64,000 bases of DNA, taken from Dermabacteraceae bacterium TAE3-ERU27 (GTDB lineage: Bacteria; Actinomycetota; Actinomycetes; Actinomycetales; Dermabacteraceae). The stretch lies in assembly GCA_019218415.1 (NCBI GenBank), contig JAHUUL010000003.1, forward strand, positions 1 through 64,000, given 5' to 3'. How positions within the stretch are numbered: the first letter of the stretch is position 1; each line of letters starts with the position of its first letter. Positions 1 through 64,000 of this stretch are shown piece after piece. The notes beneath the pieces are model-generated. The model did no database searches. It was not told where the DNA came from and saw only the letters and a program-made list of their open reading frames with translations. Both the position numbers and the translations under genes were made by a program.

Positions 1-80
1 TCATTCCGAACCCGGAAGCTAAGCTCTACTGCGCCGATGGTACTGCACTCGGGAGGGTGTGGGAGAGTAGGTCGCTGCCG
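1..80 (+). rRNA. rrf: 5S ribosomal RNA, 3' part
   Basis: The first 80 bases match the 3' two thirds of bacterial 5S rRNA: the CCGAACCCGGAAG loop region, the GATGGTACTGC segment and the GGGAGAGTAGGTCGCTGCC end. The 5' part lies before the window. It is followed directly by a strong terminator, so this is the end of an rRNA operon. Confidence 0.93.
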
Positions 81-91
81 TAATTTTCTTT

Positions 92-130
92 AGGGGGGTT
101 GCCTTTTTGGGTGGCCCCCCTTTTTTTTTG
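92..130 (+). terminator. Intrinsic terminator of the rRNA operon
   Basis: A GGGGGG-rich arm pairs with GGCCCCCC across a short T-rich loop and is followed by a run of nine T (121-129). Position right after 5S rRNA fits rRNA operon termination. Confidence 0.9.
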
Positions 131-241
131 TGGTTTAACAAGAAACGGCAGGTAAGTGCCTTTTGTGGTCGCTGCGTTTCCAACGCGGGGTATAAAACGG
201 GCGATTACTTTCCGAGCGCTAGGGGATAGTAGATTGTCCCT

Positions 242-871
242 GTGACTAGAAAAAGCCTTTTGAACTGCTTTTTTATCGCGGCGGCCATCACATATAGCAG
301 CTGGATATTTACCCTGCTACTGACCTCGACGACGCTCAGCCCGGTAGCCCACTATGTATCCGAATACGCGGCCAGCAACCAGCCCTGGCATCTGCTCTAT
401 CGGGTGGGGGACGGGCTGTCGGCAGTATTTATTGCGGCCGGGCTCTGGACGGTGCGCAGCCACAAAACTGCGCTCTGGTGGTCCCTGGCGGCGTTCGCTC
501 TATTCACACTCGGGGACTCCCTATTTCCGTTCGCGTGCGCCATTCACCAAGAACCCTGCGCCAGCCAAGCCGCAGCCTGGCAGCTGCCGCTCACCCACTA
601 CCTACACTCACTTACCAGCATGCTGCTTTCCGTTGCTCTGATAACGGCGATGGGGATAGATGCCGTTAAGAATCGCAACCGGCTCCGTGTGAGCGTCTCC
701 GCGATAGCGGTAACCGCGATGCTTCTTTCCGTGCTCGGTGAACTGGATCTGCACACGGTAGGCGGTTTGCTCCAGCGCGTGCAGCTTGTCGGCATCTCCA
801 TCTGGTTAGTGTTGATCGCGCCGCTGTTGGCTGCTGACCACCGGAGCGCAGCCGATCCCAGGCGAAGCTAG
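242..871 (+). CDS. DUF998 family integral membrane protein
   Basis: A 209-residue protein with about six hydrophobic segments (roughly 7-29, 55-73, 77-95, 118-138, 147-166, 178-197). The pattern SEYAA after the first segment, the GDSLFPFAC stretch followed by a second Cys, and the later His-Ser in LTHYLHSLTS resemble the DUF998 family, whose function is not known. The GTG start is supported by a -10-like TAGATT at 230-235 that leaves only six bases before the start codon, so the mRNA is probably leaderless. It converges on the sulfatase gene and overlaps its end by four bases. The family call is from pattern memory and moderate in confidence. Confidence 0.75.
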   Translation: MTRKSLLNCFFIAAAITYSSWIFTLLLTSTTLSPVAHYVSEYAASNQPWHLLYRVGDGLSAVFIAAGLWTVRSHKTALWWSLAAFALFTLGDSLFPFACAIHQEPCASQAAAWQLPLTHYLHSLTSMLLSVALITAMGIDAVKNRNRLRVSVSAIAVTAMLLSVLGELDLHTVGGLLQRVQLVGISIWLVLIAPLLAADHRSAADPRRS

Positions 872-2267
872 GGGAGGGGCAGCCCGATCTCGCGCCGCCA
901 GGCCGTGTGACGCTCCTGCAGCTGCGCGGCCAGCTCAGGTTTTTCCGCCAGCCGCTCCACGGACTCGCCCTCGCCGTCGGCAAACAGGGACAGGGACAGC
1001 CCCTCACCGACGTCCACGTGCTCTACCCCGCGCAGATACTCGGCCTGCGGGGAACCGGGCTGGCTGTAGCGCAGTTTCGCCTCCGGGACACGCACGGCCC
1101 ACTGAAACCCCGTATCGAAATGCAGCGCTTCGTGCACGGGCTGCCCCGGATCGGTAAACACTCCCGTCAGGGGAATGCCGTCGAGGGGAACCTCTGGGTC
1201 GAGACTCACCCCGGCCAGCGCCGCGAACGTCGGTAGTAGATCCAGGGAACTTACCAGGGAATCGCTAGTGCTGCCGGGAGCGATCACGCCGGGCCAAGAG
1301 GCCACGAACGGGACGCGGATACCGCCCTCGAACAGGGTGTATTTGGTGCCGCGCAGGGGGAGATTACTACCGTAGTTACAGGTAGAGCCGCCATTATCGG
1401 TCAGGTAAACCACCAGCGTGTTTTCGCGCTGACCGGTTTCTTCCAACGTATCCAGCAGATGCCCCACCTCGCGGTCCAGCAGCTCCAGCTGGGCCAGGTA
1501 GAACTCCCTGCCGTTCGGCAGATTCGGCGAAATCGCGCCGTCGTACCAGTCCAGGTACTCGTTCATCTCCCCATCGAAGTCGGGATGCTTCGGTAGCCCC
1601 GCGCGTCCAGTTCCTCATCCGGTAGCTGCCAGGCAAAGTTATGCACGGCGTTGAAGGCAACCATGCAAAAGAACGGTTCGTCAGCTGCCGCATCGCCTGC
1701 GCGCATGAAGTCCTGCGCGCGGCGCGAAAACTCCGCCGTTAAATGGTTATGGCAGGAAACCTGCTCGCCGTTTTCCACCATCGGCTGCACACCCACCACC
1801 GGTGCTGCCTCACCGGCCCGCGCCACCTCTTCTTCCCCGTGGCGCAGGTAGTGCAGGCGCCCCATGGAAAGCGCGGCCAGACCGTAGAAAGACTCCGCGA
1901 AACCGTGCCGATCCGGGCAGGAGCGCGTCCCGTAATCATCCGGGCCGTAATGGACCTTGCCGAAATAACCCGTACGATAGCCCGCCTCGGCCAAAACCTC
2001 CGGCATGCTACGCCACGGCTGCGGCGCAAAGCGGGAGGAATCGAACCAGCGCGCGCCCCAGCGCTGCTGGTAGGCCCCGGCCATCATGCCGGCGCGGGAC
2101 GGCGAACAGATCGGTGCGCTCACGTACCCGTTGCGGAAATCCATGCCGGACGCGACCAGCCGATCCAGGTTGGGGGTATTCACCTCCGGGTGAATGCCCC
2201 GGCAGGAAAGATCGGCGTATCCGTGATCGTCGGAAACAATCAGCAGGATGTTGGGCTTACTTCCCAT
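868..2267 (-). pseudogene. Type I sulfatase (arylsulfatase family), split by a frameshift
   Basis: The upstream part (1563-2267) begins MGSKPNILLIVSDDHG with metal-binding Asp13-Asp14 and carries the formylglycine motif C-S-P-S-R at Cys54, so it belongs to the cysteine-type sulfatases that need a formylglycine-generating enzyme. It stops at 1563. The rest of the domain, including the metal-binding YLTDNGGS motif, continues in another frame (stop at 868). The frames join cleanly if one base is added to the G4 run (CCCC at 1597-1600 on the + strand): the joined reading is ...DARG-LPKHPDFDGEMNEY. Total length about 460 residues is normal for the family. It lies 46 bases after the PfkB kinase gene, and the pair looks like an operon for a sulfated sugar or glycan. 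Either a real pseudogene or a single-base assembly error. Confidence 0.85.
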
Positions 2268-2313
2268 CCCGGCACCGTCCCATCGTTAGCTGCCAGCCCG
2301 CGCTGGTCGTGTA

Positions 2314-3249
2314 TTACTGGCGGCCGACGCCAGCGTGGCGCGCCAAAAAATCGTCTACCTCGCCGCGCAGCGGTGCGCTAGCGGGCCCGTGCCGGGTTAC
2401 CTTGATGGCCGCCGCCGCATTGGCGCGTCGAGCGGCCTCCAACCAGGAAAGTCCCTGCGCCACCTCGGCGAGCAGCGCCCCCGTGTGAGTATCGCCCGCG
2501 CCGTTAGTGTCCACCGGAACCTGGGGGAAGCCGGGCACGTGAATCGGCCTGCCCCTTTCGAAAACATAACACCCGTCGCTGCCATCGCGCACCACTATGC
2601 GGGCGCCGCGCGGCAACATGCGCTGCAGCGGCAGGAAGGTGCCCAGCAGGTCATCTATCCCCGTTGCGCTGCGCGCCTCGTCCGCATTGGAAGTCCACAC
2701 CGACGTCAGGCGCAGCATGCGTTTGCGCACTCGCTCGGGAAAATCCGGGAAGGGAGCGCCGGGATCCAGCACCACCCGCACCCCCTGGGGCAGGGATTCC
2801 AGCCAGGTCAGCAACGGCTCCCGGGTGGGGGCAAAGAGACTGTATCCGCTCACGCAGAGCAGATCCCCCGGCTGCGGCTCCAGGCGCTGCAGGGAGGCCA
2901 CGCTGATTCGTCGCTCGGCGCCGTAGGTGGTAACGAACGTGCGTTCCGCGCTCGGCTCTACCAGCACCAGGCAGAGCCCCGTATCGCTATCGGGAATGGG
3001 CGTGTCCGAAAGCGTCACGCCTTCCGCCCGCAGGGTCTGGCGCACCAGGTCGCCGTTCGGTCCGGTTCCGTGGGCGCCCCCGTGCACGGCCTGCGCCCCG
3101 CTGCGAGCGGCCGCCACCAGTATGTTCACCGCGCCGCCGGCGTATAGGTTCTGAGAGGAGGCGTTTACGTTCCCGCCGCGGACGGGTATCTGCGGCACCT
3201 CGACGACCATATCGACGAGCGCCTGGGCGGTGTGTAGCACGCGAGGCAT
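2314..3249 (-). CDS. PfkB-family carbohydrate kinase
   Basis: A 311-residue ribokinase-like enzyme. The N-terminal substrate region contains GGAVNILVAAARSG (38-51), and the C-terminal PfkB signature DTNGAGD is at 247-253 with the catalytic base Asp253. The family phosphorylates sugars, nucleosides or sugar phosphates with ATP; the substrate is not readable. The reading frame is open far upstream, but ATG at 3249 is chosen because a TAGGAT -10 element (3257-3262) sits seven bases before it, a leaderless arrangement. An alternative ATG is at 3258. It is followed by the sulfatase gene, which suggests phosphorylation of a desulfated sugar. Divergent from the sulfurtransferase. Confidence 0.87.
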   Translation of the reverse strand: MPRVLHTAQALVDMVVEVPQIPVRGGNVNASSQNLYAGGAVNILVAAARSGAQAVHGGAHGTGPNGDLVRQTLRAEGVTLSDTPIPDSDTGLCLVLVEPSAERTFVTTYGAERRISVASLQRLEPQPGDLLCVSGYSLFAPTREPLLTWLESLPQGVRVVLDPGAPFPDFPERVRKRMLRLTSVWTSNADEARSATGIDDLLGTFLPLQRMLPRGARIVVRDGSDGCYVFERGRPIHVPGFPQVPVDTNGAGDTHTGALLAEVAQGLSWLEAARRANAAAAIKVTRHGPASAPLRGEVDDFLARHAGVGRQ

Positions 3250-3309
3250 AGCCCCCATCCTAGACGCCGCGTGCCTGAGTCTGGCCGCGCCTCTCATAGG
3301 ATTGTGTAT

Positions 3310-4137
3310 ATGAGCCAAATACCGCCGATAGTGGACTACGAATGGTGCGCGGCGCAGACGGGCCGCCCGCTGCGTTACGCGGACGTGCGCTGGAGCCTGG
3401 CCCGGCCCGACGGGCGCGCCGACTACCTGGCGGGGCACATTCCCGGAGCCGTTTACGTGGATCTGGAAACTCAGCTCACCGACCCACCCAGCCCCCAGCG
3501 CGGACGGCACCCCCTGCCGCAGCCGACCCTTTTCGCGCAGGCCATGCGCGAACTCGGCATCTGTGATGACACCCTGGTGGTTGCCTACGACGACTGCGGC
3601 GGCCTCTCCGCCGCTCGGCTGGTGTGGCTGCTGCGCGCCTGCGGGCACCCGGCCGCCCTGCTCGCGGACGGACTGCGCGGCTATCCCGGAGAGTTGGAAA
3701 GCGGCCCCGTGGAGGTCGCGGCAGCAGAGTTCACCGCCAGCCCCTGGCCGCCGTCGCTCCTGGCCGACGTTAGCGAGGTGGCGGAGGTTTCCCAAAACGG
3801 GGGCAGCAAAGGCAAACGCAGGCTCATAGATTCGCGCGCGGAGGAACGCTACCGGGGCGAGCACGAACCCGTAGACGCCCGCGCCGGACACATCCCGGGG
3901 GCGATAAACGCCCCCGTAACGGAAAAACTCAGCGGCAAAAAAGCGGCTGCGCTGCAAAAACGCTTCCGCAAGGCCGGCCTGGGGGAGGGGGAAACCCCGC
4001 TCGTTTACTGCGGTTCGGGAGTTACCGCCTGCCTCAATCTACTGCTGCTGGAAAAGGCCGGTTGGCGCGGTCGGCTATATCCCGGATCTTTTTCCCAGTG
4101 GGCGGCCGATCCGGCCCGCGAGGTAGAGGTTGGATAA
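3310..4137 (+). CDS. Thiosulfate/3-mercaptopyruvate sulfurtransferase, two rhodanese domains
   Basis: A 275-residue protein with two rhodanese domains. The N-terminal domain (about 8-130) has no catalytic Cys: the loop reads YDDCGGLSAARL. The C-terminal domain (about 165-275) carries the active-site loop CGSGVTA with Cys234. This CGSGVTA form is typical of 3-mercaptopyruvate sulfurtransferases, whereas CRKGVT is typical of thiosulfate rhodaneses, so the first is favoured. The start at 3310 is preferred over an in-frame GTG at 3271 because AGGA lies eight bases upstream of it. Likely roles are sulfur transfer to cyanide, thioredoxin or tRNA/cofactor pathways; context does not decide. Confidence 0.9.
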   Translation: MSQIPPIVDYEWCAAQTGRPLRYADVRWSLARPDGRADYLAGHIPGAVYVDLETQLTDPPSPQRGRHPLPQPTLFAQAMRELGICDDTLVVAYDDCGGLSAARLVWLLRACGHPAALLADGLRGYPGELESGPVEVAAAEFTASPWPPSLLADVSEVAEVSQNGGSKGKRRLIDSRAEERYRGEHEPVDARAGHIPGAINAPVTEKLSGKKAAALQKRFRKAGLGEGETPLVYCGSGVTACLNLLLLEKAGWRGRLYPGSFSQWAADPAREVEVG

Positions 4138-4297
4138 CGGTACTCAATAGCCCTTTAAGTAGCCGCCAAAGGTGGGCTACCCTGGCGTAAGAACCCGCTT
4201 TTCCCGACCGGAAACTACGGGTGTACCAATGCGGGTATGCGGCTTAGCGCGTTCCCGCCTGCCCGTATAAATACCGCGAGGAAAGCTAGGGGAAACC

Positions 4298-5248
4298 GTG
4301 ACTAAGCCCGTGACTTCGGTCGACGAATACCGCGAACAATGGCCGCAGTTCGTCGCCGCCGCGCAGTCGCTCGGGAAACGGGTACGGGAAATCCTGCGCG
4401 ACGGCGGTATCGACTTTCGCGACGTCATAGCCCGCGCTAAAACCGTGGAATCCCTCTACGGCAAACTCGCGCGGGAAGGGTTCGGGGAAATCGCGGATGT
4501 GCACGATCTACTGGGGGTGCGCGTGGTCTGCAACGTGGAACCGGACATAGCGCGGGTGGCCGACTCCCTCAGCGAAGAATTCACCGTGGTGGAGGTGCGC
4601 GATAAATCCCGCGAGGTGCGCGAACGCGGCGAGATCGGCTATAGCGGGCTGCACCTGATCGTGGAAAACGAGGTGGCCTGCCGCGCCGAAATTCAGATCC
4701 GCACCATCCTGCAGGACGCCTGGGCGCAGTTCGAACACGGCGTGCGCTACAAGCCCGTCTCCGGGGAAACCAGCGCCGAAATAGACCGCTCCCTGACCCT
4801 GGCATCCGGCCTCCTGGAACTCGCAGACGCTCAGTTCGCAAAGGTGCAGGCACTACAGATCGAGCATTCGATAGCGCGCCGCCACACCATCCGGGGAGAC
4901 GAGGACGAACGCAGCATCAGCATCGACGATCTGCGCGACGCGCTGCTGGAGGCCCTGCCCGGCAAGCGCCTCTCCAAAAAATCCCACTACATGTGGGGTC
5001 TGCAGCTGCTCGCCGCCATGGGAATCTCCTCCCCGGCGGCGCTGCGCCGCTTCCTGGCGGGCATGGACCCGGATCGCATCCGCGAGGTCATGCACTACCG
5101 CTACATTCCCGGCCCGGTCAGGCTCCTGGACGATATGCTGCTGCTCGCCTTCGGGGAAGAATACGTGGCCCGCACCAAGGAGATCGGGGAGGACCCGAAC
5201 CGCGAACGCAAGCTCGGCTCCCGCCTGGCGAAAATAAACCAGGCTTAA
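4298..5248 (+). CDS. Small alarmone synthetase (RelA/SpoT synthetase domain protein)
   Basis: A 316-residue protein with a GTP pyrophosphokinase domain in roughly the first 200 residues: VHDLLGVRVVC, GYSGLHL, and EIQIRTILQDAWAQFEH followed by RYK, the conserved strand, loop and helix of RelA synthetases that make (p)ppGpp from ATP and GTP/GDP. There is no HD hydrolase domain before it and no TGS or ACT domain after it, so it is a single-domain type. A further ~110 residues of mostly helical sequence follow the domain; I do not recognise them. GTG start at 4298 with AGGGGA just upstream. About 160 bases before it hold no gene and no clear signal. Confidence 0.9.
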   Translation: MTKPVTSVDEYREQWPQFVAAAQSLGKRVREILRDGGIDFRDVIARAKTVESLYGKLAREGFGEIADVHDLLGVRVVCNVEPDIARVADSLSEEFTVVEVRDKSREVRERGEIGYSGLHLIVENEVACRAEIQIRTILQDAWAQFEHGVRYKPVSGETSAEIDRSLTLASGLLELADAQFAKVQALQIEHSIARRHTIRGDEDERSISIDDLRDALLEALPGKRLSKKSHYMWGLQLLAAMGISSPAALRRFLAGMDPDRIREVMHYRYIPGPVRLLDDMLLLAFGEEYVARTKEIGEDPNRERKLGSRLAKINQA

Positions 5249-5285
5249 CGCACGCCAGAGGCGGTTTCCGGTTAGGCTCGAAACC

Positions 5286-6227
5286 ATGAAGGTTCTCGTT
5301 CCGACCACCATCGAACTGTCCCTCAACCTGCCCGCTGGCTGGGAAAGCACCAGCTACGACCCGAAAGAAACGATCCCCGCCGCGCATCGCGACGTAGACG
5401 TCCTGGTCGTCTGGGGCAACAGCGATAAGAACATCGCCGACGCGGTAGCGAACTGCCCCCGGCTGCGCCTGCTGCAAGGGCTCCTGGCCGGGGTAGACCG
5501 GCTGCTGGGTATGGACTTGCCCGAGCACGTTCGCATCGCCTCCGGCGTCGGGCTCCACTCACGTACGGTCAGCGAACACACCCTGGCGCTGCTACTTAGC
5601 CTGGTGCGGCGCATGCCCGAATGCGCGCAGGCGCAGGCGCAGCGCCGCTGGGCCGCAGAAATGGGCGGCATCCAGCCGCTGCACCCGGAGGGCAGGATCA
5701 CCACCCTGCTCGATGCGCGCGTGCTGATCTGGGGCTTCGGCGCGATCGGGCAACACCTGGCGCCCATGCTGGCGGCGTTCGGCGCCGACGTGCGTGGCGT
5801 CGCCCGCAGTGCGGGAAAGCGGGCCGGATTCGAGACGCTCACCCCCGAACAGGCGCGGGGCGCGCTCGCCGAAACCGATGTCTTGATCAACGTGCTGCCC
5901 GCCAGCCAGCAAACGCAGGGACTTTTCGACGCCGAACTGTTCGCGGCCCTGCCCGCTCACGCGTTCTTCGTGAACGTCGGCCGGGGCAGCAGCGTGGTAG
6001 AGGAAGACCTGGTGCGGGCCCTGCGCGAGGGCACCCTGGCGGGGGCGGCGCTGGACGTTGCCGCCACCGAGCCCCTGCCCGCGGATTCGCCCCTGTGGCA
6101 GGCCCCCAACCTGATCATCACCCCGCACGCCGCGGGCGGCCGCCCGGTGGGGGCCGCCGAACGGGTCGCGGAAAACTGCGCCCGGCTGGCGCGGGGAGAA
6201 GAACTGCTCCACGAAGAAAAGCGCTAG
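5286..6227 (+). CDS. D-isomer-specific 2-hydroxyacid dehydrogenase, NAD-binding
   Basis: A 313-residue protein with the Rossmann motif GFGAIG at 150-155 and the family catalytic triad: Arg233 in NVGRGS, Glu262 in ATEPLP and His281 in TPHAAGG. The family includes phosphoglycerate dehydrogenases, glyoxylate/hydroxypyruvate reductases and D-lactate dehydrogenases. The short length and lack of an ACT domain argue against SerA. The start is supported by TAGGCT at 5273-5278, seven bases before the ATG (leaderless pattern). Its 3' end lies opposite the extended 3' frame of the CobW-like gene. Confidence 0.9.
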   Translation: MKVLVPTTIELSLNLPAGWESTSYDPKETIPAAHRDVDVLVVWGNSDKNIADAVANCPRLRLLQGLLAGVDRLLGMDLPEHVRIASGVGLHSRTVSEHTLALLLSLVRRMPECAQAQAQRRWAAEMGGIQPLHPEGRITTLLDARVLIWGFGAIGQHLAPMLAAFGADVRGVARSAGKRAGFETLTPEQARGALAETDVLINVLPASQQTQGLFDAELFAALPAHAFFVNVGRGSSVVEEDLVRALREGTLAGAALDVAATEPLPADSPLWQAPNLIITPHAAGGRPVGAAERVAENCARLARGEELLHEEKR

Positions 6228-7370
6228 CTGACGCAGCCGCTCTCGCGGCGCAGCGGATGCCTCGCCCGACGTCAGGCCAGCCCCGTCGGGTCAGGCGCTG
6301 CGCGAACGCTCCCCCGAGCCAGGGCGAGAGCGGATCCGGCCTGCCCAGCCAGGGCAGTAACCCCTGCTCCCATTCCTCGTTCGTGAGCAGGCAGTCGCGG
6401 AAGGCGTCGGCCACCCGCTGCCGGTCAGCCGGATCGATGCCGGTCACGATCAGGCGGGTGGTAGGCAGCTCCCTGCCGCTGGAGGAATGCGACCCGATCG
6501 ATACCTGGCCGCCCGCGCCGTCCCACTGGCAGATGGTGCCGGGCCTGGTCGGAACCCAGAAACGCCCCCGGGAACGGAGCTTGCCGGAACCGAGGCGCTC
6601 GATGTGTTTCAGCAACCGATCCGGGTGAAAAGGGCGCTCCGAACTGAGGTCCAGCGTCCAGGTGCCGTGCGCCGTCGGCCCGCCCCACGGCTGCACCGTG
6701 CGGGGATCGCAGCGGTGCGAGGCCGACTCCGGATTGTGTTCGCCGGTAAACAAAATGCCCGGATCCAGCGTGTGAATGCCGCGTACGCCGAGGGTGTCGT
6801 GCGCGCGCAGGTGCTCGATCAGTTCGTCTCCGGCCGTGCCGATGTCGCCGCAGAGGATGAGCACGTCTGCGTATTCGAGCTGGGAACACAGGGCCTCGCC
6901 GACGCTGCGCTCATCGTCCTGCGTCATGCCTAGCCCGCGCTCGGCCAGGGTGTCATCACCCAAGATATCGCGCACGGCCGCGTCGGCGTCCACTATCGCG
7001 GCCACGGGGGAGAGGTGCGCCCCGCCACCGCCCCTTCGAGTGCCCTGGCCAGCATGAGCGCGTCCCCGCCGACGGGCAGTGCGAACAGGATCGCGTCCCA
7101 GCGTCCGCTGTCTACCAGGCGTTGCAGGGTCGGGATGGCGTCCTCGCGCACGGCGCAGCCCGCGCAGGGATGTTCGAGGTAGACCTGTTCGTCCTCCACG
7201 ATTCCGCCCGCGTCAAGCACCAGGCGGCGCAGCGTGCCCGCGTTCGCGTCCAACTCGTGGCGCAGTACAACCAGTCCGGGCTGATCCATCAGCAGGTTGG
7301 CGCTCAGCGCATCGCGCAGCACCGGGTCTATCGCTGCGAGCAGCGAAATCGGCGTGGTAGCCATGAACAC
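6118..7370 (-). pseudogene. CobW/COG0523-like protein without P-loop, frameshifted
   Basis: The first part (6993-7370) starts with TTPISLLAAIDPVLRDAL in place of a GTPase P-loop and has the Cys pair EHPCAGCAVRED, which matches the actinobacterial CobW-like proteins found beside zinc-free ribosomal protein genes. It ends after ~125 residues. The second part (6118-7005) continues with VAAIVDADAAVRDI and the C-terminal domain. Adding one base to the G4 run (CCCC at 7020-7023 on the + strand) fuses the frames as ...AVAGAHLSPVAAIVDA. The last ~35 codons run antisense into the dehydrogenase gene and look unnatural, so a second indel near 6310 (G5 run) is possible and the true end is uncertain. Presumed role: zinc allocation during zinc starvation. 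Start is GTG 7370 or ATG 7364. Confidence 0.8.
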
Positions 7371-7382
7371 TCCATTCCTTGA

Positions 7383-7397
7383 CGATAACGATTATCA
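7383..7397. promoter_or_regulatory. Zur box in the divergent cobW-rpmB promoter region
   Basis: The sequence GATAA-CGA-TTATC (7384-7396) is a perfect inverted repeat and close to the actinobacterial Zur consensus TGATAATGATTATCA. It lies between the two divergent starts, just upstream of a possible -10 (TACAGT, 7402-7407) for rpmB. Both flanking units encode zinc-sparing proteins, which is what Zur controls in streptomycetes and mycobacteria. No zur gene is in the window. Confidence 0.85.
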
Positions 7398-7415
7398 ATA
7401 ATACAGTGTCGTGAC

Positions 7416-7652
7416 ATGTCCGCATACTGTCAGGTCACACAGGCCAAGCCGAGCTTCGGCCGCAACGTTTCGCACTCCAATCGCCGCACCCCGCGCAGGT
7501 TCATGCCGAACCTGCAGCGCAAGAAGTACTACGTGCCTTCGCTGGGGCGCAGCGTCACCCTCACCGTGTCGGCGCGGGGCATCAAGATCATCGACGCCCG
7601 CGGCATCGACTCCGTAGTGAACGAGATTTTGCGCCGCGGCGAAAAGCTGTAA
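7416..7652 (+). CDS. rpmB: 50S ribosomal protein L28, zinc-independent paralogue
   Basis: 78 residues, [17 protein letters not shown]...[11 protein letters not shown], then a [10 protein letters not shown] core and [14 protein letters not shown] end, as in L28. Only one Cys remains (residue 5), so the four-Cys zinc site of the zinc form is absent. It is the first gene of the Zur-controlled island. A TACAGT box lies eight bases before the ATG, so the transcript probably has little or no leader. Confidence 0.96.
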
Positions 7653-7674
7653 ACGAAGAGATAAGGAAACGCGC

Positions 7675-7842
7675 ATGGCAAAAAAGAGCGACGTGCGCCC
7701 GATCATCAAGCTCCGCTCCACGGCGGGGACCGGGTACACCTACATGACCACCAAAAACCGGCGAAATACGCCCGACAGGCTGGTCATCCGCAAATATGAC
7801 CCGGTGATCCGCCGCGTGGTCGAATTCAAGGAGGAGCGCTGA
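7675..7842 (+). CDS. rpmG: 50S ribosomal protein L33, zinc-independent paralogue
   Basis: A 55-residue protein starting [20 protein letters not shown] and continuing [16 protein letters not shown] and [16 protein letters not shown], the L33 pattern. It contains no Cys at all, where the zinc-binding form has two CxxC pairs. AAGGAAAC lies before the ATG. The stop codon is directly followed by the rpsN start, so the two are translationally coupled. Confidence 0.96.
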
Positions 7843-8148
7843 ATGGCTAAGAAATCCAAGGTTGCGCGCAACCGGCAGCGCGCCGAGGTCGTGGCCCGCT
7901 ACGCCGAGCGCCGCCGCGAATTGAAGCGGCAGATCAAATCGCCGCACAGCAGCCCCCAGCAGGTGGAGGCAGCCGTGCGCGAACTGCAGAAGATGCCGCG
8001 CGACGCCTCCGCCACCCGGCTGCGTAACCGCGACCAGATCGATGGTCGCCCCCGCGCCTACCTGCGCAAGTTCGGCCTTTCCAGGGTCAACCTGCGCTCC
8101 CTCGCGCACCGCGGCGAACTGCCCGGTGTCACCAAATCGAGCTGGTAA
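7843..8148 (+). CDS. rpsN: 30S ribosomal protein S14, long zinc-independent form
   Basis: 101 residues, the long S14 form without the CxxC...CxxC zinc ribbon. It has [20 protein letters not shown] and the conserved [23 protein letters not shown] end. AAGGAGGAGCG inside the end of rpmG serves as its ribosome binding site. Third gene of the zinc-limitation island. Confidence 0.97.
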
Positions 8149-8157
8149 GGAAGAACC

Positions 8158-8406
8158 GTGAAACCAGGCATTCATCCCACCTACGAGAAGGTGATCTTCC
8201 GCGACAAGAGCGCGGACTTCGCCTTCCTGACGCGCTCCACCCGCACCTCCGACGTCACCATGACGTGGGAGGACGGCAAGGAATACCCGGTGATCGACGT
8301 GGAGATCTCCTCCGCCTCGCACCCCTTCTACACCGGAAACGCCCGCGTGGTCGATACCGCGGGCCGAGTCGAAAAGTTCAACCGCCGCTACGGAAAGAAG
8401 AAGTGA
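8158..8406 (+). CDS. rpmE2: 50S ribosomal protein L31 type B
   Basis: 82 residues, [20 protein letters not shown]..., with [26 protein letters not shown]. This is the longer type B L31, which lacks the CxxC zinc motif of type A. GTG start nine bases after rpsN, with GGAAGAA before it. In other bacteria type B L31 replaces the zinc form and frees zinc under starvation. Confidence 0.96.
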
Positions 8407-8410
8407 CGCC

Positions 8411-8533
8411 GTGAAGGTACGCGCATCTATCCGTTCGCTGGTACGCAAGGACGGTGCCCAGGTGGTGCGCCGTCGCGGCCGGATCTACGTCATCAACAAG
8501 AAATACCCCCGCTTTAAGGGCCGACAGGGGTAG
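8411..8533 (+). CDS. rpmJ2: 50S ribosomal protein L36, zinc-independent paralogue
   Basis: A 40-residue protein that begins with GTG four bases after rpmE2: [20 protein letters not shown], then [20 protein letters not shown]. This is the L36 pattern with the usual Cys/His zinc ligands missing ([12 protein letters not shown] where the zinc form has CxxC). It is the last gene of the island and is followed by a hairpin. Confidence 0.95.
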
Positions 8534-8612
8534 TTAGACCCCGGCTCCGCCGCTCGGGAAACTGGCGGTGCCGGTAGAGGCGCAAGCCTCCTTCGTGAAA
8601 ATGGGTGAAGAA

Positions 8613-8644
8613 GAGGCCCCCACCGTAAAAACGGTGGGGGCCTC
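8613..8644. terminator. Hairpin between convergent rpmJ2 and BCCT transporter
   Basis: A perfect 14-bp stem (GAGGCCCCCACCGT with its complement) with an AAAA loop. There is no clear T run, but the place between two convergent gene ends fits a shared terminator. Confidence 0.75.
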
Positions 8645-8674
8645 GCCTATGCTCCCAGCTAGGGGAGTGATTGC

Positions 8675-10528
8675 TTACTTGCCGGACTCGTCCAGGCGAT
8701 CGGCGACCTTGTCGGCCACCTGCTCCACGAACTCATCCGAGGCGGCGTGCTGTTCTGCCATCTGGTCGGCAACGCGATCCGCGACCTGTTCCATGAACTC
8801 GTCGCTCGCCTGCTGCTCGACCATCTGGTCAGCGACCTTGTCGGCCACCTGCTCCATCAGGCCATCCGAAACCTTGTCGGCCAGCTCCTCGGAGACCTGG
8901 TCCGCCAGGCGATCGGAAACGTGGCTGACCAGGCGCTCGCGCACCAGCTGACGCTCGATGCGCTCGCGGATCTTGATCTCTCGCTTCAGCGCCTTAAAGG
9001 TGGAGACGCACATAAAGAGCATGACCACCGAGAACGGTGCCGCAGCCAGAATCGTGAGCGCCTGAAGCGCACCCATGCCGCTGCCGTCGCCATCCACCGC
9101 GATCAGCACGGCGGCGATAACGCCGGAAAGCACGGCCCAGAAGGTGCGCGTGGCGCGCGGGGGCAGCGGATCGCCCTGGTGGGCGATCATGTCTACCACG
9201 AACGCGCCCGAGTCAGCGCTGGTCACGAAGAACACCGTCACCAGGATGATGGCGATGCCCGAGAGGATGGCCCCGCCCGGCAGGTTGCTCAGCATGTCGA
9301 ACATGGCGGTATTGGTGTTAACCGTGCCCTCTTCGATCAGGCCCGCGTTTTTCACGGTTTCCTGGAAGATTGCGGTGCCACCCATCACGGTGAACCAGAG
9401 GATCGTGATCAGGGTCGGTACCAGCAGCACACCGACGATGAACTCGCGCACGGTGCGGCCCTTGGAGATGCGGGCGATGAACACGCCCACGAACGGGGAC
9501 CAGGCGATCCACCAGCCCCAGTAGTAGGTGGTCCAGGAACCGAGCCAGGACTCGCCCTCTTCGCCAAAGAACGGGAAGGTCTGGAACGAGAGGCTAACGA
9601 AGTTCTGAATGTAGGAACCGATGCCTGCCACGAACTCGCGCAGCAGGAACAGGGTCGGGCCGAGCACCAGCACGAGCACCAGCAGCAGCGCCGCCAGGGC
9701 CATGTTCAGGTTGGAGAGGAACTTAATTCCCTTATCCAGACCCGCCACCACGGAGATGGTGGCCAGCGCGGTGATGCCGACTACCAGGAATACCTTGACG
9801 GTCGGGTTGGCGTGCAGCACGCCCAGGTGTTCCAGGCCCGCGGCGATCTGGTTGATGCCGAAACCGAGCGAGGTGGCGACGCCGACCAGGGTGCCGACGA
9901 TGGCCGTGATGTCGATGGCGTCGCCGATCCAGGAATTGGTGTGGCGCCCCAGTACGGGCTCGAGGGCCCAGCGGATCGAGACGGGGCGGCCGCGACGGTG
10001 CACGGCGTAGGCCACCGACAGGCCGACCACGACGTAGATGGCCCAGGCGTGGATGCCCCAGTGCAGGAAGGTCTGGGTCATGGCGCGCTGGTAGTGCGCT
10101 TCCTGGCTGACGTACTGTACGCCGGGGGGCGTGAACTTATCGGTCAGGTAGTTGAGGGGTTCGGCCGCGCCCCAAAAGACCAGGCCGATACCCATGCCGG
10201 CCGCGAACAGCATCGCAAACCACGCGAAGATGTCGTATTCGGGCTCGGAATCGTCTTCGCCGAGGGGCACGGTGCCGAGTCGGCTGAACGCGAGGGCAAG
10301 CGCGAACACGACAAAGCCGGTAACGAGGAGTACGTAGTACCAGCCGATGCTGTTTACAACGGTCGTGTTAATTCCGGAAACGAAACTGTTAAAGCCTGCC
10401 GGCCAGATTAGGGCCAGGGCCAGGCAAACGGCGATAATCGCGGCGGAGAAACCGAAAACGCTGCGGGATAGGCCGTACTGATTTTGCTCTGTAGGGGGTG
10501 TAGCGGTCGTCGTTGTATTCGCTGACAT
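8675..10528 (-). CDS. BCCT-family transporter (betaine/choline/carnitine type) with repetitive C-terminal tail
   Basis: 617 residues with 12 predicted membrane segments. The substrate motif reads GMGIGLVFWGAAEP (111-124); the GMGIGL form is the sodium-coupled glycine betaine type (BetP-like), while choline carriers usually have GMGIDL. The BCCT signature YYWGWWIAWSPFVGVFIARISKGRT is also present. The cytoplasmic tail from about residue 530 is a charged coiled coil; residues 555-617 hold three ~21-residue repeats of the form DxFMEQVADRVADQM. In BetP the tail senses osmotic state, so the repeats may matter for regulation. It follows mtnN on the same strand after 107 bases. Confidence 0.92.
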   Translation of the reverse strand: MSANTTTTATPPTEQNQYGLSRSVFGFSAAIIAVCLALALIWPAGFNSFVSGINTTVVNSIGWYYVLLVTGFVVFALALAFSRLGTVPLGEDDSEPEYDIFAWFAMLFAAGMGIGLVFWGAAEPLNYLTDKFTPPGVQYVSQEAHYQRAMTQTFLHWGIHAWAIYVVVGLSVAYAVHRRGRPVSIRWALEPVLGRHTNSWIGDAIDITAIVGTLVGVATSLGFGINQIAAGLEHLGVLHANPTVKVFLVVGITALATISVVAGLDKGIKFLSNLNMALAALLLVLVLVLGPTLFLLREFVAGIGSYIQNFVSLSFQTFPFFGEEGESWLGSWTTYYWGWWIAWSPFVGVFIARISKGRTVREFIVGVLLVPTLITILWFTVMGGTAIFQETVKNAGLIEEGTVNTNTAMFDMLSNLPGGAILSGIAIILVTVFFVTSADSGAFVVDMIAHQGDPLPPRATRTFWAVLSGVIAAVLIAVDGDGSGMGALQALTILAAAPFSVVMLFMCVSTFKALKREIKIRERIERQLVRERLVSHVSDRLADQVSEELADKVSDGLMEQVADKVADQMVEQQASDEFMEQVADRVADQMAEQHAASDEFVEQVADKVADRLDESGK

Positions 10529-10635
10529 GCGCTTCTTCCATAGGGGGCAATGACTACCCCACGGTATGGGGGTATCGTCACACCCTCAACCTAAAGCGCT
10601 CCCTTTGGGAGTAGCCTCACAACCCCTAAAAAGGT

Positions 10636-11319
10636 CTAAAAAGCGCTATTTACCAGGGATGTTACGGCCTCAAAACTGTTTTTTGCGGCCTCTTCCAAAC
10701 CGATGTGGAAACGCTGTCCGGCATCCGGATCGCAAAGATCGGAGACGGCCCTGACCGCTATCGCGGGAATGTTTAGAGAGTGCGCCACGTGCATGATGGC
10801 GGTCGATTCCATGTCGGCGCTGAGGGCGCCGGGGAAAGTCTCGCGAACCCTGCCCGCCAGGGGGGCGGTGACGAAAGCGTCGCCGCTCAGCATCAGCCCC
10901 GCGTGGGCCGGGGCACCGCCCGCCTGGGCGGTTTTCGCCGCGCGCACCAGTTCTGCGGGGGAGGCGAAACGCTCTGGTGCGCCGGGAACCTGGCCGGGGG
11001 CGTAGCCGAAAGCGGTGGCGTCGGCCACGGAATAGGCGTAGCTTTCGCCGATCACGACGTCTCCCACCTGCACCTCCTTGCCGAGCCCGCCGCAGGAACC
11101 GGCGGAGATGATCGCGTTGGGCCGCAGGGTGAGTGCCGCCCAGGTGGCCGCCAGGCTGGCGCGGGCGGTGCCGATTCCCGTGGTGATCACGCAGGCTTCG
11201 CGCCTCGATAGCTTGCCGGCGACGGCCGACACGGGGGAGTCGGTGAGCGGCTGCGGATCGGTCAGCGCCGCCAGGAACGGCGCGGCTTCCTCGGGCATGG
11301 CGGTAAGAATGGCGATCAT
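10636..11319 (-). CDS. mtnN: 5'-methylthioadenosine/S-adenosylhomocysteine nucleosidase
   Basis: 227 residues, the normal length. It hydrolyses MTA and SAH to adenine plus the thioribose or homocysteine product, feeding methionine salvage and quorum-signal precursor pathways. Visible residues: Glu10/Glu11 (PEEA), Met170-Glu171 in SADMESTAI, and Asp194 in AVRAVSDL, equivalent to the E. coli Glu12, Glu174 and Asp197. The glycine-rich GSCGGLG is at 74-80. A TAGGCT -10 element at 11326-11331 leaves six bases before the ATG (leaderless pattern). Divergent from the metal operon. Confidence 0.94.
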   Translation of the reverse strand: MIAILTAMPEEAAPFLAALTDPQPLTDSPVSAVAGKLSRREACVITTGIGTARASLAATWAALTLRPNAIISAGSCGGLGKEVQVGDVVIGESYAYSVADATAFGYAPGQVPGAPERFASPAELVRAAKTAQAGGAPAHAGLMLSGDAFVTAPLAGRVRETFPGALSADMESTAIMHVAHSLNIPAIAVRAVSDLCDPDAGQRFHIGLEEAAKNSFEAVTSLVNSAF

Positions 11320-11402
11320 GCCCCCAGCCTAGTCCCTGGCTGGATCGCTAGTCTCTGTGGGGTTGGGAGCAAGGAAACGGAAAATTCGTTGCGAGAGGGC
11401 AT

Positions 11403-11438
11403 TGACATGCAAAAAACTTTATATAAGACTTATTGCAT
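11403..11438. promoter_or_regulatory. AT-rich promoter and probable SmtB-type operator
   Basis: An unusually AT-rich stretch in a GC-rich region. It holds TTGACA (11403-11408), a perfect 11-bp palindrome ATAAG-A-CTTAT (11423-11433), and outer inverted arms ATGCAA (11407-11412) and TTGCAT (11433-11438). ArsR/SmtB proteins bind AT-rich inverted repeats over their own promoters. It overlaps the two candidate start codons of the regulator, so the true start and operator cannot both be fixed from sequence. Confidence 0.6.
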
Positions 11439-11742
11439 GAGTGGTACGGAGGAGATTCTTACCGGGTACGAGGACGTGGCGCGCCTGTTCGGTGCGCTTT
11501 CGAACCCGATCCGCGCGGCGATCGTCCACCGCATTAGCGAAGGGCACTGCACGGTCAGCGAATTCGTTGACCTGCTGGGACTGTCGCAGCCGCTCGTATC
11601 GCAGCACCTCAAGGTGCTACGAGAGGCGGAGATCGTCGTCGCCGAAAGGCGTGGGCGGTCGATGCACTACCACCTAGTTGATGAGCACGTGGCGCACGTT
11701 TTCCTCGATGCGTACGCCCATACCAAGGAGGAAAAAGAATGA
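11407..11742 (+). CDS. ArsR/SmtB-family metal-sensing repressor, alpha-5 zinc-site type
   Basis: A winged-helix repressor: ARLFGALSNPIRAAIVHRI, then the recognition helix SQPLVSQHLKVLREA and a wing with RRGRSMHYHL. The last helix reads DEHVAHVFLDAYAHTKE, which reproduces exactly the D-x-H-x10-H-xx-E spacing of the alpha-5 zinc site of cyanobacterial SmtB (Asp104, His106, His117, Glu120). Zinc, or possibly cobalt, sensing is therefore expected. Three starts are possible: TTG 11389, ATG 11407 with GAGAGG eight bases upstream (chosen), and ATG 11437, which would be leaderless and leave the palindrome non-coding. Overlaps the next gene by four bases (ATGA). Confidence 0.88.
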   Translation: MQKTLYKTYCMSGTEEILTGYEDVARLFGALSNPIRAAIVHRISEGHCTVSEFVDLLGLSQPLVSQHLKVLREAEIVVAERRGRSMHYHLVDEHVAHVFLDAYAHTKEEKE

Positions 11743-12056
11743 CTGTAACCCACGCCCCCGCCGAAACCCATAACCACACCCACGGCCCCGACTGCGGCCA
11801 CCTGGCCATCGTTCACGAAGACCACGTGGACTACCTGCACGACGGCCACGCGCACCGCGAGCACGACGGCCACTACGACGAGTGCGCCACCTGCTCCTGC
11901 GGCGACTGCAACGACACCTGCGCCGCCTGCGAGTGCAGCGATTGCACCTGCGCCACCTGCAACCACGCCGTGTGCGAATGCGCCCACTGCGATGACGCCT
12001 GCGCGAACTGCGCCTGCGCCGACTGCACCTGCGCCACCTGCAAGCACGCTGCCTGA
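11739..12056 (+). CDS. Metallothionein-like Cys/His-rich protein
   Basis: 105 residues with 20 Cys and 15 His. Residues 5-45 are His-rich (THNHTHGPDCGH, HEDHVDYLHDGHAHREHDGH), a type seen in small actinobacterial proteins of unassigned function. Residues 49-105 hold 19 Cys in CxxCxCxxCxCxxC patterns; 61-77 and 88-104 are a repeat with 13 of 17 positions identical, and 49-57 is a half unit. There is no signal peptide or membrane segment and few aromatics, all features of metallothioneins. Four-base overlap with the SmtB-type repressor means coupled translation and matches the smtB-smtA logic of cyanobacteria, though the two are not evidently homologous. Inferred role: cytoplasmic zinc (or cadmium/copper) buffering. 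Confidence 0.85.
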   Translation: MTVTHAPAETHNHTHGPDCGHLAIVHEDHVDYLHDGHAHREHDGHYDECATCSCGDCNDTCAACECSDCTCATCNHAVCECAHCDDACANCACADCTCATCKHAA

Positions 12057-12073
12057 GCAGCCAGCAGAACGCT

Positions 12074-12112
12074 AAGGCGGCGGTTCCCGATGGGGGCCGC
12101 CGCCTTTCTTCA
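12074..12112 (+). terminator. Intrinsic terminator of the metal operon
   Basis: GGCGGCGG (12076-12083) pairs with CCGCCGCC (12096-12103), followed by TTTCTT. It closes the two-gene regulator-metallothionein unit. Confidence 0.85.
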
Positions 12113-12143
12113 TAGTCCGCCCCGGTGCGGGTAGTGTGGGCAC

Positions 12144-13043
12144 ATGGAACATGCACGTGAGATCGCAGCGAAAGTCGTTTCTTCGACCACGCAGACCGTG
12201 AAACGGATCCCGATCCCGGGGCCCGTTTACACCTCCAGCCTGCGCACCGCACGGCGTTCCCTGCCCGGCGTGGGCGTGCAACGCAAACACGCGGTGGACG
12301 TGGAAATGATCAACCGCACCCGCACCGTCTGGCTGGACCGCCATCGCCGCGAAAACGGCCTGATCGTCTACCTGCACGGCGGGGCATTCGTGGCGGGCCC
12401 GTTCCCCGGAGACTGGCAGTGGCTTTCCCGACAGGCCGAAGCGCTCGACTGCGCGGCTCTGCTGATCGACTACCGCTACGCACCGGACCATCAGCACCCC
12501 GTGGCGGCACAGGACGTAGACGCCGTGCTGAGCGAAATCGCCGTGACCGGCGAAAAATGGGTGCTCGCCGCGCACAACAGCGGCGGCGGGCTAGCGCTGA
12601 ACGCCTGCCGCAGGCTCGCCCAACAGCAGCTCACGCAGCCGTCGGCACTCGTACTCATGACCCCCTGGACGGACCTCTCGCTCAGCAACACCCTGCTGGC
12701 CACTGCGGAACCGACCTCCGACTCCGTGCACGAACGCCGCACCCATGAGGCCGGGGCCGCCGCGTACGCCGGACGCACTCCGCTAGACGCGGTGGAGCTT
12801 TCGCCCTGCGGAGCCGACCTGCACGGGCTGCCCAAAACGCACCTGAGCTGCGGCACTAAAGACTTCCTCGGCACCGACGCGCGCGTGCTGAAGCTACAGC
12901 TTCAGGAGGCGCAGGTGGAGGTTTCCTACCGCGAAATCGGCGGCAGGCTTAACTTCCTGCCCCTCCTGCGCAAGGGCCCTGACGCAACGCGTCTCTTCAA
13001 CGAGCAGCGTGACTTTATGGCGGCGGCGCTCGCCGAAAAGTAG
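12144..13043 (+). CDS. Alpha/beta-hydrolase, hormone-sensitive lipase (esterase) type
   Basis: 299 residues. The oxyanion-hole motif HGG is at 78-80 in VYLHGGAFVAG, followed by DYRYAPDHQHP, as in HSL-family esterases. The nucleophile elbow reads AHNSGGG with Ser146, not the usual GDSAGG. The acid region is HLSCGTKDFLGTD. Where the family has its catalytic His (often GMxHxF), the sequence reads GGRLNFLPL, so the His appears to be missing. It may be a weakly active or repurposed member. A TAGTGT box (12132-12137) lies six bases before the ATG (leaderless pattern). Confidence 0.82.
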   Translation: MEHAREIAAKVVSSTTQTVKRIPIPGPVYTSSLRTARRSLPGVGVQRKHAVDVEMINRTRTVWLDRHRRENGLIVYLHGGAFVAGPFPGDWQWLSRQAEALDCAALLIDYRYAPDHQHPVAAQDVDAVLSEIAVTGEKWVLAAHNSGGGLALNACRRLAQQQLTQPSALVLMTPWTDLSLSNTLLATAEPTSDSVHERRTHEAGAAAYAGRTPLDAVELSPCGADLHGLPKTHLSCGTKDFLGTDARVLKLQLQEAQVEVSYREIGGRLNFLPLLRKGPDATRLFNEQRDFMAAALAEK

Positions 13044-13053
13044 GTAGAGACTA

Positions 13054-13090
13054 AAAGGTGGCCCGGCTATTTGCCGGGCCACCTTTTTAT
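13054..13090. terminator. Bidirectional terminator between the esterase-like gene and argS
   Basis: AAAAGGTGGCCCGG and CCGGGCCACCTTTTT form a perfect stem around a short ATTT-containing loop. With A on one side and T on the other it can stop transcription from both convergent genes. Confidence 0.92.
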
Positions 13091-13106
13091 GCGTTGAAGC
13101 GCAGGA

Positions 13107-14846
13107 CTACATCTGCTGCGGCGCGTTCACGCCCAGCAGGGCCAGCCCCTGCACCAGCACGCGCTCGGTCAGGCGAGCCAGCGCCAGGCGGGAGGCGCGC
13201 ACCTGTTCGTCGGCCTCCTTCATGATCGGGCTGGCCTCGTAGAAGGCCGTGAACGCCTGCGCCGTCTGGAACAGGTAGGCGCACAGGCGATGCGGCTCGA
13301 GCAGCTGCCCGACCTGCGCCACCGTCGGCCCGAACTGCAGCAGCTGCAGGGCGAGCGCGCGCTCCGCATCGTTGCTGAGCCGGATCGGGGCATCGGCCGG
13401 AGCGGCGATACCGGCGGCGTCGGCCTTGCGCAGGATCGAGCGGATGCGCGCCACTGCGTACTGCAGGTAGGGGGCGGTGTTGCCCTGCAGTGCCAACATG
13501 CGTTCCAGGTCGAACACGTATTCGGCGTCGTGGCTGGTGGAGAGGTCGGCGTACTTAACCGCGCCGATGCCGACGTCCTGCGCGACGGCGTCGCGTTCTT
13601 CCTCGCTGAGGTCGGGGCGCAGCTCGTCAACTACGCGGCGGGCGTGGGCCACGGCCTCCTGCAGCAGAGACATCAGACGCAGCGGGGCACCGCTGCGGGT
13701 GCGCAGAATCTTGCCGTCCTCGCCCAGCACGTTGCCGATCTTGACGTGTACCGGCTCCACCTCGGCGGGCAGCCAGCCGGCGTCGCGCGCGGTGGCAAAC
13801 ACCATCGCCAGGTGGATCTCCTGCGGCGCGCCGATCACGTAAATAATGCGGTTGGCGTGCAGTTCGCTGACGCGATAACGCACCGCCGCGAGGTCGGTGG
13901 TGGCGTAGCCGTAACCGCCGCCCGACTTGCGCACAATCAGCGGCAGCGGCTTATCGTCGCGGCCCTTGAAACCCTCCGGGAAGGTGCACAGTGCGCCGTC
14001 GCTTTCTCGCGCCAGGCCCGCCGCCTCCAGATCGCTGCACACCTTCGGCAGCGCTTCGTTGTAGGTGGACTCGCCGGCCAGATCATCGTCGGTCAGGGTC
14101 ACGTTAAGCAGCGCGTAGATGCGGCGGAAATAGTCCTTGGAAAGGTCGCGGATGCGGCCCCACAGTTCCAGCGTCTCGGCATCCCCGCCCTGGAGCAGCA
14201 CCACGCGGGCACGGGCGCGGTCCGCGAAATCTTCGCTCGCATCGAACTTGGCGCGCGCCGCCTGGTAGAACTCGTTCGGGTTAGTGCGCAGCAGATCGGC
14301 GGCCTCTGAATCGGTGCCGACCTCCAGCAGGTGCTCGATCAGCATGCCGAACGGGGTGCCCCAGTCGCCGATGTGGTTCTGGCGGATCACGTTGTGGCCC
14401 AGGTGCTCCAGGGTGCGGGCCAGGGCGTCGCCCACCACGGTGGTGCGCAGGTGGCCGACGTGCATCTCCTTCGCCACGTTCGGTGCCGAATAGTCGATCG
14501 GGACTGTGAGCGGCTCCTCCTTGGTCACGCCCAGCAGCTCGTCGGCCGCGAGCGCGTCGGCCGCGGACTCGATCCAGTTCGAGGTGAGCTTGATATTCAG
14601 GAAGCCGGGGCCGGAAACCTCCATCGGCTCCGCGATGCCGTCCAGGTCTACCGCCTCCAGGATCTGCGCTGCCACCTGGCGGGGGTTCTGCCCCAGCCGC
14701 TTGGCCAGGCCCATCGCCGCGTTGCACTGGAAATCAGCGAACTGGGAGGGGCGAATGATCGGATCGGCCCCCGCGAACTCCTCGCCGAAGGCGCGGGCGA
14801 AAGCGGACTGGAAACGCGCGGTAAGTACCTGTTCTGGAGAGGTCAT
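13107..14846 (-). CDS. argS: Arginyl-tRNA synthetase
   Basis: 579 residues. The class I HIGH motif is HVGHLRTT, preceded by the typical SAPNVAKEMHVGH block; HIGDWGTPFGMLIEH and the C-terminal anticodon-binding domain ending QGLALLGVNAPQQM are also typical. ATG 14846 is chosen because TATGCT (14854-14859) lies seven bases upstream, giving a leaderless mRNA; ATG 14858 is an alternative, and the longer open frame upstream is not supported. A G12 tract and a repeat element lie upstream in the long spacer to the ABC exporter. Confidence 0.96.
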   Translation of the reverse strand: MTSPEQVLTARFQSAFARAFGEEFAGADPIIRPSQFADFQCNAAMGLAKRLGQNPRQVAAQILEAVDLDGIAEPMEVSGPGFLNIKLTSNWIESAADALAADELLGVTKEEPLTVPIDYSAPNVAKEMHVGHLRTTVVGDALARTLEHLGHNVIRQNHIGDWGTPFGMLIEHLLEVGTDSEAADLLRTNPNEFYQAARAKFDASEDFADRARARVVLLQGGDAETLELWGRIRDLSKDYFRRIYALLNVTLTDDDLAGESTYNEALPKVCSDLEAAGLARESDGALCTFPEGFKGRDDKPLPLIVRKSGGGYGYATTDLAAVRYRVSELHANRIIYVIGAPQEIHLAMVFATARDAGWLPAEVEPVHVKIGNVLGEDGKILRTRSGAPLRLMSLLQEAVAHARRVVDELRPDLSEEERDAVAQDVGIGAVKYADLSTSHDAEYVFDLERMLALQGNTAPYLQYAVARIRSILRKADAAGIAAPADAPIRLSNDAERALALQLLQFGPTVAQVGQLLEPHRLCAYLFQTAQAFTAFYEASPIMKEADEQVRASRLALARLTERVLVQGLALLGVNAPQQM

Positions 14847-14984
14847 GGCATCAAGCATAATCGGGCAAGCCGCCCTTATGCCGGGTGAGCGGGGGTGTCC
14901 TATGCGACCATTTGCGCTACCCGGCACGAGGTCGTGGGTATGGGGCCCATGGTGGTGGGGTATTTGATTGGCTTCTGCGCGTGC

Positions 14985-14996
14985 GGGGGGGGGGGG
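14985..14996. repeat. Homopolymeric G12 tract
   Basis: Twelve consecutive G on the + strand, 138 bases upstream of the argS start. Such tracts slip during replication. It is outside any supported gene. The rest of the spacer 14847-15210 contains the argS -10 element and repeat element A and nothing else I can recognise. Confidence 0.9.
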
Positions 14997-15005
14997 CGGT
15001 GGCTC

Positions 15006-15140
15006 ACGTTTGGGTGCATTTTTTGCTGGTAATCCCCGCCCCCCTAACGCTGGGGTGCACTAAACGCTGTCAAAACGCCGTTTAACCCACCAAAAGTGCA
15101 CCTGAACGTAAGGGGCAGCCGAAAGTGCACCCAAACGTAA
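15006..15140. repeat. Four-armed dispersed repeat element, copy A
   Basis: Two forward and two inverted copies of a ~20-bp motif (ACGTTTGGGTGCACTTTT; forward at 15006 and 15046, inverted ending about 15110 and 15140) surround a core containing CTGTCAAAACGCCGTTTAAC. Related copies lie at 27326-27458 and 55547-55679. The GTGCAC centre of each arm is itself palindromic. Intergenic; function unknown. Confidence 0.85.
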
Positions 15141-15210
15141 AAGGCAGGGCAAGGAGGGGGTCGACAGGGTGAAGCGTTTTAGGGAGTAAAGCGCCTAGGC
15201 AATAAATCCC

Positions 15211-16830
15211 TCAGGGAACAAGCGGGGTATCCGAGACGATCTTCCCATCACGCATAACCACCTCGCGGGTGAACCCCAGCTCGGCCGGGTCTGCGGGTAG
15301 ATCGTGTACCACCGCCACCAGGGGCCGTTCGTCCAGCGACAACAGGGCGCGCAGCACCGCCTCGGCAGCCAGCGGGTCCAGGCCGGCCGTCGGTTCGTCC
15401 AACAGCAGTGCGGCCGGGCCGTCGCCCAGGTGGCGGGCCACGTGCACGCGCTTGCCCTCGCCGCCGGAAAGCCCGCTTACCCCCGCCTCCGGCGTAAGTG
15501 CCAGACGATCCGTGAGCGGCCCGAGAACGCCGTGCGCGGCGGGAGTGAGCGACTGCGTGCCGACGGAGTCCGGGTGCAGGTTATCGTGCAGCGTGCCGGG
15601 AGTCAGGAAGGGCTGCTGCGTAACCAGCACAATGTGCCCCGCGCGGTTGACCCCTGGGGAAAGTACGCTGCCGTTTACGCTAACGCTGCCATCCGCCAAA
15701 ATCGTGCCCGCCAGCGCCCGCAGCAGGGTGGTTTTGCCGCAGCCGGAAGGGCCGCGCAGCAACACCCGTTCGCCGCGCGCAACCTTGAAGTCAAGCCCGG
15801 CCAGAATTTGCTTGTCCGTGCGCTTTACCCGCAGGTCGGTTGCCAGCAGCGAATCTATCTGCGTGCCTAGGGGCGCGGCGGGAGCTGCGCCGGGGTCCGC
15901 CTGCCAAAGCTGCGCCACCTTAGCTAACTGTTCCCTGCCCGCCAGGAGCTGGGCGTAGCGGTGAGAGATGGAGGTGAACGGGCCCGCGATCTGCATCATT
16001 AGCTGCGCCAGGGCCACCACCTGCGCAATGGTCACAATGTTGTATTGCGCCATGATCGCCCCGGCGCCCCAGGCGCTAATGATCATCAGGGTGCCGAACA
16101 CCCAGGTCAGGGTCCAAACCAGTGCCCGGGTGCAGTTGCGGGCGTTATTCGCGTCCTCCAGGTGGGTTATCTGTTCCCGGTACGTCCCCAGGTAGCGGCC
16201 GAAACGACCGAAAGTAAGGATGCTTTCCAGGCCGGTCAGGAGGCGCGCCGTCGCGTCCAGGAACGCCCCCTTGCTGTCGGCCAGCTCCCGCTGGGTGCGG
16301 CGGATACGCGGCTCCACCAGCTTCGGAAGCGCCATGGATAGCAGAGACATGCCGATGGCGACCGGCACGAAAGCCGGGCTGATGATGGCGATACCGATAA
16401 CGCTGGCCAGAAACATCAGGCACTGACGGGTGATGACGGTGATAGAGGTTGCGTATTCCTCGCTGATCATCTCCGCATCGTTTACCAGGGCGCTCTGATA
16501 GATAGCCGTCTTATCGAGCGCCGTGCAGCCTGCCGGGAGCGGCAGGGAAGTTACGTGGCGGATAAGCTTTTCGCGCACCAGGGTGGCGAAACGCGACTGA
16601 ATGTGGAACTCCTGGCGTTGAATGAAGTAATCAACGAGTCCGTTCGGCAGCATGTAAAGCACCGAAAAAACCGCCACCAGAACGGGGGAGTAGGCGGACT
16701 CTCCCAGGACCGCCTTCGCCAGCTCCGCAAAAACAAAAGCCAATCCCGTTTCGAAAACGGCCGAGGCAACCGCAAAGAAAATAAAAGAAACAACCAGCGC
16801 GCGGTTGCGGCCAGCAAAAAGGCGGATCAT
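15211..16830 (-). CDS. ABC exporter half-transporter (membrane domain fused to ATPase)
   Basis: 539 residues. About six membrane segments occupy residues 10-310, followed by an ATPase with Walker A GPSGCGKTT, a Q-loop in VTQQPFLTPGTLHDNL, the signature LSGGE, Walker B ALLLDEPTAGLD and the switch His in VVHD. A membrane-ATPase fusion of this size works as a dimer. No second half-transporter lies beside it, so a homodimer or a remote partner is expected. Substrate unknown. Weak similarity in layout to CydC/CydD-type exporters cannot be resolved here. Divergent from the membrane protein at 16974, with 143 bases between them. Confidence 0.88.
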   Translation of the reverse strand: MIRLFAGRNRALVVSFIFFAVASAVFETGLAFVFAELAKAVLGESAYSPVLVAVFSVLYMLPNGLVDYFIQRQEFHIQSRFATLVREKLIRHVTSLPLPAGCTALDKTAIYQSALVNDAEMISEEYATSITVITRQCLMFLASVIGIAIISPAFVPVAIGMSLLSMALPKLVEPRIRRTQRELADSKGAFLDATARLLTGLESILTFGRFGRYLGTYREQITHLEDANNARNCTRALVWTLTWVFGTLMIISAWGAGAIMAQYNIVTIAQVVALAQLMMQIAGPFTSISHRYAQLLAGREQLAKVAQLWQADPGAAPAAPLGTQIDSLLATDLRVKRTDKQILAGLDFKVARGERVLLRGPSGCGKTTLLRALAGTILADGSVSVNGSVLSPGVNRAGHIVLVTQQPFLTPGTLHDNLHPDSVGTQSLTPAAHGVLGPLTDRLALTPEAGVSGLSGGEGKRVHVARHLGDGPAALLLDEPTAGLDPLAAEAVLRALLSLDERPLVAVVHDLPADPAELGFTREVVMRDGKIVSDTPLVP

Positions 16831-16973
16831 GCGAACGATCTTTTCTCTGTGTGATTCGCTGTGAGCTGGGATATTTTTGGCCGCAGCGCGCCGCGAAAGG
16901 TGGGGTATAAAGGGAGGGAAGTTCTAAGCTGAACCGCCCCCCAGTAAACCAGACAGCAGCAGGGATCATTTTC

Positions 16974-18584
16974 GTGAAAGACAGCCAGCAGGGACCCGAG
17001 TGGGAGACGGAAGAAGAAATCTTCGCTGACCCGCACGTTAGGCATACCGAGAAGCTGCCGACGCGAGACGAAGTCGCGCAGTACGCGCTGCGGCCCGACA
17101 CCGCCGCTCAGGAGCCGCCCGCGCTGCCCAAGCCGGCACCCGCAAACGTTTTTGTGGACCCCGACGTCGAGGACGAGGCCGAGCTACCTGATATCGACCG
17201 GCAGCGTGCCCGCTCCGGAGACACGCCCAGCGCTCCCGCGCCGCTGCCGCGCTTCGCGGTCATCCCGGCGCCACTCAAGGTGATCTCCCGCTGGGACATC
17301 GCCCGCGATGCCCTCGCTTTCGCCTGCCTGTTCTCCGTGCTCATTAGCTCCTATACCTGGCGCGAGGTCGGCTACCGCGAAATCGCTGTCCTCCTCACCA
17401 CCGTGCTGGCTCTGTTCAGTATCCCCGCCTGCTACCTGGCGCACGGCAAAATGCGTCCCGTGCCGCCGCGTATCGCGCGCGCTATTCGCTACGTCGGCCA
17501 GCTACCGCTGCTGGCGGTGACGCTCGGCTACATCGGCTACGACCTTTTCCGTTCCCTGCCCGTGCTGTTCTCTCCGCTGCCCGCCGGACCGCCCGTCGGA
17601 CTTTCCGTCGGGGTAGCTCTCGCGTTGGCCGGAACCCTGCTGGCGTTGGAAACCAGGGGGAACGAAGGCATGGTGCCGGGGGAGAGGCAGAAATCCGTCG
17701 CCCGCGCCGCGATCCTGGTACTGACCGGCCTGCTTACCGCGTCGCTCGGCGTGTTCCTGGTGATGGCGGTGGGGCGCGCCGTGCAGGGCGAGCCGGAATA
17801 CGCACTCGCCGTATTCGCGCATGCCCTGGTTGCGCTGGCAATCGCTGGTGTGATCTGCGTTTCCGCGATCAACCGGCAACCTAGCTGGTTTATCTTCTCC
17901 GCCGCTGCCGGGGGCCTGCTGCTGCTCGGCGCGGTGGCCGACAACTCGCTGCGCCTCGCCTACGCCGCTCCGGCCTCCTACGCCATCAACCTGGTCTGGC
18001 TGCCCTGGGTTTGCGCGGTGTTCGCGGTGATGGTTTCTCGCAGCTACGTGCGCACCGTAAAGCTGACCTTCGGCAAGAGCGACTGGGTGCTTTACGCGCT
18101 GCGCACGGCCGAATACTCCCTGCTGCTGCACGCCGTCGGCTTCGTCGCCGCGCTGATCCTGCTGGTGCGCAGCTATCTGGCAGGAGACGGCTACATGGGG
18201 CTGTGGATATTTACCCTGCTCTTCTTGGCGCTCGCCGTCTACCTCTCGCGGTACGCCCATACCGCGATGCTAACGTTCGACGCTGATCGCGCGCGCTCCC
18301 ATGCGGTAGGCGCCGGGGTGGCCCTGTTTAGCGCCGGATTCGTTTCCGTCATCGTGCACACCGTGGCCACGCAGGCTGCCGCCGGGGTGATTACCGGCGG
18401 GCTGGCGCTGATGGTCGGAATCGCCATCGGTCTGATGCTCACCGTGCCGGTGCCGATCCTGGACGAACACGGCGCGCCCGATCTGGAACTGATGTTCGCC
18501 GACGCCCGCCGCCGCTGGGTACTGGTGGTGCGTGACTGCGGCAAGGGTGACTGCGCCGAGGCGCAGGAGGAAACGAGGAACTGA
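16974..18584 (+). CDS. Polytopic membrane protein with acidic N-terminal region, unrecognised
   Basis: 536 residues. The first ~105 residues are hydrophilic, acidic and proline-rich (ADPHV, FVDPDVEDEAELPD look like a loose internal repeat). About ten to twelve hydrophobic segments follow from ~112 to ~505, then a short charged cytoplasmic tail. I see no transporter signature, catalytic motif or known domain that I can name with confidence. GTG start 16974. It precedes uraA by 117 bases on the same strand, but the spacing does not show an operon. Confidence 0.75.
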   Translation: MKDSQQGPEWETEEEIFADPHVRHTEKLPTRDEVAQYALRPDTAAQEPPALPKPAPANVFVDPDVEDEAELPDIDRQRARSGDTPSAPAPLPRFAVIPAPLKVISRWDIARDALAFACLFSVLISSYTWREVGYREIAVLLTTVLALFSIPACYLAHGKMRPVPPRIARAIRYVGQLPLLAVTLGYIGYDLFRSLPVLFSPLPAGPPVGLSVGVALALAGTLLALETRGNEGMVPGERQKSVARAAILVLTGLLTASLGVFLVMAVGRAVQGEPEYALAVFAHALVALAIAGVICVSAINRQPSWFIFSAAAGGLLLLGAVADNSLRLAYAAPASYAINLVWLPWVCAVFAVMVSRSYVRTVKLTFGKSDWVLYALRTAEYSLLLHAVGFVAALILLVRSYLAGDGYMGLWIFTLLFLALAVYLSRYAHTAMLTFDADRARSHAVGAGVALFSAGFVSVIVHTVATQAAAGVITGGLALMVGIAIGLMLTVPVPILDEHGAPDLELMFADARRRWVLVVRDCGKGDCAEAQEETRN

Positions 18585-18700
18585 CGCGCCGCGCCGCGTG
18601 AGCGGCGCAAATAGCGCTTGGGACCGCCCGGGACTATGATTGGTCTGGTCGGCGACGGGGCTGGCCGCAACCCGGCCAATCGCTACGACAGGAACGAAGA

Positions 18701-19990
18701 ATGTCCCTCCCCTGGACCCTCCACGGTGACGGGCGGCATATCGCCCCCGGCGCCATCGTCGCCCCCAACGAACGCCTCAACTGGTTTGCCACCATCGGCT
18801 TCGGCGCTCAGCACGTAATCGCCATGTTCGGCGCCACCTTCCTGGTGCCGCTGCTCACCGGCTTCAACCCCAGCACCACCCTGATGTTCTCGGGCCTGGG
18901 TACCATGCTGTTCCTGCTGATCACCCGCAACCGGGTGCCCAGCTACCTCGGCAGCTCCTTCGCCTTCATCGCCCCGGTGGTCGCCGCCAGCAAGGCCGAT
19001 TCCCCCAGTGCGGCCCTCGGCGCGGTGTTCCTCACCGGTGCGGCCCTGGCTCTGGTCGGCCTGTTCGTGCAGTCCGTCGGCACCAAGTGGATCGGCCAGC
19101 TCCTGCCGCCGGTCGTCATGGGCTCCATCGTGGCGCTGATCGGCTTCAACCTGGCACCCGCCGCCTACAACAACTTCAAAGAAGGCCCGCTGGTAGGCGT
19201 GATCACCCTGGTCACGGTGATCCTGTGCACCGTCAGCTTCAAGAACCTGCTCGGCCGCGTCTCCATCCTGATCGGCGTGGCGGTCGGCTACCTGGTGGCT
19301 CTTGCCACCGGAGCGGTAGATACCGCCAACATCGTGAACGCCGACTGGTTCGGCCTGCCGCAGTTCACCCACCCCACCTTTAACCTGTCGTTCCTGCCGA
19401 TGTTCCTGCCCGTCGTGCTGGTGCTGCTGGCGGAGAACGTCGGCCACGTCACCAGCGTCGCGCAGATGACCGGGAAGAACCTGGACCACATGGTCGGCCG
19501 CACCCTGTTCTCCGATGGCGCTGCGACCATGCTGTCGGCCACCTTCGGCGGTTCCGCCACCACCACCTACGGCGAAAACATCGGCGTGATGGCCGCGACC
19601 CGCGTCTATTCGACCGCCGCCTACTGGGTGGCCGCGATCTTCGCGCTGCTGCTTTCCCTCAGCCCCAAGGTCGGCGCGGTAATCATGAGTGTCCCCGCAG
19701 GGGTGTTGGGCGGCGTCACCTTCGCGCTGTACGGTCTGATCGGCATCATCGGCGTGCGCATGTGGGTAGACGCCAACGTTGATTTCGGTAAGCCGAAGAA
19801 CCAGCTCACCGCCGGTGTCTCCCTGGTGGTCGGCATCGCCGACGTCACCTGGGAACTGGGCGACATCAAGCTGACCGGTATCGCGCTCGGCACCGTCAGC
19901 GCGGTGCTGATCTACCACGTCATGAACGGCATCTCGCAGTGGCGCGGCACCGACGCAGAATCGGAACCGGCAGCGGAAGAAACCGTCTAA
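18701..19990 (+). CDS. uraA: Uracil permease, NCS2/UraA family
   Basis: 429 residues with the 14-segment nucleobase transporter pattern. Key residues match UraA: the Glu in LLAENVGHV, the TFGGSATTTYGENIGVMA motif with its Glu, and RVYS after it. It imports uracil with protons. AGGAACGAAG precedes the ATG. No pyr operon genes are adjacent. Confidence 0.93.
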   Translation: MSLPWTLHGDGRHIAPGAIVAPNERLNWFATIGFGAQHVIAMFGATFLVPLLTGFNPSTTLMFSGLGTMLFLLITRNRVPSYLGSSFAFIAPVVAASKADSPSAALGAVFLTGAALALVGLFVQSVGTKWIGQLLPPVVMGSIVALIGFNLAPAAYNNFKEGPLVGVITLVTVILCTVSFKNLLGRVSILIGVAVGYLVALATGAVDTANIVNADWFGLPQFTHPTFNLSFLPMFLPVVLVLLAENVGHVTSVAQMTGKNLDHMVGRTLFSDGAATMLSATFGGSATTTYGENIGVMAATRVYSTAAYWVAAIFALLLSLSPKVGAVIMSVPAGVLGGVTFALYGLIGIIGVRMWVDANVDFGKPKNQLTAGVSLVVGIADVTWELGDIKLTGIALGTVSAVLIYHVMNGISQWRGTDAESEPAAEETV

Positions 19991-20033
19991 AACGTTTCGC
20001 GGAAAGGGACGAAATAGACCCGCCCGCTAAAAA

Positions 20034-20076
20034 TGAGGGGCCGCCCGGCATCAGCCGGGAGGCCCCTCGTCTTTTC
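20034..20076 (+). terminator. Intrinsic terminator after uraA
   Basis: GAGGGGCC and CCCGGC arms pair with GCCGGG and GGCCCCTC, followed by GTCTTTT. Confidence 0.88.
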
Positions 20077-20160
20077 CCATGAACGCTTCTGCCCGGCGGT
20101 TTCAGTTCCCGCGCAGGGGCCGACATTCCCCGTCTGGCACGACACCGTTAAACTGGCCTA

Positions 20161-20982
20161 ATGGCGAGCCACACTCTTAACCCCCGTCCCTTTGCCGGCC
20201 TTTCCTGCGAGCGCGAACTGGTAGCGCTGCGCGAACTGCTCCCGGCAGCCAGCATGACCCTGCGCCTGAACAAGGAGCACGGCGGCCGCGAGGTAGTTTT
20301 CGCGTCCGTGCTGCCCGCCCTCTGGCCCGCGCTGCACCGTAAGGACGGTACGCTGATGGTCGGCATGCAGGCCACCGTCCCCGGCGGCGATCTCTCCCGC
20401 GCTTTCGCGGCGGCCCTGCTGGAGGCGGCAGAGCTGGAAGCGGGCCAGGCCGTGACCCACTTGCAGATCCCGGACGATGCGCCGACGCTGCAGGAAATCC
20501 TGGACGATAGCGCGCCCGTGGAACTCACCGTGCACGAAACCTTCGACTTCTGGCTGGACGGAGAGGGCGAGCGTACCGAGGACATGTCGGCCGCACTGCA
20601 GGAAGCCAACGACACGATCATGCCCTCCCGCGCGGTTGCCGGGCTGGAGCACGCCTACTGGGTGGACGCGGGCAGCAAGGAACACCTGCGCTGGGTGCGC
20701 AGCGAGGACGAGGAGCGCGTAGTGGACGCGACCGCCCGCCTGCACGCCCGCCGCGAATCCGGCATCGGCGAAGGAACCCGCTTCGTGGGCATGTTCCGCG
20801 CCGAGGGCCTGACCATCCCCGTCTGGGACCTGCCCAAGGGATTCGGCGCCGACGGCGTGAGCGCGGTGGCAGACGAACTGCGCGAGCGTTTCGAGGCTGC
20901 CCTGGCCTGTGAGGACGATCTGACCGTAATGGAACGCCGCGCCCGTGGCGGAATCGTGGCCCGGCAGGTCACCTTGCGATGA
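20161..20982 (+). CDS. DUF5926 family protein
   Basis: 273 residues, soluble. RPFAGLSCERELVALRELLPAASMTLRL at the start and WALHRK/GTLMVGMQ further on match the actinobacterial DUF5926 family as I remember it; no function is known. It lacks membrane segments and obvious catalytic motifs. A TAAACT box (20149-20154) is six bases before the ATG, a leaderless pattern. The next gene, a glycosyltransferase, overlaps it by four bases (ATGA), so the two are translated together. Confidence 0.82.
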   Translation: MASHTLNPRPFAGLSCERELVALRELLPAASMTLRLNKEHGGREVVFASVLPALWPALHRKDGTLMVGMQATVPGGDLSRAFAAALLEAAELEAGQAVTHLQIPDDAPTLQEILDDSAPVELTVHETFDFWLDGEGERTEDMSAALQEANDTIMPSRAVAGLEHAYWVDAGSKEHLRWVRSEDEERVVDATARLHARRESGIGEGTRFVGMFRAEGLTIPVWDLPKGFGADGVSAVADELRERFEAALACEDDLTVMERRARGGIVARQVTLR

Positions 20983-21716
20983 ATACGCAAGACGCGGCAC
21001 TCGCGCCGGCGGTGGGGGAGAAACGCCCCACCGCGGTGGCTGTAATCGTTCCCGCCAAGGATGAGCAGGAACGAATAGCCGACACGGTGCGTGCCGCTGC
21101 CGCGCTGCCGGAGGTGGACCTCGTGGTGGTAGTGGACGACGGCTCGCGTGACGCGACCTCCGCCCTGGCGCGCGACGCTGGCGCTCTCGTCGTCAGGCAT
21201 AAACAGAACCAGGGCAAAGCGGCGGCGATGGAAACCGGCGCGCGCCTGGTGGCTATGCGCGAAGCGGTCGCAGAGACCCCGGCCCGCGCCCTGCTGTTCA
21301 TAGACGCCGACATGGGGGAGAGCGCCGCGGGGGCGGCCCCCCTGATCGAATCCGTGCTGACGGACGGCGTGGACATGGCTATAGCGATCCTGCCCCCGCA
21401 GCCCGGCGCGTCCGGCATGGGGGTGGTGGTGCGCACCGCCAGGCGTGGCATCGAAAAGGCCACCGGCTATGTGGCAAAGCAGCCGCTGTCGGGCACCCGT
21501 TGCATGACCCGCGAAACGTGGGAGGCGTGCCTGCCGCTCGCGCCCGGCTGGGGCGTAGAAACCTCGCTCACCATCGACGCGCTGCGCGCCGGATACGTGT
21601 TACGCGAGGTTCCCTGCCAGCTTAGCCACCGGCCGTCGGGCCGCGACCTGCGCGGTCAGCTACACCGCCTGGGACAGTTAAAGGACGTCTGCCGGGCACT
21701 GCTGCGGAAAAGATAG
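20979..21716 (+). CDS. Family 2 glycosyltransferase (GT-A fold)
   Basis: 245 residues. VAVIVPAKDEQERIADTV starts the nucleotide-binding fold, VVVVDDGSRDAT carries the sugar-nucleotide contact Asp, NQGKAAAMETG follows, and LLFIDADMG provides the metal-binding DxD-like motif. No membrane anchor is present. It is coupled to DUF5926. The acceptor is unknown; the envelope or a polyprenyl phosphate carrier is plausible for this family. Confidence 0.87.
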   Translation: MNTQDAALAPAVGEKRPTAVAVIVPAKDEQERIADTVRAAAALPEVDLVVVVDDGSRDATSALARDAGALVVRHKQNQGKAAAMETGARLVAMREAVAETPARALLFIDADMGESAAGAAPLIESVLTDGVDMAIAILPPQPGASGMGVVVRTARRGIEKATGYVAKQPLSGTRCMTRETWEACLPLAPGWGVETSLTIDALRAGYVLREVPCQLSHRPSGRDLRGQLHRLGQLKDVCRALLRKR

Positions 21717-21730
21717 CCCCTAGGGGAGGG

Positions 21731-23569
21731 CTAGGAAAGCTCCTCGGTGCGACCGGGCAAGCTGGCCAGCAGCGGCAGAGTGACCGCGCAGGCCATTCCC
21801 GCCAGCACCGTGCCGGTGTCGTTCACGAGCATGCCGATCCCCACGGCCAGCGCCAGCGCGCGCAGCACCAGCAGGCCGTCATCACCCCAGCGGCGCGCTA
21901 TAGCCGACGGGCGGCAGGCCACCGCCGCCAGGCAGGCCAGCGCAATCGCCAACACGGGCAGCAGTGCGGGGAAATCCCACACCAGCGTCAGGTTCTGCCA
22001 CGACTTGCGCGCCAGCAGCGGCAGCACCTCGCCATCCAGCAGCTTTTGGAAGAAACGCCCCAGGTGAGAGCGGGCGTCCACTGGGCGCAGCCAGTCCAGG
22101 AAGGCCACCCCCAGCACGGCGAGGGCGGTTCCCACCCCGGCCCAAAACACCCGCGATGGCCGCAGGCGAATCCGCAGCAGCCCCGCCGCCAGCAGCAGCG
22201 TGAACGGCAGCGTGGCCAGCAGGGAACCGAAGTCGGCCCCCATGCCGGGAGCCACACAAACCAGCGCGACCAGCAGGCTGCCGCCCAACACGACGGGCAC
22301 CGCCCAGCGGCGTGGCAGCCGCAGCAGGCCGATGCAGGCAAACGCCCACCCAGCGAGGGCGGTTCCGAATAGGTGGTTAGAGACCCCGTAGAAACGCCCC
22401 GCCCAGAGCGGATCGGCCCCCAGCGGCGCGGCCAGTTGCAGCGGGGATCCCGCCACCGATTCGCCCAGGATTAACAGGGCTACCAACAGGCCGGACACGG
22501 CCTCCGGAGGCAGCGCCGCGGGCAGGAGGCGGCCCGATAGCGCAGCAATCCCCCAGGAGAGCGCCGTCGCCGCGCAGGTAAAGGCCGCAAGCGTGGCCGC
22601 GAGCGCCCAGCCGGGATGATCGGCCCGCCACCACGGCAGCAGATTCACGTACAGCCCGGCCGCGAAAACCAACGGGAAAGAGGTGGCGATCGTGCGCAGC
22701 CAGGCCCGCGCGTGTTTGCCCCGCCAGGCGGCGTAGCCAAGCGCCAGCATCGCGGCAAACCCCGGCAGACAGCACGCCACCAGCGCCGGGGCGGAATAGT
22801 CCAGCACCGCGCGGGCCGCCAGGGAACGATCGGTCACGAACCGCAGCGAATCCCCGTTCACGGCAGAAACCGTGAGGGGCCTGCCCAAAGACTCCGGGCC
22901 AGGCTCCGCCCCCAGCAGGGTGGGCCGCGCGTCGGCCAGCAGAGCCACCCCCGGCTGGCGCGTATTGGGGGAGATAAGAACGCTGCCAGCCGGGAAACCG
23001 GTATCGACGAAAGCCTGCAAACGCGCCGGGCCGGGGGAGGCGCCCGGTCCCGCGTCGGCCACCGAAACCAGCGCCGTGCGGGGCAGGTTCTCGCACCCAC
23101 CCAGCGCCGACAGTAGCGCGTCCAGGCCCTTGGCTCCGTCGGGCAGGTAGACGGTAACGAGCGGGGCAGCGGGGGAGCGCAGCGCGCGAGAAACCTCGGC
23201 CGCGACCTCGCTGGTGTCTGTGGCACCGGAATTTAGGTGCAGTTCCACCGCGCCTCGGCCATCGCCCAGCGGCCCGCCGGCGGGATGACCGTGGGCTGGT
23301 TCGCTAGCGTCCCCCGGGCGATTCCCCGTGCGCAGCGCGCTCAAGCCGTCGGCGTAGCTGCCGGGATGGTGCAGCACCCCGGTGGCTAGCGCGCTCACCC
23401 CGCCGTGGGAGGCCAGGCAGCGCAGGCCGGGAGAAGCCGCGTCGGTATAGGAGAGGTTCGCGGTGACAAACAGCAGCCGCAGCGGTTCCTGCGCGAGCGC
23501 GGCGGAAGGGGCTAACGCACCCAGGCAAAAGGCCGCCAGCAGCAACAGTCGGGGAAGAAAAGACCTCAC
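21731..23569 (-). CDS. Large envelope membrane protein with exported N-terminal domain, unassigned
   Basis: 612 residues. A signal peptide (MRSFLPRLLLLAAFCLGALAPSAALA) is followed by a ~240-residue external domain that looks like a degenerate alkaline-phosphatase-like fold (LFVTANLSYTDAASPGLRCLASHG), then about ten membrane segments. The conserved-looking FYGVSNHLFGT, GADFGSLLA, FLDWLRPVDARSHLGRFF and NDTGTVLAGMA motifs are familiar from uncharacterised actinobacterial membrane proteins; I cannot name a function. It converges on the glycosyltransferase gene with a 14-base gap, so an envelope role is only a guess. Confidence 0.78.
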   Translation of the reverse strand: MRSFLPRLLLLAAFCLGALAPSAALAQEPLRLLFVTANLSYTDAASPGLRCLASHGGVSALATGVLHHPGSYADGLSALRTGNRPGDASEPAHGHPAGGPLGDGRGAVELHLNSGATDTSEVAAEVSRALRSPAAPLVTVYLPDGAKGLDALLSALGGCENLPRTALVSVADAGPGASPGPARLQAFVDTGFPAGSVLISPNTRQPGVALLADARPTLLGAEPGPESLGRPLTVSAVNGDSLRFVTDRSLAARAVLDYSAPALVACCLPGFAAMLALGYAAWRGKHARAWLRTIATSFPLVFAAGLYVNLLPWWRADHPGWALAATLAAFTCAATALSWGIAALSGRLLPAALPPEAVSGLLVALLILGESVAGSPLQLAAPLGADPLWAGRFYGVSNHLFGTALAGWAFACIGLLRLPRRWAVPVVLGGSLLVALVCVAPGMGADFGSLLATLPFTLLLAAGLLRIRLRPSRVFWAGVGTALAVLGVAFLDWLRPVDARSHLGRFFQKLLDGEVLPLLARKSWQNLTLVWDFPALLPVLAIALACLAAVACRPSAIARRWGDDGLLVLRALALAVGIGMLVNDTGTVLAGMACAVTLPLLASLPGRTEELS

Positions 23570-23673
23570 CTACGGGAGTCTAGCCATCCCGGTCTTACCC
23601 GTAACACACTTGCCTGGTCGGATACCCACCGGGGGTGTCAATAGTCCCGTCTAAGACGTGTAAAGATTTACCC

Positions 23674-24033
23674 GTGAAAATCGACCGTAGAGAAAAAATC
23701 CCGCCGTACGAACAGGTACGGCGGGCGCTACTGGACGAGATCGTCTCCGGTGAGCGTCTCCCCGGCGAACGCCTCCCCTCGATCAGGCAGGTAGCGGCAG
23801 ATAACAGCCTCGCTCCCGGCACGGTGGCCCGCGCCTACAAGGAACTAGAAGCCGACGGGTTCATAGTTGCGCGGCGCGGCGGCGGCACCTTTGTTAGCGA
23901 TCCCCTGCCAGCCGCGCACACGGACGGTTACGAACTGGACCGGGCCGCCCTCATCCTCGTCGGCCGTGCCCGGCACGCGGGTTACAGCGATACGGAAATA
24001 GAGCGCGCGCTCGCCGCGGCGCTGCGCCGTTAA
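23674..24033 (+). CDS. GntR-family regulator, YtrA subfamily
   Basis: 119 residues: a GntR winged helix (PPYEQVRRALLDEIVSGERLPGERLPSIRQVAADN, then APGTVARAYKELEADGFIVARRGGGTFV) and only a ~45-residue tail. The short tail without a ligand domain defines the YtrA type, which usually represses a nearby ABC transporter. No such transporter is adjacent here. GTG 23674 fits the usual family start (KIDxxxxxPPYEQ); a longer frame from 23635 is possible. It overlaps the end of the convergent lipid kinase gene by four bases. Confidence 0.88.
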   Translation: MKIDRREKIPPYEQVRRALLDEIVSGERLPGERLPSIRQVAADNSLAPGTVARAYKELEADGFIVARRGGGTFVSDPLPAAHTDGYELDRAALILVGRARHAGYSDTEIERALAAALRR

Positions 24034-24965
24034 CGCTCCGCCACGAGTAGCGCGCCCGCCTCTATCTCAGCGATCAGGCCGCGCGCGCTCCCCGCGGTGT
24101 CCCCGTCTATCTGCACGGGCAGGGGGGAGGCCGTGATTACCTCCAGCCGGTGGGCCGTGTAAAAGTCGGTCTTTGACGCGCGGTGAAAGCGCTTTTTGCT
24201 CGCGGTAAGCACATTGGAAGCCACCTCGGAAAGCCCCGCAAAGCCGCGCCACGCGGCCACCAGTATCTGCAGCGACCCGGAATCCGGCTTCGCTTCGGGA
24301 AGCAGGTTAATTCCGGCGGGAAGTTTGCCGACGTTACCGATCAATACCGTGCGCGCCTGCCTGGTGAAACGCTGCTTATCGTCAAGCCGCAGCAGCACGC
24401 GATGGGAACGGCCCGTCACCTTACGCACCCCGGCCACAACGTAAGCCAGCCAGCCGACCCGTTTCTTGAGGCCCGAATCGGTGGATTCCATGATCGCCGC
24501 GTCAAAGCCGAACCCGGCCATCACCAAGAACAACTCCGGCTGCGAACGGTGCGTTTCCAGCGCGCTTAAACCGTGTCGGAGCCACCCCACGTCTACCCGC
24601 CCGGGCTGGCCGAAAAGGGCGATGCGCAGCGCCGCGAGGGTGTCGTCGATGGGCAAGCCCAGGTTGCGGGCGAGCAGGTTCCCCGTTCCCAGGGGAACTA
24701 TCCCCAGGATGGCCCCGCTGCGCGCTACCTCGCCCGCCACGGCGCGCACGGTGCCGTCGCCGCCCACGGCCAGAATGCGGGTAAACCCCTCCGCGAGGGC
24801 CTGTCGGGCCTGCGTCGCACCGGGATCGCTCACGGTAGTCTCAAAAAACTTTGGCTCCGCGATTTCGGCCTCGGCGCAAAGCTCGCGCACGCGATCACGA
24901 AACGCCTTCGGGTCGGAAGGCTTAACGGGGTTCAGCACCACCGCTACCCGCTGCGTAAATTCCAT
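24030..24965 (-). CDS. Diacylglycerol/lipid kinase
   Basis: 311 residues. The catalytic GGDGTVR motif and [13 protein letters not shown] match DAGK/YegS-like soluble lipid kinases, which phosphorylate diacylglycerol or related lipids with ATP and return them to phospholipid synthesis. [12 protein letters not shown] continues the family pattern. A TATCGT box (24972-24977) is six bases before the ATG, a leaderless pattern. Divergent from serS, with only 48 bases between the starts. Confidence 0.92.
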
Positions 24966-25013
24966 ACGGCTACGATACGACGCGCCACGAGCGGGGCGGG
25001 TAGTCTTATAGGC

Positions 25014-26276
25014 GTGATCGATCTAAAGCTGCTCCGCGAAAACCCCGACCGTGTGCGTGAAAGCCTGCGCGCCCGCCGCCGCCCCACCGACCCGGTAGAC
25101 CGGGTGCTAGAGGTGGACCGCGCCTGGCGTGACGCCACCGCCAGCTTCGAGAGCGCCCGCGCCGAACAGAAGGCGTTCGGCGCGCGGGTGAAGAAGGCCC
25201 AGGGGGCCGAAAAACAGGAACTGGTGGCGCAGGCCAAGGAACTCTCCCAGCGCGTTAAGCAGCTGGAGGCGGAGGCCGGGAGCCTGAACGCCGAACGCGA
25301 GGCGCTCGTAAAGGCAATCCCGAATCTGGCCGAGGGCGCACCAGAGGGTGGCGAGGAGGACTTCATCGTCCGCGAAACCATCGGCGAAGCCCCCAGCTTC
25401 GACTTCCCGGTGCGCGACCACCTGGAACTGGCCGAAAAGCTGCGCGCCATCGACATGCAGCGCGGCGCGAAGGTCTCCGGTGCCCGCTTCTACTTCCTCA
25501 CCGGCGTCGGCGCCCAGCTCGAGCTGGCGCTCCTGAACGCCGCCGTGGACCAGGCCACCTCCTACGGCTTCACGCCGATGATCACCCCCACCCTCGTGCT
25601 GCCCTCCACCATGGACGGCACCGGCTTCCTCGGCGAGCACGCCGACGAGGTCTACCACCTCGATAAGGACGACGACCTCTACCTGGTCGGCACCAGCGAG
25701 GTCGCGCTCGCCGGTTACCACAAGGACGAGGTGCTCGATCTGGAGGACGGTCCGCTGCGCTACGCGGGCTGGTCGGCCTGCTACCGCCGCGAAGCGGGCA
25801 GCTACGGCAAGGACACGCGCGGCATTATCCGCGTGCACCAGTTCCACAAGGTAGAGATGTTCTCCTACTGCAAGATCGAGGATTCTTTCGAGGAGCACGA
25901 GCGCCTGCTCGCCTGGGAAAAGGAAATGCTCGGCAAGATCGACGTGCCCTACCGCGTGATCGATACCGCCGCAGGCGACCTCGGCACCTCCGCCGCCCGC
26001 AAGTTCGACTGCGAGGCCTGGATGCCCAGCCAGGGCACCTACCGCGAGCTGACCTCCACCTCGAACTGCACCCAGTTCCAGGCCCGTCGTCTCAACATCC
26101 GCGAGCGTGTGGACGGCCAGCTGCGCCCGGTGGCTACCCTGAACGGCACCCTGGCCACCACCCGCTGGATCACCGCGATCCTGGAAAACCACCAGCAGGC
26201 CGACGGCTCCGTGGTGGTTCCCGAGGGGCTGCGCCCCTACCTGGGCGGCCGCGAGCTGTTCAGCCCGGTGGCGTGA
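25014..26276 (+). CDS. serS: Seryl-tRNA synthetase
   Basis: 420 residues. The N-terminal coiled-coil arm (about 30-100), motif 2 ([21 protein letters not shown]) and motif 3 ([25 protein letters not shown]) are clear. The open frame extends much further upstream, but GTG 25014 gives the canonical [12 protein letters not shown] start, and TAGTCT (25001-25006) lies seven bases before it, so the mRNA is leaderless. It overlaps the HAD gene by four bases. Confidence 0.97.
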
Positions 26277-27121
26277 GCATGGCAAACGATATGCTGCGCG
26301 AGCTCGCGCTAGCGAGCGCGAAAGCGCCCCACATCGCGGGCGTGGACGTGGATGGCACCCTGGTGGATCACCAGGGGAACATGACCGACCGGGTGCGTGA
26401 AGCGCTCCAGCGCGCCGCTAACAGCGGGCACCACCTGGTGGTTTCCACGGGCCGTAGCGTCGGTGCGACCCTGCCGATCGTGCGCACCGCAGGCCTGGAA
26501 AACGGCCACGTGGTGTGCTCCAACGGTGGCGTGACGCTGCGGCTGGACGCGAACGCCGAGGGCGGCTACCGGGTGATCGACCGCCAGACGTTTTCGCCCG
26601 CAGAGGCGATAGATCAGCTCGCTAACGTCGGTCACGACGTGCACTTCGGGGTAGAGACCGACACCGGCGCCATCTACACGACCCCCGGCTTCACCGATTC
26701 CAGTTTCGGCACCGAAACGATCGAATCGGATCTTGAGCACATGCGTTCGCTGACCGCCGTGCGCCTGGTAGTTTGCGCCCCCTCGCTGACCACCGAGGAA
26801 TTCGATCGCGTGGTGCACGCGAGCGGGCTTTCCGGTGTTTCGTTCTCCGTCGGTTGGAGCGCCTGGCTGGAGATCGCCGGGCAGGGGGTATCGAAAGCGA
26901 CCGCGCTGGAATCTGTGCGCGAGCACCTGGCCGTTCCGGGCGAGAACACGGTTGCCGTGGGGGACGGCAGCAACGATATCGAGATGCTGCGCTGTGCCCG
27001 TTACGGTTTCGCCATGGGGCAGGCCGACGAGGACGTGAAGGAGGCGGCCGACGCCGCCACCGCCACGGTCTGGGACGACGGTGCGGCCCTGGTGCTGGAC
27101 GCCCTCACCGAGCTGGCCTAG
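26273..27121 (+). CDS. HAD-superfamily phosphatase, Cof/IIB type
   Basis: 282 residues. Motif I DVDGTLVD, the Thr-containing STGR motif II, Lys in GVSKATALE (motif III) and motif [12 protein letters not shown] define a Cof-type HAD hydrolase. These act on small sugar phosphates or nucleotide cofactors; the substrate is not evident. The GTG start overlaps the serS stop, so it is co-translated with serS. Confidence 0.93.
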
Positions 27122-27162
27122 CCTGCTGCCGCCGTTGGCTTTGCGGTAGACTCGACTGGCCT

Positions 27163-27250
27163 GGAGGGTTGACAGAGCGGCCGAATGTGACGGTCTTGAA
27201 AACCGTTGTGCAGTAACCCTGTACCGCGGGTTCGAATCCCGCACCCTCCG
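27163..27250 (+). tRNA. tRNA-Ser (anticodon TGA)
   Basis: Acceptor arms GGAGGGT and ACCCTCC pair, discriminator G at 27250. The anticodon loop reads CTTGAAA with TGA, there is a long variable arm typical of Ser, and GGTTCGAATCC is the T arm. CCA is not encoded. Confidence 0.96.
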
Positions 27251-27257
27251 CGGAAAA

Positions 27258-27292
27258 GCCGCCCCCGGTTCGTTATGAACCGGGGGCGGCTT
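27258..27292 (+). terminator. Terminator after tRNA-Ser
   Basis: A 14-bp stem, GCCGCCCCCGGTTC with its complement, and a five-base loop. The trailing T run is short. Confidence 0.85.
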
Positions 27293-27325
27293 GCTGCGTC
27301 GGCCCCACCTTCACACCAACCCGCG

Positions 27326-27458
27326 ACGTCTGGGTGCACTTTCTGCTGTTTTCCGTACCTCACGACGTCTGGGTGCACTTTCGGTGGGTTAAAGGGCGTT
27401 TTGACAGCAACAAGTGCACCTGAACGTAAGGGCCAACCAAAAGTGCACCCAAACGTAA
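27326..27458. repeat. Four-armed dispersed repeat element, copy B
   Basis: Forward arms ACGTCTGGGTGCACTTT (from 27326 and 27365) and inverted arms AAGTGCACCTGAACGTAA and AAAGTGCACCCAAACGTAA (ends 27429 and 27458) flank a core GGGTTAAAGGGCGTTTTGAC, which is the reverse complement of the core of copy A. The right arms match the right arms of copy A in the same orientation, so core and arms have different relative orientation in the two copies. It follows the tRNA-Ser terminator. Confidence 0.85.
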
Positions 27459-27551
27459 ATCGTTACGGAAGCGAAACCTGTCCCGCCGCCTTATCCCGCG
27501 TTCGCGCACCCGCCCGACTGTAATCTCTTGCCGTGCGCGAAAGGCAGGCAG

Positions 27552-28964
27552 ATGAGTTTTAAAGGCAGTACTTACGGCTCCTGGCTGGTGGCCGACACCG
27601 CCACCCAGCTTGGTTCCTCTCTGCGGCAGTTCGCCTTCCCGGTGCTGGCGCTGCTGGTGAGCGGATCGGCCAGTATGGCGGGAAACATCGGCGCGCTGAT
27701 GGCGTTCACGGTGGCGGCCCTCTCCCTGGCCGGGGGAGTGCTGGTGGGTCGCTACGACAGGCGGCGGCTGCTCCTTGCCTCCTGTGCTTTCACGGCGGTC
27801 GTGTTCACCTGTGCCAGCCTGTGGGGTTTCCTCTGGGGAATCAGCGTGCCGCTGCTGTTCGCCGTCGGTGTGGCGGTAGCGGTCAAGGCCGGTCTGCTCG
27901 GCAGCGCCTCCAACGTGTTGCTGCGCAGTGTAGTCCCCACCGAGAGCCTGCCCCAGGCGATGAGCGTCAACCAAGGGCGAGATGCCGCCGTTGAGCTCAG
28001 CGGCGGGCCGCTTTCCGGAGCCCTAGTGGCTGTCTCCCACGTCGCCCCTTTCGTTGCGGAGGTGGCCCTAAACCTGGTGGCATTCCTTGCCGCCTTGCGG
28101 ATACGCCCCTGGGCCGAAGCGAATCGGCAGCAAGACCGCGCGGCCTCACAGGGGAGCGCCCCGGAAAATACACCGCCCGATACATCGGCGGGGCAGCCCG
28201 ACAGCGAAGCGCCCGCAGCCGTTGAGGACGCGACGAGCGCCGTAGCCTCTTTTTTCGTGGAGGCGCTCGCGGGTGTCAGGTTCATCTTCAGCAGCCGCTT
28301 TATCCTGCGGCTCACCGTGGCGTCGGCCCTGTTCATGCCGCTGCTTAACGGGGTCATCCTGCTACTCGTACTCGGCGTTATCAGCCGGGGAGGATCGCCG
28401 ATCTCGGCAGGTCTGCTGAATTCGGCAGTAGCGGTCGGCGTGTTGGCTGGTTCGTTGCTTTCCGCGAAGCTCGTGGGGCGAATCCCCGCAGGTCGAATCG
28501 CCCTCGCCGCTTTCCTGCTGCCGGTGCCCTGCGCCCTCGGCGCGGTGCTGGTTCCCTGGTTCTGGCTGCGCATGCTCTGCCTGCTGCCGGTGCCCTGCGC
28601 CCTCGGCGCGGTGCTGGTTCCCTGGTTCTGGCTGCGCATGCTCTGCCTGCTGCCGATCCTGGTACTACTGCCCGCAGGCAACGCCAGCGTGGGCGGGTTC
28701 GGCATGACCGTGGTGCCGCAGGAGATGCTGGGGCGCTTCTTCTCCGTGATGGGGCTGATGGGAGTCCTGGTGACGCCGCTGGTCACCCTGTCGGTCGGCT
28801 ACGGCCTGCAGTACCTGGGGCTGCGAGCCACCGGGCTGGTGCTAGGGGCTGCGCTGCTGGCGAGCGCACTGTTCGCGGTAGCCAACCGGCAGATGCGGGA
28901 AATCCCCACCCCGGACGGCTGGCAGGAGTACGCGCGGAAGATAAACCTGCGCCCCGCGGAGTGA
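27552..28964 (+). CDS. MFS transporter (multidrug/macrolide efflux type) with internal duplication
   Basis: About 470 residues with the major facilitator layout: STYGSWLVADTATQLGSSLRQFAFPVLAL, the loop motif GRYDRRRLLL, and a long hydrophilic central loop (about 195-235). The overall pattern resembles MFS_3-type drug exporters; substrate unknown. ATG 27552 has AAGGCAGG upstream; the open frame begins at 27528. Residues ~322-365 are a perfect duplication of 22 residues (LLPVPCALGAVLVPWFWLRM plus LC), which would add one hydrophobic segment and could invert the topology of the rest. Activity is therefore doubtful unless the duplication is an assembly artefact. Confidence 0.87.
   Translation: MSFKGSTYGSWLVADTATQLGSSLRQFAFPVLALLVSGSASMAGNIGALMAFTVAALSLAGGVLVGRYDRRRLLLASCAFTAVVFTCASLWGFLWGISVPLLFAVGVAVAVKAGLLGSASNVLLRSVVPTESLPQAMSVNQGRDAAVELSGGPLSGALVAVSHVAPFVAEVALNLVAFLAALRIRPWAEANRQQDRAASQGSAPENTPPDTSAGQPDSEAPAAVEDATSAVASFFVEALAGVRFIFSSRFILRLTVASALFMPLLNGVILLLVLGVISRGGSPISAGLLNSAVAVGVLAGSLLSAKLVGRIPAGRIALAAFLLPVPCALGAVLVPWFWLRMLCLLPVPCALGAVLVPWFWLRMLCLLPILVLLPAGNASVGGFGMTVVPQEMLGRFFSVMGLMGVLVTPLVTLSVGYGLQYLGLRATGLVLGAALLASALFAVANRQMREIPTPDGWQEYARKINLRPAE
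28515..28646. repeat. Perfect 66-bp tandem duplication inside the MFS gene
   Basis: Units 28515-28580 and 28581-28646 are identical at all 66 positions, followed by nine further matching bases. The unit is in frame (22 codons). Perfect identity means a very recent event or an assembly error. Confidence 0.95.
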
Positions 28965-29006
28965 CCGGCTGCGGCGCGGCAGCCGCAGTCGTGACAGACT
29001 AGGGGC

Positions 29007-29489
29007 ATGGCAGCACCCAAGAAACTCACCGTGGGGGAGCAGGCCCCCGACTTCGCCTGCAAGACGGCAGACGGCGAAACCCTCACCCTCGCCGACCTGC
29101 GCGGCCAGAAGGTGATCCTCTGGTTCTACCCGGCAGCGAACACCAGCCTCTGCACCAAGCAGGCCATCGACCTGCGCGACAACCGCGCTGAGTTCGAGGC
29201 CGCCGGATACCGCCTGATCGGGGTATCCCCGGACTCGCCCGAGGCCGTGCGCGAATTTATAGAGCAGCAGAACCTGCCGTTCACCATGCTGGCCGACGAA
29301 ACCAAAGAGATGATGACGGCCTACGGCACCTGGGGCGAGAAGAATAGCTACGGCAAGATCGTCACCGGCACTATCCGCTCCACCTTCGCGCTCGATGCGG
29401 ACGGCAAGATCATCTTCGCCAAGTACCGGGTCGGCACCCCGAAGCACATAGAGACTTTGCGTAAGGCACTGCTTTTCCCTAATTCGTAG
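29007..29489 (+). CDS. bcp: Peroxiredoxin, Bcp/thioredoxin-dependent thiol peroxidase type
   Basis: 160 residues. The motif YPAANTSLC (41-49) fits PxxxTxxC with peroxidatic Cys49, within the Bcp context LWFYP...TKQAIDLRDN. The resolving Cys five residues later in classical Bcp is Ile54 here; Cys18 is the only other Cys, so this is a 1-Cys-like or atypical member. It reduces hydrogen peroxide and organic peroxides using thioredoxin or another thiol. It sits between an exporter and a lipoprotein gene with no clear functional link. Confidence 0.92.
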   Translation: MAAPKKLTVGEQAPDFACKTADGETLTLADLRGQKVILWFYPAANTSLCTKQAIDLRDNRAEFEAAGYRLIGVSPDSPEAVREFIEQQNLPFTMLADETKEMMTAYGTWGEKNSYGKIVTGTIRSTFALDADGKIIFAKYRVGTPKHIETLRKALLFPNS

Positions 29490-29551
29490 GCATAGACTCG
29501 TAAAGGTACAGCCGCTCGCCCTCGGAGCGGCGGAAAAGCTAAGGAACGAAG

Positions 29552-30130
29552 ATGCTTAAGACCCCCAAGATGTCGGTTACCGTGGCTGCCACCTGCGCGC
29601 TTGCGCTCGGCCTGACCGCTTGCGGTGGCGACGCGAAGAAGCCCGAGTACAAGGCCGACAACGGCACCTCGCAGTCCCAGCAGGCTGAGAAGAAGGACGA
29701 AGCCAAGACCGCTGCCCCTGCCGAACAGAAGGCCGAGGAAAAGCAGCAGGACACTGCTAAAGAGGACGGCAAGAAGGCGCAGGAACAGGCGCCTGCCGCT
29801 ACCGGTGACGAGGCTGCTATTAAGCAGCGCGCCGTAGAGATTCTGCACCTGATGGGCGACAAGAAGTTCGAAGAGGTCTGCAAGTACGGTGCCATTTCCG
29901 GCGAAACTTTCAAAGACAACGCGGGGGCCGTCGCGGGCTGCGCGGCAGGCATGGAAAAGAGCCTGGAAGGCCAGGCCAACGGCGACTCTGCGCTGCAGCT
30001 GATGAAGATAGTTGGTCCGGAACTGCTCGAAGTTAAGATGACCGGTGCCGACAGCGCCAGCGTGGGAGTGCAGGGAACCGAGCTCCTCAAGATGGTCAAG
30101 GTAGACGGCGAGTGGTACTTCACCGCCTGA
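29552..30130 (+). CDS. Predicted lipoprotein with low-complexity Lys/Glu/Gln linker
   Basis: 192 residues. A lipoprotein signal peptide ends in the lipobox LTAC with Cys24. Residues ~28-88 are a disordered linker rich in K, E, Q and A (AEKKDEAKTAAPAEQKAEEK). The C-terminal ~100 residues form a small domain (AVEILHLMGDKKFEEVCKYG...VDGEWYFTA) that looks like a DUF4878/NTF2-like fold, a common form in Gram-positive lipoproteins; this is inference from its pattern only. Cys111 and Cys132 may form a disulfide. Function unknown. Confidence 0.82.
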   Translation: MLKTPKMSVTVAATCALALGLTACGGDAKKPEYKADNGTSQSQQAEKKDEAKTAAPAEQKAEEKQQDTAKEDGKKAQEQAPAATGDEAAIKQRAVEILHLMGDKKFEEVCKYGAISGETFKDNAGAVAGCAAGMEKSLEGQANGDSALQLMKIVGPELLEVKMTGADSASVGVQGTELLKMVKVDGEWYFTA

Positions 30131-30200
30131 GCCTCACCGCAACCTTTAAGGTTTGCGCGTAGCGAGATGTCGGGTATGCTTGACATGCGCTAACGCGCAA

Positions 30201-30290
30201 GGAGACGTGGCAGAGCGGCCGAATGCGCTCCCCTGCTAAGGGAGTAGGCGGCAAAAAACCGCCTCGGAGGTTCAAATCCTCTCGTCTCCG
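30201..30290 (+). tRNA. tRNA-Ser (anticodon GCT)
   Basis: Acceptor GGAGACG pairs with CGTCTCC, discriminator G at 30290. The anticodon loop CTGCTAA has GCT; the variable arm is long as in Ser tRNAs, and GGTTCAAATCC is the T arm. CCA is not encoded. Confidence 0.96.
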
Positions 30291-30319
30291 CTGCAAGAAG
30301 CCCCTCGCGGGGTGGAACG

Positions 30320-30357
30320 CCAAGGGCCCGGCCGTCAGGTCGGGCCCTTCGTCTTAA
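30320..30357 (+). terminator. Terminator after tRNA-Ser(GCT)
   Basis: AAGGGCCCG (30322-30330) pairs with CGGGCCCTT (30341-30349), followed by CGTCTT. Confidence 0.82.
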
Positions 30358-30381
30358 CTATGCTTCCCGAGGAGGCCCTGC

Positions 30382-33213
30382 ATGACTGAGCAGGCAGATT
30401 CGCGCGTACCCGCACTAACGGCAGGATTCCTGGCTGTCGGTGACGACCCTCTGATCGATGCCCCGCTGCGTGCCGACGTACGCAGGCTATCCACCCTGTT
30501 GGGGCAGACCATCGCCGAACAGCACGGCGATGAACTGCTGCAGGTCGTAGAGGAAATCCGCGCGCTGACCAAGGACGCGAAAGAAGAGGGTAGCCACGAG
30601 GCGGCCGCGCGAGTGCAGCAGCGTATCTCCGAGCTGGGGCTCGAAGAGGTAGTGGATCTGACCCGCGCCTTCTCCCACTACTTCCTGCTGGCTAACGCAG
30701 CCGAACAGGTTTACCGCGTGCGCGCCCTCGGGCAGCGCCCGGAAGCCGAAGCGTGGGTTCCCCGCGCCGTACAGGAGATCGCTGACGAACTGGGATCGGA
30801 AGAACTGCAGCGCACCGTCGATTCGCTGTCCGTACGCCTGATCTTCACCGCACACCCCACCGAGGCATCCCGCCGCGCCGTGCTCACGAAGCTGCGCGGG
30901 ATTTCCGACGCGCTCGAGAACTCGACCGAACACGGCAGCGCCGCGCGCCGCAAGCAGGATCGCGCGCTTGCCGAAATCGTGGAAATGCTCTGGCAGACCG
31001 ACGAGATTCGCCGCACCCGCCCTACCCCGCAGGACGAGGCGCGCAACGCGCTTTACTACCTGCGTCAGCTTTTCACCACGACCATGCCGGAGGTGCTGGA
31101 AGACTTCCGCGATCAACTGCGCGAGAACGGTGCCGACCTGCCAGACTCGGCGGTGCCGCTGCGGTTCGGTTCCTGGATCGGTGGCGACCGCGACGGCAAC
31201 CCGTTCGTGACGCCCGAGGTGACGCGCGAAGTGCTGCAAATGCAGTCCGACGTCGCGATCGAAATTAGCCAGCAGCTGCTGCGCCGCGCCGCCGTGGAAA
31301 TCTCTGTATCCAGTTCCCTGGCAGGTGCCGACGCGCAGTTGCTCGATTCTCTGCGCCGTGACCTGGAACTGCTGCCGGAAATCACCGAACAGCAGCGGGA
31401 ACTCTTCGCGGAAGAGCCGTACCGGCTGAAGCTAACCGCGATGACCGCCAAGCTGGAACGCACCCGTGAGCGTATCCACGAGGGCACCCCGCACGTTCCG
31501 GGACGCGATTACGCGAGCAGCAACGAACTGCTGGAAGACCTCGACATCACGCTGCATTCGCTGCGCAACAACCGTGCCGTGCGCGCCGCCGACGGCATGC
31601 TCACCACGGCGAAAAACATCATTTCCGGGATCGGCCTGCACCTGGCGGTGCTGGACATTCGCGAACACGCGGAAAAGCACCACGAACTTTTGGCGCAACT
31701 TTTCGATCGCCTGGGCGAACTCACCGGCCCCTATCTGGAAATGACGCCCACCGAACGTAAGGACCTGCTCTCGGCAGAGCTGGGCGGTCGTAGGCCGCTC
31801 GCCGGGGCGTCCCTCGGCATGGGCAACATCGGTATCGACGACGACGCCGCCAAGACGTTCGCGGTGTTCAACGAGATCGCCCGCGCACAGCGCACCTACG
31901 GTCCCGGCGTCATCGAAACCTACATCATCTCCATGACGCGCGGCGCAGACGACGTGCTGGCGGCGGCGGTAATCGCCCGGGAGGCCGGCCTGATCGATCT
32001 GCCCGGCCCGGAAAGCAAGGGGCACGCCGACATCGGTTTCGTGCCGCTGCTGGAAACCGTGGAAGAGCTGCGTCATTCCGGCGAAATCATGGACGAACTG
32101 CTTTCCGACCCGCACTACCGCGAGGTGGTGCGGATGCGCGGGAACAAGCAGGAAGTCATGCTCGGCTACAGCGACTCCAACAAGGAGTCGGGCGTTATCA
32201 CCAGCCAGTGGGAGATTCACCAGGCCCAGCGTCGCCTGCGCGACGTCGCCGCCAAGCACGGCGTGCGTCTGCGCCTGTTCCACGGTCGCGGTGGTAGCGT
32301 CGGCCGTGGTGGCGGCCCCACCTATGACGCGATCCTGGCCCAGCCCTACGGCGTGCTCGAAGGCGAAATTAAGTTCACCGAACAGGGTGAGGTTATCTCC
32401 GATAAGTACACCCTGCCCGTGCTGGCCCGCGAGAACCTGAACCTTTCCCTCGCGGCAGTGCTGGAAGGATCGGCGCTGCACCGCAAGGCGCGCCACGCCC
32501 CCGAGGTGACGGCCAACTACAACGAGGTCATGCAGTTCGTTAGCGACAGCGCGTACCGCAAGTACCGGGAGCTGGCGGACCACCCCGACCTGCCCGAATA
32601 CTTCGTGACCTCCACCCCGGTGGAGCAGCTGGCCGACCTCAACATCGGTTCGCGCCCCTCCAAGCGCACCACCAGCGAAAAGGGTCTGGACGGCCTGCGC
32701 GCCATCCCGTGGGTGTTCGGCTGGACCCAATCCCGTCAGATCGTGCCCGGCTGGTTCGGCGCGGGCAGCGGCCTGAAAGCGGCGCGCGAAGCCGGCCTGA
32801 CCGACGCCCTGCGGGAAATGCTGGGTGGCTGGCACTTCTTCCGCACCGTGATTTCCAACGTCGAAATGACGCTGAGCAAGACCGACATGGACATCGCCGC
32901 CCACTACGTGCACACCCTGGCCCCCGAACGCCTGTGGCACGTGTTCGACATGATCAAGGCGGAATACGAGCTGACGGTCGAAGAGGTGGAGCGCCTGACC
33001 GACGTGGTGGATCTGCTCGATAACAACCCGATCCTGAAGCGCACCCTGGCGGTACGCGATCGCTACCTCGATCCGATCTCCTACATGCAGGTGGCGATGT
33101 TGAAGGAGCTGCGCGCCTGCCGCGAGGCCGGACAGGAGCCCGCCGACGATCTGGTGCGCGCCGTGCTCACCTCCATCAACGGCGTGGCTGCGGGCCTGAA
33201 GAACACCGGCTGA
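30382..33213 (+). CDS. ppc: Phosphoenolpyruvate carboxylase
   Basis: 943 residues, normal for bacterial PEPC. The catalytic His158 is in FTAHPTEASRR; GYSDSNKESG and FHGRGGSVGRGGGP form the active-site lysine and glycine-rich loops, and the protein ends with the invariant NTG. It makes oxaloacetate from PEP and bicarbonate, the anaplerotic step that would support succinate and aspartate formation during fermentation. GAGGAGG lies six bases before the ATG. Monocistronic by context. Confidence 0.98.
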   Translation: MTEQADSRVPALTAGFLAVGDDPLIDAPLRADVRRLSTLLGQTIAEQHGDELLQVVEEIRALTKDAKEEGSHEAAARVQQRISELGLEEVVDLTRAFSHYFLLANAAEQVYRVRALGQRPEAEAWVPRAVQEIADELGSEELQRTVDSLSVRLIFTAHPTEASRRAVLTKLRGISDALENSTEHGSAARRKQDRALAEIVEMLWQTDEIRRTRPTPQDEARNALYYLRQLFTTTMPEVLEDFRDQLRENGADLPDSAVPLRFGSWIGGDRDGNPFVTPEVTREVLQMQSDVAIEISQQLLRRAAVEISVSSSLAGADAQLLDSLRRDLELLPEITEQQRELFAEEPYRLKLTAMTAKLERTRERIHEGTPHVPGRDYASSNELLEDLDITLHSLRNNRAVRAADGMLTTAKNIISGIGLHLAVLDIREHAEKHHELLAQLFDRLGELTGPYLEMTPTERKDLLSAELGGRRPLAGASLGMGNIGIDDDAAKTFAVFNEIARAQRTYGPGVIETYIISMTRGADDVLAAAVIAREAGLIDLPGPESKGHADIGFVPLLETVEELRHSGEIMDELLSDPHYREVVRMRGNKQEVMLGYSDSNKESGVITSQWEIHQAQRRLRDVAAKHGVRLRLFHGRGGSVGRGGGPTYDAILAQPYGVLEGEIKFTEQGEVISDKYTLPVLARENLNLSLAAVLEGSALHRKARHAPEVTANYNEVMQFVSDSAYRKYRELADHPDLPEYFVTSTPVEQLADLNIGSRPSKRTTSEKGLDGLRAIPWVFGWTQSRQIVPGWFGAGSGLKAAREAGLTDALREMLGGWHFFRTVISNVEMTLSKTDMDIAAHYVHTLAPERLWHVFDMIKAEYELTVEEVERLTDVVDLLDNNPILKRTLAVRDRYLDPISYMQVAMLKELRACREAGQEPADDLVRAVLTSINGVAAGLKNTG

Positions 33214-33302
33214 GAGGCGAAAAAATACTTGCGGGGCGGGTGCCGACGGGAAACCGTGGCCACCCGCCCCGGTTACTTTGGGGTTAGCAGGAAAGGTGTA
33301 TC

Positions 33303-34097
33303 GTGGCGGTCATGCATAGGGCCCTTATTACCGGCGGTACCTCGGGTATCGGTGCCGCTTTCGCGCGCGCTTTCGCACGCCGCAAAATGGATCTGGTTCT
33401 AGTTGCCCGTGACACGCAGCGGCTGGAAAAATCCGCCAGCGAACTGCGGGACAAGTACGGGGTACGGGTGGAATGCCTAGCGGCAGACCTGGGCGATGAT
33501 ACCGGCGTGCAGGCGGTAGCGCAGCGGCTCCTGGACGACGCAGACCCGGTAGATTTCTTCGTCGCGAACGCGGGCTTTTCTACCCGCTTCCCGATCATCA
33601 GCGCCGACGAAGCCGACTACGCAAACCACGACGCGGCGATTGATGTGATGGTGCGCGCCGTTTACCGTCTCTGCGGTACGGCTGCCCACGCGATGCGCGA
33701 GCGCGGCCACGGCTGGATAGTCACCACCTCTTCCGTGTCGGGCCTCGTATCGCAAAATAACTACAGCGCCATCAAGGCCTGGGCCACAAACTACACCGAG
33801 TCGCTGAACGTGCAGTTGCGCGGCAGCGGTGTGCAGGCCACGGCCCTCTGCCCCGGCTGGGTGCGCACCGAATTTCACCAGCGCGGCGGCGTCAAGGGCA
33901 CCTCTATCCCCGGCCCGCTCTGGATGGAAGCGGATCGCGTGGTGGAAGACTGCCTGGCCGACGTGGCGCGTGGACGCGCCCTTTCGATCCCCGGCAAGCG
34001 CTACCGTTTCCTGGCTTTCTGGCTGCGCCACCTGCCACGCAGCGCCGTCTACCGCATTAGCGCCGCCCTGACCTCGCGCCGGGCGAAGGAGGACTAG
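33303..34097 (+). CDS. Short-chain dehydrogenase/reductase
   Basis: 264 residues. The NAD(P) motif TGGTSGIG is at 9-16, NAG in FFVANAGF, the catalytic Ser in TTSSVSG, and YxxxK as YSAIK. The C-terminal PGWVRTEF and the basic tail with hydrophobic FLAFWLRHLP suggest a DltE/FabG-like lipid-associated SDR. It is followed after three bases by a lysophospholipid acyltransferase gene, which supports a role in lipid metabolism. GTG start. Confidence 0.92.
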   Translation: MAVMHRALITGGTSGIGAAFARAFARRKMDLVLVARDTQRLEKSASELRDKYGVRVECLAADLGDDTGVQAVAQRLLDDADPVDFFVANAGFSTRFPIISADEADYANHDAAIDVMVRAVYRLCGTAAHAMRERGHGWIVTTSSVSGLVSQNNYSAIKAWATNYTESLNVQLRGSGVQATALCPGWVRTEFHQRGGVKGTSIPGPLWMEADRVVEDCLADVARGRALSIPGKRYRFLAFWLRHLPRSAVYRISAALTSRRAKED

Positions 34098-34100
34098 CAG

Positions 34101-34826
34101 GTGGCGGAAAACCTGAAAAAATACCGCTCCCGCTGGCGCAGCGCTATTCGGCTGTTCAATCAGCGCGTGCTGTTCGGGGCATTGGTGCGCAGCACCATCC
34201 GCCAGGAGGTGGTGCGCGCCCCCGAGCTGGACACCGTGCAGGGGGCGTTCGTGCTGGTGGCAAACCACAGTAGCCACCTGGACGCGCCGATGCTCATGCA
34301 GGGGTTGCCGCTCAGGCTGGCGCGCTTCGTCTCCACCGGGGTGGCGGCGGACTACTTCTTCCGCATCTGGTATCGCAGGCTTTTTGTGCGCGCCCTGTTC
34401 AACGCGTTCCCGGTGGATCGGGACGGTTCCCGCTCGCATTCCGGGATGTCGCGCCGACTGCTGCGCGACGGCACCCCTATCCTGGTTTTCCCCGAGGGGA
34501 CCCGCAGCAAGAGCGGCAGGATGGGTGCCTTTCACCCGGGTGGGGCGGCCCTCGCGGCAAGCGTTGGGGTGCCGGTGATTCCCGCCGCGATCATCGGCGG
34601 TTACGAGGCGATGCCGAAGGGACGCAACTGGCCGAAACCGGGTAAACCCCCGGTGGCGGTGGTTTTCGGCGCGCCACTAACCTCTCGAGACGGTGAAAGC
34701 GTGACGCAGTTCAGCGCCCGTATCCGGGAAGCGGTGGCGGAGATCTACCGCGAGCATGCGAACCGGATCCTTCCCGGAAAAGAAGGCGGATCGCGTGGAA
34801 CGCCCGAAACTCAGGGGGAGGGCTAG
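34101..34826 (+). CDS. 1-acyl-sn-glycerol-3-phosphate acyltransferase family protein
   Basis: 241 residues with the PlsC signature HxxxxD as NHSSHLD, then FPVDRDG and FPEGTRS motifs and a final VPVIPAAI block. It transfers an acyl chain to lysophosphatidic acid or a related acceptor at the membrane. It begins three bases after the SDR stop, and its last four bases overlap the end of the convergent ROK gene. Confidence 0.92.
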   Translation: MAENLKKYRSRWRSAIRLFNQRVLFGALVRSTIRQEVVRAPELDTVQGAFVLVANHSSHLDAPMLMQGLPLRLARFVSTGVAADYFFRIWYRRLFVRALFNAFPVDRDGSRSHSGMSRRLLRDGTPILVFPEGTRSKSGRMGAFHPGGAALAASVGVPVIPAAIIGGYEAMPKGRNWPKPGKPPVAVVFGAPLTSRDGESVTQFSARIREAVAEIYREHANRILPGKEGGSRGTPETQGEG

Positions 34827-35965
34827 TCCTTAACGGACAGCCAGGTGCCGATGTCGGCGCGCACCCGCTGCAGGGAGGCCTGCGCAGCCCCCAGCACTTC
34901 AACCCCGCGCGACTGCGCGGCAGGCGAAATGTGGATCTGATCCGCGAAATAGTGCGCGGAAAGCGCCTCGGAGAGCGTCTTATGCAGGGCGGGGGCCAGG
35001 GAAGCGAAATACCCCGAAAGCACCAGCGAATCTATGTCCAGCAGGGTGAACGCGCCCGCCAGGGCGGTACCGATTTCGTGGCCGATCTGGTCGGTGAGCT
35101 CCTGGTTCGCGGAAAGCCGCCCCGCGATGGTGTCCAGGCAGGTCGAATCGGGCAGCCCGGCGCGCTTACGCAGGGCATGGAAGCCGACGTAAGCCTCCAG
35201 GCAACCCTCTAGGCCACAGCCGCAGCGCACGCCGCCGGGAACGAGCGGCAGATGTCCGAGCTCGCCAGCCCAACCGTGCGTGCCGGGCAGGGGGGCGCCG
35301 TCAACCACGATCGCGCCACCGATGCCGGTCTCACCGTGCAGGAACAGGAACGATTCGCCGGGGCGGGCGTCCGCCTCGTGGTGCGCGGCCAGGTTTGCGT
35401 CGTTGGCAAGGAACACGGGGGTTTCCGTCCAACCCGCGTCGGCCACCAGTTTGCTGAAGGGAATGTTGCGCCAGCCGATGTTGGGGCCGGAAGCGACGCA
35501 GGTGCCGTCTCCGCTAATGCGGGCAGGCAGGGACACTGTCAGTGCGCTGATACGGGTTCCCTGGGGGAGCCGTTCGCGGCAGCTGCGCAGCAGCTCGGCC
35601 AGCTGCAGGGCTGTCTGTTCGGGGGAGCGCAGCGCCACCTCGGTGTGTCGCGCCTCGTCTATTACCGTGCTGCCGTCCAGGCCGAGCCCCAGCACGCGCA
35701 GGTGGTCTGCCGCGACCTCGGCCCCGAGCCCGACCACCTTGCTGGAGGCGACCAGGGGGGTCTTGGGGCGTCCGGTGCCGGCACGCACGCTCTCGCGTTC
35801 CTCCACGAGACCCGCGGCGAGCAGCCCTTCGACCAGGGCGGAAACCGTGGGGCGGGTGAGCTTGGTGGCCGTAGCCACGTCGGCACGAGAAGACTCGCCC
35901 CGTCCCGCGATGATCGAGTCGAGCACCGCGAGGGTGTTGATTTCACGTAGCCGTTGCACCCGCAT
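34823..35965 (-). CDS. ROK-family transcriptional repressor (XylR type)
   Basis: 380 residues. An N-terminal helix-turn-helix (SSRADVATATKLTRPTVSALVEGLL, about 25-49) precedes a ROK sugar-kinase-like domain with LANDANLAAHHEA and the zinc motif GHLPL...CGCGLEGCLEAY. ROK regulators sense free sugars. It is divergent from xylA with 122 bases between the starts, so it is the likely xylose repressor of xylAB. Its own promoter and the operator lie in that spacer. Confidence 0.93.
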   Translation of the reverse strand: MRVQRLREINTLAVLDSIIAGRGESSRADVATATKLTRPTVSALVEGLLAAGLVEERESVRAGTGRPKTPLVASSKVVGLGAEVAADHLRVLGLGLDGSTVIDEARHTEVALRSPEQTALQLAELLRSCRERLPQGTRISALTVSLPARISGDGTCVASGPNIGWRNIPFSKLVADAGWTETPVFLANDANLAAHHEADARPGESFLFLHGETGIGGAIVVDGAPLPGTHGWAGELGHLPLVPGGVRCGCGLEGCLEAYVGFHALRKRAGLPDSTCLDTIAGRLSANQELTDQIGHEIGTALAGAFTLLDIDSLVLSGYFASLAPALHKTLSEALSAHYFADQIHISPAAQSRGVEVLGAAQASLQRVRADIGTWLSVKD

Positions 35966-36046
35966 GTGTGTATTCCTTTCGCCGTGCCAAATGATTTTAT
36001 CTTGCGCCGGGACGTTTGGGGGTTGCGTAACGCCAGTAACACAAAT

Positions 36047-36072
36047 ACTTTAGTTAACAACCCCAACAAAGT
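36047..36072. promoter_or_regulatory. Candidate ROK/XylR operator upstream of xylA
   Basis: ACTTTAGTT (36047-36055) and AACAAAGT (36065-36072) form an imperfect inverted repeat in an AT-rich patch, similar in character to XylR sites (AGTTTGTT...AACAAACT). It lies just before the xylA ribosome binding site GGAAGGAA. Confidence 0.6.
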
Positions 36073-36087
36073 GGAAGGAATACCGCA

Positions 36088-37275
36088 ATGACGCTCACCC
36101 CCACCCCGGAAGACAAGTTCTGCTTCGGCCTCTGGACCGTCGGCTGGAATGCGCAGGACCAGTTTGGCAAGGCTACCCGCCCGAACCTCGACCCTATCGA
36201 GGAAGTGCGCAAGCTAAAGGAAATTGGTGCCTGGGGCTTCACTTTCCATGACAATGACCTCTTCCCGTTCGGCGATCGCGCCGCCCGCGAGGAAATGATC
36301 GGCAAGCTCAAGGACGCCATCGCGGAGACCGGTCTGGTCTGCGAGATGGTTACCACCAACACATTCAGCGAACCGATCTTCAAGGACGGGGCTTTCACCT
36401 CCAACGATCGCGGCGTGCGCCGCTACGGTCTGCGCAAGGTGATCGAGAACATCGACCTGGCGGCAGAGCTCGGTGCCAAGACGTTCGTCATGTGGGGCGG
36501 CCGCGAGGGCTCCGAATACGATTGCGCGAAGGACCTTTACGCGGCACACGAGCGCTACGCGGAAGGCATCGACACCGTGGCTGGTTACATCAAGTCCAAG
36601 GGCTACGACATGCGCATCGCCCTCGAACCGAAGCCGAACGAGCCGCGCGGCAACATCTTCCTGCCCACCATCGGCCACGCCCTCGCCTTCATCGAGAAGC
36701 TGGAAAACGGTGGCATCGTCGGCCTGAACCCGGAGACCGGTCACGAGCAGATGGCCACCCTCAACTACACCCACGGCCTGGCGCAGGCGCTGTGGGCCGA
36801 CAAGCTGTTCCACATTGACCTCAACGGCCAGCACGGCCCGATGTACGATCAGGACCTCGTATTCGGCCACGGCGACCTGATCAGCGCGTTCTTCACCGTG
36901 GACCTGCTGGAGAACGGCTTCCCGTCCCGCCCCGGCGCCTACACCGGTGCCCGCCACTTCGACTACAAGCCCTCGCGCACCGAACACGAGGAAGGCCAGT
37001 GGGACAGCGCCAAGGCCAATATGGACATGTACCTCATGCTCAAGGAGCGCGCCCTCGCGTTCCGCGCGGATCCCGAGGTGCAGGAAGCCCTGGCCTACTC
37101 CGGCGTTGACGAGCTGGCCAAGCCCACCATCGCGGAGGGTGAGAGCCTGGAGGATGTGCTCGCTGATCGCAGCGCCTACGAGGAGTTCGACGCCGAAAAG
37201 GCTGGCGAGCGTAACTACGGCTTCGTGCGCCTGCAGCAGCTGGCCATGCAGCACCTGCTCGGGTTCAAGGCATAG
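36088..37275 (+). CDS. xylA: Xylose isomerase
   Basis: 395 residues, the short class I form found in actinobacteria. The active-site segments are visible: [12 protein letters not shown] with the catalytic His, [19 protein letters not shown] with the metal ligand Glu and Lys, and [10 protein letters not shown] with metal ligands. It converts D-xylose to D-xylulose. Two bases separate it from xylB, one operon under the divergent ROK regulator. Confidence 0.98.
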
Positions 37276-37277
37276 CC

Positions 37278-38672
37278 ATGAGCCACGTACTCGGTATCGA
37301 CTCCTCTACCCAGTCCACCAAGGCGCTGCTGGTAGAGGCCGAAACCGGCCGGGTCGTGGCAGAGCGTCGCGCACCGCACCCGCCGGGCACGGAGGTTGAC
37401 CCCCGTGCCTGGCTGGGCGCGGTTGACGCCGCCGCGGGAGAGCTGCTGGAGAAGGCCGACGCGGTAGCGGTCGGAGGCCAGCAGCACGGCATGGTTTTGC
37501 TCGATGATTCCGGCGAGGTGCTGCGCGATGCGCTGCTTTGGAACGATGTGCGTTCCGCGCCGCAGGCGCGCCAGTTGGTCGAAGAGCTGGGCGGCCCCGC
37601 CGAATCGGCTCGCCGCACGGGTAGCGTGCTGGTTGCCTCCATCACCTCCACCAAGCTGCGCTGGGTGGCCGACAACGAGCCGGATCTAGCTAAGCGGGTG
37701 GCGAAAGTGCTGCTGCCGCACGACTACGTTTCCCGGCACCTGTCGGAGGACGGTGCGGCTTTCTTTACCGACCGGGGAGACGCCTCCGGGACGGGATACT
37801 TCGATCCGCGCAGCGGCACCTGGGACAGGGAACTGCTGGAGATGGCGCTTGGGCACGATGCCGAGCTGCCCGATATCGCCCCGCAGCCGTTTGCGCGCAT
37901 GGCGCGTACCCGCAACGGTGCGATCATCGCGCCCGGCACCGGCGATAACATGGCCGCCGCGCTCGGGCTGGGGCTCGGCCCCGGCGACATCTCGGTTTCC
38001 ATCGGCACCTCCGGCGTCTGCGCCATGGTGAGCGATAAGCCCGCCGCCGACGCGAGCGGCATGGTGACCGGATTCGCGGATGCGACGGGCAGATTCCTAC
38101 CGCTCACCTGCACCATTAACGCCGCAAAGATCCTGGACTTCGGCTGCGCCCTGCTCGGCGTGGACCATGCCGAACTGGCGCGCCTCGCGCTTGCCAGCGC
38201 ACCGGGAGCGAACGGGGTGACGGTGCTGCCCTACTTCGACGGGGAACGCACCCCGAACCGGCCCGACGCGCGCGCCACCCTGACGGGAGTCTCCACGGCC
38301 ACGAGCCGGGAAGACATCGCACGTGCCCTGGTGGAAGGGCTGCTGCTCTCCCTGGCCGACGGCATCGCCGCGCTCGAGGCCGCCACGGGCGTGGCGGGCA
38401 AGCGCGTGGTGCTGATCGGAGGCGGCGCCAAAAGCCCCGCCGTGCGCCAGCTCGCGGCCGACGTCTGGGGCAGGGAAGTATCCATCGCTCCCGAGGGTGA
38501 ATACGTGGCGCTGGGCGCGGCCCGCCAGGCCGCACAGGCGCTTCACGGGGACGGGCTGCCGGCGTGGCAGGTAACGGGGATGGAAACTTTTGCCCCGTCC
38601 CGCAGTGCTGCGCTGGACGAGCTGCGGGACGCGTATGCGTCCCTGCGGGACCGTACCGCGGACTGGAACTAG
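37278..38672 (+). CDS. xylB: Xylulokinase
   Basis: 464 residues, FGGY family. LGIDSSTQSTKALLVE opens the ATPase fold, QQHGMVLLD is the substrate-site motif typical of xylulokinase, and GTSGVCAMVS and LIGGGAKSPAVRQLAADVWGREV form the C-terminal nucleotide site. It makes xylulose 5-phosphate, which also receives carbon from araBAD. Confidence 0.96.
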   Translation: MSHVLGIDSSTQSTKALLVEAETGRVVAERRAPHPPGTEVDPRAWLGAVDAAAGELLEKADAVAVGGQQHGMVLLDDSGEVLRDALLWNDVRSAPQARQLVEELGGPAESARRTGSVLVASITSTKLRWVADNEPDLAKRVAKVLLPHDYVSRHLSEDGAAFFTDRGDASGTGYFDPRSGTWDRELLEMALGHDAELPDIAPQPFARMARTRNGAIIAPGTGDNMAAALGLGLGPGDISVSIGTSGVCAMVSDKPAADASGMVTGFADATGRFLPLTCTINAAKILDFGCALLGVDHAELARLALASAPGANGVTVLPYFDGERTPNRPDARATLTGVSTATSREDIARALVEGLLLSLADGIAALEAATGVAGKRVVLIGGGAKSPAVRQLAADVWGREVSIAPEGEYVALGAARQAAQALHGDGLPAWQVTGMETFAPSRSAALDELRDAYASLRDRTADWN

Positions 38673-38998
38673 GGCTGTCTGCGCAGGCTCTAGTTCCCTC
38701 TGCGTGCTGGGAGGATTTGCAGTATTTTTCCGCGTAACCCCCGGTGGTAGAGGGGCGGGGAAGACCGGTTTCTGAGGGTTTTAGGGACCGGTCTTTCCCG
38801 TTTCGTGACCGCTTTCGGTAGCCCTATAACCTGTCGTGCCCGGCCGCTTTATGCGAGGGGCGAGGGGGAAGAAGAGACTACTTTGGCTCGCTCCGAAAGC
38901 ATGCGAATGTTACGATTTGGCAACAATTTCCCAGGTTATCGCGGTATCCTGGGAGCAATGGCATAACTTCCCCCAGCTGCTTTAAGGAGCCGTCAGCG
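38673..38998. other. Intergenic region after xylB with hairpin and inverted repeat
   Basis: No gene is supported. A stem GGGAAGACCGGT (38758-38769) pairs with ACCGGTCTTTCCC (38787-38799) and likely terminates xylAB. Further on, CCCAGG (38930-38935) and CCTGGG (38948-38953) form an inverted repeat in an AT-richer patch that may be the promoter region of the NYN gene. AAGGAG is at 38984-38989 before its ATG. Confidence 0.65.
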
Positions 38999-40195
38999 AT
39001 GCATCAGCAGCAGTGCGCAATATTCATAGACGCAGGCTTCCTTCTCTCTGCTGGCACGATGAAAGTTACCGGATCGTCGCTGCGCTCCAGTGTGAACGTC
39101 GATATTCCGACCTTGATTCGAGGCGTGGCGAGCTGCGCCTCCGAGCACATGGGGCATGATCCCTTCCGCATCTACTGGTACGACGCTTCCCGCGAGGGAG
39201 TGATGCGCGAGGAACACAAGGAAATTGCCCTCCTGGACGACGTCAAGGTGCGTCTCGGCAGGATCGGTTTCAATGGGCAGCAGAAGGGCGTCGATCTGCG
39301 CCTGGGGCTAGATCTTGTGGAAGTGGCCCGTAACCGAGTGGCGCGTGTGGCCTACCTGCTTACCGGGGATGACGACCTGGCAGAGGCGGTAGAGGCCGCG
39401 CAGGACCTCGGCATGAAAGTGGTTTTGATCGGGCTGGAGGAAACCCGCCGGGTAACCGGGGTGGCTTCCGTTGCGACCCACCTGGCATTGCAGGTGGATC
39501 GCATTCTTACCCTGCCCAACGAACTCATCTCATCCTGCTTTAAGCCGACCCAGCGTCAGGATGACCTGGTGCGTGTGCTGCCCCAACGGCGCAGCATTCC
39601 CTCGATTCGCCCGAGCGACATTGGGGGAGTGGTGGTGATACCGCCGCCGGTAGCCGAAGAGGCCACGCCCCTTGCCGAGGCTCCCGAGGGGAGCGTTGCG
39701 GCAAATGAAAGCGTCGGCGTGCAGCCTGTCGGCGATCCCCTGGAGGGAGCGCCTACGGAGCCCCCGGCGGAGCAGGACGAGGCTGCGGCGGACTCTGTTT
39801 CCCGCCGCCACGATCTGACGGACGACATCGCTGACGAAGCCAAGGCGAAGCTGGCGCAGATAAAGCTGCCGACGCCCGCCGCCCTGCGCAAGCGGCAAAA
39901 TCATCGGCCCCAGCTCTTCTCCCTGAGTGAGCCTGCGTATTCGACGGAGGCCGACCCGGAGCTGCTGGAGATAGCGCGCGAGGTAGCCACGGCGGTTGCG
40001 CGCAGCTGGCATGCGGGAGCCACGGAAACTGATCTTGAAGCGGTGCTTGAGGAACGTCCCTACCTGCCGATTGATATCGATGCGACGCTGCTGCGCGACT
40101 GCGCCGCGCGCATCGGCACCGACGCCACCGAGCGCCAGCTGATCCGCCGCCACCTGCGGCAGTGTTTCTGGGAAACCATCGACGTAATACACTGA
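38999..40195 (+). CDS. NYN-domain protein (PIN-like ribonuclease fold)
   Basis: 398 residues. The NYN domain covers about 1-175: CAIFIDAGFLL with the first acidic residue, then KGVDLRLGLDLVEVA and VAYLLTGDDDLAEAVEAA with the conserved Asp residues of a metal-dependent nuclease site. A proline-, alanine- and glutamate-rich linker (about 200-265) leads to a C-terminal ~120-residue helical region (AREVATAVARSWHAGATE...LRDCAARIGTD) that looks like a LOTUS/OST-HTH-like or related winged domain; I am not sure. Likely an RNA-processing enzyme. No link to the flanking sugar genes is evident. Confidence 0.85.
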   Translation: MHQQQCAIFIDAGFLLSAGTMKVTGSSLRSSVNVDIPTLIRGVASCASEHMGHDPFRIYWYDASREGVMREEHKEIALLDDVKVRLGRIGFNGQQKGVDLRLGLDLVEVARNRVARVAYLLTGDDDLAEAVEAAQDLGMKVVLIGLEETRRVTGVASVATHLALQVDRILTLPNELISSCFKPTQRQDDLVRVLPQRRSIPSIRPSDIGGVVVIPPPVAEEATPLAEAPEGSVAANESVGVQPVGDPLEGAPTEPPAEQDEAAADSVSRRHDLTDDIADEAKAKLAQIKLPTPAALRKRQNHRPQLFSLSEPAYSTEADPELLEIAREVATAVARSWHAGATETDLEAVLEERPYLPIDIDATLLRDCAARIGTDATERQLIRRHLRQCFWETIDVIH

Positions 40196-40226
40196 TCCCT
40201 GGCTGCAAACAACGGAGGGTGAGCTG

Positions 40227-41249
40227 GTGTCTTCACGTACCCGGCGCGGGCCTTCCATGACGGACGTCGCGCGCCACGCGCGAGTCTCTGCGCAGACGGT
40301 ATCGCGTGTTCTTAACGACCCCGAAGCGGTGCGCGAAAGCACGCGGATACGAGTGCTGGCCGCCATCGAGGAGCTGGGGTACCGCAGAAATCTGCAAGCC
40401 CGTTCCCTGCGTACCGACCGCAGCGACGTAATTGGCGTGGTCGCCGCCGCTACCTCGATCTATTCCCCCTCGCGGTTGCTGTACGAAATCGAATCTGCGG
40501 CGCGGCAGACAGGCATGGCTTTGCAGCTGGCGGTTCTAGACGATGCGACGCGCATTCCCCCCGACGCCGTATTCGCCTCCTTTATGGAACGCAACGTGGA
40601 CGGGGTGATCCTGGTCGGCCCGCGTAACTGGGTGGCGCTCGCCGCGCAGGAATTTACCGGCTCTTTCCCGATCGTGAGCACTTCTTTGGTGGATATGTAC
40701 GCGGAGAACCGGTTGCGTATGGTCTGCGCCGATAACGAGCTGGGGGCGCGCCTGGCGGTGAGGCACCTGATCGGTCTAGGGCATCGGTTAATTGACCATG
40801 TGGCGGGGCCGAGCGAGTTTTACGACGCGGTAGACAGGATGCGGGGCTGGCGCAAGGAGCTGTTCGTGAACGGGCTGCTGGAAGGGCGACTCTTCCACGG
40901 AGACTTCGACGCCCGCTCCGGCTACGAGGCGGGGCAGCGCATGATCGCCTCGGGGCGTCTTCCCGACGCGGTATTTTGCGCGAATGACCAGATGGCGCTC
41001 GGTCTGTGTCGCGCCCTGCACGAGGCGGGAGTGTCCGTTCCCGGAGAGGTGTCGGTAGTCGGATTCGACAACATCGACGGATCCGAATACACGGTGCCGG
41101 CCCTGACCACCGTCGAGCAGCCGTATCGTCAGATCGGCGAGGGGGCCGTGGCGGCCCTGCGCGCGGTGCTCATGGACCGCGAAAGTTCCCCCCGTTTGGT
41201 GCAGCCGCGCCTGGTTGTCAGGGAGAGCACGGGCCCCAGATCTGCTTAG
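40227..41249 (+). CDS. LacI-family transcriptional regulator
   Basis: 340 residues. The helix-turn-helix and hinge are MTDVARHARVSAQTVSRVLN and YRRNLQARSLRT, followed by a periplasmic-binding-protein-like effector domain (FCANDQMALGLCRAL, SVVGFDNIDGSEYTVPALTT). GGAGGGTGA lies before the GTG start. It is directly upstream of a sugar ABC transporter whose control region holds two LacI-like palindromes, so it probably regulates that transporter, perhaps in response to a pentose or its phosphate. Confidence 0.94.
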   Translation: MSSRTRRGPSMTDVARHARVSAQTVSRVLNDPEAVRESTRIRVLAAIEELGYRRNLQARSLRTDRSDVIGVVAAATSIYSPSRLLYEIESAARQTGMALQLAVLDDATRIPPDAVFASFMERNVDGVILVGPRNWVALAAQEFTGSFPIVSTSLVDMYAENRLRMVCADNELGARLAVRHLIGLGHRLIDHVAGPSEFYDAVDRMRGWRKELFVNGLLEGRLFHGDFDARSGYEAGQRMIASGRLPDAVFCANDQMALGLCRALHEAGVSVPGEVSVVGFDNIDGSEYTVPALTTVEQPYRQIGEGAVAALRAVLMDRESSPRLVQPRLVVRESTGPRSA

Positions 41250-41256
41250 GTCACTT

Positions 41257-41272
41257 TTTGATAACGATCAAA
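41257..41272. promoter_or_regulatory. LacI-type operator, upstream site
   Basis: TTTGAT-AACG-ATCAAA is a perfect inverted repeat 19 bases before the TTGACA box of the sugar transporter promoter. Confidence 0.7.
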
Positions 41273-41290
41273 CGGTGATTTTGCAAAACT

Positions 41291-41321
41291 TTGACAGACC
41301 CGATTGATAACGTTAACAATC
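41291..41321 (+). promoter_or_regulatory. Promoter with overlapping LacI-type operator for the sugar ABC transporter
   Basis: TTGACA (41291-41296) and TAACAA (41314-41319) are spaced by 17 bases. A 20-bp near-palindrome with TAACGTTA at its centre and GATTG/CAATC ends (41302-41321) covers the -10 region, so repressor binding would block RNA polymerase. Confidence 0.75.
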
Positions 41322-41441
41322 TAGGTAACGGAACGAACCCACCATCGACGGTGGAGGCGTAACGAACACGAAAAAGGTTACTGCTACATCGGGTAGCAGG
41401 GGTGAGCGATGGTCGCTCACCAAGATCTCGAGGAGGAGACC

Positions 41442-42584
41442 GTGACCCTTTCCCGCAGAAACGTGCTTTTTGGAGCCTCTGCAGTTGTAGCCGCTTCTAC
41501 CCTGGCGGCTTGCTCCGGCGGTGGTGCCGGTAGCGGTGCAAGCGGTGCCGCAGGCGGCGGCTCCGGCGACACCAAGCGCATCGGCGTTGCGATGCCGACC
41601 AAGTCTTCTGAGCGTTGGATCGCTGACGGCGAGAACCTCAAGAAGCAGCTCGAAGCTAAGGGTTACACCGTCGACCTGCAGTACGCAGAGGACGACATCC
41701 CCACCCAGGTGAACCAGATCGATAACATGATCACCCAGGGCGCTAACGTCCTCGTGATCGCCGCTATCGACGGTACCGCGCTGAGCAGCCAGCTTGAGAA
41801 GGCCGCGAAGAACAAGATTCCGGTCATTTCCTACGACCGCCTGATTCGCGACTCCGAGAACGTCGACTACTACACCAGCTTCGACAACCAGGAAGTTGGC
41901 CGTCAGCAGGGCCGCTCCCTCCTCATGGGCCTCGGCTACATCGACAAGGACGGCAAGGACCTCGGCAAGACCGAGCCCTCCAACATCGAGCTGTTCGCGG
42001 GTAGCCCCGACGACAACAACGCCACCTTCTTCTTCAACGGTGCGATGGAAGTTCTCAAGCCGTACATGGACAAGGGCACCCTCAAGGTGAAGTCCGGCCA
42101 GACCGACTTCAAGCAGGCCGCTACCCTGCGCTGGGACCCCGCCACCGCACAGGCTCGCATGGAGAACCTGATCACCGGCAACTACAGCGGTGGCGACACC
42201 GTGCAGGGTGTGCTTTCTCCCTACGACGGCATCTCGATCGGCATCATCGGCGCTGCGAAGTCCGCGGGCTACGGCTCCGCTGGCCGCCCGCTGCCGGTAG
42301 TCACCGGCCAGGACGCCGAGCTGGCTTCCACCAAGTCCATCCTGGCTGGCGAGCAGTACGCCACCATCTTCAAGGACACCCGCAAGCTGGCCGAGGTCAC
42401 CGTGGGCATGGTTGACGCGATCGCGCAGGGCAAGGAGCCCGAGGTCAACGACACCAAGTCCTACGACAACGGCAAGAAGGTTGTTCCCTCGAACCTGCTC
42501 AAGTCGCAGATCGTGACCAAGGACAACGTCAAGGAAGCCCTCGTTGACACCGGCTACTACAAGGCCGATCAGCTGGGTCTCTGA
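41442..42584 (+). CDS. chvE: Sugar-binding lipoprotein of a ChvE-type ABC transporter
   Basis: 380 residues. The signal peptide [21 protein letters not shown] ends in a lipobox with Cys24; the twin Arg suggests Tat export. The mature protein has the periplasmic sugar-binding fold: [36 protein letters not shown] and [11 protein letters not shown]. The pattern with SSERW and YDRLI matches ChvE, which binds arabinose, xylose, glucose and galactose. GTG start with GAGGAGGAG upstream. First gene of a three-gene transport operon behind two LacI boxes. Confidence 0.92.
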
Positions 42585-42680
42585 CCAATCCTGATTGACG
42601 GCGGCGGGAGGCCGCACGGCTCTCCCGCCGCCGTCTATCGCGCAGTCCTATATCCGTAAGCACCCAAAGCCAGGACGAAC

Positions 42681-44219
42681 ATGAGTAACGCCATTTTGGA
42701 GATGCAGGGGATCGTTAAGACCTTCCCCGGCGTCCGCGCACTCGACGATGTCAACCTTGTGGTGGAACGCGGCGAGATCCATGCCATTTGTGGGGAAAAC
42801 GGGGCCGGTAAATCGACCCTGATGAAGGTCCTCTCCGGTGTGTACCCGCACGGTACCTACGAAGGCAACATCCTCTTCGAAAACAAGCCCGTAAAGTTCC
42901 AGGACATTAAGGCGTCCGAGGAAAAGGGCATCGTAATTATTCACCAGGAGCTGGCGCTCAGCCCCTACCTTTCGATCGCCGAAAACATCTTCCTCGGTAA
43001 CGAAATCAAAAAGCACGGTCTGATTGACTGGCACAAGACGAACGCGGAAGCCGAGAAACTGCTTGCGCGCGTCGGTCTGAACGAGAACGTGCGCACCCCC
43101 GTCTCCGAAATCGGCGTCGGTAAGCAGCAGCTGGTAGAGATCGCGAAAGCGCTCTCCAAGCAGGTGAAACTACTCATTCTGGACGAGCCCACGGCCGCCC
43201 TCAACGACGATGACTCCGAGCACCTGCTCAACCTGATGCGTCACCTCAAGGGCCAGGGCATCACCTCGATCATCATTTCGCACAAGCTGAATGAGATCGC
43301 GGAGATCGCCGACTCGACCACCGTCATCCGCGACGGTAAGACCATCGAAACGCTGGACATGCATGCCGACCAGGTCACCGAGGCCCGGATCATTAAGGGC
43401 ATGGTGGGCCGCGACATGGAGTCCCGCTTCCCGGAGCACACCTCCAACATCGGTGAGGAAAACTTCCGCATCGAAAACTGGACCGTGCACCACCCGCTTG
43501 ACGTGCACCGCAAGGTCGTAGACAACGCCTCCCTGTCCCTGCGCAAGGGCGAGATCGTTGGCATCGCCGGTCTGATGGGTGCGGGCCGCACCGAGCTCGC
43601 CATGAGCGTTTTCGGCCACGCCTGGGGCACCAACATCTCCGGCAAGCTGATCAAGGACGGCAAGGAAATCAAGGCACACACCGTGCCCCAGGCCATCGAA
43701 CACGGCCTCGCCTACGCCACCGAGGATCGCAAGCACTACGGCCTCAACCTGATCCAGGGCATCCGCCGTAACATCTCCATCGCCTCCCTTCCCAAGGTTC
43801 TCAAGGGCATCTTCATTAACGAAAATGAGGACAACAAGGTGGCGGAGGGATACCTCAAGAGCATGAACATCAAGGCCCCCAGCGTTAATTCCGTGGTGGG
43901 GCAGCTTTCTGGCGGTAACCAGCAGAAAGTAGTGCTCAGCAAGTGGATGTTCACCGACCCTGACGTACTGATCCTCGACGAACCGACCCGAGGCATTGAC
44001 GTCGGTGCCAAGTACGAGATCTACACGATCATCAACCAGCTCGCAGACGCCGGAAAGTCGGTTCTCGTGATCTCCTCGGAGCTTCCGGAACTACTCGGCA
44101 TCTGCGACCGTATCTACACACTTTGCGAAGGCCGGATCACCGGTGAGTTCGACGTGGACGGTGCGTCCCAGGAACTGCTTATGCGCCATATGACCATGGA
44201 AACAGGGAGTGACGACTAA
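42681..44219 (+). CDS. mmsA: Sugar ABC transporter ATPase, two tandem domains (MmsA/GguA type)
   Basis: 512 residues. The first ATPase half has Walker [32 protein letters not shown] and [13 protein letters not shown]; the second has the reduced loop [16 protein letters not shown] and [15 protein letters not shown] with [13 protein letters not shown]. This tandem build is standard for monosaccharide importers of the RbsA/XylG/MmsA group. Its stop overlaps the permease start by one base. Confidence 0.95.
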
Positions 44220-45400
44220 TGAACATCATGCAGGCCCTCAAAGAGGGGCCGCTCTCGAATCTGCGCCAGAGCGGCATCTACATTGCGTTCATCGCCATTG
44301 TGGCGCTGTTCGCCGTGCTCACCAACGGACAGCTGCTGTCCTCGCAGAACGTCAGCAACATCGTGGTGCAGAACTCCTACATCCTGGTGCTGGCAATCGG
44401 CATGGTGATGGTGATTATCGCCGGTCACATTGACCTTTCGGTCGGCTCCGTGGTGGCGCTCGCAGGCGCTATCGCAGGCGTGGTCATCGTGCGCTGGGAC
44501 TACCCCTGGATCGTGGGCGTGCTCGCGGCTATCGCCGTAGGCGCACTCATCGGTGCCTGGCAGGGGTTCTGGGTAGCGTTCTTCGGGATCCCCGCGTTCA
44601 TCGTCACCCTGGCGGGCATGCTCGCCTTCCGTGGCCTGACGATGATCGTGCTGGGCAACGCCCAGATCGGCTCCTTCCCCGACGGCTTCCAGAACATCTC
44701 CTCGGGCTTCATTAACGGTCTGCTCGGCGGCAACGGATACGACGTATTCACCCTCCTCGTCGGTGCCCTCTGCGTGTTCGGCTTCGCCGTGCAGCAGGTG
44801 CGCGCCCGCGCCGCCCGCAGGGCATACCACCAGAAGCTGGAGCCGGTATGGCTGCTGGTTGCCAAGATCGTCCTGGTGGGCCTCGTGGTAATGGCCTTCG
44901 CCTGGAAGCTCGCCACCTACTCGGGTCTGCCGATCGTGCTGATCGTGCTGGCGGTCCTGATCCTGGTCTACACCGTGATCACTCAGAACACCGCGTTCGG
45001 CCGCGCCATCTACGCAATCGGTGGCAACCTGTCTGCGGCTCGCCTGTCCGGCATCAAGGTGCAGTGGGTTAACTTCTGGATCTTCGTGAACATGGGCGTC
45101 CTGTCCGCTATCGCCGGCATCGTCTTCACGGCTCGCCTGAACCTCGCGAACCCGAAGGCCGGCAACATGTTCGAGCTGGACGCGATCGCCGCCTGCTTCA
45201 TCGGTGGCGCAGCCGTTACCGGCGGTGTCGGCCGCGTGGCCGGTGCCATCGTCGGTGGCCTGATCATGGGCATCATCAACAACGGTATGTCGCTGATGGG
45301 CGTCGGCTCCGACTGGCAGCTGCTGATCAAGGGCCTGGTGCTCCTTGGCGCGGTTGCCTTCGACGTCTACAACAAGCGCAAGTCGGGCGTTACCGCCTGA
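44219..45400 (+). CDS. mmsB: Sugar ABC transporter permease (MmsB/GguB type)
   Basis: 393 residues with about ten to eleven membrane segments. IGMVMVIIAGHIDLSVGSVVALAGAIAG is the conserved EAA-like ribose/xylose permease region, and FGRAIYAIGGNLSAARLSGIKV the second one. The extra long hydrophilic loop around 190-210 (QQVRARAARRAYHQKLEP) is typical of the GguB/XylH subgroup. Together with the lipoprotein and ATPase it forms a complete pentose/hexose importer. Confidence 0.95.
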   Translation: MNIMQALKEGPLSNLRQSGIYIAFIAIVALFAVLTNGQLLSSQNVSNIVVQNSYILVLAIGMVMVIIAGHIDLSVGSVVALAGAIAGVVIVRWDYPWIVGVLAAIAVGALIGAWQGFWVAFFGIPAFIVTLAGMLAFRGLTMIVLGNAQIGSFPDGFQNISSGFINGLLGGNGYDVFTLLVGALCVFGFAVQQVRARAARRAYHQKLEPVWLLVAKIVLVGLVVMAFAWKLATYSGLPIVLIVLAVLILVYTVITQNTAFGRAIYAIGGNLSAARLSGIKVQWVNFWIFVNMGVLSAIAGIVFTARLNLANPKAGNMFELDAIAACFIGGAAVTGGVGRVAGAIVGGLIMGIINNGMSLMGVGSDWQLLIKGLVLLGAVAFDVYNKRKSGVTA

Positions 45401-45427
45401 TATAAACGCACCCCGGTAGTAACCGGA

Positions 45428-45458
45428 AGAGGGGGCGGGTCTTTGACCCGCCCCCTCT
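45428..45458 (+). terminator. Terminator of the sugar transporter operon
   Basis: AGAGGGGGCGGGTC pairs perfectly with GACCCGCCCCCTCT around a three-base loop. Confidence 0.87.
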
Positions 45459-45483
45459 AGCTTTCCTATACACCGCGCCCAAA

Positions 45484-45526
45484 ACGGGGAGGGTCACACG
45501 TTGCAACGCGCGACCCTCCCCGTTAG
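45484..45526 (-). terminator. Terminator of the araBDA operon
   Basis: ACGGGGAGGGTC and GACCCTCCCCGT form a 12-bp stem; on the minus strand it ends in TTTT. It lies 20 bases after the araA stop codon. Confidence 0.82.
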
Positions 45527-45542
45527 CAAAACTTCTGTTTGG

Positions 45543-47048
45543 CTACAGCCCCCGCGCTAGCCGATAAAACACCTGGTTCATGCGCATCTCGCGGGTAAAG
45601 CCACGCAGGGTTGTCTCCCTATCGATGACCAGCAGTTCCAGCCGCGCGATCTCGGCCAGCATCTCCCACACCGGCAGGGGCACGTTCGTGCTCAGGCACG
45701 TGTGGTGCGATCCGCCCGCGCTGAGCCAGCACTCGGCGGAGGTGAAAAAGTCCGGTTCGGGTTGCCAGACGGCATGCGCCACCGGCAGGTTGGGCAGGGC
45801 TGCGTCGGGGGCAACCAAACGCACCTGGTTTGCCGTTAGCCGGAACCGATCACGCATGTCGGTCAGGGAAACCACCAGCGCTTCCGGGGTGGGGTCCGCC
45901 GTGAATACCAGGCGCACCGGGTCTTCCCGCTCGCCGATCCCCAGCGGGTGAACCTCCAACAGCGGCTTGCTCTCGGTGAGAGACGGGCAGATCTCCAGCA
46001 TGTGCGCGCCCAGAATCTTTTCCTTGCCGGGGGAGAGCTCGTAGGTGTAGTCCTCCATCAGGGAGGACCCGCCCGGTAGGCCGTACCCCATCACCTTCGC
46101 CGCGCGCACCAGGACGGCCGTCTTCCAGTCGCCCTCGGCGCCGAAGCCGTAGCCGTCGGCCATCAACCTTTGCACGGCCAGGCCGGGAAGCTGGCGTAGC
46201 CCACCCAGGTCCTCAAAGTTAGTGGTGAATGCGCTGAAGCCGCCCGCTTCCAGAAAACGACGCAGACCTATCTCCAGCCTGGCCCCGTAACGCAGGGAAT
46301 CGTGCCGTGCCCCGCCCAGGCGCAGGCACGGCTGCACCTCGTACAGTTCCTCGTAGGTGCGGCACAGTGCGTCTACCTCCGCATCGGATACCGAATCTAC
46401 GGCGGCTACCAGGTCGTTTACGCCCCAGGTGTTGACGCTAACGCCGAGCTCCAGTTCCGCCTCCGTCTTGTCGCCCTCGGTGACGGCAACGTTGCGCATG
46501 TTGTCCCCGAAGCGGGCCACCCGCATAGTTTGCAGCGCCTGCCACCCCGCGGCAGCACGCGCAAAGCGCGCCACCTTTTCTTGCACGTGCGGATGGCTGG
46601 CGTGCCCCACCACCGTGACCCGGCTGCACCCCAGACGGGTTGCCAGATAAGCGAACTCACGGTCGCCGTGGGCCGCCTGGTTCAGATTCATGAAGTCCAT
46701 ATCGATGGTGTCCCAGGGCAGCTCCACCCCGGCCTGAGTGTGCAGGTGCAGCAGCGGTTTGCGTAGCGCGTCCAGGCCCTGAATCCACATCTTGGCGGGG
46801 GAGAAGGTATGCATCCAGGCGATTACCCCTAGGCAGGAATCGTCTGAGTTCGCATCCAGCGCCAGGCGGCGAATCGCCTCCCTGTCCTTGAGCACGGGAA
46901 GCCAAACGATCTCTAGCGGGCACGCCTCCCGCAACAGGTCGGCCACCTCGCGCGACTGCTCGGCGACCTGTCGCAGAGTTTCTTCGCCGTAAAGATCCTG
47001 GCTGCCGGTAACGAAATAGAGTCTTTTCCCGGTGAATGGGTTTTGCAT
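45543..47048 (-). CDS. araA: L-arabinose isomerase
   Basis: 501 residues. [59 protein letters not shown] and [30 protein letters not shown] are the conserved AraA blocks, including the metal ligands Glu and His. It interconverts L-arabinose and L-ribulose. The frame is open upstream, but that part is the shadow of araD; ATG 47048 with GAGGGAGG upstream is the start. Last gene of araB-araD-araA. Confidence 0.97.
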
Positions 47049-47074
47049 CACTGCCTCCCTCTGCTCAGCAGCTA

Positions 47075-47785
47075 TTACTGCCCGTAAACGTTTTGGTAGC
47101 GCGCGTAGAGCGCATCGATCTTGTCTTGCGGCAGGGGAATGATCGGCCCCTGCTGCCGGGCCAGGTGCACCGTGCGGGCTACCTCCTCCACCATCGCGGC
47201 GGCCTTCACCGCTGCGCGGGCGTCGGTGCCGACGGTGAACGGGCCGTGGTTTTGCATCAGCACGGCGGGGGAGCGGGAATCGCGCAGCGTAGCCACGATG
47301 CCGCGCCCGATGGAATCGTCCCCGATCAGGGCGAGGGGGCCGACGGGGACATCGCCGCCGAACTCGTCCGCCATCATCGTCAGGCAGCAGGGAATTGCTT
47401 CCCCGCGCGCCGCCCAGGCGGTGGCGTAGGGCGAATGCGTGTGCACCACCCCGCCCACGTGCGGCATGTGCCGATAGACGTAGGCGTGCGCGGCGGTGTC
47501 GGAACTGGGGGAGAGGCCCCGGCTCGCTGTATCCGCGAGCTTGTTTCCGTACAGATCGCACACCACCATGTTCTCGGGGCGCAGTTCGTCGTAGCTGACT
47601 CCCGAGGGTTTGATGACGAACAGATCCTCCCCGCCGGGCACGCTGACGCGCTGGGAAACGTTCCCGGCGGTCCAGACAACCAGGCCCCAGCGCGGCAGCT
47701 CCGCGTGTAGCCGCGCCACCTGCTCGCGGCAGGCGCTCACCTCCGTGAGCAGGGTGGGTGGGAGATCGGCCAGGTTGAGAGTCAT
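47075..47785 (-). CDS. araD: L-ribulose-5-phosphate 4-epimerase
   Basis: 236 residues, class II aldolase fold. [19 protein letters not shown] and the zinc ligands in [13 protein letters not shown] and QNHGPFTVG are clear. It converts L-ribulose 5-phosphate to D-xylulose 5-phosphate. Overlaps the end of araB by four bases and precedes araA by 26 bases. Confidence 0.96.
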
Positions 47786-49479
47786 TCGTCGGCCCCGGCA
47801 ATCTTGATGAAAGCCTCCCGGCGGAGACGCTTCAGCTTGTGCATGACCTCGCCATCGCCGAAGTAGTCGTGTAAGCGTGCGTACTGCGCATACATATCGT
47901 CGTAGCGGGCAACGTTCTCCGGAATCGGCAGGTAGGCGTTCTTGCGCCTGGCCCCCATTGCGGCCCCGGCGCTAACCACATCCGGGTAGGCTCCCGCAGC
48001 CACCGCCGCGTGGATGGCGGAGCCGAGGGCCGGTCCCTGCTCGCTCACTATGGTCGAGAGCGGCAGGTTCGTTACGTCGGCATAAATCTGCATGAGCAGC
48101 GGGTTCTTTAGCAGACCGCCTGCCACCACCAGCTCGTTCACCGGAATACCGGAATCGCGGAAAGTCTCGATTATCTTGCGTGTACCAAACGCGGTTGCCT
48201 CCAGCAGCGCCCGGTACTGATCTTCGGGACGGGTCTGGAGCGTCTGGCCGACTATCAGCCCGCTCAGCTCGTGATCCACCAGCACGCTGCGGTTACCCGA
48301 GTGCCAATCCAGCGCGATCAGCCCGTGCTGCCCGACCTCCTGGGTCGCGGCGAGGGTGGATAGGTAGGCGTGTGGCGTGATGCCCTTTTCCTCGGCCGCC
48401 TGCGCATACTCGCGCGGGAGACAGTTGTTAATGAACCAGCCGAAGATGTCTCCCACCCCGGACTGCCCGGCCTCGTAGCCCCAGTAGCCCTTGGTGATGC
48501 CGCCGTAGACCACGCCACAGATTCCGGGCGCAGCGGCGAGTTTCTTGCTGTTCATCACGTGGCAGGTAGAAGTGCCCATGATCGCCACCATTTGGCCTGG
48601 GCGGCAGGCGTCTGCCGCGGGTGCGGTGACGTGCGCATCCACGTTGCCGACTGACACCGGGATGCCCTCCGGCAGTCCCGTTAAAGAGGCGGCCATATCG
48701 CTCAGATAGCCGGCGCATTCGCCCAACTGGCCGATCTTTGCGGCCAGCTTTTCCTTAACAAAGCCGGAGAAGGCGGGATTGAGCGCGGCAAGAAAATCTT
48801 CGCTCGGGTATTCCCCGTCCTGCCGCATTCCCTTGTATCCAGCACTGCACGCGTTACGGACGTATTTCCCAGTGAGCTGCCAGACGATCCAGTCGGCCGC
48901 TTCCACCCAGTGCACCGTGGCCGCGTAAATCTCCGGGTCTTCCTCCAGTAGTTGCAGGCCCTTCGCGAATTCCCATTCGCTGGAGATCAGGCCGCCGTAG
49001 CGGGGCAGCCAGGATTCTCCTCGCTCTCGCGCGAGCGCGTTTATTCTGTCGGCCTGTGGCTGCGCGGCGTGGTGTTTCCAGAGCTTTGCGTAGGCGTGCG
49101 GGCGGTTGCGGTACTTCTCCAGCGCGCACAGGGGGAGTCCGTTCTCTCCCGTGGGGATCATGGTGCAGGCCGTGAAATCGGTGCCGACGGCGATGACGTC
49201 GTCTGGCTTCACCCCGTGCACGCGCCGGGCGTTTTCTAGTGCGGTGGGTACCGCGTGGCGTAGTACCGCGAGGTAGTCAGCCGGGTTCTGTAGTGCCCAG
49301 TCGGGTGGGAGCTTCTGGCCGTCTCCGGCGGTGAGATGGGTGTCCATTACCGCGTGCGGATAGTCGTAACTGGCGCTCGCCAGCACGGTGCCATCCGCGA
49401 CGCGAACCACTACCGCGCGCCCCGAAAGGGTCCCGTAATCTATGCCGACGGTGACTGTGTTTTGGGAGATCCTGTGCAT
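47782..49479 (-). CDS. araB: Ribulokinase
   Basis: 565 residues, FGGY kinase. [17 protein letters not shown] starts the fold, [16 protein letters not shown] and [16 protein letters not shown] are the AraB hallmarks, and MGTSTCHVM and [24 protein letters not shown] form the C-terminal ATP site. It phosphorylates L-ribulose. GGAGG lies six bases before the ATG. First gene of the arabinose operon, divergent from a LacI regulator. Confidence 0.97.
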
Positions 49480-49557
49480 TGCGTCCTCCGAATTATGCGA
49501 TCGCGCCTATGCGTTCGTTCACAGTGCCTTCATTTTTGGAGAAAAATGGTTTAGTTA

Positions 49558-49577
49558 GAATGTAAACGTTCACATTC
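49558..49577. promoter_or_regulatory. LacI-type operator between araB and its regulator
   Basis: GAATGTAAACGTTCACATTC is a 20-bp palindrome with one mismatched pair, in an AT-rich stretch between the divergent starts (49479 and 49614). The AACGTT centre is typical of LacI-family sites. Confidence 0.8.
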
Positions 49578-49613
49578 GGGATGGTCAATGTTTCTTGTGG
49601 GTAAGCTGAGCTA

Positions 49614-50606
49614 ATGAGTTCGCCGACACGCCCTCCCTCGATGAATGACGTTGCGCGCGCTGTTGGGGTTTCGTACCAGACCGTCTCGCGCGTGCTCAAC
49701 GAACCGCACCTGGTTAAAGAGTCCACCAGGGAGAAGGTGGAGCAGGCGATACGCGAGTTGGGTTATCGCCCTAACTCGGTGGCCCGCGCGCTTAAGACCG
49801 CGCGCACGGATCTGATCGGGGTTATCGCCCCGATCACCGGCCACTTCGGTCCCACCAAGGCGGTTTGCGCCCTGGAGCGCGCTGCGCGCGAGGCGGGCAA
49901 GGCCGTGGTCCTGGTGCAGGTGGATCCGGGGGTTCCGGGTGCGCCGGAGGATGCCTGGGAGCGCTTGCTGCGCCACGGGGTGGACGGCGCGGTAGTGGTT
50001 TCCCCCTGCCTTAATTTTGTGCGCGCGCTGCGTCCGCCCGTGCACATGATGCCGATTGCCGTGGCGGGCGGCGAGGGTGGCGACTGGCCTGCCTACGCCA
50101 CCGATCAGCGCGGGGCGGCATACGAACTGGTGCAACACCTGGTGTCGCGAGGCGCCAAGCGGGTGGCGCACGTGGCGGGCCCCGTCGGCTGGTGGGATGC
50201 GCGAGAGCGCGAACGCGGATGGCGTGAGGCGCTCGCTGACGCGGGCTTGCCCGAAGGGGCTTTGGCGCGCGGCGACTGGTCGGCGGAGAGCGGAGAGGAA
50301 TCCGGAAGGGAGCTTCTGGCTAACGCTGAATTCGATGCTGTTTTCGTGGCCAACGATCAGATGGCGCTGGGGGTAATTCGCGCCCTTGTGGATGGCGGCA
50401 AGTCGGTCCCGGCCGATGTTTTAGTGGCGGGCTTTGACGACATTCCCGCATCGAGCGTTACCGTGCCGCGACTGACCACGGCCGGTCAGAATTTCGCGGC
50501 GGTGGCCGATGCTTGCATCGCGGCGGTTAGCGCTACGCGCGCGCTTTCGCCCGGATTGGAACTTCTCCCCGCGGCCATAATTCTGCGGGAATCCAGCGAG
50601 GGGTAA
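49614..50606 (+). CDS. LacI-family regulator of the arabinose operon
   Basis: 330 residues: MNDVARAVGVSYQTVSRVLNEP with the hinge YRPNSVARALKT, then an effector domain (TDQRGAAYELVQHLVSRGAKRVAHVAGP, VFVANDQMALGVIRALV, AGFDDIPASSVTVPRLTT). Divergent from araB across a palindromic operator, it most likely represses araBDA and itself. It differs from the B. subtilis AraR, which has a GntR DNA-binding domain. Confidence 0.93.
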   Translation: MSSPTRPPSMNDVARAVGVSYQTVSRVLNEPHLVKESTREKVEQAIRELGYRPNSVARALKTARTDLIGVIAPITGHFGPTKAVCALERAAREAGKAVVLVQVDPGVPGAPEDAWERLLRHGVDGAVVVSPCLNFVRALRPPVHMMPIAVAGGEGGDWPAYATDQRGAAYELVQHLVSRGAKRVAHVAGPVGWWDARERERGWREALADAGLPEGALARGDWSAESGEESGRELLANAEFDAVFVANDQMALGVIRALVDGGKSVPADVLVAGFDDIPASSVTVPRLTTAGQNFAAVADACIAAVSATRALSPGLELLPAAIILRESSEG

Positions 50607-50636
50607 ACCCTCCTTCTACCTGCGGTTTAGGGCGTA

Positions 50637-50674
50637 TTGACACAGGACCATAGTCCCATCTCATATTTTGAGAT
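50637..50674 (+). promoter_or_regulatory. Promoter region of the pyruvate formate-lyase operon
   Basis: TTGACA (50637-50642) is followed after 19 bases by CATATT. The perfect inverted repeat ATCTCA-N5-TGAGAT (50658-50674) overlaps the -10 region and could bind a redox or carbon regulator. The spacer from here to the pflB start is about 165 bases with no gene I can support. Confidence 0.5.
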
Positions 50675-50840
50675 TTGTATTCACGCAGGTCATCCGCATG
50701 TGATGGTTCCCACGTCGGATGCGTCACAGGGGTGTGGGGGCTCTTTGGTATTAGTCCCCGCCGAACCTTCCTAGGGTGGAGGTACGGAGATGCGGCGCAA
50801 GTTCCGTCTCCCGCTCCGAACCACGGAAAAGAGGCAGGTA

Positions 50841-52940
50841 ATGACCACTCAGGCCACGGATAACGCGGCACAGGTTGCATGGGAAGGCTTTGCAGAAGGC
50901 CCCTGGCGCGAAGAGATTGACGTTCGCGACTTCATCCAGCGCAACTACACCCCTTACGAAGGCGACGCGTCCTTCCTGGCGGGCCCGACCGAGAAGACCC
51001 TCAAGGTTTGGGACACGCTGGAAAAGGAATACCTCAGCGAAGAGCGCGCCCGTCGCGTTTACGACGTAGACACCAAGACCCCGGCTGACATCGACGCTTT
51101 CGGCCCCGGTTACATCTGCAAGGAAGACGACGTTATCGTCGGCCTGCAGACCGACGTTCCCCTCAAGCGCGCCATGATGCCGAACGGCGGCTGGCGAATG
51201 GTGGAGACCGCCATCAAGGAAGCGGGCAAGGAGCCCGATCCCGAGGTCAAGAAGATCTTCACCCAGTACCGCAAGACCCACAACGACGCGGTCTTTGATA
51301 TCTACACCCCCCGCATCCGCGCGGCGCGTTCCTCGCACATCATTACCGGCCTGCCGGACGCCTACGGCCGTGGCCGCATTATTGGCGACTACCGCCGCGT
51401 TGCCCTCTACGGCGTTGACTTCCTCATCGCCGAGAAGATGAAGGACAAGGACAAGGTCGCCGACAAGCCCTTCAGCGAGCACTGGGCACGCTACCGCGAA
51501 GAGCACAGCGAGCAGATCAAGGCCCTCAAGAAGCTGATCACCCTCGGTGACCTCTACGGCTTCGATCTGCGCCGCCCCGCCGCCACCGCGCAGGAAGCCG
51601 TGCAGTGGACCTACATGGCCTACCTGGCATCGGTTAAGTCGCAGGACGGCGCCGCAATGTCGATCGGTCGCCTCTCCGGCTTCCTCGACATTTACTTCGA
51701 GCGTGACCTCAAGGCCGGCAAGATCACCGAGTCTGACGCTCAGGAAATGATCGACGCGCTGGTCATGAAGCTGCGCATCGTGCGCTTCCTGCGCACCATC
51801 GACTACGACCAGATCTTCTCCGGTGACCCCTACTGGGCAACCTGGTCGGATGCAGGCTTCAGTGAGGACGGCCGTTCGCTGGTCACCAAGACCTCGTTCC
51901 GTCTGCTGCAGACCCTGCGTAACCTGGGCCCGGCCCCGGAACCGAACATCACCATCTTCTGGGATCCGGCACTGCCCGAGGGGTACAAGGAGTTCTGCTC
52001 CGCAATCTCGATCGAAACCTCCTCGATCCAGTACGAATCCGATGAGCAGATTCGCGAGCACTGGGGCGACGACGCGGCCATCGCCTGCTGCGTATCCCCG
52101 ATGAAGATTGGCAAGCAGATGCAGTTCTTCGGCGCCCGCGTGAACGCCGCCAAGACCCTGCTCTACGCCATGAACGGTGGCCGTGACGAGATGAGCGGCA
52201 AGCTCATCGTTCCCGATCACGAGGGCGTGCAGGGCGATGGCCCGCTCGACTTCGACGAGGTCTGGGAAAAGTACGAAGCCATGCTGGACTGGGTTGTGGG
52301 CACCTACGTTGAGGCCCTCAACATCATCCACTACTGCCACGACCGCTACGCCTACGAGTCGATCGAAATGGCGCTGCACGACTCCGAGATCATCCGCACC
52401 ATGGGCTGCGGCATCGCGGGTCTGTCGATCGTGGCCGACTCCCTGTCGGCAATCAAGTACGCCAAGGTGACCCCGATCCGCGACGAGACCGGCCTCATCG
52501 TTGACTACAAGACCGAGGGTGACTTCCCGGTTTACGGCAACGACGACGACCGCGCCGACGACATCGCGGCGACCGTTGTGCACACCGTGATGAGCAAGAT
52601 CAAGGCCATCCCGATGTACCGCGACGCGATCCCGACCCAGTCGGTGCTGACCATCACCTCGAACGTGGTGTACGGCAAGGCCACCGGTTCGTTCCCGTCC
52701 GGCCACAAGAAGGGCACCCCCTTCGCTCCCGGTGCAAACCCGGAGAACGGCGCGGACAACCACGGCATGGTTGCCTCGATGCTGAGCGTCGGCAAGCTCG
52801 ACTACAACGACGCGCTGGACGGCATCTCGCTGACCAACACGATCACCCCGTCGGGCCTGGGCCGTAACAAGGAAGAGCAGGTGCGCAACCTGGTCGGCAT
52901 CCTCGACTCCGGCTTCATCATCGACGATCCGGAACTGTAA
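50841..52940 (+). CDS. pflB: Pyruvate formate-lyase, large part without the glycyl radical domain
   Basis: 699 residues. The protein follows PflB from the N-terminus (AWEGFAEGPWREEIDVRDFIQRNYTPYEGD) through the catalytic pair Cys416-Cys417 in IACCVSPMKIGKQMQFFG. It ends at ...NLVGILDSGFIIDDPEL, just before the point where E. coli PflB (about 760 residues) continues into the glycyl radical domain. No RVSGYAV motif is present in it. That domain is encoded separately by the next gene. The frame is intact and there is no remnant in the 70-base spacer, so this is a true split enzyme. It converts pyruvate and CoA to acetyl-CoA and formate without oxygen. ATG 50841; the frame is open from 50790. Confidence 0.95.
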   Translation: MTTQATDNAAQVAWEGFAEGPWREEIDVRDFIQRNYTPYEGDASFLAGPTEKTLKVWDTLEKEYLSEERARRVYDVDTKTPADIDAFGPGYICKEDDVIVGLQTDVPLKRAMMPNGGWRMVETAIKEAGKEPDPEVKKIFTQYRKTHNDAVFDIYTPRIRAARSSHIITGLPDAYGRGRIIGDYRRVALYGVDFLIAEKMKDKDKVADKPFSEHWARYREEHSEQIKALKKLITLGDLYGFDLRRPAATAQEAVQWTYMAYLASVKSQDGAAMSIGRLSGFLDIYFERDLKAGKITESDAQEMIDALVMKLRIVRFLRTIDYDQIFSGDPYWATWSDAGFSEDGRSLVTKTSFRLLQTLRNLGPAPEPNITIFWDPALPEGYKEFCSAISIETSSIQYESDEQIREHWGDDAAIACCVSPMKIGKQMQFFGARVNAAKTLLYAMNGGRDEMSGKLIVPDHEGVQGDGPLDFDEVWEKYEAMLDWVVGTYVEALNIIHYCHDRYAYESIEMALHDSEIIRTMGCGIAGLSIVADSLSAIKYAKVTPIRDETGLIVDYKTEGDFPVYGNDDDRADDIAATVVHTVMSKIKAIPMYRDAIPTQSVLTITSNVVYGKATGSFPSGHKKGTPFAPGANPENGADNHGMVASMLSVGKLDYNDALDGISLTNTITPSGLGRNKEEQVRNLVGILDSGFIIDDPEL

Positions 52941-53009
52941 GTCTTACCGGGGAATCCCCACCCCGACCCAATTTGCGGGCCTTGCGGCCCCACCCCAAAG
53001 GAGAAAAAT

Positions 53010-53261
53010 ATGTCCATCAAATCGTTCGACGAGCGCCTGGCCGACATGAAGGCGAAGCGTTCCGCCACCAACAGCCAGTCCGGTCTGTACCACGCGAACA
53101 TCAACGTTCTCGAGCAGAAGACCCTCGAAGATGCCATGGAGCACCCGGAGAAGTACCCGAACCTGACCGTTCGCGTTTCCGGCTACGCCGTCAACTTCGT
53201 GAAGCTGACCCGCGAGCAGCAGCTCGACGTTCTGCACCGCACCTTCCACCAGAACGCCTGA
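53010..53261 (+). CDS. grcA: Stand-alone glycyl radical subunit of pyruvate formate-lyase (GrcA-like)
   Basis: 83 residues. Residues 25-83 align with the last 60 residues of E. coli Pfl[21 protein letters not shown], then [11 protein letters not shown] with radical Gly58, and [18 protein letters not shown]. In E. coli, GrcA/YfiD is a spare part for oxygen-damaged PflB; here the adjacent PflB has no such domain, so this protein must supply the radical for catalysis. AAAGGAG precedes the ATG. The activase gene follows. Confidence 0.95.
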
Positions 53262-53275
53262 TCTGAACTCTTAAC

Positions 53276-53316
53276 CCGCGGGCCCGAGACGTGCACTGCG
53301 CGGATCGGGCCCGCGG
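53276..53316. terminator. Hairpin between the glycyl radical gene and pflA
   Basis: CCGCGGGCCCGA pairs with TCGGGCCCGCGG (12-bp stem, 17-base loop). No T run follows. It may be a partial terminator or an mRNA-stabilising 3' structure that sets the ratio of lyase to activase. Confidence 0.6.
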
Positions 53317-53421
53317 CACATATGCCAGCGCCGGTTACAGCCTTCCCGCGGGCGGCTGCTAACCTGTACGGGCTTTTCGCCCCCTAACGTGCGAGCATTC
53401 TCTTTAAGGAAGCGAGACGAC

Positions 53422-54324
53422 ATGTCTGCCCCCACCGCCGCCCCGTCCCACGACGGTATCGCCGGCGTCTACAAGCCACAGCCGGTCGACGTCCCCACCC
53501 CGCGAGTACGCGGCGCGGCCGCCGGTATCGGCGGAGCCGCGGAGGACCTCACTCCGCTGGAGCGGGCGGAACGTTTCCGGCAGATCCGCGAAGGTACCCT
53601 CGGATCCATCCACTCCTGGGAACTCGTTACCGCCGTAGACGGTCCCGGCACCCGCATGACCATGTTCATGTCGGGCTGCCCGCTACGCTGCGTCTACTGC
53701 CACAACCCCGATACCTTCCAGATGAAGGACGGCACCATGCAGTCCCTCAGCGACATTGTGGATCGTATCCGTCGGTACCGCAAAATTTTCCGTGCCACCA
53801 AGGGTGGGGTCACGATTTCCGGCGGCGAACCGCTGTTCCAGACCCCCTTCGTGCGCAACGTGCTGCGCGCCTGCAAGGAAATGGGCGTGCATACCTGCGT
53901 CGATACCTCGGGGTTCCTCGGCGCGCGCGCCGATGACGCGATGCTGGACGACGTAGACCTGTTCCTGCTCGACGTGAAGTCGGGCATCCCCGAGATCTAC
54001 AAAAAGGTAACCGAACGCGACCTCGAACCGACCATCGCGTTCGGCGACCGCCTTGCCGCGCGTGGCAACAAGATCTGGATTCGCTTCGTGCTGGTGCCTG
54101 GCTGGACAGACTCGGTAGAAAACGTCGAGGCGGTGGCCGACATCGTGGCCCGCTGGAAGAACGTGGTGGAGCGCGTGGAGGTGCTGCCGTTCCACAACAT
54201 GGGCCAGGATAAGTGGGAGAACCTGGGGCTTGATTACAAGCTAGTCGGCCTCACTCCGCCCGATACCGACACGGTGAAGCGAGTGCGCGAACAGTTCCGC
54301 TCCCGTGGCCTGACGGTCTTCTAA
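53422..54324 (+). CDS. pflA: Pyruvate formate-lyase activating enzyme (radical SAM)
   Basis: 300 residues. The [4Fe-4S] motif CPLRCVYC with Cys86, Cys90 and Cys93, the GGVTISGGEPLFQ SAM-binding segment and FLLDVKSGIPEIYKKVT are the PflA pattern. It abstracts the H from the radical glycine. Compared with E. coli PflA (Cys30), there is an extra ~56-residue N-terminal part (pro/ala-rich, then LTPLERAERFRQIREG). ATG 53422 has AAGGA upstream; the frame opens at 53389. With the lyase split, this enzyme must act on the small GrcA-like protein or the complex. Confidence 0.94.
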   Translation: MSAPTAAPSHDGIAGVYKPQPVDVPTPRVRGAAAGIGGAAEDLTPLERAERFRQIREGTLGSIHSWELVTAVDGPGTRMTMFMSGCPLRCVYCHNPDTFQMKDGTMQSLSDIVDRIRRYRKIFRATKGGVTISGGEPLFQTPFVRNVLRACKEMGVHTCVDTSGFLGARADDAMLDDVDLFLLDVKSGIPEIYKKVTERDLEPTIAFGDRLAARGNKIWIRFVLVPGWTDSVENVEAVADIVARWKNVVERVEVLPFHNMGQDKWENLGLDYKLVGLTPPDTDTVKRVREQFRSRGLTVF

Positions 54325-54457
54325 AACCTAAGTAGGGGAGACGTCGGTTACCCGTCGGTTAACTCCTGGACGAACGTCTAATGCCACCCCGGCCCGCGAG
54401 GGCTAGGGTGGCATTATGTCTACGCAATCCGTCTCTTAGCAAAAGTGGCACCGCTTC

Positions 54458-55261
54458 GTGGCACTCGGTGATTCGTTCACGGAGGGGATCGGGGATCCGC
54501 TGCCGGACGGCGGCCACCGCGGCTGGGCCGATCGCGTGGCGGAGCAGCTCGCGGCGCACAGGGAGGACTTCGCGTACGCGAATCTGGCTATCCGCGGAAA
54601 GCTTTACCAGGAGATCGTGGACGAGCAGACCGATGCCGCCATTGCACTGGCCCCCGATCTGATTTCGCTGTGCGCGGGCGGTAACGACGTGATTCAGCGT
54701 GGCGATCCGGACGCCATTGCGGAGGGCATGGACGATGTGGTTGGGCGGTTGCGCGCTGAGACGGGTGCCGACGTTATCCTCTGGGCCGGGCCCGACGTCG
54801 GCCACACTCCGGTGCTGAACCTGGTGCGCGGGCGCGTGGCGATCATGAATGAAAACATGCGCACCGTAGCGAAACGGCACGGCTGCTACCTGGTGGATCT
54901 GTGGTCGCAGCAGCAACTTGCGGCCGAACCCATGTGGGCGGAGGACCGCCTGCATTTCTCCCCTCTGGGGCACCACACGATCGCGCTGGAGGTGCTGCAC
55001 ACGCTGGGCGTGGCGCACACCCTGGAAAAGCATGAGGTGCCGGAGGTCCCGGCGAAGTCTTGGCGCGAGGCCCGCAGCGAGGACCTGGCCTGGGCGCGCC
55101 AGCACCTGGCTCCTTGGGTCATGCGACGCATCCGCGGCGAATCGTCGGGGGACGAGATCACCCCGAAGCGGCCGGAGGCCACGGCCGTATTCGGGCGTGC
55201 GATGCCTCCCGACGCGGGCGCGTCGGCCATGGAGGGGGCGCTGGAAGAAGGCGCGCAATAG
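54458..55261 (+). CDS. SGNH/GDSL hydrolase, 5' end interrupted by an amber codon
   Basis: From GTG 54458 the frame codes 267 residues: ALGDSFTEGIGD with the nucleophile Ser6, CAGGNDV with the Gly and Asn oxyanion residues, and DRLHFSPLGH with Asp and His, the complete SGNH set. The expected start is ATG 54416, which has a TAGGGT -10 box (54404-54409) six bases upstream, but codon 8 is TAG (54437-54439): MSTQSVS-stop-QKWHRFVALGDS. Either translation restarts at GTG 54458 or the gene is inactive. Actinobacterial relatives begin with a WHRxVALGDS-like start, which supports the longer reading. Confidence 0.82.
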   Translation: MALGDSFTEGIGDPLPDGGHRGWADRVAEQLAAHREDFAYANLAIRGKLYQEIVDEQTDAAIALAPDLISLCAGGNDVIQRGDPDAIAEGMDDVVGRLRAETGADVILWAGPDVGHTPVLNLVRGRVAIMNENMRTVAKRHGCYLVDLWSQQQLAAEPMWAEDRLHFSPLGHHTIALEVLHTLGVAHTLEKHEVPEVPAKSWREARSEDLAWARQHLAPWVMRRIRGESSGDEITPKRPEATAVFGRAMPPDAGASAMEGALEEGAQ

Positions 55262-55354
55262 CCCACCAAAATGCGGTGTTAGCAGCGTCACCGCGCTTCG
55301 ATTAGACGGGGCCGGGGCGAGCTAGTATAGTTAATGGAGTCGCAAGCGCGACGG

Positions 55355-55430
55355 GCGCCCGTAGCTTAACGGATAGAGCATCTGACTACGGATCAGAAGG
55401 TTGGGGGTTCGAATCCCTCCGGGCGCGCCA
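55355..55430 (+). tRNA. tRNA-Arg (anticodon ACG)
   Basis: Acceptor GCGCCCG pairs with CGGGCGC, discriminator G then encoded CCA at 55428-55430. The anticodon loop CTACGGA contains ACG, and GGTTCGAATCC is the T arm. Confidence 0.97.
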
Positions 55431-55435
55431 GATAG

Positions 55436-55467
55436 AAAAGCCCCTCACTTCGGTGAGGGGCTTTTAC
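55436..55467 (+). terminator. Terminator after tRNA-Arg
   Basis: AAAAGCCCCTCAC and its complement GTGAGGGGCTTTT form a stem with a short loop and a T4 end. Confidence 0.9.
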
Positions 55468-55546
55468 TATGCCCTCACGCGGTAATTCTAGCCGTCAGCG
55501 GCCCGGTCGCTATGACCTCCCGTCCTGCTGACGCTGTGCTGCTGTG

Positions 55547-55679
55547 ACGTTTGGGTGCACTTTTGGCTGGCCGTGACGTTTGTGTGCACTTAACGCTGCC
55601 AAACGGCCCTTTAACCAACTGTTAGTGCACCCAAACGTTAGTCACCTCCCCAAAACAGCGTTTAATGCACCCAAATGTT
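55547..55679. repeat. Four-armed dispersed repeat element, copy C
   Basis: Forward arms ACGTTTGGGTGCACTTTT (55547) and ACGTTTGTGTGCACTT (55576), core GCTGCCAAACGGCCCTTTAAC, and inverted arms AGTGCACCCAAACGTTA (55624-55640) and AATGCACCCAAATGTT (55664-55679). Core orientation matches copy A. It follows a tRNA gene, as copy B does. Confidence 0.85.
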
Positions 55680-55798
55680 CCCTGTGGAGATGAGACAGGG
55701 GCGGACGGGACGGAAGAGGAGCGGTGGGAGAAGGGGGAATGGGTCGGAAACTTCCTGTTCCCGGGCGCGCCCGGCCAGGATCGCATACCCTCGATAAC

Positions 55799-57577
55799 AT
55801 GCAGCATTGGTTTCGTGACGCGGTCGTTTACCAGGTCTACCCCCGTTCCTTCCAGGACAGCAACGGCGACGGCATCGGTGACATCCCCGGTATCGTCTCC
55901 CGCCTCGACTACCTGGCCACGCTCGGCATAGACGCCATCTGGCTCTCGCCCGTCTACGCCTCCCCGCAGGACGACAACGGCTACGACATCAGCGACTACT
56001 ACGCGATAGACCCCCTGTTCGGCAGCATGGCCGACATGGACGCGCTCATCGCCCAGGCCCACGCGCGCGGGATCAAAATCATCATGGACCTCGTCGTCAA
56101 CCACACCAGCGACGAACACGACTGGTTCAAGGCCTCCCGCAGCGGCCGCGACAACCCGCTGCGCGACTACTACATTTGGCGTGATCCCCGCCCCGGCTAC
56201 GTCGGCGGCACCCCCGGCGCAGAACCGAACAACTGGGGCAGCGTGTTCTCCGGCCCGGCCTGGGAATGGGACGAAGCCAGCGGCCAGTACTACCTACACC
56301 TGTTCTCCCGCAAACAGCCCGACCTGAACTGGGAAAACCCGCGCCTGCGGGCCGACGTCTACCGCATGATGAACTTCTGGCTGGACAGGGGAATCGACGG
56401 CTTCCGCATGGACGTCATCAACTTCATCTCGAAAACCCCCGGCCTGCCCGACGGCGAAACCCGCGCGGGCGCAACCTACGGCGACGCCGGGCCGCACTTC
56501 ATCAACGGCCCCCGCATCCACGAATACCTGCAAGAGATGCGCCGCGAAGTGTTCGCCCACCGCGACGGCCAATACCTGACGGTTGGGGAGATGCCCGGCA
56601 CCAGCCCCGCCGACGGCGCACTCTACACCGACCCGGCGCGCGGCGAGGTAGACATGATCTTCCAGTTCGCCCACGTAGACCTAGACCACGGCTCCGGCGG
56701 TAAATTCACCCCCGCTCGCCTGCACCTGCCCGACCTGAAGCGCTGCCTGGCCGACTGGCAGACGGGAGTCGGACCGCACGGCTGGAACTCCCTCTACTGG
56801 AACAACCACGACCAGCCTCGCATCGTTTCGCGCTGGGGAGACGACAGCCCCGAACAGCGGGTCGCGTCGGCCACCGCGCTCGCCGGTATCCTGCACCTGC
56901 ACCGGGGCACGCCCTACATCTATCAGGGGGAAGAACTGGGCCAGACCAACACGCCCTGGCGCGAGATGGCGGAGTTCCGCGACCTGGAAATCCACAACTA
57001 CGTGCGCGAAAAGATGGGGGCCGGGGAAAGCGAAGCCGCCCTCTGGCCCGGCCTGCTGCCGCTTAACCGGGACAATGCCCGTACCCCCGTGCAGTGGGAC
57101 GCCACGGCAAACGCGGGATTCACCGCCCCCGATGTGACTCCCTGGATCCGGCTCACCGGCAACCAGGACGACATCAACGCCGCCGACCAGGTGCGCGATC
57201 CCGGCAGCGTGTTCAATTTTTACCGCCGTCTAATCGCGCTGCGGCACACGGAAAAACTCGTGGTGGATGGCGATTACCGGCTGCTGGCGGAGGACCACCC
57301 CCAGGTTTACGCCTATCTGCGCACCCTGCGGGCCGATGGGGAAACGCCGGGGGAGACCTGGCTTGTCGCCGCGAACCTGTCGGGACAGCCCGCCGAGGTC
57401 ACGCTCGCGGAACTCGACCCGGCAGAAAGCTACCGGGAAGAACTCGCCGCGCTGGGAGGTGACGGCTGGCGGCAGGTAATCGCCAACCGGGCCCCGCTGG
57501 CGCAGGAAAACCCGCTGCGTGCAGACGGCCTGCACCTAGGCCCCTGGCAGTTCGCGGCCTGGCGGCGGACGCGCTAA
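55799..57577 (+). CDS. GH13 alpha-glucosidase / oligo-1,6-glucosidase-type enzyme
   Basis: 592 residues. The start WFRDAVVYQVYPRSFQDSNGDGIGD is the GH13 exo-glucosidase opening. Region I is DLVVNHTSDEH, region II GFRMDVINF (nucleophile Asp), region III TVGEMPG (acid/base Glu) and region IV NNHDQPR. It splits glucose from short alpha-glucans or sucrose-like substrates in the cytoplasm. ATG 55799 is chosen because TACCCT (55786-55791) lies seven bases before it (leaderless pattern) and homologues start here. Confidence 0.93.
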   Translation: MQHWFRDAVVYQVYPRSFQDSNGDGIGDIPGIVSRLDYLATLGIDAIWLSPVYASPQDDNGYDISDYYAIDPLFGSMADMDALIAQAHARGIKIIMDLVVNHTSDEHDWFKASRSGRDNPLRDYYIWRDPRPGYVGGTPGAEPNNWGSVFSGPAWEWDEASGQYYLHLFSRKQPDLNWENPRLRADVYRMMNFWLDRGIDGFRMDVINFISKTPGLPDGETRAGATYGDAGPHFINGPRIHEYLQEMRREVFAHRDGQYLTVGEMPGTSPADGALYTDPARGEVDMIFQFAHVDLDHGSGGKFTPARLHLPDLKRCLADWQTGVGPHGWNSLYWNNHDQPRIVSRWGDDSPEQRVASATALAGILHLHRGTPYIYQGEELGQTNTPWREMAEFRDLEIHNYVREKMGAGESEAALWPGLLPLNRDNARTPVQWDATANAGFTAPDVTPWIRLTGNQDDINAADQVRDPGSVFNFYRRLIALRHTEKLVVDGDYRLLAEDHPQVYAYLRTLRADGETPGETWLVAANLSGQPAEVTLAELDPAESYREELAALGGDGWRQVIANRAPLAQENPLRADGLHLGPWQFAAWRRTR

Positions 57578-57604
57578 TCACGCACGGCTTTGCCGGTGGG
57601 GGAG

Positions 57605-57823
57605 CTACTTCCAGCGGGTAGCCAGCGCCCCGCCGGCGAACAGCAGCGTGAAGCCCACGGCCAAGTTCCAGGAACCGATCGGCAGCGGGTAAGCACCGGT
57701 GCTGACGTAGAAAACCACCAGGTACACCAGGCTCAGCACGAGCAACGTACACATGGTCGGCACCAGCCAGGCGGGGTTGCCCTCTTTGCCCTTACGCCGC
57801 CTATCCACGCGGGGTTCCTTCAT
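57605..57823 (-). CDS. crgA: Cell division protein CrgA
   Basis: 72 residues from ATG 57823 with two membrane segments (about 20-38 and 50-66). PAWLVPTMCTLLVLSLVYLVVFYV and GSWNLAVGFTLLFAGGALATRWK match CrgA, a small divisome protein of actinobacteria that interacts with FtsZ, FtsQ and penicillin-binding proteins. The frame is open from GTG 57865, giving 86 residues; which start is used is unclear. Divergent from the DUF881 gene, the usual arrangement in this group. Confidence 0.92.
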   Translation of the reverse strand: MKEPRVDRRRKGKEGNPAWLVPTMCTLLVLSLVYLVVFYVSTGAYPLPIGSWNLAVGFTLLFAGGALATRWK

Positions 57824-57916
57824 TGCTTTAACCGCTTTCGTTCGAGCCAACACATGTGCATGCACTAGCCTATTAGAACGTAGGTAGGCACTGAAACGTG
57901 GGGGAGGGGGCTCACC

Positions 57917-58651
57917 GTGCAGGAAGAAAAGATGAGCCGCCGTAACTTCACCCGCGCGGCCGCCACCGGGACGGTAATGCTCGCCTCCGGCCTGCTATTT
58001 TCTACCTCCGCTCGCCTCTCGCGCGGCAGCAACCTACGTAACGACTCCGGGCAAATCACAGACCTGCTGCACCAGCAGGACGAGGACGCCAGCAAGCTAA
58101 CCAAGGAAATCACCGCCCGCCGCGCGCGCATCGAAGAACTCACCAATCAACAGCGCGGGCAGGCAGACCCGCGCCTGAAGCAGCAGCTTGCCAGCAGCGA
58201 AGCCGCCGCGGGCATGAGCGAAGTCTCCGGGCCTGGTCTGGTAGTTACTCTGACCGACGCCCCCACCTCCGCGCTCACCACCGTTCCTAACGTGCAGCCG
58301 AACGACCTGGTGGTGCACCAACAAGACCTCGAGGGGTATATCAACGCCCTCTGGTCCGGGGGAGCGGAAGCGATGATGCTGCAGGACCAGCGAGTCATCG
58401 CCACCAGTGCGTTCCGTTGCGTAGGCAATACCCTGCTGCTGCAGGGCCGCGTCTATTCGCCGCCATTTAAGGTCAGCGTGATCGGCCCTGTCGAGGCCAT
58501 GCTGGCTGCGCTCGAAGCGTCTGCCCCGGTAAGCAACTACCGAAAATGGGTCAATTACGTCGGCCTGGGGGAAAGCATCGAGCGCAAGAACCGTATCGCC
58601 CTGCCCGCCTACACGGGTGCCGTCACGCTGACCTCCGTAAAGGGACTTTAG
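57917..58651 (+). CDS. DUF881 family secreted/anchored protein
   Basis: 244 residues. A signal-anchor with twin Arg (MSRRNFTRAAATGTVMLASG) is followed by a coiled coil (about 45-90, LLHQQDEDASKLTKEITARRARIEEL) and the DUF881 domain with GPGLVVTLTDAP, NDLVVHQQDLEGYINALWSGGAEAMMLQDQRV and NTLLLQG. The family is common beside crgA and class E sortases in actinobacteria; its function is unknown. The stop codon overlaps the sortase GTG start by one base. Confidence 0.93.
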   Translation: MQEEKMSRRNFTRAAATGTVMLASGLLFSTSARLSRGSNLRNDSGQITDLLHQQDEDASKLTKEITARRARIEELTNQQRGQADPRLKQQLASSEAAAGMSEVSGPGLVVTLTDAPTSALTTVPNVQPNDLVVHQQDLEGYINALWSGGAEAMMLQDQRVIATSAFRCVGNTLLLQGRVYSPPFKVSVIGPVEAMLAALEASAPVSNYRKWVNYVGLGESIERKNRIALPAYTGAVTLTSVKGL

Positions 58652-59364
58652 TGGGCACCACAAAACGTCTGTTTTGGGGATTAATCGGGATCCTCGGGGA
58701 AATCGCCATCACCCTAGGTTCGATCCTCGTGCTGTTCGTGGTCTGGCAGATGTGGTGGACGGATGTTGTGGCAGAACAAGAACAGTCCCAGATCGTGGCG
58801 GAGCTGGGCAGCAAATGGGGCCAGAAACCGTCGCGGGAAACGCAGGCCCCGCGCCGCATGGACAACCCGCCCGTGCTGGCTAAACCGAAGCGCTACGAAA
58901 CCTGGGGGTTTCTGCACGTCCCCAAATTTTCGCGCGGTCCCATCCCGGTAGCGGAAGACGTCAGCCTGGAGCACGTGCTTAACGTGATCGGCGCCGGGCA
59001 TTACCCGGAGACGGCGATGCCGGGGGAGGTCGGCAATTTTTCCCTGGCCGGGCACCGCACCACCTACGGTAAGCCGTTCAACGAAATCGCGCTGCTGGAA
59101 CCAGGGGATGAAGTGGTCGTAGAAACCAAGGACACCTTCTACGTCTATACGGTGGTTAGCGATGAAATCGTGAAACCAAACGACGTGCGCGTGATCGCTC
59201 CCGTGCCCGGACAGATCGGTGCGCAACCGAGCGAAAGATGGCTGACGATGACCGCCTGCCACCCGCTCTATTCCGCGCGCGAGCGCTACGTAGTACACGC
59301 CAAGTTCGCCTACTACGTAAAACGAGAAGAAGGCACCCCCGACGCGTTGAAGGGAAACAAATAA
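58651..59364 (+). CDS. Class E sortase
   Basis: 237 residues. An N-terminal membrane segment (about 10-36) is followed by the sortase domain with catalytic His135 (LAGHRTTYGKPF), Cys203 (LTMTACHP) and Arg212 (ARERYVVHA). Class E sortases of high-GC Gram-positives join LAXTG-type surface proteins to the wall or build pili. No substrate with a sorting signal is seen in the window. GTG 58651 is taken as start since it overlaps the previous stop; the open frame reaches back to 58546. Confidence 0.95.
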   Translation: MGTTKRLFWGLIGILGEIAITLGSILVLFVVWQMWWTDVVAEQEQSQIVAELGSKWGQKPSRETQAPRRMDNPPVLAKPKRYETWGFLHVPKFSRGPIPVAEDVSLEHVLNVIGAGHYPETAMPGEVGNFSLAGHRTTYGKPFNEIALLEPGDEVVVETKDTFYVYTVVSDEIVKPNDVRVIAPVPGQIGAQPSERWLTMTACHPLYSARERYVVHAKFAYYVKREEGTPDALKGNK

Positions 59365-59366
59365 CC

Positions 59367-59522
59367 GTGTATGCCTGGTTCTATCGCCACCTGCCCGGTC
59401 CGCGCTGGGTGCGCATCGCCACTTGCCTGGCTCTGCTCGCGCTGGCCATCTTTGTCCTCTTCAACTGGGTGTTTCCGCTGTTAGCTCCCTATATGCCGTT
59501 CAACGACGCGACCGTTTCCTAA
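59367..59522 (+). CDS. Small single-pass membrane protein in the sortase operon
   Basis: 51 residues from GTG 59367, two bases after the sortase stop. YAWFYRHLPGPRWVRI precedes one hydrophobic segment (about 18-42), and the end reads FPLLAPYMPFNDATVS. Similar short proteins with HLPGP and PFNDVTV stand beside sortase genes in many actinobacteria. Function unknown. Confidence 0.8.
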   Translation: MYAWFYRHLPGPRWVRIATCLALLALAIFVLFNWVFPLLAPYMPFNDATVS

Positions 59523-59573
59523 CCCCCCAAGGAAAGGCCGCACGGCCACTGCGGCAGATAAGGCGCAATAAAC

Positions 59574-59625
59574 AAAAGGGCGCTGCACCCCACCGAAATC
59601 GGGGAGCGCAGCGCCCTTAGTTTTA
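59574..59625. terminator. Bidirectional terminator between the sortase operon and pknB
   Basis: AAGGGCGCTGC (59576-59586) pairs with GCAGCGCCCTT (59608-59618); an inner CCCC/GGGG pairing extends the stem. A run on the left and TTTT on the right suit both convergent operons. Confidence 0.85.
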
Positions 59626-59637
59626 GCTAAAACTCCG

Positions 59638-61797
59638 TCAGCCGTTTTCGCCCGGTTGCTTAGGAGCCCCCGGCTGCTTGGGTGCGCCAGGCTTCTCGCT
59701 TGGCTTGCTCGGCTTAGCGGGCTGCTTATTCTCGGGCTTTCCCTCCTCCGGTTTCGCGGGGGAAGGGCTGGGGCTGTCCGACGGGGCAGGCTGCTCGCTA
59801 GGTTCAGCGGGCTGCGGCTGCTCGGTCGGTTCCTGCGGCTTGGGCCCCTTAGAAACGGTCAGCTTCACGGTGGAACCCTGCGAAACCGAGGTGCCCGGTG
59901 CGGGGTCTGTAGCGATCACGGAACCTGCCGCTACGGTATCGCTGAACTCGTCAGCCGCGCGGGAAGTTCCGTAGCCGTCCGATTCCAGATCCTGCTTCGC
60001 TTCCTCGTAGCTACGGCCGATGTAGTTCTTCATGATCGACGGCCCGGGGGCCTTCGCCACGGTGATGGTGACGGTCGCATCCTTGGGCAGGGTGGCGCCC
60101 GAACCGTCCGGGTTTTGCGAAATCACGGTCCCGGTGGTGCGGTCGGATTCCGTGTCCACCCGGCTTACGGAGAAACCGGCATCCCGCAGCGTCTGGGTAG
60201 CGTCGTCCACGTTTGCCCCCACCACGTTAGGAACGGTGAGCACGCCGGAGGCGGTCCAGAACAGGATCCGTTCGCCGTGACGCGCGGTGCTGCCCGCACC
60301 CGGTTCGGAGCGCGTCACGTGGTCTTTTTCGACGTCCTTCACGTTTTCCGCACCCTGGAACATCGGCACCAGGCCTGCCTCGGAAAGCAGCTTCTCAGCT
60401 TCGGCGCGGGTCTTCCCCTTGATGTCCGGGACGGTTACGTCGGCCGGACCGGAAGAAACCGTGAGCGTAACGGTGGCTCCCTTATTTACCTTGGCGCCCT
60501 GGGCAGGATCGGATCCGACAACGCGGCCCTTGTCTACCTCGTTAGATTCCTTCTCCACGATCTTGGCGACCAAGCCGTCGGTTTCCAGGGCCTTGCGAGC
60601 GTCTTGCACGCTCAACCCTGCGACCGCGGGAACCTGTACCTGTTCCGGCCCGCGCGAGGGCCACATCCACCAGACGGTGAAGGCCAGCAGGGAAACCGCA
60701 GCCAGACCGATCAGGGTCCACAGCAGGGCCATACCGTTGCCGGAAGAATCCTTTTCTTCCGGAGTCTTGGCCTTCCCCGCCGGGCTCGCGCTCACCGGCT
60801 GTCCCTGCGAGACGGTGCCGCTGCCCGCCGCTACTCCAGCGGGGGTAAGTACCTGGGTGGCGTCCGTGACCGGGCTGAGCACCTGTGTGCTGTCGGCGTC
60901 GGTAGCCTCTTCCGGCCTGTGCTGAGACGCGAGGGTCTGATGTCCGTGCAGTACCGCGCGGACATCCTTTGCGAAATCTGCCGCAGAGTCGTAGCGGTGC
61001 TCACGATCCTTCGCCAACCCCTTCAACACCACCGCGTCCATCTCCGGGCTAACGGTCGGATTGAGCTGGCTGGGTGCCGGGGCGGGTTCGCGCACGTGCT
61101 GGTAGGCGATGGAAACGGGGGAGTCGCCCATGAACGGGGCGCGCCCCGTCAGCATTTCGTAAAGCACGCATGCCGCAGAGTAAATATCGGAACGGAAGTC
61201 CACCGTTTCGCCGCGCGCCTGTTCCGGGGAAAGATACTGGGCGGTTCCCATCACGGCGTGTGCCTGGGTCATGGCGCTGGAGGCGTCGGCTACCGCCCGC
61301 GCGATGCCGAAGTCCATCACCTTGACCTCACCGCCCGGTGCGATCATGACGTTGCCGGGTTTGATGTCGCGGTGCACGATGCCGTTACGGTGCGAATACT
61401 CCAGTGCCGACAGTATGCCGGCCATGATTTTCGCGGCGCGTTCCTCGCTGAGCGGATGCTCGGGGGAGATGAGCGACTTTAGGGTGTCGCCCTGCACGTA
61501 CTCCATCACGATGTACGGCTGGGCGACCTCTTTGCCGTCGCGGTCCGTGTAGTCCTCCTCGCCGGTGTCGTAAACGGCGACGATGGCGGGATGGTTGAGG
61601 CCGGCCACGCTCTGCGCCTCGCGGCGGAAGCGCTCCTGAAAGTTCTCATCGCGGGCCAGGTCCGCGCGCAGCAGCTTGATAGCCACCGGGCGGTGCAGCC
61701 TAATATCGCGGCCAAGGAAGACGTCGGCCATGCCACCACGGCCGATCTCACGCTCCAACTGGTAGCGTCCGCCCAAAATTTCGGGTGTCTTAGTCAT
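59638..61797 (-). CDS. pknB: Serine/threonine protein kinase PknB with four PASTA domains
   Basis: 719 residues. The kinase domain (about 8-275) has the glycine loop GRGGMADVF, Lys in VAIKLLR, HRDIKPGNV, DFGIARA and the APE-equivalent SPEQARG. A membrane segment (about 355-377) leads to four extracellular PASTA repeats (about 385-645) that bind muropeptides or PBP-related ligands. The tail is rich in Pro, Ser and Glu, with GAPKQP repeated twice at the end. It senses cell-wall state and controls growth and division. Its start overlaps the end of pknA by eight bases. Confidence 0.97.
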   Translation of the reverse strand: MTKTPEILGGRYQLEREIGRGGMADVFLGRDIRLHRPVAIKLLRADLARDENFQERFRREAQSVAGLNHPAIVAVYDTGEEDYTDRDGKEVAQPYIVMEYVQGDTLKSLISPEHPLSEERAAKIMAGILSALEYSHRNGIVHRDIKPGNVMIAPGGEVKVMDFGIARAVADASSAMTQAHAVMGTAQYLSPEQARGETVDFRSDIYSAACVLYEMLTGRAPFMGDSPVSIAYQHVREPAPAPSQLNPTVSPEMDAVVLKGLAKDREHRYDSAADFAKDVRAVLHGHQTLASQHRPEEATDADSTQVLSPVTDATQVLTPAGVAAGSGTVSQGQPVSASPAGKAKTPEEKDSSGNGMALLWTLIGLAAVSLLAFTVWWMWPSRGPEQVQVPAVAGLSVQDARKALETDGLVAKIVEKESNEVDKGRVVGSDPAQGAKVNKGATVTLTVSSGPADVTVPDIKGKTRAEAEKLLSEAGLVPMFQGAENVKDVEKDHVTRSEPGAGSTARHGERILFWTASGVLTVPNVVGANVDDATQTLRDAGFSVSRVDTESDRTTGTVISQNPDGSGATLPKDATVTITVAKAPGPSIMKNYIGRSYEEAKQDLESDGYGTSRAADEFSDTVAAGSVIATDPAPGTSVSQGSTVKLTVSKGPKPQEPTEQPQPAEPSEQPAPSDSPSPSPAKPEEGKPENKQPAKPSKPSEKPGAPKQPGAPKQPGENG

Positions 61798-63052
61798 TGC
61801 GTGTATCCGTTCTTCCGGGGAGCCGCCCAGTAACGCTTCGGGCGGCCTGCAAAAACTGTGGGCAGGCCAAAACTAAAGCATTGGCCTGCGAAAATCCTCC
61901 GGTGCTGTTTATAAGCGCCATCACGATAACGATCAGAAGGAGAACCGCCAACACCACGCCGGGGAGCGTGAAACGGCTCCGCCTAGAACGATTAAGCGGC
62001 TGGGGCTGTTCGCTCTGTGGTGACAGCGCGGGCTGTGCCCCGGTGGCAGCACGGTGCCTTACCGGGCGGCTCTGCGGAGAAACCGTGGGCATTGTCGACG
62101 TGCGCGAATGCGAGCGCTCTCGCTTGCCCCGCGCCTGCGCTGCAGGCTGACGTTCCGGTTTCTGCGCGATGGGCTGCACGAGTGGCGGCTGGAAAACTCC
62201 CATGCCGTAGTCGGGCTCTTCCCCGGCCTCGATGGCGAGCAGGGACTCCGCTACCGCCTGCGCGGTGCGCGGACGATTGGCGGGGGCCTTCGCCAGGCAC
62301 ATTTCGACCAGCTTGCGCAGCTCGCGGTCGATGTCCTCCGGCATCGGCGGTACGCGCTTCTTCACCTGCGCCATGGCGATCTCCACCTGGGACGCGCCCG
62401 TGAAGGGGCGCCTGCCGGTGAGCATTTCGTAGCCGACTATTCCCAGCGAATAGATGTCCGACAGGTTGGTCGCTGCCTTGCCCATTGCCTGTTCCGGTGA
62501 AAGGTACTGGGCTGTCCCCATCACCAGGCCGGTCTTGGTGAGCTTGGCCTGGTCCTCGCTGCGGGCGATGCCGAAATCGGTTATCTTCACGCGCGGATCG
62601 CCCGATTCGTCATCCACCAAGATGTTTTCCGGCTTGATGTCGCGATGCACCACACCCGCGCGGTGCGCCGCTTGCAGGGCATACGCTACCTGCCGCATAA
62701 CCTGCATGGTAAACACCTGATCCATGCCGTCCGGGTGCTCTTCGATGATGTCGGAGAGGGGCCTGCCCGGCACCAGTTCCATCACGATGAACGCGCGGCC
62801 GTCCACCTCGCCGTAGTCGTACAGCGCGGCGATCCCCTCGTGCGCGAGGGCGGCGGTGTGTTTCGCTTCGGCGCGGAAACGGTTAAGAAAAACCTCGTCC
62901 CCCGCGTATTCGTCGCGCAGAATCTTCAGCGCGCAGGTGCGGCCCTCGATGTCTATATCGGTAGCCTGCCAAACCTGGCCCATGCCGCCTGTCGCGATCA
63001 GATCGACCAAACGGTAACGGTCTTGCACAGTGTCACCAACGCGAAGCGTCAT
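61790..63052 (-). CDS. pknA: Serine/threonine protein kinase PknA
   Basis: 420 residues. The kinase domain (about 10-270) has ATGGMGQVW, Lys in CALKILRD, VHRDIKPENILVDDE, TDFGIARS and YLSPEQAMG. A basic, Ser/Pro-rich linker (about 300-365) precedes one membrane segment (FTLPGVVLAVLLLIVIVMAL) and a short outer tail. This is the PknA layout. It lies between pbpA and pknB, overlapping both genes by a few bases, so the three are one operon that couples peptidoglycan synthesis to signalling. Confidence 0.95.
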   Translation of the reverse strand: MTLRVGDTVQDRYRLVDLIATGGMGQVWQATDIDIEGRTCALKILRDEYAGDEVFLNRFRAEAKHTAALAHEGIAALYDYGEVDGRAFIVMELVPGRPLSDIIEEHPDGMDQVFTMQVMRQVAYALQAAHRAGVVHRDIKPENILVDDESGDPRVKITDFGIARSEDQAKLTKTGLVMGTAQYLSPEQAMGKAATNLSDIYSLGIVGYEMLTGRRPFTGASQVEIAMAQVKKRVPPMPEDIDRELRKLVEMCLAKAPANRPRTAQAVAESLLAIEAGEEPDYGMGVFQPPLVQPIAQKPERQPAAQARGKRERSHSRTSTMPTVSPQSRPVRHRAATGAQPALSPQSEQPQPLNRSRRSRFTLPGVVLAVLLLIVIVMALINSTGGFSQANALVLACPQFLQAARSVTGRLPGRTDTRND

Positions 63053-64000
63053 TTTTTCATCACCGCCCGCAGAACTTCCTTTGCGATGGGGGCTGCGGCG
63101 TCCCCGCCGTAACCGCCCTCTTCCACCACCACGGCCACCGCTATCTTGCGGTTACCGGAGATGCCGTAGCCGGTAAACCAGGCATGTGGCTGCTTGCCGG
63201 ACTGCCATTCGGCGGTACCGGTCTTGCCGCCCACCACTACTCCGTCGAGCCGCGCGGCGCGTCCCGTGCCGTCGTTTACGGTGGCCTCCATCATTTCGCG
63301 CATCTGCGCGGCGTGGGAGGCACTCAACGGCTTGGAGAGTTCCTTCGGGGTGAGCGCGGAGATCTCGTTCAGATCGGCCGTGCGTACCTTGGAAACCAGC
63401 TGCGGTGCCATCACCCGGCCATCGTTAGCGATACCGGCGGATATCATCGCTACCTGCAGCGGGGTAACGCGGTCCTCGTACTGGCCGATGGAGGCGAGGG
63501 CCAGCTGCGGCTGGTTCATGTCCTTCGCAATGCTGGAGGGGGTGACCTTGAGAGGAATATTCAGCTTCTCTCCGAAACCGAACTTCTTCGCCATGGCATC
63601 GATCTTTTCCTGGCCCAGCTTCACGCCCAGCTGCGCGAAGGACGTGTTGCAAGACTGCTGCAGGGCGCTGCTCAGGGACGAGGAATCGTCCTTTCCACAG
63701 GGGGCCGGGTTAGGGCCGGGGTGGTTCGGCAGCTCCGTGTTGGTCTGCGGCAGTTTCCAACGTGCCGGACCGGGAATCTGGGTCTGCGGCGTGTAGTTGC
63801 CATCCTCCAGCGCGGCGGCGGCCACGATCAGCTTAAAAGTGGAGCCCGGCGGGTAGAGATCGCCGGCCACGGCCCGATTAACCAGGGGCTTCGCGGGGTT
63901 TGCGTTGAGCTTTTGCCAGTTCTCGCGCACCTGTTTGCCGTTGTGCCCGGCAAGCAGGTTCGGGTCATAGGAAGGCTTGGAGACCATGGCAAGCACGGCC
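63049..64000 (-). CDS. pbpA: Penicillin-binding protein (PbpA type transpeptidase), partial
   Basis: The last 316 residues are inside the window; the start lies beyond 64000. The class B transpeptidase motifs are present: SxxK as STFK in GDLYPPGSTFKL, SxN as SCN, and KTG as GGKTGTAEW. It crosslinks peptidoglycan during cell division and elongation. It overlaps the pknA start by four bases. In related genomes the preceding gene is rodA/ftsW. Confidence 0.95.
   Translation of the reverse strand, partial: AVLAMVSKPSYDPNLLAGHNGKQVRENWQKLNANPAKPLVNRAVAGDLYPPGSTFKLIVAAAALEDGNYTPQTQIPGPARWKLPQTNTELPNHPGPNPAPCGKDDSSSLSSALQQSCNTSFAQLGVKLGQEKIDAMAKKFGFGEKLNIPLKVTPSSIAKDMNQPQLALASIGQYEDRVTPLQVAMISAGIANDGRVMAPQLVSKVRTADLNEISALTPKELSKPLSASHAAQMREMMEATVNDGTGRAARLDGVVVGGKTGTAEWQSGKQPHAWFTGYGISGNRKIAVAVVVEEGGYGGDAAAPIAKEVLRAVMKK

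Follow-up and report, generated by a model that had tools for sequence, protein, structure and literature searches.

A probable two-protein pyruvate formate-lyase with a separately encoded glycyl radical loop in Dermabacteraceae and related actinobacteria

We analyzed a DNA stretch of 64,000 nucleotides from Dermabacteraceae bacterium TAE3-ERU27, hereafter the window, in which pflB and grcA2 very probably encode an intact pyruvate formate-lyase (PFL) composed of two polypeptides, with Gly58 of the small protein docked at the Cys416/Cys417 pair of the large one (Table 1). The split arrangement is real, common in related bacteria and already partly recognized in databases. In the enzyme that we propose, PflB would supply the barrel, the substrate and CoA site and the cysteine pair, and GrcA2 would dock into PflB to add the missing last strand, the Gly58 radical loop and the C-terminal helix. 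The activase PflA would install the radical on Gly58 of docked GrcA2, from where it would move to Cys417/Cys416 for catalysis, as in a one-chain PFL. The N-terminal GrcA2 segment, T[FY][DE]ERLA.MKA.R, probably replaces the covalent tether and touches PflB or PflA. Upon cleavage by oxygen at Gly58, GrcA2 alone would be lost and a fresh copy would replace it.

Table 1. Features of the pflB–grcA2–pflA locus, in window coordinates.
Feature	Position	Strand	Remarks
pflB, PFL catalytic subunit without glycyl radical loop	50841..52940	+	699 aa; stop TAA 52938-52940
Cys416 and Cys417 codons, catalytic cysteine pair (E. coli Cys418/419)	52086..52091	+	From sequence and alignment to E. coli PFL
pflB–grcA2 gap, 69 nt	52941..53009	+	Ribosome binding site AAAGGAG at 52997-53003; no sign of linker translation
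grcA2, glycyl radical subunit, 83 aa	53010..53261	+	NCBIfam NF008341 GrcA2; Pfam Gly_radical 66-106
grcA2 codons 5-17, N-terminal segment, predicted helix	53022..53060	+	Arg9, Met13, Arg17 invariant or nearly so
Gly58 codon, predicted radical site (E. coli Gly734, GrcA Gly102)	53181..53183	+	Alignment to 1cm5, 6owr; invariant 80/80
G+C-rich inverted repeat between grcA2 and pflA	53276..53316	.	20-nt arms, 85% complementary
pflA, radical SAM activase	53422..54324	+	TIGR02493 311.9 bits (cut-off 231.75), residues 63-294

PflB terminates with ...NLVGILDSGFIIDDPEL and a TAA stop, upstream of the glycyl radical loop. The Pfam Gly_radical model is divided between the two genes, i.e., positions 1–65 are found at the end of PflB, together with a Pfam PFL-like match, and positions 66–106 in grcA2, whose product carries the RVSGYAV loop with Gly58. 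The grcA2 ATG is preceded by its ribosome binding site at a distance of 6 bases. A sequence-only reading of the window had described a PflB with the cysteine pair that ends before the radical domain, followed by a gene for this domain (83 residues) with a ribosome binding site of its own, and these observations are confirmed; its interpretation is partly supported, as set out below. That reading did not mention that pflB and grcA2 share one frame around a single TAA. Against the PFL model TIGR01255, PflB matched profile positions 1–678 of 744 with 996.3 bits; this is barely above the cut-off of 994.2, as expected because the C-terminal end is missing. PflB has the adjacent Cys-Cys pair of the active site, the PflA activase is encoded nearby, and the RVSGYA loop is found in the next gene and not on the same chain. 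As both genes together hold the radical loop, we classed the system as a two-chain PFL and not as a one-chain PflB.

The small protein is a member of the NCBIfam family GrcA2 (164.6 bits, cut-off 145) and scored 84.3 bits with the GrcA/YfiD model TIGR04365, for which the cut-off is 170. It is 100% identical in Dermabacteraceae bacterium TAE3-ERU5, the nearest named relative among the matches listed. The sequence-only reading had advised a check for another full-length PflB in the host genome. In this genome (2.0 Mb, 98% complete), PF02901 is matched once and PF01228 twice, in every case within the pflB/grcA2 pair, and no second PFL or PF01228 radical domain was found elsewhere in it.

The GrcA2 model gave matches in 118 of the 248 genomes that we searched in the order, above the curated cut-off in 40 of them, and each of these 40 had exactly one match; fused PFLs in other genomes of the order also match the model, below the cut-off. 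A second, fused PFL radical domain was thus seen with the GrcA2 model in none of the 40 GrcA2 genomes, in part of which the truncated pflB itself was read. With 77 genomes carrying a fused PFL, about 12 overlaps with GrcA2 would be expected if both were independent, and none was observed, in a statistic that ignores relatedness. Four genomes (G037, G038, G044 and G054) seemed to have a second radical enzyme, but these enzymes were set aside as PFL candidates on account of their motifs: all four have TCGYLG near the end, those of G037 and G044 also MTNCC, and we take them to resemble the anaerobic ribonucleotide reductase NrdD.

The title of the NCBIfam family, "autonomous glycyl radical cofactor GrcA2", would make the small protein a spare part like GrcA/YfiD that repairs oxygen-cut full-length PFL, and GrcA2 residues 24–81 indeed resemble E. 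coli GrcA. However, a spare part of this kind would be expected in a genome that also encodes a full-length PFL for it to mend, and there is none here: no other PF02901 or PF01228 match occurs in this genome, and no fused PFL radical domain in any of the 40 GrcA2 genomes of the order. Also, the adjoining PflB is not a damage product, as the gene itself ends there. We consider a repair role distinctly improbable, and for this lineage the lack of a fused PFL alongside GrcA2 contradicts it. With no fused radical domain beside GrcA2 in 40 of 40 genomes, the small protein looks like an obligate subunit and not like a repair part, and, as judged from gene content, it appears to take the place of full-length PFL in this lineage rather than to accompany it. 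This suggests that the "autonomous cofactor" naming in actinobacterial genomes is a misreading and that GrcA2 is a required subunit of the sole PFL. The obligate two-protein enzyme proposed in the sequence-only reading is well supported by comparison.

The pair might alternatively be a two-protein glycyl radical enzyme that acts mainly on another 2-oxoacid, e.g., 2-oxobutyrate. TdcE-type enzymes resemble PFL in fold and in much of their sequence, and the PFL equivalog match lies barely above its cut-off (996.3 versus 994.2 bits), although this is expected from the missing end. On the other hand, the best-scoring solved chain for the window PflB is E. coli PFL, pflB is adjacent to pflA, and it is the only PFL-type gene in the genome. 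A main activity on another 2-oxoacid has just a small chance of being correct.

Since pflB and grcA2 lie in the same frame with a lone TAA between them, read-through of the TAA, or a frameshift, into a single fused chain needed testing. We compared the locus with relatives in two sets, a first survey of 58 relatives and a scan of named genomes, from which the best 80 loci of at least 561 confirmed relatives were taken. In the first survey, PF01228 was present in 26 of 58 relatives, i.e., in 22 split loci, three one-chain PFLs and one fragment at a contig end. Twenty of the 22 split loci came from the family of the window, where PF01228 was found in 20 of 36 sampled genomes, each time solely as two halves. 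The search of relatives for the same split that the sequence-only reading had called for returned it in 79 of the best 80 loci (of 561), a figure that is no prevalence, as these loci are the best-scoring relatives of a split-type query. Among the matches listed, the titles of these records name Corynebacterium, Schaalia, Actinomyces, Trueperella, Mobiluncus, Varibaculum, Rothia, Propionibacterium, Tessaracoccus, Gulosibacter, Brachybacterium, Dermabacter and Helcobacillus. In 71 of the 79 split loci, a pflA pattern follows downstream.

Programmed read-through would call for a conserved frame and stop context, and neither was found. The gap between pflB and the small gene measures 4–378 nt across the 79 split loci, with lengths that hinge on the automatic choice of start codons and frames that do not; gap lengths modulo 3 were 0, 1 and 2 in 30, 30 and 19 loci, respectively. 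In the first survey the corresponding counts were 4, 6 and 8 for 18 of the 22 split loci, the start pattern being absent in four. TAA, TAG and TGA are each in use as pflB stops across split relatives. Between the window and a sister genome, the 69-nt gap differs by two frame-breaking indels, one deletion and one insertion of 1 nt each, and the folding of the gap RNA resembles that of shuffled sequences (z −0.48). Moreover, grcA2 has its own ribosome binding site. In favor of read-through there is, besides the common frame, a locus of Corynebacterium sp. Marseille-P4321 (L056) that reads on in frame without a stop. From the mixed gap frames, the gap indels and the shuffle-like RNA, we conclude that a read-through product is very unlikely and that two separate polypeptides are probably made.

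In L056 (1684-4092), PflB, the former gap and GrcA2 form one frame within the split clade, through a natural stop-loss fusion unless the draft sequence is in error.

A sequencing error that hides a fused frame, which the sequence-only reading had considered, is excluded by the conservation of the split among relatives, and together with a decaying pseudogene, for which the short pflB alone could be taken as it resembles a nonsense mutant, it has a practically negligible chance given the same split in 79 of the best 80 loci (of 561) and 22 first-survey loci, purifying selection on pflB (48 synonymous and 2 nonsynonymous differences from the sister genome in 700 codons) and a grcA2 free of amino-acid changes (1 synonymous, 0 nonsynonymous in 84 codons).

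How the two chains might fit together was assessed by alignment and modeling. The window PflB can be aligned to E. coli PFL up to residue 693, and GrcA2 residues 24–82 align to E. coli residues 700–758. Among 80 GrcA2 sequences (best 80 of 561), Gly58 is invariant, as are Met13 and Arg17, and Arg9 is found in 79. GrcA2 positions 1–25 are otherwise more variable than positions 26–83, with a mean entropy of 1.31 compared with 0.39. Hydrophobic moments of the predicted N-terminal helix, calculated in five versions, were no higher than those of shuffled sequences (76–95% of shuffles reached at least the same value), and we hence do not claim amphipathicity.

For an AlphaFold2 model we joined the pair by reading the TAA as Tyr and used an alignment of 49 rows, 17 of which were one-chain PFL genes, or pieces of such genes, taken from IMG/VR contigs. 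The model reached a pLDDT of 79.3 and a pTM of 0.83, the artificial linker (residues 696–724) being below pLDDT 50. It has a helix at residues 729–742, i.e., GrcA2 6–19, within the N-terminal segment, and over the model range 7–806 its superposition on E. coli PFL (1mzo) covers 737 of 756 residues at an rmsd of 1.9, in line with the two-protein complex of the sequence-only reading, albeit with fused relatives in the alignment. When the IMG/VR one-chain rows were absent, in an earlier alignment of 51 rows from split relatives, L056 and three read-through sequences, the model was poor, with a pLDDT of 59 and a pTM of 0.55. As one-chain PFLs were part of the alignment and AlphaFold2 knows E. coli PFL, the docking is not independent evidence, and the joined model shows compatibility with the PFL fold, not independent proof of it.

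A two-polypeptide PFL is chemically feasible, judging from two E. coli studies (PMC8683613, PMC12338860), which report a competent engineered split and a PflB variant rescued by GrcA. According to these studies, PFL 1–695 (tPFL) together with YfiD 61–127 is active, with a kcat per radical of 204/s compared with 105/s for PFL, and activation of YfiD is impossible without PFL (PMC8683613); E. coli PflB-G734A forms formate solely when GrcA is present (PMC12338860). This engineered cut lies at nearly the same place as the natural break between PflB and GrcA2. Radical uptake in the study of the engineered split was 2.7 μM for tPFL:truncYfiD, 0.5 for tPFL:YfiD, 15.9 for cPFL:YfiD and 17.2 for PFL, and binding of tPFL to YfiD is given there as not detectable (PMC8683613). 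The low uptake of the engineered split means that a split at this place is not automatically a good one (PMC8683613). An active natural pair would allow the radical carrier of a glycyl radical enzyme to be taken out, exchanged and titrated, for which an arrangement had to be engineered in E. coli.

It is plausible, by analogy, that the split limits oxygen damage to a replaceable piece of 83 residues; the idea of an exchangeable subunit is a fair inference from the E. coli work (PMC8683613). If this held, respiring bacteria could keep a radical fermentation enzyme cheaply. The 36 genomes sampled from the window's family, its own among them, all have COX1. However, the link between split PFL and a respiring lifestyle is not clean, as COX1 is absent in two split-PFL genomes (G037, G053) and present in a fused-PFL genome (G044).

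A further natural split is found in Collinsella, where a PflB without the glycyl radical domain is encoded beside a standalone radical protein annotated as GrcA3 (NF038360). Seven further genomes of the phylum have the Collinsella layout and cluster with Collinsella. The Collinsella-type core ends with ...ALGK plus an extra tail, and its small protein already bears a helix like DNLV..LDAY, which places the break about 15–20 residues earlier (around E. coli residue 680). The extra tail of these PflB proteins (L146–L151, L154, L033) is Cys-rich in most (CDCC, CACEAD), the exception being L033.

The first core tree has 54 rows, drawn from 58 loci plus the window after L090, L161, L171 and L172 (no end match) and L173 (no PFL pattern) had been omitted; for the second, 14 more loci were read and 13 added, with L205 left out (no end match). 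In the core tree, the eight Collinsella-type rows form their own clade with an SH-aLRT of 100, apart from the GrcA2-type forms. An AU test rejected a grouping of the two split types together with L056 and two f4 one-chain rows (p 0.003); AU-test groups were named after the tree had been viewed, and both trees are quick searches. The Collinsella-type split is apparently independent of the GrcA2-type split.

One-chain forms also occur inside the GrcA2-type clade. The placement of a group of three rows (f4) is unsure; a second group of five one-chain rows (f9 and f13; L198–L202) branches from within the split forms of the quick tree, and this position suggests a re-fusion. Their linker AGM(G/T)EG precedes LFHANINV. 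However, an AU test did not reject a single clade of all split forms plus L056 (p 0.46), and the LD–HANINV linker of L198–L202 is 8 residues long, a length shared by eight of the nine ordinary one-chain forms in which it was measured, so that a retained old one-chain state is an equally good reading. The one-chain joins of L198–L202 read AGMGEGLFHANINV or AGMTEGLFHANINV.

More broadly, one may view actinobacterial PFL as an enzyme with a radical cartridge, in which the part destroyed by oxygen was made a replaceable subunit twice independently (GrcA2 and GrcA3 types, with different breakpoints), acquired a new Arg9–Met13–Arg17 docking segment in the first case, and was rejoined at least once (the Corynebacterium stop-loss and possibly the nested one-chain forms). 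We put this history forward tentatively, and as a whole it is rather doubtful.

Three records stood out. The pfl locus of L065, from a record titled Sanguibacter keddieii 250_SKED, clusters with Schaalia georgiae (SH-aLRT 99), and this assembly is probably mislabelled or contaminated. Also, two Staphylococcus phage records (OR849994.1, OR845000.1) contain a segment with 71.7% identity to the radical domain, which may be DNA of bacterial origin.

Compared with one-chain PflB (E. coli 1h16/1mzo; TIGR01255), the window system shares the core fold, the cysteine pair, the radical loop sequence and the pflA neighbor, but carries the radical loop and C-terminal helix on a separate 83-residue protein with an extra N-terminal segment. 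With GrcA/YfiD (TIGR04365, 6owr) it has the standalone glycyl radical domain in common, whereas the N-terminal part of the window protein is shorter and unmatched (model positions before 58) and there is no full-length PFL for it to repair. Within GrcA2 (NF008341), of which the window protein is a member, the family name implies repair but the genomes point to an obligate subunit. GrcA3 with PflB in Collinsella and its kin (NF038360) is likewise a natural split PFL of adjacent genes, and differs in its separate place in the tree, its earlier break and its core tail.

The sequence-only reading had left open whether the split was described before. We found no paper on a naturally split PFL among the matches listed from the open-licence literature. 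However, GrcA2 and GrcA3 are already named in NCBIfam, the Collinsella annotation has pflB and grcA3 side by side, and structures of two PFL cores with no radical domain detected have been solved. These PDB chains, 38la_A and 38lb_A ("Formate acetyltransferase"), are PFL cores that align to the window PflB only up to LG(K/R), and neither was matched when GrcA2 (E up to 0.001) or GrcA3 (E up to 10) served as the query. Most likely, 38lb is a natural split-type core, as it continues into the Collinsella-type tail (its last 40 residues are not covered). The other chain, 38la, has its end at LGKED and may be such a core or an engineered truncation. Split PFLs have reportedly been discussed by structural groups.

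Further observations concern the surroundings of the pair. Directly upstream of pflB, the plus strand carries a gene for a LacI-type regulator, and araA, araB and araD-like genes for L-arabinose use lie on the minus strand, all within window positions 45543-50606 and named by eye. The inverted repeat between grcA2 and pflA lacks a T run, and the hairpin could be an attenuator, stabilize the mRNA or lower the dose of the activase. PflA has about 60 residues ahead of the family core (window 53422-53610). This N-terminal part contains HSWELVTAVDGPG, which was found in 21 of 24 split loci; in the other three the chosen start lay inside it.
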